A stretch of 35,325 nt of DNA from a virus, in the IMG/VR virus record IMGVR_UViG_3300042383_000185, positions 1 to 35,325 of that record, one strand, 5' to 3'. The position numbers and the translations under genes are program-made. The notes below the pieces were generated by a model. The model was given only the letters and a program-made list of their open reading frames with translations, was not told the origin of the DNA and did no database searches. Positions 1-35,325 of this stretch are shown here, piece after piece. How positions within the stretch are numbered: position 1 is the first letter of the stretch; each line of letters starts with the position of its first letter.

Positions 1-222
1 GTACTTGGTGTACCACTTGCCGTCGATCTGCTCGACGCCAGCGTAGACGCTGAATTGGTAGCGGTCGCCGCCGGTGGCCTGCGGCCCCTCAAACACCACG
101 TCACCGCCGAAGTCGTTGATGATTTCTACGGTCAGCTGCGGTGGGAACCCGGTGTTGGGGAACAGCGCCCGGAACTCGCTGTGGGTGACCAGTGCGCCAT
201 CGGCGCGAAGTCGGATGTTCAT
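1..222 (-). CDS. Tail fibre assembly chaperone, copy A (C-terminal part missing at window edge)
   Basis: First 74 residues of the same protein that is complete at 33136-33642. The start at 222 has an AAGGAG ribosome site a few bases upstream and lies just after the stop of the DUF7483 tail protein (233). Only two base differences separate it from the other copy over this stretch; one changes Val to Glu in the sequence QLT(V/E)EIIND. The part carrying the tail-assembly-chaperone domain lies beyond the window edge, so the function is taken from the complete copy. The break in mid-gene at base 1, with the gene intact at the other end, is one reason to think the map is circular. Confidence 0.75.
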   Translation of the reverse strand, partial: MNIRLRADGALVTHSEFRALFPNTGFPPQLTVEIINDFGGDVVFEGPQATGGDRYQFSVYAGVEQIDGKWYTKY

Positions 223-232
223 GCTTTGCTCC

Positions 233-2200
233 TTATGCGATGGCGAGGTAGATGTAGGTTGCGCTGCTGACGTTGATGTTGCAGGTCGCCTCTTGGTTGA
301 CGACGATGCCTACGCTTGTCGGATCAACCGCGTCCGCGCTGGTCACTTCTGCTGCGGTGCTGTTTAGGCGCAGAGCAGGGTCTGCCGGTGCGGTAATGCC
401 GCGAGCCGAGTCGTAGACCCACCAATCACCGGTGGAGTCGGTGCGCTTCACAAGGAAGAACCGAGCGCCGCCAGTGAACCCGCAGTCGATGGTCTGGCTG
501 CTACCGTTGCCGGTGTATGAGCCGACCTTGCTGACGCCGGGGCAGGAGGCGAACAGGTAGGCCACATGAGTACCTCCAGACCCATTAACACCGCCACCGC
601 CATCTACTCTGAAAGTTGTTGATGTCGGCTGCGCCCATATACCGTCGCCGCCTGCATATGTAACAGTTGAAAGCGCCCAATCCAGATCTAAATATCCGGC
701 CCTATAGTTTGATGCGCCAAAATTTGAAAAAGCTCTCCAATTTGCAGCCGTGTCCCTCCGCTTAATTATTATCAATTCCGGAGTTACACTTAAATTGTGG
801 TCGACTGCTGTATTGTTAACGCCCGTCCCCCTATAGCAAACCACATCAAAGAAGCCGGGGGCTCGGCGAAAGTTCCAAAAAACATCGCTTAAAGAGCCCC
901 ACCAATTTGCCGCCCTAAACCCCGTATTATTCCAGCCCAAAGTTACTGCATTGGCCGTTGCTTCTGTGTTCGTACTTTGTGTAAACAAGTACCTCCCTGA
1001 TGCTGTTGCAGTTGTGCTGACTCCGCGCAGCCTATCGACCACATACCGCTCGTTACTAAGGTTCCGAACAGTGGCAATTTGCATATCTACTGGAAAGTCA
1101 GTGGTAATAACTTGCCCACCAGATGGCGTGACTGCCACAGGACTAAACACACTCGTCCCCGTCGTCGGAGTTTTCATCGGGCCGCGACGGATGGCGATGT
1201 ATATATATTCTCTGGAAGCACCTAGAATTGTTTGTGCGCCACTAGCAAAGCCTGTGGCGGTGGGAAACACATAATTACTATTGTTTGCTGCTTCTGCAGC
1301 GGAGGAATTTGGGGATAAGGTTGAGAATTGCTCATGTGCAAAGCCCCTCATCGTATCTACAACGTACCACGATTCCGGGAAATCTTGAGAAGTGCTTTTT
1401 AGCAAAAGCCATTGCGGTTCATACCCCAAAGACACCGAAAATTTACTAGAGGCATCGGTCGTAAAAGACCCACACGAAATCACATTGTCCGTACCCGTCA
1501 GGCCAAAGCCTCCTGCGTTGTGGGCGAAGAGGTAGGCGACGTATGTGCCGCCGTTAGAAGAAAAACTTTGAACATCAATTTGAGTTGTCGTGGCACCTAA
1601 CCACGGGCTAGATGCGGCAATACCAGGAAAAGTAGTTCCAGCAAATCCTTGATCGGTTTGCAATGTCCCAAAACCATTTGTCGAACGGTGCACCACAAAC
1701 CAGTTTCCTAAGCCGGTTGCGCTGGTCGCTTTAATGATTACGCATCCAGGCACAACACCAAGTGAATGCGAAATCCAATGTGGTGCTGCGCCAGTGCCAG
1801 TCCATGTGACAACATCAAAGAACTTCGGCTGCTTGCGGAATGTCCATGAGACGTAGTTGGTTCCGCTTGCATTGTTGCCGCCTACTCCAGTTCCGGTTCC
1901 CAAGGTGAAGCCTGTGGTACTAAACGCAGTTATTGCCTGCGTATAGCCTTGCTGCGAATTGGTCAGATTGGAATACAGCAGCGCGTTGTTCCCGGCTGAC
2001 CAACGGTTGGTATCAATCAGGATGTGATTGGAGGCGTTGTTTGTCCTGTCCTTGCCCCAAACCAACCCACCCTTGGTTGACAGATCAATCCCGTTGTTGA
2101 TGGTCAGGGAAGAGCCTGTTCCGGTGTAGAGCCACGTCGAAAACACGTCCTCGATAAACACCTGATCTCCAGAAACCTGCGAAGTGTTTGAGCTAAACAT
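233..2200 (-). CDS. Modular tail/receptor-binding protein of DUF7483 repeats, allele A
   Basis: A 655-residue protein made of about five tandem beta-rich repeats of the DUF7483 kind common in phage tail proteins. Repeat signatures include YTGNGSSQTIDCGF, ARFFLVKRT, WWVYDSARG and YIYLAIA near the C-terminus, and variants such as PQWLLLK, SWYVVDTMRG and YIYIAIRRGP further in. It starts at 2200 after GAGGTGA and lies 8 bases behind the fibre gene at 2209-4005, so the two are probably co-translated and may sit together at the tail tip. Compared with allele B at 33653-35325, residues about 93-134, 220-248, 335-354, 442-460 and 549-655 are nearly invariant. Residues about 135-219, 249-334, 355-441 and 461-548 are almost unrelated. 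The variable stretches are visibly richer in A and T than the rest of the genome. A receptor-binding or surface-exposed role is inferred from position and variability; no enzyme motif was seen. Confidence 0.8.
   Translation of the reverse strand: MFSSNTSQVSGDQVFIEDVFSTWLYTGTGSSLTINNGIDLSTKGGLVWGKDRTNNASNHILIDTNRWSAGNNALLYSNLTNSQQGYTQAITAFSTTGFTLGTGTGVGGNNASGTNYVSWTFRKQPKFFDVVTWTGTGAAPHWISHSLGVVPGCVIIKATSATGLGNWFVVHRSTNGFGTLQTDQGFAGTTFPGIAASSPWLGATTTQIDVQSFSSNGGTYVAYLFAHNAGGFGLTGTDNVISCGSFTTDASSKFSVSLGYEPQWLLLKSTSQDFPESWYVVDTMRGFAHEQFSTLSPNSSAAEAANNSNYVFPTATGFASGAQTILGASREYIYIAIRRGPMKTPTTGTSVFSPVAVTPSGGQVITTDFPVDMQIATVRNLSNERYVVDRLRGVSTTATASGRYLFTQSTNTEATANAVTLGWNNTGFRAANWWGSLSDVFWNFRRAPGFFDVVCYRGTGVNNTAVDHNLSVTPELIIIKRRDTAANWRAFSNFGASNYRAGYLDLDWALSTVTYAGGDGIWAQPTSTTFRVDGGGGVNGSGGTHVAYLFASCPGVSKVGSYTGNGSSQTIDCGFTGGARFFLVKRTDSTGDWWVYDSARGITAPADPALRLNSTAAEVTSADAVDPTSVGIVVNQEATCNINVSSATYIYLAIA
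566..1923 (-). repeat. Alternating conserved islands and hypervariable modules in allele A
   Basis: Comparing with 33988-35325 shows near-identical DNA islands at about 821-877, 1140-1197, 1458-1543 and 1800-1923. These are separated by modules of about 255-262 bases with little DNA similarity. Island starts are spaced about 319, 318 and 342 bases apart, matching one protein repeat of about 106 residues. The islands differ from one another in sequence, so each marks one specific junction. All are in the same orientation. Confidence 0.8.
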
Positions 2201-2208
2201 CAGTCACC

Positions 2209-4005
2209 TCACGCGCTGTAGTTCTGACCGGCGTTGCTGCCGTACCAGCGCGTGCCGTCGCAGGTGAAGACGTACTTGTCGGTTCTGCTTGCCGTCGAGG
2301 TTATCGTCGGCGCTGTGCCGCCCGGCCAACGGACAGCAGCAGGCCACGTCACCGTGCGCGAGCCGGTGCCGTCCTGGCGCAGCAGCAGCGTGAAACTCTC
2401 TCCGGCCGTCAGGGTGGGGAACGTGAACGTGCAGTTGCCCGTAAGCGTCAGGATCTGCACCGTGCCGGTAGCCAGCGAAATGGTGTAGGCCGTGCCGGTG
2501 TTGGCGGTGACCACGCCCTCGCGGTAGTCGCCGGCCAAGTCGAACACCGCCTGCGGAGAAGTCACCCCGATGCCTAGATTGCCGTTGAGGTAGTTGTCGG
2601 CCGTGCCGTCCATGTACAGGTTGTAGCGCCCGGTGCCCGCTGCCAGCGCTCCTCGGAACCCATAGTTGCTCGTGGCCCCCGTCATCGATGAGTCGGCCAC
2701 GAATCCGTACTGCGTAGTGACGGCAGATCCGGCGCCAAGTGTGGCCTGAGCAGCCTGATAGTGCGTTAGAGACCCAAGCGTGAACGCCGCAGCCTGAGTC
2801 CTGAGAACCGTTCGAAAATAAACACCGATGCCGGTCACATCCGATTGCAGAGTGCCGTCATTGACCACGCCAAACTGCGTTGTCGCGCCCGTCATTGCGT
2901 TAGCAATACGGATCTGGGCGTCGGTCTGCGCGGCGGCCCCAAGCGACAGCTTGGCATCGATGCGAAGCGGGCCAGTCATTGTGTCGCCGCCCTTGGCGAC
3001 ATATCCGGTGGCCGGCAGATAAGAAGCCACCCAGGCAGATCCGTTCCAGACCCGCATCTCGCCAGCCGTACTGTTGAAGTACAGCGCCCCGGTTAACAGC
3101 GCGTTGCCGTCGTTGTCCACCGTCGGGTTGCTGGTCTTCGGCCCCAGGTAGCGGTCATCGAAGCTGTCGAAGCTAGCGGCTGCAGAGGTGGCGCTGTTGG
3201 ACGCGGATGTCGCGCTTGCCGCTGCGGCCGTCGCGCTGCTCGCGGCATTGGTCGCGGAGGTCGAAGCCCCGCTGGCCGATGTCGATGCGTTGCTGGCGCT
3301 GGTCGCCGCAGCAGATTCCGAACTCGCCGCGTTGGATGCAGAGGTGGCCGCAGCCGCAGCGTCCACCATCAGGAACCACTTGGCCGCATCAGTGTTGGTG
3401 CTGATCGGCTGCGAGCCGCTCGAGGTGTGCTGCACCAGGCATTGCCAGATGTTGCTGTTGCTGGTGTCCTTGACGATGTCGCGGACGTAGTAGAGCGTGC
3501 TGGCCGCCCAGTTCCCGCGATTGGTGCCGATGGTGTCCGCGATGGTCGGGTTGCCATTGGCGTCGAAGCCCAGCGCCTTGCCGGCCCGCAGCGCTGCGCG
3601 AGGCAGCGTCATGTTGATGGTAGTCGGGTCAGTCTGCGGTGCCTGCAGCGCACGGCCCAGTCCCTCAGCATTCTGCTGCGAGAAGATGGTCTGCTGGTCG
3701 AGCTCGTTGTTGATGGTGTTGGCGAACAGGTCGCCGCCCGTCACGAAGTCGCTCAGGCGCTGGATGCTGCGGTTGCCGACGATGGCGATCTGCGTGGCCC
3801 CGGTCGGCGCGGCCGTCAATGTGATGCTGCCCGTGCCGTTGGCCGCAATGGTCACCGTGTAGTCTGTGGTCAGCGTCAGCAGCGCGTCGTCCCTGTAGAC
3901 CGCGATGTCGGTGTTCGCCAGGATCTCGAACGTGAACGCATAGGGGCCGGTGCCGCTCGCTGCGTATACCACTCGACGGGGGACATTGTTGATTGGCACG
4001 CCCAT
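2209..4005 (-). CDS. Tail fibre protein with T7 gp17-like N-terminus
   Basis: 598 residues. The first 150 or so (VPRRVVYAASGTGPYAFTF, then TDIAVYRDD, then RLSDFVTGGDLFANTINNEL) match the N-terminal region by which T7-type fibres attach to the tail. A carbohydrate-binding-like stretch follows (TLYYVRDIVKDTSNSNIWQC). Next come about 70 residues of Ala/Ser/Thr repeats (SATSASN, SAAA), likely a trimeric stalk, then YLGPKTSNPTVDNDGNALL and a beta-rich C-terminus ending KYVFTCDGTRWYGSN. The start at 4005 has GGAAGGA upstream. It follows the last internal virion gene after a 36-base spacer that holds a motif shared with the lysis leader. Fibre identity is strong; the receptor is unknown. Confidence 0.85.
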   Translation of the reverse strand: MGVPINNVPRRVVYAASGTGPYAFTFEILANTDIAVYRDDALLTLTTDYTVTIAANGTGSITLTAAPTGATQIAIVGNRSIQRLSDFVTGGDLFANTINNELDQQTIFSQQNAEGLGRALQAPQTDPTTINMTLPRAALRAGKALGFDANGNPTIADTIGTNRGNWAASTLYYVRDIVKDTSNSNIWQCLVQHTSSGSQPISTNTDAAKWFLMVDAAAAATSASNAASSESAAATSASNASTSASGASTSATNAASSATAAAASATSASNSATSAAASFDSFDDRYLGPKTSNPTVDNDGNALLTGALYFNSTAGEMRVWNGSAWVASYLPATGYVAKGGDTMTGPLRIDAKLSLGAAAQTDAQIRIANAMTGATTQFGVVNDGTLQSDVTGIGVYFRTVLRTQAAAFTLGSLTHYQAAQATLGAGSAVTTQYGFVADSSMTGATSNYGFRGALAAGTGRYNLYMDGTADNYLNGNLGIGVTSPQAVFDLAGDYREGVVTANTGTAYTISLATGTVQILTLTGNCTFTFPTLTAGESFTLLLRQDGTGSRTVTWPAAVRWPGGTAPTITSTASRTDKYVFTCDGTRWYGSNAGQNYSA

Positions 4006-4009
4006 TTGT

Positions 4010-4034
4010 CTTTCCTTCCGCTTGGGGATTGTAC
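4010..4034 (-). promoter_or_regulatory. Shared leader motif upstream of the fibre gene
   Basis: On the minus strand the spacer reads GTACAATCCCCAAGCGG followed by AAGGAAAG. A close relative, GTACAAATCCCAAGCGG then GAGAAAG, fills the spacer before the lysis genes at 33099-33122. Both lie in two of the very few true intergenic spacers of the leftward unit. TACAAT (4028-4033) resembles a sigma-70 -10 box, but no good -35 box is visible. It could be a promoter needing an activator or an RNA leader element. Confidence 0.45.
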
Positions 4035-4041
4035 GAAGAGG

Positions 4042-6903
4042 TTATGGTTTGTAGTAGAGGCCATTGGCCCGACGAAGCTCATCTAGCTCGAAGAGCCGCG
4101 CCTGCAGCAGCGGATCTTCAGATATCAGCTGCTTCTTGGCTGCGTCCATGTACTTGGAATGCACCGACTGCACCGTCTTCTGCTGTTCGTCCAGCGTCAG
4201 CAGCGCGAAGCCCGGCTGCAGCATCACGTCAGCGATGGCCTGCTTGGATGGCATCTCCTTGCCGTAGATGGTCAGCAGTCGGTTGTACTGCCAGGAATCT
4301 AGCTCGACGCCCTGCAGCTTTCGCTCGGGCATACCGACCGGCGATCCCATGCGCACCAGCGCGTCGTCCACCACCGAGAACTGCCCAGGGCTCACGCGAG
4401 TTGGGAGCACCATCTCGTAGGCCTTCCCGCGCCCTTGCTGGATGGGATCGCCCCACAGATTGAGTGAGGGTGGCAAGTCTTCGTTGAAGGCCGGCAGCCG
4501 CGAGCGGTAGCGGTTGAAAGCCTCGACGAAGCCGCGCACGCCCATCGGCAGGTCAGGGCTTGCGCGCACGTCCTTGGCCGTCGGGTCATACAGGCGTTCG
4601 ATGCTGGCCACCATGGAGCTATAGGCACCAGCCGGTGAGCCGCCAATCACGAAGCCGCCCAGCTGCTTGACCAGGCCGTCTACGATCTTCTTGCCGTCCA
4701 CCTCGCCCTGCTGATTGGTGCCGATGAGCTTGGTCACGTCGGCAATACCCTGCAGGTAGGGCTGCTCTTTGAGGTACTCGTACAGGCCGTAGGTCGCGCC
4801 CAGGAACACCTCTTCGACCTTGCCGGCGTCGGGCTCGTGCCGGGCGTATTCGGCGTAGTCGGCCGCGATGGCCAGCAGCGCCGACACCGGCTCGAGGCCT
4901 GCGTAGCTGTAGTAGCTGTCCCCGATCTTGAGCGAGTAGGGCTGCCAGCCGTCGCGCAACAGCGCCTCGCGGTCAGCCTTGCGGCCGGGGCCGCGCCCGG
5001 TGATGTGACCCTCGGTGGCCAGCGCGCCGAACGTCGCCAGGATCCCGGAGCCAAGCGTCACCTTGGCCAGGGCCATGTCGCGGTAGATGCCGCCCTTGGC
5101 GATCTCCTCGCGCCACACACTCGACAGCGGGGCGAACGGGGTGCGCTCCACTACCGCCAGGCCGATGTTGGCCGGCGTCTTGAAGAAGGGCACGATCACC
5201 TTAAGGGCAGGGTGATTGAAGACCTGCTGCAGCGACTTGAGCGCCGGGGGGAGCTCGCTGGTGAATGTGCCCTTCTGGGCGAACTGCATGGCCGCCTCAT
5301 CCAGGTCGCGGGGCGGGTTGGCTAGCAGGCCCTCGACCTCAACTAGCGCTTTGGCAGCGGCGTCGGTCTCGCTCATCCCGGCCTCGACACCCTCGCGGTA
5401 CACAGCCTTGCCACGACGGGTCACCTGGGTGTTGAGCTCCATACGGTAGAGCACGCCCTTGAAGAACTCATCCTCGGACATCAGCGCCCGGCCTGGCAGG
5501 GTGACGGCCGTGCCGTAGTAGTCGATGGCCTTGCCAAACCACTTGTCGGGCGAGATGTCGAAGGCGGCAGCGGAGATGCTCGGGGTGTCGAGCCCGCGCT
5601 GCATCTCGATCTTGCTCATCAGGTCGCTAGGCTGGCCGGTCTGCCAGGCGCGGCTGGCTAGGGTCAGGCCCTCGGTGATGCCGTTGCGCAGCGACTGCAC
5701 CATGGTCAGCGCTTCGTCGTAGGCCACCTTGTCGGCCTCGGAGCCGGGCACCAGGGCGCGCCAACTGCGCACGCTGTTGGGCAACACGTTGCTGTAGAAG
5801 GCAGCGATTAGGCGCTCGGGGATCTGGTACAGACCGAACGTCGCGTTGCCGATGATGTTCTTGGCGTGCGTGACCGGCGAGCTCAGGAGGCCGTTGATGT
5901 AGGTCGAGAACCAGACATCCTTGATGCCAGACAGCATCGACTTCTCGATCAGCTGGTTCTGAGCGGCGCGGGACTCAAGGGCCAGGTAGCTGCGCGCCAT
6001 GTCCGACAGCGCGTTGTCGCCACCGTACTCATCGAGCACCTGGCGCACCACTTGTGCGTTGCCGTCGCGGGGGATGCGGAACACCGCCAGGGCGCGGGCG
6101 GTCTCGGTCTGCATTCCCTTGACGCCCTTCTGCACCAGGCCGTGAAAGGCGATCTGCTGGCGCAGCCTCAGCTTGTCAACATCAGACGCCTGGCCGCTGG
6201 CCACCAGCTTGAACAGACCATCGAGCTCCTTGGCTGAGCTCTCGAGCACCTCGAGCGCCTTGTAGGTCTCGACGGCGCTGGGCAGCATCTTGCCGTCGTT
6301 GCCGATGAGTCGAGACAGGAAGGCCTCGGAGATACCGCTTTCCGCTGCTTTGGCCTTGATCTCATCGAACGTCACCGCCTTGGTCTTGATGCCCAGGGCG
6401 TCGGCCACACCGGCCACCACGCCGGCAGCGTCCTGCGTCTGGTAGCGCGCCAGGTTGAAAGGCTCGACGGGCACGTCCTCGCCCGGCCTAGGGCTAGGCT
6501 TGCCCACTAGCGCGCCCTGCTTCTGACGGCGCGAGACCGCAGCCTCGACCTGGCCGGCAACCTCCTTGCTGGCCTCTGGGATAAGCTTGAAGCGCCCGGC
6601 CTTGGCGGCTTCGCCAAGCACGTCATCGGTCAACCCAGGGATCAGCGCACGCTCGGCCTGCGGGGCCCGCTTGGTGACCGCCTTGCGGACAATGCCGCTG
6701 ATGATCTTGTCGCCCAAGCCAGCCATGAGCGTCGGGTCTTCGCCCATGCTCGGCGTGCCTAGTTCGCTGGTCGGCTCTTCTTCTGTCGGAGCCATCTCCT
6801 CGGCCGGCATCGGCTCGAGGGGCGCGTCTTGGATGGGGCCTGCGTCAGCCGGCGCGGCCGGCAGGATGCTGTCGAGGCGTTGAGAGAGGGGAGGGATGGC
6901 CAT
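4042..6903 (-). CDS. Large internal virion (DNA ejection) protein, T7 gp16-like position
   Basis: 953 residues, the last and largest of the internal-protein block before the fibre, which is where T7-type phages place gp16. The first 120 residues are acidic and proline-rich. The middle has a recognisable conserved phage core: STYINGLLSSPVTHAKNIIG, then GRALMSEDEFFKGVLYRMEL, then HPALKVIVPFFKTPANIGL, all with membrane-tending helices. The C-terminal part is helical and ends LFELDELRRANGLYYKP. No lytic transglycosylase motif was recognised, unlike T7 gp16. The ATG at 6903 overlaps the TGA of the preceding gene (TGATG). Probably carried in the capsid and injected; this rests on position and core similarity. 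Confidence 0.7.
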   Translation of the reverse strand: MAIPPLSQRLDSILPAAPADAGPIQDAPLEPMPAEEMAPTEEEPTSELGTPSMGEDPTLMAGLGDKIISGIVRKAVTKRAPQAERALIPGLTDDVLGEAAKAGRFKLIPEASKEVAGQVEAAVSRRQKQGALVGKPSPRPGEDVPVEPFNLARYQTQDAAGVVAGVADALGIKTKAVTFDEIKAKAAESGISEAFLSRLIGNDGKMLPSAVETYKALEVLESSAKELDGLFKLVASGQASDVDKLRLRQQIAFHGLVQKGVKGMQTETARALAVFRIPRDGNAQVVRQVLDEYGGDNALSDMARSYLALESRAAQNQLIEKSMLSGIKDVWFSTYINGLLSSPVTHAKNIIGNATFGLYQIPERLIAAFYSNVLPNSVRSWRALVPGSEADKVAYDEALTMVQSLRNGITEGLTLASRAWQTGQPSDLMSKIEMQRGLDTPSISAAAFDISPDKWFGKAIDYYGTAVTLPGRALMSEDEFFKGVLYRMELNTQVTRRGKAVYREGVEAGMSETDAAAKALVEVEGLLANPPRDLDEAAMQFAQKGTFTSELPPALKSLQQVFNHPALKVIVPFFKTPANIGLAVVERTPFAPLSSVWREEIAKGGIYRDMALAKVTLGSGILATFGALATEGHITGRGPGRKADREALLRDGWQPYSLKIGDSYYSYAGLEPVSALLAIAADYAEYARHEPDAGKVEEVFLGATYGLYEYLKEQPYLQGIADVTKLIGTNQQGEVDGKKIVDGLVKQLGGFVIGGSPAGAYSSMVASIERLYDPTAKDVRASPDLPMGVRGFVEAFNRYRSRLPAFNEDLPPSLNLWGDPIQQGRGKAYEMVLPTRVSPGQFSVVDDALVRMGSPVGMPERKLQGVELDSWQYNRLLTIYGKEMPSKQAIADVMLQPGFALLTLDEQQKTVQSVHSKYMDAAKKQLISEDPLLQARLFELDELRRANGLYYKP

Positions 6904-8936
6904 CAGTTAGCTCCAGACTGCGGAGCTCGACGGCCCCGGCTCAGGCTTGACGAATCTCTGGGGGCAGGCTGCTCTCGTCCAGATCCGGCGGGGCTCCCTC
7001 GGGATACGCCAGACCCAGGTAGTTCTCCCGCGTCAGCGGCAGGTTGAACTGCTTGAGAAGATTGAGGACGTAGTCCGGCTCGCTCCCATTCGGGGGCATC
7101 GATTCCACCTGCTGCTCTGAGGACTTCATTGCGCGCCTCCTCTAGGGAGATTTGACCCTTGCGGTATTGTAGCCAGATGGAATCGATTTGCTCGACGTTC
7201 TTGGCCTGCGCTTTGAACGTGTCGGGGAACAGCCCGCGCACGGCCTCCCAGGTGATGGACTGCATCTCGCGGGGCAGGATGCCGCGCTCGGCAGCTGCGC
7301 GCCGGTAGGCCTCGGCATACAGGCCATAGGTTCCCTGCACCCCGGTGATCGCGCTGTTCTTGGGGCCGCCCTCGCCGAGCACGCCAGACCCGAAGTTGTG
7401 CAGCACCTCGCGGCTGTTGCCAGACAGCGGGCGCAGCAGGCCGGCGGCCACCGCATGGGTGTCGATGGTCACCGGGCCCGCCTGGTCGAGCGGGTCATAG
7501 ATGTTGCTGTAGAAGTTGCGTACCTTGTGCTGGCTGCCCAAGTTGGCGCTGATGGTGGACAGCTGCGGGTCATCGAGGATCACGATGGCCTTGCCGATCT
7601 CGTTGAGCGATCCCCAGCCAGTCTTCGTCGGAGTGCCATTGGCGTTGAGCCTGGTGCCAGCAAACGTGCCCTCGGGCGTGACGATCTGGTGCTCACGCGG
7701 CAGATTGGCCTGGTCATAGGTACGCAGCCACATTGCCTTGAGGCCGGGGTCGGTGATCTCACTCAGGGACTTGCCGCGAATCGCATCCACCATCGGTGCG
7801 TACTGCGGCTTGTTCCAGATGATCTTGGCCATCTCATCCATGCTCGCGTCCCAGCGCGAGGCTTGCTGGCCGGTCATGATGTCCAGCACACGCTGCCCCA
7901 GGCTCACGTTCATGAACCAGTCTTTCTGCGGCGAAAGCACGGCCAGCACGCCAGCAATGGCCTGGTCTGGCACGCTGTACTGCGGGGCCCAGGTGTCCAC
8001 GATGTTGCGGGCACCGTCGTACCAGAGCTTGCTGCGGTCGCGTGTCTGCTGCGGAACCTTGTCGTACAGGAACAGCAGGTTGTTCTTCACCTCCTCAATG
8101 AAGTCGTTGGCAGCCTTGTCGGGGGTGCGCGCCTTCGAGGCAAAGTTGGGGTACTGGCGCACCAGGTTGACGTTGTGCGAGAAGGCCTCCGGATCTTGCC
8201 TGGTGGCCGCCAGGTCAATGACCAGGCGGTTGGCCATGGGATCCTCGGTCGCCTTCTTCGCGGTCGGCAGCCGGGTGCTCACCACGTTGGGTCTCTGCAC
8301 TATTGCCAATGGGCCCATCTGGCCAGCCTTATCCAGCACGCCCATGGCCGTGGCTTGCGGATTGCCGGTGATGGCGCGCACAGCGGCGTCGCCTGCAGCG
8401 TTCGCGCCCCGCGTCACCACGCGGCTAGCTGAACGTACCGCTGCGCCGGCCGGCAGTAGGTCAGCGGCCAGGCCAAGCTTGGTGTCCTCATCGAATTGCC
8501 GAGCAAAGCCGGTGCCGGTTGTGACCCGGTCGAGCATCGGGCCCACACTGGTGCCCATGCGCTGCAGCGACATCGGCGTGCCCTGCCAGGTCGTCCCGAA
8601 TACGCTGCGCTCTTTGGCACCGCCAACGAAGGGCACCAGGTCGGCCAGGCTGATCTTGATGTCGGTGCCGGGGATCTGCACCTGGCCCAGGCCGTCGAGG
8701 AAACGGCCGGCCTGCTCGAGCCCCATGCCGGCGTTCTGCAGCGCCTTCTCGAAGTTGGTCTGCTCAATGGGCCGGATCTGCCCGGTGACCTTGACACCCT
8801 GGGGCAGGCCAGCACCAGCGGAGGCCAGCAGCACCGGCTTCTCGGGCTCAGCGGGTTGCTCTTCAATCGGAGTGTCTGGGAACTGTACAGCGGTGAGCGC
8901 CGACAGGTAACGGTCTTCGATTCGGCTGTAGGCCAT
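6903..8936 (-). CDS. Internal virion protein with DUF7178-like domain
   Basis: 677 residues between two other internal virion genes, with TAATG and TGATG coupling at its ends. Residues about 240-600 form a compact conserved domain (AIAGVLAVLSPQKDWFMNV, then SQHKVRNFYSNIYDP, then GPVTIDTHAVAAGLL, then GVQGTYGLYAEAYRRAA, then MQSITWEAVRGLFPDTFK) that I associate with the DUF7178 family. The V-T-I-D-T-H-A piece recalls the VDTH motif of helix-hairpin-helix DNA glycosylases, which is an untested likeness. The last 60 residues are low-complexity (Ser, Arg, Gly, Pro) and coincide with a separate gene read in another frame at 6941-7129. They may therefore be by-product sequence rather than a folded domain. 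Confidence 0.65.
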   Translation of the reverse strand: MAYSRIEDRYLSALTAVQFPDTPIEEQPAEPEKPVLLASAGAGLPQGVKVTGQIRPIEQTNFEKALQNAGMGLEQAGRFLDGLGQVQIPGTDIKISLADLVPFVGGAKERSVFGTTWQGTPMSLQRMGTSVGPMLDRVTTGTGFARQFDEDTKLGLAADLLPAGAAVRSASRVVTRGANAAGDAAVRAITGNPQATAMGVLDKAGQMGPLAIVQRPNVVSTRLPTAKKATEDPMANRLVIDLAATRQDPEAFSHNVNLVRQYPNFASKARTPDKAANDFIEEVKNNLLFLYDKVPQQTRDRSKLWYDGARNIVDTWAPQYSVPDQAIAGVLAVLSPQKDWFMNVSLGQRVLDIMTGQQASRWDASMDEMAKIIWNKPQYAPMVDAIRGKSLSEITDPGLKAMWLRTYDQANLPREHQIVTPEGTFAGTRLNANGTPTKTGWGSLNEIGKAIVILDDPQLSTISANLGSQHKVRNFYSNIYDPLDQAGPVTIDTHAVAAGLLRPLSGNSREVLHNFGSGVLGEGGPKNSAITGVQGTYGLYAEAYRRAAAERGILPREMQSITWEAVRGLFPDTFKAQAKNVEQIDSIWLQYRKGQISLEEARNEVLRAAGGIDAPEWERAGLRPQSSQAVQPAADAGELPGSGVSRGSPAGSGREQPAPRDSSSLSRGRRAPQSGAN
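6941..7129 (-). CDS. Small conserved-looking protein nested in another frame
   Basis: 62 residues, with a strong AGGAGG ribosome site six bases before the ATG at 7129. The core LPLTRENYLGLAYPEGAPP is of a kind I have seen in small phage and bacterial proteins of unknown function (a TRENYL-x-LAY motif). It lies wholly inside the 3' end of the 677-residue virion gene, in a different frame on the same strand, and stops 37 bases before the next gene starts. The outer gene's protein becomes low-complexity exactly here, which suggests this frame is the constrained one. Function unknown. Confidence 0.65.
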   Translation of the reverse strand: MKSSEQQVESMPPNGSEPDYVLNLLKQFNLPLTRENYLGLAYPEGAPPDLDESSLPPEIRQA

Positions 8937-10666
8937 TACTGCATCCCTTGCGATTGGTTGAGCAGCTGCTTGATGCGGGTGATCTCGTTGGGCTTGAACG
9001 TGCCCTTCTTCTCCAGCGCCGGCAACGAGTCCATCGTGATCGGGCCACCTGCCTTGGTCTCGTAGATCTCCAACGATTTGCGCGCAGCCTTGGCTGCCTC
9101 GCTGCTGCGGCGGGCCTCGAGGTCAGAGCTCACGCGGTCGAGCACCTGGCGCGGGGTCAGGATCTCGCCCTTGCGCGTGGCCTCGGCCTGGATCTGCTGG
9201 GCATCAGCGCGCATCTGCTGCAGGCGCTGGAACTCCGTACCCTTTGGGTCAAGCACCGTCACCTGGCCGGGCATGGTCGGGATCCCCGCCAGGCGCGCCA
9301 GCCCGGTGTCCAGGTCACGCTGATCGCGGCGATCCTCGGAGGTCATGATCTTGAGCAGCGACACCGCCTGCTTGCCCGTGATGCCCTTACCCACGCGGCC
9401 CCAGATCTGGCTGGGGGTTGTTACCGAACCGGAATAGATGCCCTGCAAAAGGTTGAACTCGACGGCCGCGTCGCCTTCCTTGTTGGGCTCGAGCACGTCT
9501 TTAAGCACGCCGATTGGCACCGACCCCTCGGGCAGCTGCGTGAGCTCGCGCACCAGGGCCCGGCGCTTGGGATCACCCTCCTGCAGGGGGAAGATTTGCT
9601 CGAGCAGGTTGATTGCCCTGGCCTCGCCCTGGCGCTTGGTCTCTTCGCGGGCCCGCTGCTGCAGCGTGGCGCGGTTGTTGGCTGCCGTCATGAAGTTGGC
9701 CTGCACTTTGGCCAGACTGTCGAAGTCGGTCAGCAGCATTCCCTTGACCACGTCCGACATCTTGCCCACGTCACCCACGGCCAGGCGCTTGAGCGTGGCC
9801 TCGGGATCTGCCAGGGCCGCCTCATCGGTGATCACGAACTTGGTGACTGCGTTGATCTTGGCCTGCTTAAAAGCCGCTTCAAACTTGTCGCTGTACTGGC
9901 GCTGCAGGCCCACGTCGCCCAGCAGTAGGGCCCCGGTGGCAATGCTCTGCCGGTACACGTCAGCGAGCTCATCTACGCCGCGCTTGGTGTTGGTGGTGGG
10001 ATCCATCCAGAACCCCTGCGAGACAGCGGCCTCCAGCAGCCTGGTGCTGTTGTCGAAGTCCTGGTCGAACTTCACTAGGCGCTGGGCCTTGACACGCTTG
10101 AGCTCGCTTTCGGCCGCCTTGGCCAGCACCGTGTTGCCGGCCGTTGCGATGCTGGCGCGGAACTTCAGCGAGGCCTCTGGATCGACCGCCGCCAGGCTCT
10201 TGCTGTAGCCGTTCATCAGCGAGCCGATGGCCGTGGAAATCTGCTCCGAAGTGACCGCCCCCTGCTCGGCCGCCTGCAGCATCCCGGTCAGCCGAGTGCG
10301 CGCCTCGGCTTCGAATGTGCTCGAGAGCTCAAAAGACCTAGCCTTGCGCACCGCCGCGTCGTACACGCTGCCACCCCTGCCGATGCCAAGCGGCGCGATG
10401 TTGCCCATCTTTGCGGCCTCGAGCTGCTCGGGTGTGATCGGGTTGTCGGCAACGTACTGCAGGCCGGCGTCCTGGGCCGCCTGGCGGGCGATGCCAAACA
10501 GCTGGCCGCTCAGGCGGTCGAGCGTCTGCGCCACCGTCTGCTGGTAGCTCACCGCCGCCCGCGTGCCGATGTAGTCGATGCTCGGCGCGCTGACCTGGGG
10601 CGTGACCGCCGCAGGGATGCCGGTCAACTCGACGCGGCCCGACTGTAGGAGTGGGAGGTCTGCCAT
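8936..10666 (-). CDS. Internal virion protein, T7 gp15-like position
   Basis: 576 residues, mostly alpha-helical and without transmembrane segments, beginning MADLPLLQSGRVELTGI. Long helical stretches with Glu, Lys, Ala and Gln run through residues 100-560. It occupies the place of gp15 in T7-type order, between the smaller gp14-like protein and the large ejection proteins. Its TAA overlaps the next ATG (TAATG), and it starts a few bases after the previous gene, so translation is coupled. No catalytic motif was seen; the role as an ejected core protein comes from context. Confidence 0.65.
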   Translation of the reverse strand: MADLPLLQSGRVELTGIPAAVTPQVSAPSIDYIGTRAAVSYQQTVAQTLDRLSGQLFGIARQAAQDAGLQYVADNPITPEQLEAAKMGNIAPLGIGRGGSVYDAAVRKARSFELSSTFEAEARTRLTGMLQAAEQGAVTSEQISTAIGSLMNGYSKSLAAVDPEASLKFRASIATAGNTVLAKAAESELKRVKAQRLVKFDQDFDNSTRLLEAAVSQGFWMDPTTNTKRGVDELADVYRQSIATGALLLGDVGLQRQYSDKFEAAFKQAKINAVTKFVITDEAALADPEATLKRLAVGDVGKMSDVVKGMLLTDFDSLAKVQANFMTAANNRATLQQRAREETKRQGEARAINLLEQIFPLQEGDPKRRALVRELTQLPEGSVPIGVLKDVLEPNKEGDAAVEFNLLQGIYSGSVTTPSQIWGRVGKGITGKQAVSLLKIMTSEDRRDQRDLDTGLARLAGIPTMPGQVTVLDPKGTEFQRLQQMRADAQQIQAEATRKGEILTPRQVLDRVSSDLEARRSSEAAKAARKSLEIYETKAGGPITMDSLPALEKKGTFKPNEITRIKQLLNQSQGMQ

Positions 10667-10669
10667 GAC

Positions 10670-11566
10670 TTAGGGCCCGAACGGGCGAACGGTTTGGGAG
10701 AAGTTGGTCAGCCCGCTCACCAGGGAGGCCCCGGACAGCAGGCCGCCGCTCTTGACGGCGAAGTCCCCGGCGAGCTCCAGCTGGCGGGCCTGAGTCTCGG
10801 CAGCGTTCATCGTGAGCTCGGACTGCTGCTCGGCAGCCAGCAACATCGCGGAGGCGTCCTCGTAGCCCATCAGACGCGCCGTGAGGGCGTTGAGGTCAGA
10901 GATGCCCACGTCGCGGTAGGTAGCGCCTACGTTGGCCGCCTGCACCGCCAGGGCCGAACCCTCGTTGTAGACCACCCCATTAGCCGCCGCCCGCGCCCGC
11001 ACCGCAGCGTTGGCGCGCTCCATGTTGCGCAGCAGGCCGTTGCCTTGCATGGTGTAGTTGGTCGATAGCATCTCAGCCGCTTTGAGCTTGCGGCCGGCCT
11101 GCAGGGCTGCGTACTTCTTGTCCTGGTCGGTGCGGATCTGCGCCAGGCGCAAAGTGTCCGCAGCCTGCACTTGAAGCAGGCCCTGCTGGTAGTAGGCGGC
11201 GGCTTCCTGCGCGCCGGCAGCCGTGATGCTCGAGGCCAGGCCCAGGAAGGGCGCGGCCGTGTTCAGCGCAGATGTAGCCGCGTTGGCAGCGCCGCCCAGC
11301 AGATTGGTGGCACCACGGATGATCGAGGCCCAATCGAATGAACTGACCGAGCCGCTCATGCCAAACGGGTTCGATGCAGCGACCTGTGGATCAAAGAGGC
11401 TATTGCTGCCCCAGGTCACGTTGCTGGCGTTAAGTCCACCCAGGTTCGATGTGACCGTCGGATTGAACAGGCCCGGCCCGAAGGTCACATTGCCGAAGTT
11501 CAAGCCAGAGCCGCTGGTGCTGCTCAGGCCAGATGCCAGGCTGTAGTCAGCTGCAAAGCCGTCCAT
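10670..11566 (-). CDS. Internal virion protein, T7 gp14-like
   Basis: 298 residues. A Gly/Ser/Asn-rich N-terminal 80 residues precede a helical part with SFDWASIIRGATNLLGGAAN and SITAAGAQEAAAYYQQGL. A central conserved piece follows (LSTNYTMQGNGLLRNMERAN, then ARAAANGVVYNEGSALAV) of the kind found in virion core proteins of the gp14 type. The ATG at 11566 overlaps the previous TGA (TGATG) and has GGAGGA upstream, so it is preferred over the GTG one codon earlier. Likely a membrane-active ejection protein; inferred from position and composition. Confidence 0.65.
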   Translation of the reverse strand: MDGFAADYSLASGLSSTSGSGLNFGNVTFGPGLFNPTVTSNLGGLNASNVTWGSNSLFDPQVAASNPFGMSGSVSSFDWASIIRGATNLLGGAANAATSALNTAAPFLGLASSITAAGAQEAAAYYQQGLLQVQAADTLRLAQIRTDQDKKYAALQAGRKLKAAEMLSTNYTMQGNGLLRNMERANAAVRARAAANGVVYNEGSALAVQAANVGATYRDVGISDLNALTARLMGYEDASAMLLAAEQQSELTMNAAETQARQLELAGDFAVKSGGLLSGASLVSGLTNFSQTVRPFGP

Positions 11567-13554
11567 CACGTTCCTCCAGTCACCGCGACCTTGTACTCAA
11601 GGCCCAGCAGGGTCAGCTTTAAGGGCAGGCTTTGAGCGATCTCAATAGCCTGCTCGCGGGTGTAGCCCAGCGCCCCCGTCACCCGCTTCACGCCCGTGAA
11701 CTCGGGGACAGGGTCGTCCAGGATCGGGTTGTCGAAGCTGCGGAACGGCACCGGGTTGTTGTTGATCGTAAGGTGCTGCGAGTCGTCAACGAAGGCGTTG
11801 ATCTCGACGATCCGCTTCTTGAAACCAAGGCGCGTGCCCGTCTGCAGTCGAACCTCGACCGGCATCGTCTTGGCGTAGACCGTAAACGGCAGGCCCACCT
11901 CGTAGCTGGTCAACGCCTCACGGTCGAACAGCACCTGGCCACCAGCGCTCACGGTCTCATTGTTCTGCGGCACACCGTCACAGATCACATTGAGGCTCTT
12001 GCCGATGTGCGGCAGCCCGGTCGCGCCGCCGGCCGAGCCACCTGTGAAGGCGCAGTCGGTGAACAGGTCGGAGCGAAAGATCTCCACGAAGTAGCGCGCT
12101 GTGCCGTTGAAGGTGCGCTTGACCACCGCATAGATGTCGGTCACGTCCACCGCTACGTCCTGGAACTGGCCATCGGTGATGAACTCAGACGGCGCGGTGA
12201 TCTGCTGCGAGCGCATGATCGAAAAGGCGGCGATGCTGCCGTCCTGGTCATTGACCATGAGCAGTAGGTCGCCTTCATCGGTTGACGTGGCCCGGCGCAG
12301 ACCCATGCGGGTAGGCGTCTTCATCAGATGCCCGGCCAGCAGCGAGATCCGCTGCGTCACATACGTCAGCTGCGAGTCAGAGAACAGGAACTCGTTGAGA
12401 CTCTTGCCCTGGCGCTGAATGTAGACCGTGCCGCTCTCGAGCGACTGCACCCGCGTGCCCGGCTTCGTGCCGTTGCGGCTCACGCCCTTGAAGTTGAGGG
12501 TGAGCGGCGTGATCGGATCGGTGCCAGACTGCGGGACGAAGAACTCACCGCCCGTGGTGAAGACCTGCAGATCGCGGCCAGAGATCATGTCCACGATCAC
12601 GTTGAGAGAACTGGTGTCCAGCGTCGCCTCGACCGCGTCGTCGTCTAGGGACTCGGTGGGCTGGAAGTCGAAGAACAAACCGATCTTCGAGCCCCAGATG
12701 GTCGATGGCCGGCTCTTGGAGCCGCCGAAGTACAGCCGCCCCTCATGGAACGTCACCGTGCGTGGCCAGCCCTTTCCAGAGCTCCAAACGTCCTCGTAGC
12801 CACTCTCGTACTCCCAATTGCCCTGGGCGATGTTGGCGGTGCTAAAGAACGGGAACTCCACCACCGCGTTCACCGAGGTGCCGCTCAGGTACTGGATGAT
12901 GCGAGCTCGCCCCTGGGGTGATGCGTTGACGTACTGCCCGACGCTGGCTGCCGTGAAGAAGCTGTTTTGCGATGTCAGGGTGACATTGCCCGACACAGCG
13001 CTGGGCGTCAGGTGGCCAACTGATGGCGTGGTGACCGTCAGCGTGAATGCGTGCTTAGGGATGCTGTCAAATGTGATCGTGCTGATCGTCCAGCTGGCGT
13101 CGTTCGCGCCGCGCACCAGGCGCACCGGAGCCAGGTCGGGATGCACCAGGATCATGGTGTCGGCCGACTGCGTCCAACACATATCGTCCACCATGGCCGA
13201 CGTGATGCTGGTGGTCAGATACGGATTGGCACCGCCATTGATCGCGGTGATCTGCACCCCGTCTTTGAAGACGTACATCCGCTGATGCGTGAAGCACAGC
13301 ATATAGCTGTCGTCCACGCTGAATTCGAATGGCACCAGGCGCACTCCGTTGGCGGCACTTGCGGTGCTGGTGTTTGGGAGCTCAGCCAAGTGCTTTAGCC
13401 CCGGCCGGCGGCGCATCCCGCCCTGGGGCTGGATGAGCACGTTGGTCGCCTTGGCTAGCGCATTGTTGTACTGCTGCAGATCTACGCGGGCGCGCAGCAG
13501 CGGGTCGAGCTCGCCCGTGCTGAAGTTGGTCTGGATGTCTACGAAGCGAGGCAT
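11566..13554 (-). CDS. Tail tubular protein B (nozzle), T7 gp12-like
   Basis: 662 residues starting MPRFVDIQTNFSTGELDPLL, then QYNNALAKATNVLIQPQGGM and RRRPGLKHLAEL. This is the typical N-terminus of podovirus tail nozzle proteins. Later pieces such as MILVHPDLAPVRLVRG, GYEDVWSSGKGWPRTVTFHE and GRLYFGGSKSRPSTIWGS are characteristic of the family. It should form the hexameric lower part of the short tail. It follows tail tube A by two bases and is coupled to the gp14-like gene by TGATG. Identification is firm. Confidence 0.9.
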   Translation of the reverse strand: MPRFVDIQTNFSTGELDPLLRARVDLQQYNNALAKATNVLIQPQGGMRRRPGLKHLAELPNTSTASAANGVRLVPFEFSVDDSYMLCFTHQRMYVFKDGVQITAINGGANPYLTTSITSAMVDDMCWTQSADTMILVHPDLAPVRLVRGANDASWTISTITFDSIPKHAFTLTVTTPSVGHLTPSAVSGNVTLTSQNSFFTAASVGQYVNASPQGRARIIQYLSGTSVNAVVEFPFFSTANIAQGNWEYESGYEDVWSSGKGWPRTVTFHEGRLYFGGSKSRPSTIWGSKIGLFFDFQPTESLDDDAVEATLDTSSLNVIVDMISGRDLQVFTTGGEFFVPQSGTDPITPLTLNFKGVSRNGTKPGTRVQSLESGTVYIQRQGKSLNEFLFSDSQLTYVTQRISLLAGHLMKTPTRMGLRRATSTDEGDLLLMVNDQDGSIAAFSIMRSQQITAPSEFITDGQFQDVAVDVTDIYAVVKRTFNGTARYFVEIFRSDLFTDCAFTGGSAGGATGLPHIGKSLNVICDGVPQNNETVSAGGQVLFDREALTSYEVGLPFTVYAKTMPVEVRLQTGTRLGFKKRIVEINAFVDDSQHLTINNNPVPFRSFDNPILDDPVPEFTGVKRVTGALGYTREQAIEIAQSLPLKLTLLGLEYKVAVTGGT

Positions 13555-13555
13555 C

Positions 13556-14170
13556 TCAGTTCCGCACGGCGATCAGACTGAAGTCTTCGATGACCCGCGA
13601 GGGCTGGCCTTGGCCATCAATGTTGGTGGCCTGCCGGAAGAACCCTCCGCGCCCGTTCTCGGCCGGGCCGCCCTGGGCCACGCCTTGCCAGTAGGTCGCC
13701 TTCTCGCGCTGCTCGGTGATCGGCTCGGCCAGGTGCCAGGCCATCATGTACTTGAGCAGCTGCACGAAATACTTGGGGAAGGCGAACTCCTGGAGTTCGT
13801 ACTGGTAGTCGATGAAGACCGCCTCGAGGTTGGTCAGCAGCTGGTCGCCCTGGATCTCGTAGTCCTTGTAGACAGGAGCGCCCACAGCGCTCGAGGCGTA
13901 GACCGCACGCGGGCTGGCCAGCCGGTCGCCAGGCATCTGGTAGGCATAGCGCCACACAGAGCCAGGTGCCGTCAGTAGACGGGCCAGCTGGATCTTCTTG
14001 GTGTTGAAGCTCCACGGGTACATCGTCAGCGCGGAGTCGCGGATGTCGGGGTACAGGCGGTCGCAGACCGAGCTTTCGTCGGTGCCGTCGTTGAAGCTCG
14101 AGATCGCCTTCGCGCCGAGCATCAGCAGCGCATCGGAGCAGATGGTCACGCCGGTATCGCCTGCAGCCAT
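13556..14170 (-). CDS. Tail tubular protein A (adaptor), T7 gp11-like
   Basis: 204 residues. ICSDALLMLGAKAISSFND near the start, followed by RLYPDIRDSALTMYPWSFN and later YFVQLLKYMMAWHLAEPITE, are hallmarks of the gp11 family. This protein forms the ring between portal and nozzle. It ends two bases before tail tube B begins. It is separated from the small head protein upstream by a 70-base spacer with a strong hairpin (14191-14224). Confidence 0.9.
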   Translation of the reverse strand: MAAGDTGVTICSDALLMLGAKAISSFNDGTDESSVCDRLYPDIRDSALTMYPWSFNTKKIQLARLLTAPGSVWRYAYQMPGDRLASPRAVYASSAVGAPVYKDYEIQGDQLLTNLEAVFIDYQYELQEFAFPKYFVQLLKYMMAWHLAEPITEQREKATYWQGVAQGGPAENGRGGFFRQATNIDGQGQPSRVIEDFSLIAVRN

Positions 14171-14190
14171 TGGAACCTCTCAATGTGAGA

Positions 14191-14224
14191 AAGGCCAGCC
14201 TCCGATTGCTCAGGGGCTGGCCTT
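14191..14224 (-). terminator. Hairpin between head and tail genes (weak terminator or attenuator)
   Basis: AAGGCCAGCC pairs perfectly with GGCTGGCCTT over ten bases around a 14-base loop. On the minus strand the stem is followed by a short T-rich stretch (CCTTTCTC), so it is at best a weak intrinsic terminator. It lies after the capsid and its small partner and before tail tube A, the same relative place as the partial terminator after gene 10 in T7. Confidence 0.55.
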
Positions 14225-14240
14225 GTTGTGCCGACTGCTG

Positions 14241-14528
14241 TCAGTCGGTGTTGGTCACCGTCAGGGCGGTCGTGTCAGACACGTTGACCACGCCTGCGGC
14301 AGAGACAGTCATCACAACGTGCATACCTGCGGTAGACACGGATCCGGCGCTCAGCGTCGTGCGGAAGATGATGTCGCCCACCTTGAGAATGGATGCAACG
14401 GCATTGAAGTAGCCGCTGGTGTCCACGTCCGCTGCGGCGTCGGTAGTCTGGTAGCTGAAAATCTGGGGGGCATTGCCCGCCTTCATTTGGCCACCCACGG
14501 TGACAAAGTTGTCAGCAACGAAAGGCAT
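14241..14528 (-). CDS. Small head-associated (decoration-like) protein
   Basis: 95 residues directly behind the major capsid gene, with an AGGAGG ribosome site in the 15-base gap. The pattern FVTVGGQMKAGNAPQIFSY, then TTDAAADVDTSGYFNA, then LKVGDIIFRT and a Ser/Val/Thr-rich beta C-terminus is one I know from small proteins encoded next to capsids in many phages. It is likely a capsid decoration or cement protein. Function is inferred from place and composition. Confidence 0.6.
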   Translation of the reverse strand: MPFVADNFVTVGGQMKAGNAPQIFSYQTTDAAADVDTSGYFNAVASILKVGDIIFRTTLSAGSVSTAGMHVVMTVSAAGVVNVSDTTALTVTNTD

Positions 14529-14543
14529 TTCTCAACCCTCCTA

Positions 14544-15398
14544 TTAGGCGGCAGCCGCAGTATCGCGGGCCGTGATCTTCACGATGCCCTCGGAGTCGAT
14601 GGCAACCGCACCGGCCGAGAACAGAGCATTAACCAGCCAGCTGGTCTTCTCGGCGACGTAGTTGATCTCCGTCCGGGGAGCGATACCCTCGGCGTAGCCG
14701 ATGGCGTCCTTATGGAAGGCAAAGAGCGTGCGGTCGTTCGAGCCGTCGATGGGCAGGCCACCCTCAGAACGGTCACCCAGGACGTGGAACGTGAAGCCCA
14801 TGAACTGGTTGATGTCACCCTGAACCAGCGCCTTCACGGTGTTGAAGTCAGAGCTCGTAACAGCGGTCTGCTCCAGCATCGCGTTCAGCGAGTTGGCGTG
14901 GATGATGATGTTGCGGCCTTCTGACGGCACGTTGTTGCGGTTCATGATTCGCGCAGCTTCTCGGAGCTTGGCGATGTTCATGTTGGTGTTGGCACCGCCG
15001 ATGCTGTTGGCCACCGTGCCTGTGCTGGAAGCAGCGTTCAGCGCGTCGAGGATCAGCTGATCTTGACGACGGCCGATAGCGGCACCCACCACCTGCACCA
15101 GTTCCTGGCGCTCATCGAAGTTGACCTTCTGCGCCGAGAAGATGTCGCTGTACTCAGCGGCATTCCAATCGGACAGAGTGCAGGTCACGTTGCTAAAGCC
15201 GACGTTCATCGGCGTCACATCGGTCTGGGTCACGCGAGCGGTAGCAACGCCGCGGCCGACACGGGGGAAACGAACGGTAGAGCCTTCGACTCCACGACGC
15301 TGACGCACAGCGCCCACCAGCATGGCCTTGCCCTGGTAAGCCTGTTTGACCTCAGCGTCGAAGAGGGTGACAAAGGCGTTCGAGAGAGACACAGCCAT
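14544..15398 (-). CDS. Major capsid protein
   Basis: 284 residues, placed after the scaffold and before a small head protein. MAVSLSNAFVTLFDAEVKQA, then VRQRRGVEGSTVRFPRVGRG, DWNAAEYSDIFSAQKVNFDE and RRQDQLILDALNAAS follow the N-arm and spine-helix pattern of HK97-fold capsid proteins of short-tailed phages. The FTFHVLGDRSEGG and LFAFHKDAIGYAEGIAPRTE region matches the C-terminal A-domain side. It has its own leader with a candidate promoter and an upstream terminator, in keeping with the need for large amounts. Confidence 0.85.
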   Translation of the reverse strand: MAVSLSNAFVTLFDAEVKQAYQGKAMLVGAVRQRRGVEGSTVRFPRVGRGVATARVTQTDVTPMNVGFSNVTCTLSDWNAAEYSDIFSAQKVNFDERQELVQVVGAAIGRRQDQLILDALNAASSTGTVANSIGGANTNMNIAKLREAARIMNRNNVPSEGRNIIIHANSLNAMLEQTAVTSSDFNTVKALVQGDINQFMGFTFHVLGDRSEGGLPIDGSNDRTLFAFHKDAIGYAEGIAPRTEINYVAEKTSWLVNALFSAGAVAIDSEGIVKITARDTAAAA

Positions 15399-15540
15399 TT
15401 GATTACCTCATTCGGTTGATTAGGGGTCAGGTTTGTCGCGTCGGTGAGCCAGTTGCCTGGGCCTTTGCTTGCTGATTGCGTCAGCCAGTCGTCAGCATCT
15501 CGCTGCGGTCAGGGCCGGTTTCCCGGTTAGCCTGGCTGCG

Positions 15541-15568
15541 ATTGTATTGCCACTTGACAAAAGTGCAA
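15541..15568 (-). promoter_or_regulatory. Candidate promoter for the capsid gene
   Basis: On the minus strand TTGCAC (15563-15568) and TACAAT (15541-15546) are 16 bases apart, giving a good -10 and a weak -35. It lies between the terminator after the scaffold gene and the capsid start, leaving a leader of about 135 bases. No experimental support. Confidence 0.4.
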
Positions 15569-15587
15569 GCGGTAGGTTTGGGGAATG

Positions 15588-15614
15588 AAAAAAAGCCCGG
15601 CACAAAGGCCGGGC
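15588..15614 (-). terminator. Rho-independent terminator after the scaffold gene
   Basis: On the minus strand GCCCGGC, a six-base loop, then GCCGGGC and a run of seven T. This is a textbook intrinsic terminator for leftward transcription, about 35 bases after the scaffold stop codon. It separates scaffold and upstream genes from the capsid. Confidence 0.85.
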
Positions 15615-15649
15615 AAGGCAACTGCCATCAAGGCAGGAGGAGACACAAC

Positions 15650-16426
15650 CTAATTGGCGTGCTGCTGGAACAGACGCTCCACTTTCTGTCGGAAGGCCGG
15701 GTCGGTCTTGTACTTGGGATCGCCCACCATCTGGTAGAGCTCCTCCTTGGTAGGGGCTCCCTCCATGGGCGCGGTCTCGATGGGCACCCGGCCCTCGTAA
15801 GCCTCTCGGATCTTCATGAGCGCACGCAGCCCCTTGGCGGTGCCGCCCATGACCTTGAACTCCTCAAAGTCGTCCTTGCTCCAGACGCCCTTGTTCACCA
15901 GGCCTCGAGCCCAGTCCACCATGCCGTTGACCACCGCCTGGCCGTTGGGGCCCAGCTGCTTGAGCTCTGCGCCGGGGTCTACCGGCTCGGGCATCATCGA
16001 CGTGGCGATGTCGTTGAACTGAGTGGCAAGCTCATCGAATGCTGCCTGCGAGATGCCCCATTTTGCGGCCCAGCCCACATAGCCCTTGGCTAGCGCGTCG
16101 TTCTCCAGGTCTTGGCTCTTGAGGGCGCTTGTGTCGTACTTGCCGCCCTCTGGGGCCTTGTGCTTGCCCTGGGACACCATCTTGCGCAGGTCGCCCCAAC
16201 TCTTGGCCATGGCCTCGTAGTTGGCCTCGCCCTTCTCGGCGTCCCAGAAGTTGTCGGGCAGGTACTCGGGCTTGAGCTTGGGCGCGCCCGTCTGGGGTGC
16301 TGCCGGGTCGGCAGCCTTGTGGTCGATCTCGGCCTTGGTCGGCTCTTGCGGTTGATCGGGGTTTTCGACGGTCGCCGAATCCAATAGGCCGGTGTCGCCA
16401 CCGGGTTGGTCGTTGGTGTCGCTCAA
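15650..16426 (-). CDS. Capsid assembly scaffolding protein
   Basis: 258 residues, acidic and helical, just upstream of the capsid gene. The first 55 residues are disordered and rich in Asp, Glu, Pro and Gln. YLPDNFWDAEKGEANYEAMA and KSWGDLRKMVSQGK follow, then GYVGWAAKWGISQAAFDELA and a C-terminal helix ending KVERLFQQHAN. This matches scaffold proteins of T7-like and related phages. The C-terminal basic helix would be the capsid-binding end. Overlaps the previous gene by four bases. Confidence 0.8.
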   Translation of the reverse strand: MSDTNDQPGGDTGLLDSATVENPDQPQEPTKAEIDHKAADPAAPQTGAPKLKPEYLPDNFWDAEKGEANYEAMAKSWGDLRKMVSQGKHKAPEGGKYDTSALKSQDLENDALAKGYVGWAAKWGISQAAFDELATQFNDIATSMMPEPVDPGAELKQLGPNGQAVVNGMVDWARGLVNKGVWSKDDFEEFKVMGGTAKGLRALMKIREAYEGRVPIETAPMEGAPTKEELYQMVGDPKYKTDPAFRQKVERLFQQHAN

Positions 16427-16686
16427 AGTTTCCTCGCTTGGTTGATGCGCGCCATCAGATCACGCACCACGTTCCTCTGCCCCTCGGCAAAGTAAGCGTG
16501 CGATGCGTCAACGCCCGGCGCAGCGATGGGGACGTTGACGTACATATCGACCAGCCAGCGCATGAGCTTCTGGCCGTCCTCATCCGCAAACACCCGCAGG
16601 CACAGGCGCGCCAGGTCGTCGCGCTGCTGGCCTACGTCGCGGACATCTGCAGGCGGCGCAGCCTCGAGGTCATCCCAGCCGCTCAT
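16423..16686 (-). CDS. Bbp19-like small head protein
   Basis: 87 residues between portal and scaffold. LCLRVFADEDGQKLMRWLVD and HAYFAEGQRNVVRDLMARI resemble the Bbp19 family named after Bordetella phage BPP-1, in which a short first helix precedes an AEG-x-R-x-VV motif. It overlaps both neighbours (portal stop and scaffold start) by four bases. The exact role is not known to me; the position implies head assembly. Confidence 0.65.
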   Translation of the reverse strand: MSGWDDLEAAPPADVRDVGQQRDDLARLCLRVFADEDGQKLMRWLVDMYVNVPIAAPGVDASHAYFAEGQRNVVRDLMARINQARKL

Positions 16687-18275
16687 GCCGGCGCTCCCTG
16701 GGGCGCAGCCGCCTGCTGCTGAGCCATCATCTGGGCCTGCATCATGGCCTGCTGCTGCTGGGCCTGCTGCTCGAGCAGGAAGGCGCGCTCGGCCGCGTCA
16801 TTGCGCAGCGCAGCCGGCACCCCGAGCTTGTCGCCCAGGTAGTCGATCATGTCCCCGAACTTGATGGCCACCGTGCCCTCGGCACCCATCTGCTGGGTCA
16901 GCTGCGCGAACTGCAGCGCCGCGTTGACCTCATCCATGGCCTGCGCGTTGGCCAGCGGCGAAACCGGGGTGACCTTGACCTCCAGGCCGTTGACCCGCAG
17001 CGGGAGCTCGATGAGCCCGCGCTCGTCCATGACCTCGAGGATCTTGGCCACCAGAGGGATCATGGTCTCGTTGACCAGGCGACCGAAGGCCGAGCCCAGG
17101 TTCTGAGAGAGCTCCTTCATGCGCTCCACGATCTCAGTGGCCGAGCGGGCGCTCATGTTCTCGGGCGGCAGGGATTCGTCCAGCAGGATGCGCTTGACGT
17201 TCTGGCGCAGGTCGTTGATGACCAGCTGCGTGACGTTGAAGTCGCCGGCACGCGGCAGCGGCTGCAGGGCAGGGCCCTGGGGGCCACCGTTGCGCGCCAC
17301 CGGGATGATCGCGCCGGGCACGATCTTCACCGTGTTGGGGTTCAGCACCCCGTCGTCGGCGGCTGTGTAGACCCCGGAGACCGCCAGGCTGGCGTTCTTG
17401 AGCAGGAGCTCAATGGTCTTGTTGAGGGTCTTGATGTCGGGCAGGGCCGTCATCAGGGGCCCGCGCCCGTAGATCTCGCCGGCCACCTTCATGTAGCGCG
17501 AGATCACCCAGGGGCTGTAGCGCTTGCGACGGTAGACCAGTTCCTCCTTGGAGGCCTTGTCGATGACGTGGTAGCAGTAGTCGCCTCGGGCGTGGTCAAA
17601 GATCGTGGCCTCGAGGAGCTCGATGTCGTCGGTCGGCTTGTCTTCGATGCGTCGCTTGAGCTCATCGGGCAGCTTCGCATCGGGCCATTGGCGCTGGATG
17701 CTTTCGCCCTTCATGCGCATCCGGCGGTAGACGTTATCCACCTGGCCGTTGGCCCCTTCCTCGTAGGTGACCAGGAACAGCGGCACCGGGATGAAGTTGA
17801 TGGGACTCACGTCGTCACCGGGCTGCACCATCATGCAGGCGGTGCCAACCGCCAGGTCGAGCAGGAACTCGCCCATGGCGATGTCCAGATTCGACTGACG
17901 CAGCACGGCGAACATCTTCTCGCCATACAGGTCGAGGATCGCCTGGGCCTGGGGCTTGCGATCCACAGGGATGTCCAAGCCGGGGTCGAGCTTGCACCAC
18001 TTGCGCTGGGGCGGGAACACCACCGATTGCAGCCGGTTGGCGAAGCGCTGCGTGCTGTTGATGGCCGTCGAGTCGAAGACGCGCTGCATCTTCTTGCTGC
18101 CGGTGCTGCCACCCTCCCAGACGCCATACAGCTGGCGCTGGGGCAGGGCGAACTCGTAGGCATCCTGGTAGATGCTCTGGAATTCGTCCTTCTTCGTTTG
18201 GGCCAGCGCCTGGCGCTTGATGATTTCGTCCGGGGTCAGGCGCTTGCCGCCCGGCGCGTCCTTGGCGTAGTTCAT
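16683..18275 (-). CDS. Portal (head-to-tail connector) protein
   Basis: 530 residues. RVFDSTAINSTQRFANRLQS and VVFPPQRKWCKLDPG near the N-terminus match the podovirus connector family, as do GRGPLMTALPDIKTLNKTIE, RILLDESLPPENMSARSATE and a Gln/Met-rich helical tail (residues 495-530). The protein forms the dodecameric ring through which DNA is packed and ejected. Overlaps its upstream neighbour by four bases. Confidence 0.92.
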   Translation of the reverse strand: MNYAKDAPGGKRLTPDEIIKRQALAQTKKDEFQSIYQDAYEFALPQRQLYGVWEGGSTGSKKMQRVFDSTAINSTQRFANRLQSVVFPPQRKWCKLDPGLDIPVDRKPQAQAILDLYGEKMFAVLRQSNLDIAMGEFLLDLAVGTACMMVQPGDDVSPINFIPVPLFLVTYEEGANGQVDNVYRRMRMKGESIQRQWPDAKLPDELKRRIEDKPTDDIELLEATIFDHARGDYCYHVIDKASKEELVYRRKRYSPWVISRYMKVAGEIYGRGPLMTALPDIKTLNKTIELLLKNASLAVSGVYTAADDGVLNPNTVKIVPGAIIPVARNGGPQGPALQPLPRAGDFNVTQLVINDLRQNVKRILLDESLPPENMSARSATEIVERMKELSQNLGSAFGRLVNETMIPLVAKILEVMDERGLIELPLRVNGLEVKVTPVSPLANAQAMDEVNAALQFAQLTQQMGAEGTVAIKFGDMIDYLGDKLGVPAALRNDAAERAFLLEQQAQQQQAMMQAQMMAQQQAAAPQGAPA

Positions 18276-18598
18276 TCGTCTTTCTCCAGCTTGTACTTCT
18301 CGAGCAGGTTGCGCCCCTTAGCGGCCAGGCGGGAGGCCGCAGCAGCGGTGCGCGGCACCGGCTCGCCCCATGCGTTGGCGGCCTTGGCCAGCCTGGTGGG
18401 CTCGCCGTCGTCATCGACAAGCGGCCCGCTCGGGTTGGTGTAGAAGCGCGTCAGGAATGACCCCTTGCGGCGCGCCCGATCGCCAGGGGGCGAGCCCTCC
18501 TTGACGCCAGGCTGCAGGTTCTTGCTCTCGCCTGAGCGTTCGAACTTGCGCCGGCCAGCCTCGGTCAGGCCACCATCGGGGTCTTCGTACCGGCTCAC
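18272..18598 (-). CDS. DUF6321-like small virion-region protein
   Basis: 108 residues, basic. PDGGLTEAGRRKFERSGES, then LQPGVKEGSPPGDRARRKGS, FLTRFYTNPSGPLVDDDGEP and TRLAKAANAWGEPVPRT fit a conserved phage family I recall as DUF6321. It starts with GTG at 18598 in a GTGA overlap with the previous stop and ends in an ATGA overlap with the portal. Function unknown. The gene is a steady neighbour of podovirus portals, so a packaging or head-assembly role is likely. Confidence 0.6.
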   Translation of the reverse strand: MSRYEDPDGGLTEAGRRKFERSGESKNLQPGVKEGSPPGDRARRKGSFLTRFYTNPSGPLVDDDGEPTRLAKAANAWGEPVPRTAAAASRLAAKGRNLLEKYKLEKDE

Positions 18599-18759
18599 TT
18601 GTCGCCCTTGGCCGCGTTCATGTTGTCGATCAGGTTGGGGTAGGGCCGGCCCGCCTTCTGGGCCCGGCGCATGGCCTGGGCCTTCTGTGCCGACGTGAGC
18701 TCCTTGGGCTCCCCCAGCTTCTTGGGCCTGGGCTTGTCCCAGACTTCCTTGTCGTTCAT
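18595..18759 (-). CDS. Small basic protein upstream of the portal module
   Basis: 54 residues: MNDKEVWDKPRPKKLGEP, a Lys/Arg/Gln-rich middle (AQKAQAMRRAQKAGRPYPNL), then NMNAAKGDK. Four-base overlaps at both ends (ATGA with the gene before, GTGA with the gene after) argue that it is translated. The middle resembles the N-terminal part of MBF1-type proteins in its spacing of Ala/Arg, but this is weak. Function unknown. Confidence 0.6.
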   Translation of the reverse strand: MNDKEVWDKPRPKKLGEPKELTSAQKAQAMRRAQKAGRPYPNLIDNMNAAKGDK

Positions 18760-19652
18760 CTCAATCCCCCAGCTGCGCCCAGCGAGCCACCGCCGCCCAG
18801 GCCACCCGTTGATCCAAGCGTGCCGCCGCCACCGCCCAATGCGGATGCGGAGCGCGCTGCCGTATCGACGCCGGCCAGCAGGGGGCGGGCACCAGCGGTG
18901 CGGCCAGCCCTGCGCGAGGCCATCTCTTGCATGGCGAACTGGCGCTGCATGGTGTCGCGCCGGTTGCGCAGGTCGAGCTCGTTGGCCGCACGCTGAGACT
19001 CGAGCTCGGCGGCAGAGCGGCGCGCCTGATCGGCGGCCTCGGCCTGGCGGGCCTGCAGATCGGCGGCAATCCGACCCTGCTCACCCCGAATCTGCTCCAA
19101 CTGCGATTCGAAGCCGGCCTGCTCAATGGCCTGCGCTTCCTGCAATGCCATGAGCTCCGCAGCGTTTTTGGCCGCCGCAGCGTCCAGCCGGGCCTGCTCA
19201 TCGGCGCGCAGCTTTGCCAGCGCATCGGCCTCACGCTTGAGCAGAGCCTCGATCTCTGAGCGAGCGGTTTCGATGTCGGTGTCGAGAGCAGTCTGACCAG
19301 CCGTCACATCAGCCTCGAGCTCGGAGCGCAGACGCGCAGCCTCGGCCTCGGAAGCCGCATTCAGCCTGGCCTGCTCCTCATCGAACAGCCGGTTGCGCTC
19401 GGCCTCGGCAGCAGCAGCCTCGTCGTCCAGGAGCTTCTGCTGCGCGGCCGCCTCGGCCTCAAGCCTGGCGAGCTCGGCATCGGCTCGGGCCTGGATGTCG
19501 GCGGGGTCGTCGACCTGCTCGGTGTACAGCGCCGGGTTGCCGTAGAAGCGCGACGGGGTGTCCCGGAAGGTGACGCGGCCAGCCTCGAGCTCCTCAAGCG
19601 TCCGAGGCGTGGTGTACAGGTCAGGGTTGCCCAGGAAACGCGAGGTGGCCAT
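18756..19652 (-). CDS. Coiled-coil virion-region protein with repeated N-terminal motif
   Basis: 298 residues. The N-terminus has a tandem motif, SRFLGNPDLYT (residues about 4-14) and SRFYGNPALYT (about 34-44). A long Ala/Glu/Arg coiled coil spans residues 50-245, and the tail is Gly-rich with SRRAGRTAGARPLLAG. It is adjacent to another coiled-coil protein of similar build (19656-20483), and the two tails share an R-R-x-GR-RxLL pattern. This suggests related or partner structural proteins. No enzyme motif. A structural role near the portal or internal core is inferred. Confidence 0.55.
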   Translation of the reverse strand: MATSRFLGNPDLYTTPRTLEELEAGRVTFRDTPSRFYGNPALYTEQVDDPADIQARADAELARLEAEAAAQQKLLDDEAAAAEAERNRLFDEEQARLNAASEAEAARLRSELEADVTAGQTALDTDIETARSEIEALLKREADALAKLRADEQARLDAAAAKNAAELMALQEAQAIEQAGFESQLEQIRGEQGRIAADLQARQAEAADQARRSAAELESQRAANELDLRNRRDTMQRQFAMQEMASRRAGRTAGARPLLAGVDTAARSASALGGGGGTLGSTGGLGGGGSLGAAGGLR

Positions 19653-19655
19653 GTC

Positions 19656-20483
19656 TTAGCCCGCCACCACAGACTGGTTGCCGTACTGGTTTTCCTGGGT
19701 GGCCACGCCAACCTCGGGATTCAGCCGGGCCTCGGACAGCAGGGCGCGGCGGCCAGAGCGGCGGCGAGCCCGGAATCGGTTGGACTCGCGCTCGGCTATC
19801 TTGCGGCGCTCCTCCTCGAGGGACTTGCGCTGATCGGCAGCCTGCTGCTCCATGGCCAGCTTCTGCTCTGCGTACTGCTGCTGCTGCAGGAACAGCTGCG
19901 CCTTGGCCCGCTCCGCGTTCATCTGCTGCTCGCGGGTCAGGTTGGTCATGAGCTCCTTCTGCTGCTCCGAACTCAGCCGGAAAGCCTCAAGCTGCTGCAT
20001 AGCCATTTCGCGTCGCGCATTAGCCTGCTCATCCTGGCCGGCGCGCTGCAGCGCCAGCTGCTGCTCGGCCGCATACCGTGAGCCCTCCATCTGCTTGAGT
20101 GCAAGCTCGCGCTGCTGGGCAAGCTGCTCGGCGGTGAGCGTGCGCTGCTGCGCCAGGCCCTCCAGAGCCGTGGTGCGCTGAGAGTCGATGCCGACCAGAG
20201 CGGTATCGCGAGACAGTTTCGCGGCGGCCGCCGCCGCATCTCTCGCCTTCTGCGCCTCAGCCGAGGCTGCGTCCCGGCTCTTCTGAGCTTCAGATGCTGC
20301 CGACTCACGCGACAGGCGGGCCTGCTCGGCCGCAGTCTCTCGAGCCTTTTGAGCCTCGGCAAGTGCCTGGGCCGCATTCTGCGCCGCCTGCTCTCGAGCC
20401 CTCGACGCCGCAGCCTGCGAACGGTTGACTGCGTAGCCGGTGGCCGCTGCTCCAATCAAAGCGCCGACGATGGGTGCTGGCAT
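19656..20483 (-). CDS. Coiled-coil protein with N-terminal glycine-zipper segment
   Basis: 275 residues from the ATG at 20483, which has GGAAGGA upstream. APIVGALIGAAATGYAV forms a possible membrane-inserting glycine-zipper helix, followed by about 200 residues of coiled coil rich in Ala, Gln, Glu and Arg, with AEAQKAR and EAQKSR near-repeats. A basic tail contains RRRSGRRALLSEARLNPEVG. The longer reading frame upstream overlaps the GNAT gene and lacks coding character there, so the inner start is chosen. Probably a virion structural protein. Confidence 0.6.
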   Translation of the reverse strand: MPAPIVGALIGAAATGYAVNRSQAAASRAREQAAQNAAQALAEAQKARETAAEQARLSRESAASEAQKSRDAASAEAQKARDAAAAAAKLSRDTALVGIDSQRTTALEGLAQQRTLTAEQLAQQRELALKQMEGSRYAAEQQLALQRAGQDEQANARREMAMQQLEAFRLSSEQQKELMTNLTREQQMNAERAKAQLFLQQQQYAEQKLAMEQQAADQRKSLEEERRKIAERESNRFRARRRSGRRALLSEARLNPEVGVATQENQYGNQSVVAG

Positions 20484-20959
20484 GGTCTGATCCTTCCGTA
20501 CAAGAGGTAGTCGGAGCCATCCACACCGAAGCACCGCATCGTGCCTTCCAGGTCGAACCCCAGCGCGTCGGGCCAGCTCCTTGAATACTTCGCAGACGAT
20601 TCTATTGCTACTTGTACACGCTGCAAACAGAGCGATTGCTGCGCGATATCGAGTGCCGTGCGCACCGATATCACCAGCTGTCTGCGGCGCTGGTGCTTGG
20701 TGTCGTCGTCGATAATCGTCCAGACATCGCCCACGCCTGGCCACAGGACGGCGATGCCGATGATGGCCAGCAGCTGCTCACCGTAGAACAGGGCACCGCT
20801 GGGCCCGCGCTCCATGTTGAAGCGGATGGTCTCGATGGGGTCGATGGGGAAGGGCGTCTTTACCCAGGGCGACAGCTGCTGGATGTGATCCTCGGTGATG
20901 GGGGCAAAGCGGCAGCCCGTGCGCGCCAGGCGCTCGTTGCAGGCTGCGGTGATGTCCAT
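20456..20959 (-). CDS. GNAT-like acetyltransferase-fold protein, T7 gp13-like
   Basis: 167 residues between the large terminase and the coiled-coil proteins, with the ATG in a TGATG overlap with the terminase stop. ERGPSGALFYGEQLLAIIG, then VLWPGVGDVWTIIDDD, RRRQLVISVRTALDIAQQS and LGFDLEGTMRCFGVDGSDYL follow the fold order of the GNAT-like proteins that short-tailed phages encode near their virion genes. Whether it is an active enzyme or a structural or assembly factor is not clear; the acetyl-CoA loop is not well formed. Confidence 0.6.
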   Translation of the reverse strand: MDITAACNERLARTGCRFAPITEDHIQQLSPWVKTPFPIDPIETIRFNMERGPSGALFYGEQLLAIIGIAVLWPGVGDVWTIIDDDTKHQRRRQLVISVRTALDIAQQSLCLQRVQVAIESSAKYSRSWPDALGFDLEGTMRCFGVDGSDYLLYGRIRPCQHPSSAL

Positions 20960-22512
20960 CAGGAGAAGATGTCGAACTCGGTGGAGGCTGTGGTCTGCAT
21001 GGGAGGCCGGCCACCCAGCTGGTGCGTTCGCGTCATGCGGTTGTACTCACCGCCGCCCAGCAGCAGGTAGCCGAATGAGTCTCCGATGTGCGAGTGCTCG
21101 TTCTTATTGGGGGCATCCCTAAAGCGCTCCTGACCCGCTCCGACCGACACTCGCTTAAAGTGATAGCCGCCGCCCAGCGCCTTGCGGAGGAGCTTGCATT
21201 CCCTGTTCACAATCAAGCCGGGCTTGCCTTGGATGAGGCGCTGCATGGGAGCGGCCGCAGCCTCGCGGCGCACCTTGAAGTCGTTCGACGCAGTCGGCTG
21301 CGCCCGCAGGCCCAGGGTGCGCAGGAAGTCGAAGCTGGTGACCTCGTAGATGGCGTCCCGCGCCATGCCGGCCGGGTCGCCCCACAGCAACACCTGGTGG
21401 CTGGGGAAATGGGTGTTGAGCGTGGCCAGGAGCTCCATGCCGAATCGCTCGAGGCCCATGTCGAAGGTGACCAGTTCCCTGTGGATAAGCCACCGCCCAT
21501 TGGGCAGGCGCTGGCCAATGGTGGCTGCAGGGGTGAGGCCGAAGTCCAGGCCGACCTGGATGGGCACGCCGGGCTCGAGCTCGGTGTCGCCGCTCATGGT
21601 CGAGTCGTCGTACTCGGGCCAGACCGGGCGGCCTTCTTGGACGTAGGTGTACAAGCCGCCTGCGTAGCAGCGGATCCAGTCGGTGTTCTTGCCCAGCAGC
21701 ATCTGCTGGTAGTAGCCGGCCGGGAGGTTGCTGGTGTTCTCGGCCTTGGGGTTGAGCTTCCACCACTTGCCGGCGCTGAAGACGTGGTCGTTGGCCTCGG
21801 GGTTGTCGGGCAGTTCGCCGGGGTCAACCTCCACCACGCCGCCTGGCTGCTTCCAGAACTTCCAGGCATAGGGGCCGGACATCTTCTCCTTCTCGGCCAT
21901 GTTGTGCCACCAATGGTCGTCGTCCATTGGGTTGGTATCCATCCAGATCCCGTGCCAGGTGGCACCGCCATCGCGCTTGGTCGGGTAGCGGCCGACCCGG
22001 TGGGTGAGGCCGTCGATCACAGCCTTGGGGAGCTCGCGGGCCTCGTTGACCCAGGCCCCGGTGAGCTCGAGCGAAAGCAGCTTTCTCACGTCCTTGGGCT
22101 GGTCGAGCGCCAGGAAGATGACCTCGCAGTCGATGCCGGCCGCCCCGTCCCGCGCCGGCAGCCGGATGTGGTGAGTGATGGGTGGCGTCCACAGCATCGG
22201 GCCGAACGTGGACTCAGGAAACAGATCCAGCCAGGTCTTGATGGTGGTGGTCTTGAGCATCGGGTAGCTGTTGCGCACCACCGCCCAGCGCGAGTACCGG
22301 ATGTTGTCGATGGGCGATGGCTTCTGCTGCACCGCCTTGATGAAGATCTTGGAGGCGCAGCCGTAGCTTTTGCCCGACCCCACCGGCCCCATGATCCCCT
22401 GCACAAAGGCGTTGGAGCGGATGAAGTCGTAGATCACCGGGCTGGTGGAGAAGTCCAGATTAAGCCCTGTGGCCGCCACCGCCTTCTCGGATTGCTCCTT
22501 CGTCCTAGCCAT
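20959..22512 (-). CDS. terL: Terminase large subunit
   Basis: 517 residues from the ATG at 22512. Walker A GPVGSGKS is at about 42-49, and a Walker B-like strand with catalytic Glu (GAWVNEAREL, Glu about 157) follows. The C-terminal nuclease has acidic residues in VGLDFGLTPAA (Asp about 323), LLWGDPAG (about 379) and HIGDSFGYLLL (about 478). It drives ATP-dependent DNA packaging and cuts the concatemer. A longer reading from 22599 (GTG) exists, but the ATG has a GGAAGG site and a TGATG overlap with a small gene that fills that space. Identification is firm; packaging mode cannot be told from sequence alone. Confidence 0.93.
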   Translation of the reverse strand: MARTKEQSEKAVAATGLNLDFSTSPVIYDFIRSNAFVQGIMGPVGSGKSYGCASKIFIKAVQQKPSPIDNIRYSRWAVVRNSYPMLKTTTIKTWLDLFPESTFGPMLWTPPITHHIRLPARDGAAGIDCEVIFLALDQPKDVRKLLSLELTGAWVNEARELPKAVIDGLTHRVGRYPTKRDGGATWHGIWMDTNPMDDDHWWHNMAEKEKMSGPYAWKFWKQPGGVVEVDPGELPDNPEANDHVFSAGKWWKLNPKAENTSNLPAGYYQQMLLGKNTDWIRCYAGGLYTYVQEGRPVWPEYDDSTMSGDTELEPGVPIQVGLDFGLTPAATIGQRLPNGRWLIHRELVTFDMGLERFGMELLATLNTHFPSHQVLLWGDPAGMARDAIYEVTSFDFLRTLGLRAQPTASNDFKVRREAAAAPMQRLIQGKPGLIVNRECKLLRKALGGGYHFKRVSVGAGQERFRDAPNKNEHSHIGDSFGYLLLGGGEYNRMTRTHQLGGRPPMQTTASTEFDIFS

Positions 22513-22622
22513 CAGAGGAACCTTCCGCAGCGCTTGCAGTAGATCTGCAGCTTCTGGCCTCGCGGCCGGGAGCTCCTCAAGTGCAGCCGAAGCAGACACA
22601 GCAAACGGTCAAAGATCTTCAC
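22512..22622 (-). CDS. Possible 36-residue zinc-knuckle protein between the terminase genes
   Basis: Begins with GTG in a GTGA overlap with the small terminase stop and ends in a TGATG overlap with the large terminase ATG, tiling the gap exactly. The protein is basic and Leu-rich at first (MKIFDRLLCLLRLHLRSS) and ends IYCKRCGRFL, a C-x-x-C pair as in tiny zinc-ribbon proteins. With only one C-x-x-C plus an earlier Cys/His, metal binding would need a second site or a dimer. Function unknown. Confidence 0.5.
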   Translation of the reverse strand: MKIFDRLLCLLRLHLRSSRPRGQKLQIYCKRCGRFL

Positions 22623-23056
22623 GGTTCACCTCCTGATGGCGGGGCCACCACATTCACGTCAATCACACTCGGCTTGTCAGCGCCGTCGTCCGGGTTGTCC
22701 AAGAGCCCAGAGGCCTTGGCCAGCAGCCGCAACACGCCCACCTTGTCGTAGAGCTCAATGTCCAGCGTGCGCGTGACGTTGCCGTCCTTGTCCGCACGCT
22801 CATTGACCTTGATCGACTTGATGGCCTGCAGCGCCGGCTCAGGAATCTGCGAGGAAGGCTTGACCTTCACGTTGCCGTGCTCATCCCAGCTGAGGATGTC
22901 CGTCAGCTTGGTATTGGCCATGCACAGCAGCGTGTAGGCCACAGCCTCCCGGTTCTCGACAATCGTCGTCGAGCGCTCGAGCCGCCTTTGCACCGAGCGG
23001 ATGCCACCCCAGTTCTTGAGGCTGGGCACCTGCTCTGAGACTCGAGACTTAGCCAT
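22619..23056 (-). CDS. terS: Terminase small subunit (probable)
   Basis: 145 residues from the ATG at 23056, which sits in a TGATG overlap with the SSB-like gene. N-terminal helices (KNWGGIRSVQRRLERSTTIV) could be the DNA-binding part. The middle and end have LQAIKSIKVNERADKDGN and DIELYDKVGVLRLLAKASGL, typical of a family of small terminases placed just before terL. It would recognise the packaging site and regulate the large subunit. Assigned from position plus family-like pattern. Confidence 0.7.
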   Translation of the reverse strand: MAKSRVSEQVPSLKNWGGIRSVQRRLERSTTIVENREAVAYTLLCMANTKLTDILSWDEHGNVKVKPSSQIPEPALQAIKSIKVNERADKDGNVTRTLDIELYDKVGVLRLLAKASGLLDNPDDGADKPSVIDVNVVAPPSGGEP

Positions 23057-23325
23057 CACCAGGGCACGTCGTCATCAACCGGCTGCGGCTGGAACCCATT
23101 GCCCTTAGCCACCGAATGCGCGCTAGGTTGCTGCTGGCACGGGTTGCCAATCCTCACCGACAGATACTTCTCGCCCGCTGCACTCGTGTTCGACCAGGCG
23201 TCGAAGAAGCACAGCGTGCCGTCAGGCAGCATCACCTTGCCCTTCATGTCAGCGTCCTTCTTGTCCGGCCGCTTCTCCTTGTTTTTGAACAGCGAGCCGC
23301 CACCAGGTCTGTATTCGTATGCCAT
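23056..23325 (-). CDS. SSB-like small protein with acidic tip
   Basis: 89 residues. GSLFKNKEKRPDKKDADMKG, then VMLPDGTLCFFDAWSN and KYLSVRIGNP could form a short beta-barrel. After a Gln-rich linker the protein ends DDDVPW, very like the DDDIPF tip with which bacterial SSB recruits repair proteins. The start at 23325 has AAAAGGAG upstream. A single-strand-binding or SSB-mimic role fits the YqaJ/RecT/RusA recombination set. The barrel is shorter than in standard SSB, so this is tentative. Confidence 0.5.
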   Translation of the reverse strand: MAYEYRPGGGSLFKNKEKRPDKKDADMKGKVMLPDGTLCFFDAWSNTSAAGEKYLSVRIGNPCQQQPSAHSVAKGNGFQPQPVDDDVPW

Positions 23326-23673
23326 CAGGTTCTCCTTTTCTCAGGCATTTTCCGGGAAAAAATTGAGGGAAGTCCCCACAGCGCTAGCGGTAGGGGGGAG
23401 GGGGAAAGGGTCGCGTTTCGCCCGCGACGACGGGCGGGTGTCGCGTGATCGGCCGCACGGGCGCGTCGTCGTGCGCGTTAGGGCCTGGCGGGACACGTCG
23501 CTGCACCCCCCTGCTGCCGCACGGTGCAAAAGCCAGACGAACGATTGGGTTGTGGACAAACAAGGTAGAACGGGCTGCAGGCGCTTGCGCGGCCGCTTGG
23601 CTACCCATGTGCCACCCGCCCCGCGTTCGCGCCTCCTGCGGGCTTCTAGCGGCCTTCCTGGGGTATCGGCAGA
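23326..23673. other. 348-base spacer with inverted repeats and G-runs
   Basis: The longest stretch without a convincing gene. On the plus strand it has G-runs at 23393-23410 (six G, five G, three G). CGACGACG and CGTCGTCG arms flank about 30 bases near 23435-23475, and a perfect TTTTCC-G-GGAAAA palindrome lies at 23348-23360. On the minus strand a 97-codon open frame starts in an ATGA overlap with the initiator stop (23677 to 23384). Its protein is low-complexity, rich in Arg and Pro and unlike a folded protein, so I do not call it. Being next to ssb-like/terS/terL, the spacer may hold the packaging site. Confidence 0.5.
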
Positions 23674-24600
23674 TCATGCGATCCCCCTGCCGGCGTTGAC
23701 CAGGTGGATCACCTCGAGCAGCAGCCGCTCGCCGTCCTGCGGGAGCTCGAGGCCTTCAGCTTCGTAAGCTTTTGAAAGTTGTTCACAAGCGTTTTGCGTT
23801 TCTTCAAAACTGATTTTTTCTTTTTGAAGTTGCACAAAGTATTGTTTATATAAACCTTCTATTAACCTATCTTCTTTCAGCTTCCTTGCAACCTCTGGAG
23901 GTTGCGTATCAGGTTGCAAATGGAGGGCTTGCTCATGCGCAACCTCTGAGGGTTGCGTATGTGAGCTCTCCTTTGGACTGTTATCCGCAGCCCTTTTGCG
24001 CCTCTTGGCCTGGTGCTCTGCGATCTCCTGCTTCATCTTGCGTACCGTGATGGTGTCGCCTTGAGGGTTGGTTCTGGCCATTGCCTGTTGCCTTTCTTGG
24101 TGGGAGCCCTTGAGTGCGGTGGCCAGCAGCTGGGCGATGCGTCGCTGGCCTTCGGGATCTGCTTGCCGCTCCTGCTCATGCTTGATGGCTGGCGGCCTGG
24201 TGTCTTCGATGCTTGAGGTGTTGGCCATGGCGTCCTCTGCTGAGATGCTTGGGTCGTAGATCACCCGCAGGGTGTTTGTGCGCTCGCCCCGGAATCCCTT
24301 CCTGAGCACCTCGACGTAGCCCTGCGCCTGCAGGATGGCGATCTGCTTGCTGACAGCCTGGTGGCTGACCTCGAGGTCATCGGCCAGGCGCTTGCGTCCC
24401 ACCCAGGTGATGCCGGCGCGGTTGCAGTAGGCGCACAACGCGATCAGGGTGCGCAGCGTGCTGCCGTGCAGCTTGTCGTCCTTGATGGCGCGCCATGGCA
24501 CCACCGCAAAGTCTTTCTTCCATGGCTCGGGATCCTTCTGCAGGATGCGCGGTTTCTTGGGCAGCTGGAACGGGACGACGTTGTCGGGCATGGCGCTCAT
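23674..24600 (-). CDS. Replication initiator, lambda O-like, with winged-helix N-terminus
   Basis: 308 residues. Residues about 30-115 form a winged helix: VVPWRAIKDDKLHGSTLRTL, then GRKRLADDLEVSHQAVSKQ, then ILQAQGYVEVLRKGFRGERT. A long polar linker follows (residues 130-240), with a helical end (GLYKQYFVQLQKEKISFEET). Two near-identical 18-base palindromic repeats and an AT-rich tract lie inside the linker and C-terminal coding part, the arrangement of the lambda O gene and origin. It would bind these repeats and recruit the host replication machinery. No helicase-loader gene was found. Four-base overlap with the upstream gene. Confidence 0.65.
   Translation of the reverse strand: MSAMPDNVVPFQLPKKPRILQKDPEPWKKDFAVVPWRAIKDDKLHGSTLRTLIALCAYCNRAGITWVGRKRLADDLEVSHQAVSKQIAILQAQGYVEVLRKGFRGERTNTLRVIYDPSISAEDAMANTSSIEDTRPPAIKHEQERQADPEGQRRIAQLLATALKGSHQERQQAMARTNPQGDTITVRKMKQEIAEHQAKRRKRAADNSPKESSHTQPSEVAHEQALHLQPDTQPPEVARKLKEDRLIEGLYKQYFVQLQKEKISFEETQNACEQLSKAYEAEGLELPQDGERLLLEVIHLVNAGRGIA
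23778..23960. other. Candidate replication origin: palindromic iterons plus AT-rich tract
   Basis: Two 18-base repeats, GCAACCTCTGGAGGTTGC at 23888-23905 and GCAACCTCTGAGGGTTGC at 23939-23956, are each palindromic (8-base and 6-base arms) and each followed by GTAT. They start 51 bases apart. A half-site AGGTTGC lies between them at 23911-23917. About 100 bases rich in A and T (23778-23880) flank one side. Lambda has 18-base symmetric iterons and an AT-rich block inside its O gene, so the plan is the same though the sequences differ. Confidence 0.6.
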
Positions 24601-24890
24601 GTCTTGGCCTGGCGCTTAAGGTGGTAGTGAACCCGCAGCATCTCCTCGCGCAGCTGCTCGCGGGCTTTGCGTCCGCGCCTGAGCTCGATGGCCTGCAGGT
24701 ACTTAAACTTGGTCATTCGGTTTTTGTCCCGGTGCTTGTCCGGCAGGGTGGTGATGACCCAGCGGGCTTCGTGGTATAGCCGGTGCTCCTCGCTGTAGTT
24801 GCCGACGGTGCGGCCGTCGGGCAGCGTCACCTCCTTGGCATCGGGATGCACCTGGCCACAGCCTCGGCACCTGAGATCAGGCCGGCTCAA
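24597..24890 (-). CDS. Small protein with C-x-x-C motif next to the initiator
   Basis: 97 residues if translation starts at the TTG at 24890, which has GGGAGGG upstream; a GTG start 13 codons later is possible. RCRGCGQVHPDA gives a single C-x-x-C, followed by GRTVGNYSEEHRLYHEARWV and a basic helix (KFKYLQAIELRRGRKAREQL). Overlaps the initiator start by four bases. It may bind nucleic acid. Family not recognised. Confidence 0.55.
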   Translation of the reverse strand: MSRPDLRCRGCGQVHPDAKEVTLPDGRTVGNYSEEHRLYHEARWVITTLPDKHRDKNRMTKFKYLQAIELRRGRKAREQLREEMLRVHYHLKRQAKT

Positions 24891-25104
24891 AGCGCTTGCC
24901 CTCCCGGCTGCAGGGGCCGTCGTACCTGGAATCGATGCAGGTGCCTCTGTCCTTGCCGCCCGTTCGCTTGGTGTTGAGGTTGCAGACCATCACCACGCTC
25001 GGCTGGGCGTGCCGCACGTCGCTGATGCGCTCGCGGTAGTGCTTGCAGCGCCTGCAGAGCTCGCGCTCCTGGCCCCAGGTGTATTCGGGCAGCTTCCAGG
25101 TCAT
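24877..25104 (-). CDS. Cysteine-rich small protein
   Basis: 75 residues from the ATG at 25104, in an ATGA overlap with the gene before. It has five cysteines, in LCRRCKHYRE, VVMVCNLNT, GTCIDSRYDGPC and a basic, Arg-rich context, so a zinc-binding fold is likely. The longer upstream reading is out-of-frame sequence of the neighbouring 50-residue gene. It overlaps the next gene by 14 bases. Function unknown. Confidence 0.6.
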   Translation of the reverse strand: MTWKLPEYTWGQERELCRRCKHYRERISDVRHAQPSVVMVCNLNTKRTGGKDRGTCIDSRYDGPCSREGKRFEPA

Positions 25105-25253
25105 AGCAGCGACATCAGCAGGCCCAGGACGGTCATGCAGAACACGCAGGACAGCGCCACGATCAGCAGCACCTCGCTGGGCCCCGTGTCGCGGCATTCG
25201 CCAGGCGTAGGGCAGGGCAGGCGGCCGCGGCGGCAGACTCCGCTGCAACTCAT
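25101..25253 (-). CDS. 50-residue membrane protein with Cys-rich N-terminus
   Basis: Begins MSCSGVCRRGRLPCPTPGEC (four Cys in 20 residues) and ends with one transmembrane helix (EVLLIVALSCVFCMTVLGLL). Four-base ATGA overlaps with both neighbours support translation. Such Cys-plus-membrane miniproteins occur in early regions of phages, but I know no function. Confidence 0.6.
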   Translation of the reverse strand: MSCSGVCRRGRLPCPTPGECRDTGPSEVLLIVALSCVFCMTVLGLLMSLL

Positions 25254-25426
25254 GGCCTTCTCTCCATCAGCTTGCGATCCAGGTCGGCGGCGACCGAGCG
25301 CACGAAGGCCAGCAACTCCTGCAGATTGGCCACGCGCTGGCGCAGCCGGTTGATCTCATCGGTCACGTCGCGGCGCTCGAGCACCTCGCCGTCCTCCTCG
25401 ATGACCTGCTCGTAGTGAGTTCTCAT
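25250..25426 (-). CDS. 58-residue helical protein
   Basis: MRTHYEQVIEEDGEVLERR followed by a Leu-heptad helix (TDEINRLRQRVANLQELLAF). Predicted short coiled coil; probably dimeric. ATGA overlaps with RusA before it and the 50-residue gene after it. Function unknown. Confidence 0.6.
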   Translation of the reverse strand: MRTHYEQVIEEDGEVLERRDVTDEINRLRQRVANLQELLAFVRSVAADLDRKLMERRP

Positions 25427-25848
25427 GGCAGCACCTCGAATGCGTAGACCTCCACCAGGGGCTGCGTCGAGTAGCGCTTGGCCACGCGCAGCTGGCAGAC
25501 CTGCTTGTCATCCACGAACAGAGCGCCCTGGCAACCGTCCATCACCGCCTTGGCGATGTTGTCCAGGTCGGGCTTGCCGGGCACCACCAGGCCCTCGAGC
25601 GCCTTCAATCGCTTGCCCTTGGGCCAGCTGGCCGGCACCGGCATCCAGGCCTCAATGCGCAAGTGAATGGGCGAGGTCAGCGGCTTGATCTCACCCATGG
25701 CCTTCATGCACGCCAGGCGCACGCGGCTCTCGTAGGTCACCGTCTTGGCGTCGGTGTAGGTGGTGATGTAGGCACCACGCCTGGCAAAGCGGGGGCGGCC
25801 CTTGCCGACCGGCTCGCCGTCCACGGTGAAATGCACGGCCACAGCCAT
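25423..25848 (-). CDS. rusA: RusA-type Holliday junction resolvase
   Basis: 141 residues with the family signs in order: GEPVGKGRPRF (residues 11-21), GKPDLDNIAKAVMDG (91-105, Asp94, Asp96 and Asp104 as metal ligands) and GALFVDDKQV (108-117). It is a dimeric metal-dependent nuclease that cuts four-way junctions and here would resolve replication or recombination branches before packaging. Length is normal for the family. Sits in the leftward early block. Confidence 0.92.
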   Translation of the reverse strand: MAVAVHFTVDGEPVGKGRPRFARRGAYITTYTDAKTVTYESRVRLACMKAMGEIKPLTSPIHLRIEAWMPVPASWPKGKRLKALEGLVVPGKPDLDNIAKAVMDGCQGALFVDDKQVCQLRVAKRYSTQPLVEVYAFEVLP

Positions 25849-26024
25849 CAGATGAGCCCTTCCTCGCGCAGCGCGTGCACGAACTCCTCGATGTCCGGGT
25901 CGGGCACCGAGTCAGGGCAGGGGCCGTCGCCGCTCAGGAAGAGGGCCTCAGCAATGACCTCGCTGGGCACCGGCTTGCCGTCCTTGGCCAGCGCCAGCAC
26001 CTTGACCGCTTCGAAGTACGTCAC
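25848..26024 (-). CDS. 58-residue acidic protein after the regulator
   Basis: Starts with GTG at 26024 in a GTGA overlap with the RHH gene stop. TYFEAVKVLALAKDGKPVPS, then EVIAEALFLSGDG and DPDIEEFVHALREEGLI. Two short helical parts, acidic. The open frame extends further upstream only as Arg/Pro-rich out-of-frame sequence. Co-expression with the regulator suggests an early role. Family not recognised. Confidence 0.6.
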   Translation of the reverse strand: MTYFEAVKVLALAKDGKPVPSEVIAEALFLSGDGPCPDSVPDPDIEEFVHALREEGLI

Positions 26025-26212
26025 GCCTTGCTCCCCATCAGGAAGCGCTGCAGGCGGGGCTCGAGGCTGCCGTAGCGCGGCTGCAGGGCCTCGCGCACCA
26101 GTTCGTCGACGATGCTGGCGCGGCTGCGGCGCTGGTCTTCTGCAGCCTTGTCCAGAAGCTCTCGAGTGTCCTGGCGCAGCCGGATGAGGAAGGGTCGGGT
26201 TGGGCTGTTCAT
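26021..26212 (-). CDS. Ribbon-helix-helix (Arc/CopG-type) regulator
   Basis: 63 residues. RPFLIRLRQDTRELLDKAA gives the beta strand and first helix, and EDQRRSRASIVDELVREAL the turn and second helix of an RHH DNA-binding domain. It is the first gene of the leftward unit, so it is well placed to repress both divergent promoters. The ATG at 26212 has no ribosome site. The candidate -10 box ends about nine bases upstream, so the mRNA may be nearly leaderless, as for lambda cI. Targets are inferred, not shown. Confidence 0.7.
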   Translation of the reverse strand: MNSPTRPFLIRLRQDTRELLDKAAEDQRRSRASIVDELVREALQPRYGSLEPRLQRFLMGSKA

Positions 26213-26216
26213 AGCC

Positions 26217-26248
26217 CAATAGTGTATTGCGCTGTGCAATCGACGCAA
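26217..26248 (-). promoter_or_regulatory. Operator-like repeats and candidate leftward promoter
   Basis: CAATA-GTG-TATTG (26217-26229) is a perfect inverted repeat. ATTGC-GCTGT-GCAAT (26226-26240) is a second one overlapping it. On the minus strand TTGCGT (26243-26248) and TACACT (26221-26226) are 16 bases apart, so both palindromes cover the candidate -10 and spacer. This is a natural place for the RHH protein to bind and control its own gene. Confidence 0.5.
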
Positions 26249-26313
26249 CGCCCGAGCCCTGCTTTTTTCGGTGTTCTTAGGGTATGCACTAGGTCTGAGC
26301 GCCGTTTGGGGAG

Positions 26314-26343
26314 TTGACAGGCGATATACACCCGTCCGATACT
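26314..26343 (+). promoter_or_regulatory. Candidate rightward early promoter
   Basis: A consensus -35 TTGACA (26314-26319), 18 bases, then GATACT (26338-26343), about 45 bases before the first rightward gene. It is the best sigma-70-like -35 in the control region. Confidence 0.55.
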
Positions 26344-26387
26344 GCGTCCATGTTCAACGGGCAGATGACGCCCCAAGGAGTTGCGAC

Positions 26388-26606
26388 ATGAATACCGACC
26401 AACAGCTTGATGCCCGCGAAGCCCGCCGCCTTGCGGCCGGCGCACGCGCAGAGGCACGCCTCGAGAAGCGCGAAGCAGCCGCCGAAATGATGGTCGGCGA
26501 ACTGGCCTCCGGCCGGTTCTACGTCTGGCCCGTTGGCGGCAAGTACCGCGAAGCGGCCAGCCAGTACGAACTGGTGCAGTACCTGCTCCGCAACAAGTAC
26601 GCTTGA
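26388..26606 (+). CDS. First rightward gene, small charged protein
   Basis: 72 residues from the ATG at 26388 with AAGGAG seven bases upstream. An Ala/Arg/Glu-rich helix (DAREARRLAAGARAEARLEK) leads to ELASGRFYVWPVGGKYREAA and ends ELVQYLLRNKYA. The frame is open further upstream, but that part overlaps the promoter. As the first gene after the early promoter it may modify host functions or regulate. Family not recognised. Confidence 0.65.
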   Translation: MNTDQQLDAREARRLAAGARAEARLEKREAAAEMMVGELASGRFYVWPVGGKYREAASQYELVQYLLRNKYA

Positions 26607-26618
26607 GGGAGCGACGCA

Positions 26619-27293
26619 ATGGCACCGCACAACGGCAAGTTCGTCGCTTACTTCCGGGTCTCGACCGACCGCCAGGGCCGCTCGGGCCTGGGCCTGGACG
26701 CCCAGCGTGAGCGCATCCTGGCCTACCTCAATGGGGGCAACTGGTCGCTGATCGGGGAGTTCACCGAGGTCGAGTCGGGCCGCATGAATGACCGCCCGGC
26801 CCTGGCCGACGCCATCAAGCTGTGCAAGCGGGAGAAGGCCACCCTGGTGGTGGCCACCCTCGACCGCCTGACCCGCGACCTGGCATTCGGCGCGATGCTG
26901 CTCAACGACACCCGCGTGCGCTTCGTCTGCGCTGACTTCCCCGAGGCCAGCCGCGAGATGCTGCAGATGCGCATGGTCTTCGCCGAGTGGGAGGCCCGCA
27001 AGATCGGCGAGCGCACCAAGGCGGCCCTGGGCGAGCTCAAGAAGAAGGGCGTGAAGCTGGGTTCGCCCACGCCCGAGATCGGCAGCGCCGCCGGCATCAA
27101 GCGGCTGCAGGAGAAGGCCGACGCCTACGCAGAGCGCGTCGGGCCCATGGTGCGCGAGATCATCCGCAAGTCCGGCGCGAACACCCTGCGCGAAATCGGC
27201 CAGGCCCTCGAGGCCCGTGGCGTGGCGACGCCTCGCGGCGGCTCCAACTGGGGCCCGACGCAGGTCAGCAACCTGCTCAAGAGGATCAAGTGA
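26619..27293 (+). CDS. Serine recombinase (resolvase/invertase type)
   Basis: 224 residues with GAGGGAG upstream. YFRVSTDRQGRSGLGLDAQR holds the nucleophile Ser15, ATLDRLTRDLAFGAMLL is the second catalytic block, and the long E-helix region is EWEARKIGERTKAALGELKK. The C-terminal part (NTLREIGQALEARGVATPRG, then WGPTQVSNLLKRI) is the start of a Recombinase-type DNA-binding domain. It is much shorter than large serine integrases (usually over 450 residues), so it may be a compact integrase, a resolvase or an invertase. No attachment site was identified. Confidence 0.85.
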   Translation: MAPHNGKFVAYFRVSTDRQGRSGLGLDAQRERILAYLNGGNWSLIGEFTEVESGRMNDRPALADAIKLCKREKATLVVATLDRLTRDLAFGAMLLNDTRVRFVCADFPEASREMLQMRMVFAEWEARKIGERTKAALGELKKKGVKLGSPTPEIGSAAGIKRLQEKADAYAERVGPMVREIIRKSGANTLREIGQALEARGVATPRGGSNWGPTQVSNLLKRIK

Positions 27294-27505
27294 TGGAAGC
27301 CAGCACTCTGATCCTGGCCATCGGCGTGGCCGTTGCTGTGATCGGCCAGGCCGGTTTAATCCTTTGGTGTAGGCGGGGCAAGAACCATGCCAGCAGCGTG
27401 GTTACCGAGCGCGCCCGTCTGGTCGAAGCCGCCGCTGATCACCAGGCTGCAACGGAACTGTCAAAAACTGGCAAGCTGGGCAGCAAAGGAGGCGTTGATG
27501 AGTGA
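27293..27505 (+). CDS. 70-residue single-pass membrane protein
   Basis: Starts in a TGATG overlap with the recombinase stop. One transmembrane helix (LILAIGVAVAVIGQAGLILW, residues 6-25), then a basic and polar cytoplasmic tail (CRRGKNHASSVVTERARLVE). Possibly superinfection-related or a membrane anchor; no family recognised. Confidence 0.6.
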   Translation: MEASTLILAIGVAVAVIGQAGLILWCRRGKNHASSVVTERARLVEAAADHQAATELSKTGKLGSKGGVDE

Positions 27506-27881
27506 CCCGGATTTCAACTGGTCTCAGACTTACCCCGAGGACATCGGCAAGCTGGGCCAATACCTGGCCAACCTAGGCCAACCGATGAACTGCAGGCTGG
27601 ACATCCGACTAACCAGCCTGGAGGAGCTAAAGAAGGCCGCAGTGCTGATCAGCGAACTGAACAAGGCGCTGAACCATCTGGCCTATGAAGACCAGCGCGA
27701 CCCCGTTCTGCGCGTCCTGATCGCCCGTGATGCGATGCAACACGCACGCAGGGGCTTGAAGTACATGAGGGCCAAGAAATTCGCTCAAGCGAAGCCCGCG
27801 AAGAACACTACCCGTAGTGTTTCCTGGCCGGTACAGGTTGGGAATTTGGACAGGCCCTGGAAGAGGCCTGACGTTTCATAG
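27498..27881 (+). CDS. Hypothetical early protein
   Basis: 127 residues from the ATG at 27498, with AAGGAGG upstream and an 8-base overlap with the gene before. SQTYPEDIGKLGQYLANLGQ, then CRLDIRLTSLEELKKAAVLI and a helical part (HLAYEDQRDPVLRVLIARDA). The last 30 residues coincide with a perfect DNA palindrome at 27804-27821. Soluble, function unknown. Confidence 0.6.
   Translation: MSDPDFNWSQTYPEDIGKLGQYLANLGQPMNCRLDIRLTSLEELKKAAVLISELNKALNHLAYEDQRDPVLRVLIARDAMQHARRGLKYMRAKKFAQAKPAKNTTRSVSWPVQVGNLDRPWKRPDVS
27804..27821. repeat. Perfect inverted repeat AACACTAC-CC-GTAGTGTT
   Basis: Eight-base arms around two C. No T-run follows, so it is not a typical terminator. It lies near the end of the 127-residue gene. 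TAGTGT or ACACTA cores also occur at the control-region operator (26220-26225) and at 27964-27969, so it may be a binding site for the same regulator. Confidence 0.5.
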
Positions 27882-27898
27882 TAATCAAGGAGATGGAG

Positions 27899-28078
27899 AT
27901 GATCCAACCTCGTTCCGACTGCTCGGTGTCGCATAATGTATATAGTGACAAATACATCACTGCACACTACATACAGTGTTTCGTACCTGAGCACGAAGCG
28001 CTGATCGACAAGCTCTGTGGCGCTGCAGCAATTCTGCTGCTGATAGCCGCCTTGCCCTTGGCCATGGTGGCGGGGTGA
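27899..28078 (+). CDS. 59-residue membrane protein in an AT-rich island
   Basis: The ATG at 27899 is six bases after AAGGAG; an ATG six bases earlier touches the ribosome site and is less likely. The N-terminal half (SVSHNVYSDKYITAHYIQCF) uses codons rare in this genome (GTA, AGT, ATA). The end is one transmembrane helix (LCGAAAILLLIAALPLAMVA). Function unknown. Confidence 0.5.
   Translation: MIQPRSDCSVSHNVYSDKYITAHYIQCFVPEHEALIDKLCGAAAILLLIAALPLAMVAG
27938..27978. repeat. AT-rich cluster of inverted repeats
   Basis: GTATATAGTG (27938-27947) and CACTACATAC (27965-27974) form an inverted repeat with nine of ten matches. CACTG (27958-27962) and CAGTG (27974-27978) form another. The composition is sharply more AT-rich than the flanks. 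A regulatory site or internal promoter is possible. Confidence 0.4.
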
Positions 28079-28081
28079 GCC

Positions 28082-28273
28082 ATGAGCGTCAACACCCCCG
28101 TTGTACCTGACCAGCACCTGCTGGCGGGCAAGCCCTACGTCATCGCCGCGGCCACCGACGTGCAGGCCACCTGGCTTCGCCATGGCTGGACGCCGCCCGA
28201 CCGCCGCCGGCAGCAGGAGATCCGCGAGCAGCTGAATAGGCTGCAGCCCCTGGTTGAGGAGGTCACCCAATGA
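28082..28273 (+). CDS. 63-residue hypothetical protein
   Basis: GGGGTGAG precedes the ATG at 28082, and the stop overlaps the next ATG (ATGA). PVVPDQHLLAGKPYVIAAAT, then VQATWLRHGWTPPDRRRQQE and a short C-terminal helix. The phrase ATDVQATWLRHGWTPP is the kind seen in small phage early proteins, but no function is known to me. Confidence 0.6.
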   Translation: MSVNTPVVPDQHLLAGKPYVIAAATDVQATWLRHGWTPPDRRRQQEIREQLNRLQPLVEEVTQ

Positions 28274-28575
28274 CCGCCGCCACCCAGGAGCTCGCCGGCC
28301 GGATGCTCAAGGAGCACCAGCTGGCCATGTTCGAAGCGCGTGAGCACGCCTTCCTCGAGCGGTGCCGGGCACTAGCCGTAGAGCTCGCCCGCCGGCATGG
28401 CCAGGTCTGCATCAACGACATCCGCGCCGCCATCGAGGTGCCGCCCGGTGTCCACCCGTCTGTCCTGGGGGCGGTCTTCCGCACCCGGACGTTCCAGGCC
28501 ATCGGATACACCGAGGCCACCCACGCCGCAGCGCACGCCCGAATCGTGCGCGTTTACACACTCAGAAAGGAATAA
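28270..28575 (+). CDS. Winged-helix-like early protein
   Basis: 101 residues. The pattern FLERCRALAVELARRHGQVC, then INDIRAAIEVPPGVHPSVLG and AVFRTRTFQAIGYTEATH, then IVRVYTLRKE suggests a small winged helix similar to proteins encoded beside phage replication and recombination genes. ATGA overlap with the gene before. DNA binding is inferred only from the fold-like pattern. Confidence 0.6.
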   Translation: MTAATQELAGRMLKEHQLAMFEAREHAFLERCRALAVELARRHGQVCINDIRAAIEVPPGVHPSVLGAVFRTRTFQAIGYTEATHAAAHARIVRVYTLRKE

Positions 28576-28578
28576 ACC

Positions 28579-29538
28579 ATGGCCGGGAAACTGACCGACG
28601 ACAAGGAGATGAGCGCCAGCCGCCTGCCAGGCCTCATGGGCTACAGCAAGTACAGCAGCCCCAACGATGAGCTCCAGTTCAGCATCAACGCCATCGACGG
28701 CAAGGAGCGCCCCGACATCGGCAACGAAGCCATGGCCTGGGGCAACACCCTCGAGCCGGTGATCCTGACCGAGGCGGCCAAGCGCTTGTGCCTGGCCAGC
28801 TTCGACACCGACATCAAGCAGGCCTACACCCACCGCAGCTTCGCCCTCAGCTGCAGCCTGGACGGGGTGGGGTACGGGGATGGCCAGGAGATCGTGACCG
28901 ACCCGGAAGCCGGCATCTACGTCGTCGGCCAGGACAGCATCAAGCTGGACGGGCCCGGCGTGCTCGAGGCCAAGCTGACCAAGGTCGCGCCCGAGGAGAC
29001 CCCGCACCTGGCGCGGGGGCCGATTCAGCTGCAGGGCCAGATGCTGGTGACGGGGCACAAGTGGGGCGCGGTCTGCGTGCTCTACGAAGGGATCGCGTTG
29101 AGGGTGTTCCTGTTCTCGCCTCACCGCGACACACAGCAGGCCATCATCAAGGCGGTCACCGACTTCGAAGGCCGGCTCGAGAAGTACCGCACCACGGGCG
29201 AGATCGACTGGTATCCCCCGCAGAGCAGCAAGGAGCTCGACCGCATCCACCCCTATGCGGTCAACCGCGACCTAGTGAAGCTGCCCGACAGCGTCGAGGC
29301 CCTGGCCTCGAGCATCCTGGCCAGCAAGGCCACGATCAAGGCCGCCGAGGCCGGCATCGAGGAGTGCGAGAAGCAGATCAAGCAGCTGCTGGGCGACGCC
29401 GAGCGCGGCCAGGCGGGCAAGTTCCAAATCACCTGGGGAATGCGCAACTACAAAGCCCAATCGGCCCGCATGGTGCCTGCAAAAGACGCCTACAGCGTGC
29501 GCCAGAGCACCCTCACGATCAAGGAGGCCAGCACATGA
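28579..29538 (+). CDS. YqaJ-type viral exonuclease
   Basis: 319 residues. The lambda-exonuclease/YqaJ active-site order is present: Glu59 in WGNTLEP, Asp95 in SLDGVGY, Glu130-x-Lys132 in LEAKLT and Gln152 in IQLQGQM. Conserved flanks are SRLPGLMGYSKYSSPNDEL and YEGIALRVFLFSPHRDTQQA. It degrades one strand from duplex ends so the RecT protein can load. A C-terminal helical extension (about 225-290) could contact the partner. Next but one to recT, so the pair is clear. Confidence 0.88.
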   Translation: MAGKLTDDKEMSASRLPGLMGYSKYSSPNDELQFSINAIDGKERPDIGNEAMAWGNTLEPVILTEAAKRLCLASFDTDIKQAYTHRSFALSCSLDGVGYGDGQEIVTDPEAGIYVVGQDSIKLDGPGVLEAKLTKVAPEETPHLARGPIQLQGQMLVTGHKWGAVCVLYEGIALRVFLFSPHRDTQQAIIKAVTDFEGRLEKYRTTGEIDWYPPQSSKELDRIHPYAVNRDLVKLPDSVEALASSILASKATIKAAEAGIEECEKQIKQLLGDAERGQAGKFQITWGMRNYKAQSARMVPAKDAYSVRQSTLTIKEAST

Positions 29539-29711
29539 ACGTCGCCGCCCTCGAGCAGGCCTACGACAAGGCGGTCTGCGCCTTCTTAAACGCTGTGCCC
29601 AGCGCCAGCGAGGAGCAGGCCGAGGCCTGCATCGAAGCAATCTGCGAGATGGTGCTGGCCACCCTCGCATCACAACTGACGGAGGAAGCCCATGCAACTG
29701 ACAACCACTAA
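29535..29711 (+). CDS. 58-residue protein between exonuclease and RecT
   Basis: The ATG overlaps the exonuclease stop (ATGA), with AAGGAGG about eight bases before it, and the end overlaps RecT by 20 bases. Acidic and helical: NVAALEQAYDKAVCAFLNAV, then EEQAEACIEAICEMVLATLA. Placement inside the recombination pair suggests an accessory factor; family unknown. Confidence 0.6.
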   Translation: MNVAALEQAYDKAVCAFLNAVPSASEEQAEACIEAICEMVLATLASQLTEEAHATDNH

Positions 29712-30723
29712 TCAGCGGGGCTTCGCGCCCGCCACAATCACTGAGGCCATGCAGTTCAGCGAGATGCTGGCCGGCAGCAACATGGTGCCCAAGGCCTACC
29801 AGGGCAAGCCGCAGGACATCCTGGTCTGCGTGCAATGGGGCTATGAGATTGGCCTGGCACCCATGCAGGCGCTGCAGAACATCGCCGTCATCAACGGCAA
29901 GCCCAGCGTCTACGGGGACGCGGCCATGGCCCTGGTGCAGGCCTCGCCAGTCTGCGACAACATCGAGGAATACTTCGAAGGGGAGGAGGGCTCGGGCAAG
30001 TACCGCGCCGTCTGCGTCGCGCACCGCAAGGGCCGGCAGCCGGTCACCGCCACATTCTCGGTCGAGGATGCCAAGCGGGCAGGGCTGTGGGGCAAACAAG
30101 GCCCCTGGCAGGCCTACCCCAAGCGGATGCTGCAGATGCGGGCACGCGGCTTCGCCCTGCGCGACGCCTTCCCCGACGTGCTCAAGGGCCTCATCACCGC
30201 CGAGGAGGCCCAGGACTTCCCCGATGAGGAGCGCCGCCCGGCCAAGGAAATCACGCCCCGCAAGCCGGCCAACCCGCTGGACGTGATCTCCCCGCCTGAC
30301 CCGCCGCCTGCGCAGCTTGAGGCCCCAGCCCTGGCCGAAACCGAGTTGCAGAACGTGCCTGCAGAATCTGTAGAACCCGCTGCCGAATCCGAGCCGGTAG
30401 TGCTCGAGCACCTCGAGGTCATCGAGGTCGAGATCAATGAGCCGGATGAGCCAGAGAACATCCCCGGCTTCGCTCTTATGGTGCCCGGCAAGGATGAGCC
30501 GTTCTCCATGCACGGCAGCCTCGAGGAGTGGCAGGACGCCTATGAGGCGCTGGCCGACCGCACCGCCAGGGCAGGCAAGGTGCCCCCGCGTGACCGCATG
30601 ACCAGGCTGCGGGAACTGCGCGAGGCCAATGATGATGTCATGAAGAGCATGGACAGCCTCAAGCGGGTGCGCCACGTCGCCGCCCAGCAGCAGCGCCTGG
30701 CCGCGTTGGGAGCCGCCAAATGA
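29692..30723 (+). CDS. recT: RecT-family single-strand annealing protein
   Basis: 343 residues. The annealing core lies in about 1-185: EIGLAPMQALQNIAVINGKP, then SVYGDAAMALVQASPV, SVEDAKRAGLWGKQGPW and YPKRMLQMRARGFALRDAFP, which are RecT hallmarks. It is followed by a Pro/Glu-rich linker (about 185-260) and a C-terminal helical part (PPRDRMTRLRELREANDDVM). It pairs single strands after exonuclease action. This kind of protein tolerates mismatches, which matters for gene-module exchange. Confidence 0.88.
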   Translation: MQLTTTNQRGFAPATITEAMQFSEMLAGSNMVPKAYQGKPQDILVCVQWGYEIGLAPMQALQNIAVINGKPSVYGDAAMALVQASPVCDNIEEYFEGEEGSGKYRAVCVAHRKGRQPVTATFSVEDAKRAGLWGKQGPWQAYPKRMLQMRARGFALRDAFPDVLKGLITAEEAQDFPDEERRPAKEITPRKPANPLDVISPPDPPPAQLEAPALAETELQNVPAESVEPAAESEPVVLEHLEVIEVEINEPDEPENIPGFALMVPGKDEPFSMHGSLEEWQDAYEALADRTARAGKVPPRDRMTRLRELREANDDVMKSMDSLKRVRHVAAQQQRLAALGAAK

Positions 30724-30827
30724 AGGCGCTGACGTGGATCGCCGGGGTGACCCTGGGGTGGGTTGCCTTTGGCCTGTTCGCCAGGATCCTGGCCGAGCTC
30801 TTCCTGCTCGGCTGGGGACTGATCTAG
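30720..30827 (+). CDS. 35-residue membrane protein ending the rightward unit
   Basis: The ATG overlaps the RecT stop (ATGA). MKALTWIAGVTLGWVAFGLF, then ARILAELFLLGWGLI, is one amphipathic or transmembrane helix from end to end. The stop TAG shares the tetranucleotide CTAG with the stop of the endolysin on the other strand. Function unknown; could be membrane-active. Confidence 0.55.
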   Translation: MKALTWIAGVTLGWVAFGLFARILAELFLLGWGLI

Positions 30828-31483
30828 AGCACGGTCGCCAGCACCGCCTTGTAGCGGCGTTGGCGATCCTCGAGCCCGATGGTGCCCCCGTTAATGCGTT
30901 TGGTCAGGCCGACGAAGTCGTCCGCATCAGCGAGGGGCCCGCATTTGTTGCTCACCCAGAACCAGGCGGCAGAGGCAGCTGCGTGCTCGAGCTCGAGCAG
31001 CAGGTCGGGCTGAGCCACCAGGTCGAGGCCCAGGCCCTGGCCGCAGCGGGTGTAGTTGTCCTTGCCCGTCAGCTGCTTGAGACCCCGCCCGCGATAGCGC
31101 CAGCCGTCGCCCGACTCAATCGGGCCGTTGCCCATGCGCGCCGAATACACCACGTTGGCGATCATCTCGGGCTTGCGGTGCAGGGCCAGGGCGAACTTGT
31201 TGGGCTGGTTCTTGCCGTTGGCCTTCACCGCCTTCTTGTCGGGCCCGAGCACCGCAAAGCGGCTGGGCCAGATGGCGGCCATGCCGTCAGCGCTGTAGTT
31301 GAGATTCTCCTGCAGCAGGGTGTAGCCACCTGATTCGTGCGCGGTCTGCGCCAGCCAGGCGGCCACCTGGCGCGGGGTCTCGATGCCGAACCTAGCCATT
31401 GAATTCTGGACAGGCGCAAGCCAGCGCTCGGCCACGTCGGCCTTGATGCCAGCCGCCTTCAGCTGGTCAATGCCAGGCCTCAC
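30824..31483 (-). CDS. Endolysin, glycoside hydrolase family 19
   Basis: 219 residues. AAWLAQTAHESGGYTLLQEN holds the likely catalytic Glu50 and a second Glu59. GDGWRYRGRGLKQLTGKDNY and WFWVSNKCGPLADADDFVGL are also typical of GH19 phage lysins. It cleaves the sugar backbone of peptidoglycan. No signal peptide, so it needs the holin encoded just before it. The start is GTG in a GTGA overlap with the holin stop. Confidence 0.9.
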   Translation of the reverse strand: MRPGIDQLKAAGIKADVAERWLAPVQNSMARFGIETPRQVAAWLAQTAHESGGYTLLQENLNYSADGMAAIWPSRFAVLGPDKKAVKANGKNQPNKFALALHRKPEMIANVVYSARMGNGPIESGDGWRYRGRGLKQLTGKDNYTRCGQGLGLDLVAQPDLLLELEHAAASAAWFWVSNKCGPLADADDFVGLTKRINGGTIGLEDRQRRYKAVLATVL

Positions 31484-31959
31484 TTCTTCTCATCCTTCTT
31501 GCGGCTGCCGATGCTCGAGCCCAGCAGGAACTGGAACATCGAGGCCACCATGGTGCCCAGCACGAAACCCAGGATCGTGTCCGCGAATCGGATGTTGTCG
31601 GCCGGGATCTGACCGAAGGTGATGAAGCCGATGTAGGTCGCGGACAGCAGCGACCAGAAGCCGATGAAGTAGTAGACGAAGCGCCGCACCAGCGGGTCGT
31701 CCGACTCCATGGCCTTCAGCTGCATATCGCGTGCGCCCTGCATATTCTTGAGGTCGATCTCGGCCATGAACTCCTCATGTTTCATGGCCGCCTCTTTGAG
31801 CTTGGCGACATCACCCGCGTCCATCTGCCCCTCTGGCTTGAGCTCGACTCCGAGCTTCTGCTGGACGTAGTCCACCCCCTTCTCCATGACAGCGTCGGCC
31901 ACCTTGGGCAGACCGTTGGAGATGAGACCCGAGACAATGGAAGCGACGATTGGCAGCAT
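31480..31959 (-). CDS. Holin of the 3TM (gene-transfer-agent release) type
   Basis: 159 residues from the ATG at 31959, in a TGATG overlap with the gene before. An N-terminal hydrophobic segment (IVASIVSGLISNGL) and a charged middle (AAMKHEEFMAEIDLKNMQGA) precede two transmembrane helices (VYYFIGFWSLLSATYIGFIT, then ILGFVLGTMVASMFQFLLGS) and a Lys-rich tail. This matches the holin family next to GH19 lysins. It sets lysis timing by opening the inner membrane. Confidence 0.8.
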   Translation of the reverse strand: MLPIVASIVSGLISNGLPKVADAVMEKGVDYVQQKLGVELKPEGQMDAGDVAKLKEAAMKHEEFMAEIDLKNMQGARDMQLKAMESDDPLVRRFVYYFIGFWSLLSATYIGFITFGQIPADNIRFADTILGFVLGTMVASMFQFLLGSSIGSRKKDEKK

Positions 31960-32432
31960 CAGATCACCATGGCGTAGACGAACAGAGACAACCCAGCACC
32001 GCCGACGACGATGCTGGCCCACAGCAGCTGCATCATCACGGCGAGGATTGCCGCAGAGCTCAGGACGATGGCCAGCTGCAGCGCCATGCCCGCATAGGAG
32101 AACCAGGGGCTGCGCTGCTTGGCCAGATCACGCTGGGCCTCAGCGGCTCGCGCCTTCTCGGAGATCTCCTCCATGTCGGCGCGCTGCTTGGCAGCCTTCT
32201 CATCGTGGCCAGCGGTTTCGAAGATCGTGGCGCGCACGTTCTTCGCCTGGAACCACGCCCAGTAGTTGTTTGCCGCGATGGTGCCGTTGAGAACCTTGCT
32301 CGAGTTGCTGCCGCCAAACATCCCGTTGACGGCCAGCAGCAGGGCGAAGATGGAGATCGTCAACGCAGCCCATTGCTTGACGTAGGCCTCACGCTCGGAG
32401 CGGGAGGCGGTGGGGTTTGGTGCTTTGAACAT
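31959..32432 (-). CDS. DUF4337-like membrane protein
   Basis: 157 residues from the ATG at 32432 (TGATG overlap). One N-terminal membrane helix (WAALTISIFALLLAVNGMFG), then NGTIAANNYWAWFQAKNVRA, the DUF4337 signature, a charged coiled segment (KAAKQRADMEEISEKARAAE), and two C-terminal membrane helices. Function of the family is not known to me; here it is part of the lysis cassette. Confidence 0.65.
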   Translation of the reverse strand: MFKAPNPTASRSEREAYVKQWAALTISIFALLLAVNGMFGGSNSSKVLNGTIAANNYWAWFQAKNVRATIFETAGHDEKAAKQRADMEEISEKARAAEAQRDLAKQRSPWFSYAGMALQLAIVLSSAAILAVMMQLLWASIVVGGAGLSLFVYAMVI

Positions 32433-32926
32433 CAGAATCCGCAGCTTTTCGCTGCCTTGCAATGGTCGTATCCGAGGTAGGCCATGTAGGCCATGCCACC
32501 CAGCGTGAGCGAGATGAGCACAACGCCGATGCCGGTCTCGATGGCCTGGGCGATCTGCTTCTTGCGGCGTGCTGCCGCTTCCTTCTCGCGCTTGGCCTCG
32601 AGGGCATCGTCGCGGTTCATTTGCGCGACGCGGTTCTGGATGTCTTGCCAGACATCGGCGTTGCCGCTCTGGAAGAACATCATCTTGAGTTCTTCTTCGA
32701 ACTGGCGCTGCTGCATGAGCTCGAGCTCGACCTGGATGGCCGCGCCCATGTTGCTGCCGCCCTTTTTCTTGTTCTCTTGCACCGCCTTGGAAGCGGTGTG
32801 CTTGGCGTCGAAGTATTTGCCCAGGAGAGGGCCGAGCGAGCGCACGTCATCGACGGTCTTGCTGGCCTTCTTGATGAGGTTGACGGCCGTGCTGACGGCC
32901 GCCATCGCGGTGATTGGGTCGATCAC
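32432..32926 (-). CDS. Tail-tip/lysis-region protein with C-terminal membrane helix
   Basis: 164 residues from a GTG at 32926. IDPITAMAAVSTAVNLIKKA, then LLGKYFDAKHTASKAVQENK, a Gln/Glu-rich helix (ELELMQQRQFEEELKMMFFQ), WQDIQNRVAQMNRDD and a C-terminal transmembrane helix (IGVVLISLTLGGMAYMAYLG). I know this architecture from many short-tailed phages, where it is encoded between tail and lysis genes. Function unknown. Confidence 0.65.
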   Translation of the reverse strand: MIDPITAMAAVSTAVNLIKKASKTVDDVRSLGPLLGKYFDAKHTASKAVQENKKKGGSNMGAAIQVELELMQQRQFEEELKMMFFQSGNADVWQDIQNRVAQMNRDDALEAKREKEAAARRKKQIAQAIETGIGVVLISLTLGGMAYMAYLGYDHCKAAKSCGF

Positions 32927-32928
32927 AG

Positions 32929-33087
32929 CTACGCCTTGGTGACCAACCCGATCAGCAGGATGATGATTGCTCCTGCGCTGCCGATCAGAATGTGCTCCAG
33001 GCGCTTGAGCCTGGCGTTGATGCCGGCATACCGCTCGGCACAGACCGCCTCATGCGTTGTGAAGCGAGATTCAACCTCGGAGACCAT
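32929..33087 (-). CDS. 52-residue single-pass membrane protein
   Basis: MVSEVESRFTTHEAVCAERY, a short amphipathic helix (INARLKRLEHIL), and one C-terminal membrane helix (IGSAGAIIILLIGLVTKA). It ends two bases before the next start and begins the lysis cassette after a spacer with a motif shared with the fibre leader. Similar small proteins occur with phage holins; a holin-accessory role is possible but unproven. Confidence 0.7.
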   Translation of the reverse strand: MVSEVESRFTTHEAVCAERYAGINARLKRLEHILIGSAGAIIILLIGLVTKA

Positions 33088-33098
33088 TTACATCACGC

Positions 33099-33122
33099 CT
33101 TTCTCCCGCTTGGGATTTGTAC
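33099..33122 (-). promoter_or_regulatory. Shared leader motif upstream of the lysis genes
   Basis: GTACAAATCCCAAGCGG then GAGAAAG on the minus strand, nearly the same as the element at 4010-4034 before the fibre gene. It sits alone in the spacer between the chaperone and the first lysis gene. Confidence 0.45.
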
Positions 33123-33135
33123 TGCACATGAGATT

Positions 33136-33642
33136 TCAAGCCGCTGCGCCAGGCGAACTAGGCCAGGCCACGTTCCACGGGAACCCCGCCTGCGCGGTGA
33201 CATCCCGCAGCGCCTGGCGGTAGGTCGCCCAGGCCGCCTTGTCCACGGGCGCGTCCAGCACCTGCGTCCAGTCGCTGTCCTTGAGCTTCTGGTTGCGCTG
33301 CTCGCGCATGGCCTTGGCCTGTTCTTCGTCCTTGCGGGCCTTGTAGGCGGCCTCGTGCTGCGCGGCCGTTGTCACGTTGCCGCTCTCGTCTGTGGTGTCG
33401 AAGAACGTCGGCCCCAGGGCGTACTTGGTGTACCACTTGCCGTCGATCTGCTCGACGCCAGCGTAGACGCTGAATTGGTAGCGGTCGCCGCCGGTGGCCT
33501 GCGGCCCCTCAAACACCACGTCACCGCCGAAGTCGTTGATGATTTCTTCGGTCAGCTGCGGTGGAAACCCGGTGTTGGGGAACAGCGCCCGGAACTCGCT
33601 GTGGGTGACCAGTGCGCCATCGGCGCGAAGTCGGATGTTCAT
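33136..33642 (-). CDS. Tail fibre assembly chaperone, copy B (complete)
   Basis: 168 residues from the ATG at 33642, with AAGGAGC upstream. The N-terminal part (RLRADGALVTHSEFRALFPN, then FGGDVVFEGPQATGG, QIDGKWYTKYALGPTFF) contacts or mimics a fibre-related fold. A charged helix follows (YKARKDEEQAKAMREQRNQK). The C-terminal part (LKDSDWTQVLDAPVDKAAWA, then YRQALRDVTAQAGFPWNVAW) is the phage tail assembly chaperone domain of the PF16778 type. It probably helps fold or attach the tail protein encoded just upstream. Confidence 0.8.
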   Translation of the reverse strand: MNIRLRADGALVTHSEFRALFPNTGFPPQLTEEIINDFGGDVVFEGPQATGGDRYQFSVYAGVEQIDGKWYTKYALGPTFFDTTDESGNVTTAAQHEAAYKARKDEEQAKAMREQRNQKLKDSDWTQVLDAPVDKAAWATYRQALRDVTAQAGFPWNVAWPSSPGAAA

Positions 33643-33652
33643 GCTTTGCTCC

Positions 33653-35325
33653 TTATGCGATGGCGAGGTAGATGTAGGCTGCGCTGCTGACGTTGATGTT
33701 GCAGGTCGTTTCTTGATTGACGACGATGCCCACGCTTGTCGGATCAACAGCGTCCGCGCTAGTCACTTCTGCTGCCGTGCTGTTGAGCGCGAGGGCAGGG
33801 TCGGCCGGTGCGGTAATGCCGCGTGCAGAGTCATAGACCCACCAATCGCCGGTCGCGTTGGTGCGCTTCACAAGGAAGAACCGAGCGCCGCCCGTAAACC
33901 CGCAGTCGATGGTCTGGGTGCTTCCATTGCCGGTGTATGAGCCGACCTTGCTTACGCCGGGGCAGGAGGCGAAGAGATAGGCAACGTAATTTTGTCCACT
34001 GACATTGCTGTCACTGCTGACAGAAAACACTGTGGACGTGGGTGCGGTGGAGTTCAAATTGGCGGATGCAAATGCCGGAACCCCTGCATTATTATTTAGC
34101 GCCAGCAAGCCAAATTGCTGCGCTAGGTTAAGCGCAGTTGACCATGTAATCCAACTGTACCCTGCGGAAGTCCTGTTTTTAATTATCAGCATTTCAGGCA
34201 CAACGCCTAAATTATGGGTCACCGTTGTCGCAGAACCCGTCCCCGTATAGCAAACCTCATCAAAGAAGCCGGGGGCGCGGCGGAAGTTCCAGTAGGCGAT
34301 ATTGCTACCTGACCCAAACCAGTTATCTGTCACTGACGTATTTGACTGAAAAGAAACGCCAAAATTCGTACCAGTATTTTCTGCGGCTGTAGATGAAATG
34401 TTTAATTGCGCATATCTGGTAGTGGAGTTGCTGCGCATACGGTCAAAAACAGATGTTGAGCCACTTCCACCACGAACTTGTCCGATAAATAAATCGGCGG
34501 GGAAGTTAGTAGTCATTGAACTTCCACCAGCCTGAGCGGCAGGACTAAACACACTCGTCCCCGTCGTCGGAGTTTTCATCGGGCCGCGACGGATGGCGAC
34601 GTAGATGTAGGTGGCGTTGTAAGACAGGTCTGTTCCGCCTTGGACAACAAATCCAGTTGGGGTTAGGTTTGCTACATCCCCTAGACTTTCTGCACCTGAC
34701 GTATTTGGGAAAAGTCTTGCATCCCCATTACTTGCGTATGAAAGCCCGCGCATATTGTCGTAAATACGCCAGTTTTCAACGCCGTCTGAGCGTTTAAATA
34801 GTATCCACTGTGGTTCCCACCCAAGCGTCACTGTCGTGTCCCCGGAGGCCGGTGTCGTAAACGACCCACACGAAATCACGTTGTCCGTACCCGTCAGGCC
34901 AAAGCCTCCTGCGTTGTGGGCGAAGAGGTAGGCGACGTAACTCTGGCCGGTTTCGTTGACATAGGTACCAGCGCCAAGAGTGAACTGAGTTGAAGTTGGT
35001 TCGGTGTTGGCAAAGGTATTACCTAGGGTCTGCTGTGCAGCAGTTGTATTGAGGAAGAGGGCTTGAGTCGCGCCTAGCGACCTGTGGTAGACAACCCAGT
35101 TGTAATCAGCGCTCCCGCCGGTACTTGTGCATTTTATGATGATAAAGCCAGGCGTGCTGCCAAGACTGTGGTTAATGTTTCTGCCGGCAGTGTTATTGCC
35201 TGTCCACGTCACCACATCAAAGAACTTCGGCTGCTTGCGGAATGTCCATGAGACGTAGTTGGTTCCGCTTGCATTGTTGCCGCCTACTCCAGTTCCGGTT
35301 CCCAAGGTGAAGCCTGTGGTACTAA
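33653..35325 (-). CDS. Modular tail/receptor-binding protein of DUF7483 repeats, allele B (N-terminus missing at window edge)
   Basis: About 557 residues of the same protein as 233-2200, open to the window edge; the true start lies beyond it. The C-terminal 107 residues and the boundary blocks match allele A almost exactly: YVSWTFRKQPKFFDVVTWTG, YLFAHNAGGFGLTGTDNVIS, AIRRGPMKTPTTGTSVFSP and WNFRRAPGFFDEVCYTGTG. The four modules between them differ almost completely (for example PQWILFKRSDGVENWRIYDN in B against PQWLLLKSTSQDFPESWYVV in A). Each module keeps the DUF7483 fold signs, so function is likely preserved while surfaces change. Confidence 0.8.
   Translation of the reverse strand, partial: STTGFTLGTGTGVGGNNASGTNYVSWTFRKQPKFFDVVTWTGNNTAGRNINHSLGSTPGFIIIKCTSTGGSADYNWVVYHRSLGATQALFLNTTAAQQTLGNTFANTEPTSTQFTLGAGTYVNETGQSYVAYLFAHNAGGFGLTGTDNVISCGSFTTPASGDTTVTLGWEPQWILFKRSDGVENWRIYDNMRGLSYASNGDARLFPNTSGAESLGDVANLTPTGFVVQGGTDLSYNATYIYVAIRRGPMKTPTTGTSVFSPAAQAGGSSMTTNFPADLFIGQVRGGSGSTSVFDRMRSNSTTRYAQLNISSTAAENTGTNFGVSFQSNTSVTDNWFGSGSNIAYWNFRRAPGFFDEVCYTGTGSATTVTHNLGVVPEMLIIKNRTSAGYSWITWSTALNLAQQFGLLALNNNAGVPAFASANLNSTAPTSTVFSVSSDSNVSGQNYVAYLFASCPGVSKVGSYTGNGSTQTIDCGFTGGARFFLVKRTNATGDWWVYDSARGITAPADPALALNSTAAEVTSADAVDPTSVGIVVNQETTCNINVSSAAYIYLAIA
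33988..35325 (-). repeat. Alternating conserved islands and hypervariable modules in allele B
   Basis: Islands lie at about 34234-34291, 34540-34599, 34854-34939 and 35202-35325. They match allele A with few or no differences and are separated by modules of about 246-262 bases. The last 100 or more bases of the window are identical to 1812-1923. Confidence 0.8.

Follow-up and report, generated by a model that had tools for sequence, protein, structure and literature searches.

The repeat interiors of a phage tail protein (Pfam family DUF7483) are replaced independently of one another and exchanged across unrelated phages, each keeping to its own slot in the gene, with breakpoints at the joints between repeats, four of which (J1-J4) are conserved even at silent sites. 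The best explanation, which we consider very likely (probability roughly 0.85), is that the interiors are swapped by homologous recombination at slot-specific joints when phages co-infect a cell, a setting that is itself inferred. The gene is common to many aquatic phages and comprises about five repeats, and these phages appear to mix their surface parts from a large common pool.

The window (the whole stretch of viral DNA analysed, 35,325 nt) has the gene content of a podovirus, with profile matches to a P22-like coat protein (PF19821) and a head-tail connector (PF12236), and also encodes a T7-like capsid assembly protein, a terminase large subunit, a nozzle-type tail protein, and an internal virion protein. 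An endolysin with a chitinase class I (GH19) domain is encoded at 30824-31483, and neither RNA families nor tRNAs were found in the window. The contig is broken at the DUF7483 locus and its ends overlap (1-1923 versus 33421-35325), the overlap falling within one gene of which two alleles, A and B, were assembled. This overlap makes A and B allelic versions of a single locus, and not a duplication, in a circular genome of about 33.4 kb. IMG/VR classes the record as linear, while ends that are two alleles of the same locus indicate a circular or circularly permuted molecule; end-repeat checks fail on this genome because the modules have diverged. Both alleles belong to DUF7483, scoring well above the curated cut-off of 27 for PF24299 (A: E 1e-69, 235 bits; B: E 6e-79, 266 bits) and lying in the tail gene cluster, flanked by the genes for a tail fiber (2209-4005) and a tail chaperone (PF16778). 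They also match PHROG tail fiber families strongly (phrog_24898 for A). Allele A is identical in three other IMG/VR assemblies (four including the window). The neighbouring tail fiber is itself mosaic, as its relatives match well only over the first 150-340 residues or only over the last part. Feature coordinates are listed in Table 1.

Table 1. Positions of the alleles, their joints and modules, and the recombination genes in the window (aa, residues of allele A unless a length is given; sameness, agreement at four-fold sites among unrelated alleles)
Feature	Positions	Strand	Remarks
Source DNA, virus, IMG/VR record IMGVR_UViG_3300042383_000185	1-35,325		35,325 nt
Allele A, complete DUF7483 tail protein gene	233-2200	-	655 aa, open frame
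Joint J1, allele A	1796-1855	-	aa 116-135; sameness 0.575
Module body M1, allele A	1538-1795	-	35% DNA identity to B; exchanged alone in 20 family pairs
Joint J2, allele A	1451-1537	-	aa 222-250; sameness 0.575; breakpoint zone
Module body M2, allele A	1211-1450	-	45% DNA identity to B; exchanged alone in 6 family pairs
Joint J3, allele A	1133-1210	-	aa 331-356; sameness 0.604; breakpoint zone
Module body M3, allele A	881-1132	-	39% DNA identity to B; exchanged alone in 15 family pairs
Joint J4, allele A	809-880	-	aa 441-464; sameness 0.547; breakpoint zone
Module body M4, allele A	575-808	-	39% DNA identity to B; exchanged alone in 17 family pairs
Joint J5, allele A	425-574	-	aa 543-592; aa identity 0.76, sameness only 0.37
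C-terminal part MC, allele A	236-424	-	A/B about 92%, next best allele 67%
Allele B, same gene, 5' end cut by contig end	33653-35325 (33653-35323 also given)	-	556 aa
Joint J1, allele B	35198-35257	-	alignment
Joint J2, allele B	34847-34933	-	alignment
Joint J3, allele B	34535-34612	-	alignment
Joint J4, allele B	34223-34294	-	alignment
RusA-like Holliday junction resolvase	25423-25848	-	PF05866 E 1e-33, phrog_140
Serine resolvase/invertase	26619-27293	+	early region
RecE-like exonuclease	28579-29538	+	phrog_434 E 1e-30, Pfam YqaJ
RecT-like single-strand annealing protein	29692-30723	+	phrog_561 E 5e-54, Pfam RecT PF03837

In a gapped, protein-guided alignment of the two alleles, DNA identity is 93% in J1, 93% in J2, 88% in J3, 79% in J4, 87% in J5, and 91% in the C-terminus, versus 35% in M1, 45% in M2, 39% in M3, and 39% in M4, with exact runs of 56-60 nt in J1-J3. 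An initial annotation, made from sequence alone, had claimed that conserved blocks, nearly identical even in DNA, alternate with variable modules at intervals of about 320 bases. The alternation held (joints 79-93%, modules 35-45%), as did the spacing (joints start at residues 116, 222, 331, 441, and 543 of A, 306-330 nt apart) and the near-identity in DNA, except that J4 is weaker. Its description of the modules as almost unrelated held for sequence only, since all are diverged versions of one DUF7483 repeat and not different folds, and the module length it gave (85-88 residues) depends on where boundaries are drawn, being 78-86 aa with those used here. The C-terminal part MC is specific to a lineage and not freely exchanged, given how much closer A and B are to each other there than to the next allele. 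Nonetheless, J4 of B best matches unrelated phages (L336 91%, L184 90%, L180 90%, and L212 88%; L numbers denote collected alleles), and A, at 79% over the aligned joint, is not among the best four matches. As A and B are closest in the C-terminus and yet the J4 of B is nearer other phages, this joint probably arrived together with a module.

Alleles were collected through IMG/VR scans with A, the gene neighbouring A, B, and two further alleles, which yielded 242 distinct alleles. The search peptides were matched as degenerate DNA in all codons and so cannot create silent-site conservation, but an enrichment for joint peptides is possible, and mosaicism already seen was the reason for choosing some of the queries; frequencies reported here are therefore not unbiased. 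The alternation of joints and modules is present in the 242 distinct alleles, which excludes chance. Because no recombined copy of any A or B module turned up among the collected alleles, the proof of exchange rests on the gene family and not on these two alleles alone.

With a near-identical module body defined as one sharing at least 85% of its DNA, 77 allele pairs have at least one such body in M1-M4, while all four slots are shared in only 7. Sharing was confined to M1 in 20 pairs, to M2 in 6, to M3 in 15, and to M4 in 17, the rest being combinations. The same module, at 97-100% DNA identity, is thus found between different neighbours, as the initial annotation had predicted, and neither outcome that would have refuted it (even divergence along the gene, or modules never occurring in new combinations) was encountered among the 242 alleles. 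Sharing forms networks: L302 has M2 in common with L183, M3 with L292, and M4 with L049 and L055, whereas L016 has M1 in common with L022 and L249 and M2 with L043, and L043 in turn has M3 in common with L249. In the near-clonal pair L049/L302, whose flanks are 100% identical upstream and 99.7% downstream, M1-M3 are at background level and the gene is identical from M4 to its end; in L049/L055 (flanks 97% and 99.6%), M1-M2 differ and M3-M4 do not; and in L175/L190 (flanks 98% and 97%), M4 is in common and M1-M3 are not. Unrelated modules between near-clonal flanks cannot be explained by divergence through mutation. At the other extreme, L016/L022 have M1 at 0.99 with an upstream flank matching at 68% over only a fifth of its length, and no upstream match exists for L183/L302 (M2 at 0.99), L170/L181 (M3 at 0.98), or L024/L234 (M1 at 0.98). 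Single exchanges were seen in all four slots, in near-clonal pairs (flanks 97-100%) and in pairs with little or no flank similarity alike.

Modules keep to their slots. Although the repeats are related, matches across slots are nearly absent, with one M1/M4 pair at 61% and none above. At 85% identity, the 242 alleles hold 219 clusters of M1, 224 of M2, 213 of M3, and 217 of M4, in 235 distinct combinations, and Chao1 estimates 937-1927 modules per slot, a rough figure given the query-biased sampling. Two or three tandem copies or pieces of the gene occur on 14 contigs (phages with two or three tandem copies include L077, L081, L084, L173, L186, L192, L205, L211, L252, L325, and L334); no module is common to the copies of a single genome, whose joints resemble one another no more than joints from different genomes do. 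Bacterial genomes yielded only two distant relatives, both in metagenome-assembled contigs, and therefore no host was assigned. The alternation is also seen in three cultured Roseobacter phages, CRP-1, CRP-4 (Zobellviridae), and CRP-13, for which one and the same marine host strain is on record, with identities of 0.60-0.87 in J1-J4 and 0.33-0.51 in the modules m1-m4; having no module in common, they confirm the architecture but not the exchange.

Mapped along the gene, identity between alleles comes in blocks that switch at joints (the maps of L211/L313 and L248/L252 are to be disregarded, as they represent the wrong copy of a duplicated gene). After deduplication, 47 of 54 ends of near-identical tracts lie in joint zones, compared with 35% expected from their share of the span (p 3e-15), so that the breakpoint clustering predicted by the initial annotation was borne out. 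Of the seven ends outside joints, four lie at A322-324 and one at A216, right at joint edges. The joint around a shared module is nearly identical, and identity drops to background at its far side.

Conservation of the joints extends to DNA. Among unrelated alleles, agreement at four-fold degenerate third bases is 0.55-0.60 in J1-J4, versus 0.32-0.35 in M1-M4, 0.37 in J5, 0.37 in M0, 0.30 in the C-terminus, and 0.28 expected from codon usage. Matching the codons for protein conservation leaves silent-site sameness at 0.59 in joints versus 0.33 (p 2e-11). Unrelated pairs have an exact run of at least 23 nt in common in 23% of cases in J1, 31% in J2, 16% in J3, and 23% in J4, compared with 0-0.8% in the modules and 3-4% in the N-terminus and J5, whereas runs of at least 31 nt at a joint are found in only 6-10% of unrelated pairs. 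According to published minimal lengths, Red-beta needs 23-27 nt for pairing and RecA needs 31-34 nt (PMC3945230), and based on these lengths J1-J4 are the effective landing sites for homologous pairing. Similarity from joint to joint is correlated for neighbours (0.21-0.40 within J1-J4) and falls to 0.06 for J1 versus the C-terminus, a decay with distance that recombination predicts. The joint consensuses differ among themselves (longest common run 14 nt, J2/J5), and such slot-specific sequences account for slot fidelity and for the preservation of length and frame. J5 is a domain boundary at which M4 is replaced, but it shows hardly any conservation at silent sites; this may reflect J5 staying with the lineage-specific C-terminus, although that is not proven.

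We propose that each repeat interior is replaced independently by homologous recombination between different phages in one cell, the joint being the only stretch alike enough in DNA for pairing, so that crossovers would be located there and the whole interior moved as a unit. With a sequence particular to each joint, a module would be held to its slot, and the protein would remain in frame and able to fold. Selection for altered surface specificity would maintain very many modules in circulation, and exchange between lineages would keep joints alike. Whether joints stay alike through exchange itself or through selection for exchangeability is not separated by the data, and the cause of their conservation is thus inferred. 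A bolder reading, which remains no more than possible, is that joints are standardised DNA connectors held alike by selection for recombinability itself. If true, unrelated phages in many aquatic samples would have in common a pool of about a thousand or more modules per slot, which would plug into any member via four slot-specific connectors.

The simplest account, although an inferred one, is general homologous recombination carried out in co-infected cells by proteins of the phage or the host. In the window phage, pairing may be carried out by the RecT-like protein, a possible candidate enzyme for the exchange, with the RecE-like exonuclease as its candidate partner. Across 28 long contigs with the gene (window included), however, RecT was found in 3, ERF in 3, serine recombinase in 2, and family A DNA polymerase in 6 (5 over cut-off), and reverse transcriptase (RVT_1) in none; with RecT and ERF each in only 3 of 28, exchange is not tied to one phage enzyme. 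Host RecA or other recombinases may serve.

In an AlphaFold2 model built with 68 family sequences (pLDDT 86.6, pTM 0.87), each joint spans the final strand of a domain, the linker behind it, and the strand that opens the following domain (J1 115-122 and 128-134; J2 219-225 and 241-247; J3 331-338 and 352-357; J4 439-444 and 451-457; J5 544-550 and 557-563), and the module body is therefore predicted to be the interior of one beta domain. Foldseek found no convincing match to a solved structure with the full model and no match at E<=0.001 with one domain modelled alone (pLDDT 93), and a profile search of PDB sequences with the protein gave nothing convincing, so the fold is left unnamed. The protein is likely to bind a receptor, as inferred from its gene family, position, and variability in the absence of adsorption data.

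A scheme without exchange, in which modules diverge very fast by point mutation under diversifying selection while purifying selection holds the joints, would account for joints conserved in protein, as expected of structural strands. It is all but excluded by near-clonal phages (flanks 97-100%) carrying background-level modules beside an identical neighbour module, by shared modules (97-100% DNA identity) in different contexts, and by the conservation of silent sites in joints. Chimeric assembly at joints, in which similar joints would let metagenomic contigs be joined so as to fake module swaps, is the serious artefact concern: every mosaic pair derives from IMG/VR contigs, joints can have long exact runs in common (as A and B do in J1-J3), and the window contig is itself broken at the locus. 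While single metagenomic contigs could be chimeric, it is very unlikely that chimeras explain the pattern, because allele A recurs unchanged in four assemblies and L049 in two (=L051), and with L302 in three (=L303=L305) the strong mosaic pair L049/L302 is replicated on both sides. Shared modules moreover connect different samples, runs of at least 31 nt at a joint are too infrequent among unrelated alleles, the cultured phages CRP-1, CRP-4, and CRP-13 have the same alternation, and silent-site conservation does not depend on mosaic contigs.

A constraint on nucleotides other than recombination (codon choice for folding at domain boundaries, or RNA structure) could have kept the DNA of J1-J4 while modules were exchanged. 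Silent-site conservation does span unrelated phages, and DNA-level selection of other origin could contribute in part. As a full explanation it is unlikely, since J5 is also a domain boundary (76% aa identity) with silent-site sameness of only 0.37, joint similarity decays along the gene, and B, lineage-close to A in MC, has a J4 nearer other phages. Site-specific recombination at joints, as in an invertase system or shufflon, is suggested by the serine resolvase/invertase gene in the window and is all but ruled out: the enzyme is present in only 2 of 28 long contigs (beyond the window, in one near relative, L194, and in no other), joints share no core motif (longest consensus run 14 nt), no inverted repeats of at least 30 nt were found in the window, and modules do not switch slot. 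The locus does not, accordingly, qualify as a shufflon or invertible tail locus. A hypervariable tail protein and the contigs with tandem copies or pieces would be compatible with a diversity-generating retroelement or with silent cassettes archived in the phage's own genome. Both mechanisms can be set aside with near certainty. Reverse transcriptase is absent from all 28 contigs, so membership of the retroelement class is not met, and whole bodies of about 80 aa are replaced rather than scattered adenines changed; tandem paralogues without a shared module or homogenised joints speak against an archive. The term cassette exchange used by the initial annotation is right as a description, with no sign of a dedicated cassette enzyme or a within-genome archive. 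Homologous recombination at the joints remains our preferred reading.

The principle of swapping adhesin segments is already known from T-even gp38, as is domain shuffling in phages. In gp38, conserved motifs alternate with hypervariable segments, and recombination between the motifs swaps the segments (Montag 1987, Tetart 1998, cited in PMC12892980 and PMC7468147) and changes the specificity of this host-recognition protein (PMC12892980, PMC7468147). The DUF7483 gene resembles gp38 in conserved/hypervariable alternation and in recombination between conserved segments, a change of receptor specificity being only inferred. However, the motifs of gp38 are glycine-rich and its hypervariable segments serve as receptor loops within a single tip domain, whereas the DUF7483 protein consists of successive beta domains of about 105 aa, with the whole interior exchanged per domain, strand-linker-strand joints, and joint silent sites conserved across unrelated phages. 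It is also of a different protein family and lacks the marks of gp38 itself (gp38 homology, a poly-glycine II sandwich, and glycine-rich motifs): its sole Pfam match is DUF7483, and its joints are not glycine-rich motifs.

Domain mosaicism is general among the receptor-binding proteins of phages (Smug et al. 2023, PMC10684548), and the cases described there likewise show near-identical fragments in otherwise unrelated contexts and ongoing cross-taxon exchange. Their tail examples involve non-homologous C-terminal domains swapped on a retained N-terminus, whereas here homologous repeats are replaced singly and in place, in four interior slots. Near-identical cores with independently shuffling host-recognition variants are also known from cryoconite phage modules (Bellas 2020, PMC7468147) and metaviromic islands (Mizuno 2014, PMC3909814), but as units that are genes, domains, or islands of 0.5-5 kb and not bodies of about 240 nt within one gene with defined joints. 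In relaxed recombination by Rad52-like recombinases (De Paepe 2014, PMC3945230), short imperfect homology flanks an unrelated piece, including in lambda stf/tfa; by analogy, it is likely to be the engine of DUF7483 exchange, although homology is incidental in those cases and here lies at regular positions and is conserved at silent sites. The type I restriction specificity subunit HsdS exchanges recognition domains by recombination through conserved regions. HsdS has two domains and belongs to a restriction enzyme, whereas the DUF7483 gene has four or more slots and encodes a virion protein, and no shared ancestry is shown.

DUF7483 was not named in any paper in the literature searched, and searches on conserved linkers, conserved DNA sequences, and recombination hotspots returned nothing closer than the works cited. 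What is new is independent, repeat-by-repeat exchange in at least four slots of one gene via joints conserved in DNA across unrelated phages. This provides a countable, slot-resolved natural case of combinatorial diversification of a phage surface protein, visible between phages with 97-100% identical flanks. It can now be asked directly if DNA connectors are under selection for recombination or if recombination merely homogenises them, how turnover of surface modules compares with that of the genome backbone, and whether one module pool serves unrelated phages on one host. The cultured phages CRP-1, CRP-4, and CRP-13, which are listed on the same marine host strain and have the same alternation, make it testable.

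Silent-site conservation also rises weakly (0.44-0.48) near the N-terminus, at 2045-2098 of the window (aa 35-52 of A; A33-52 in the smoothed profile), perhaps marking a further joint for whole-gene exchange. In CRP-1, CRP-4, and CRP-13, DNA identity over aa 15-50 is 84-87%.
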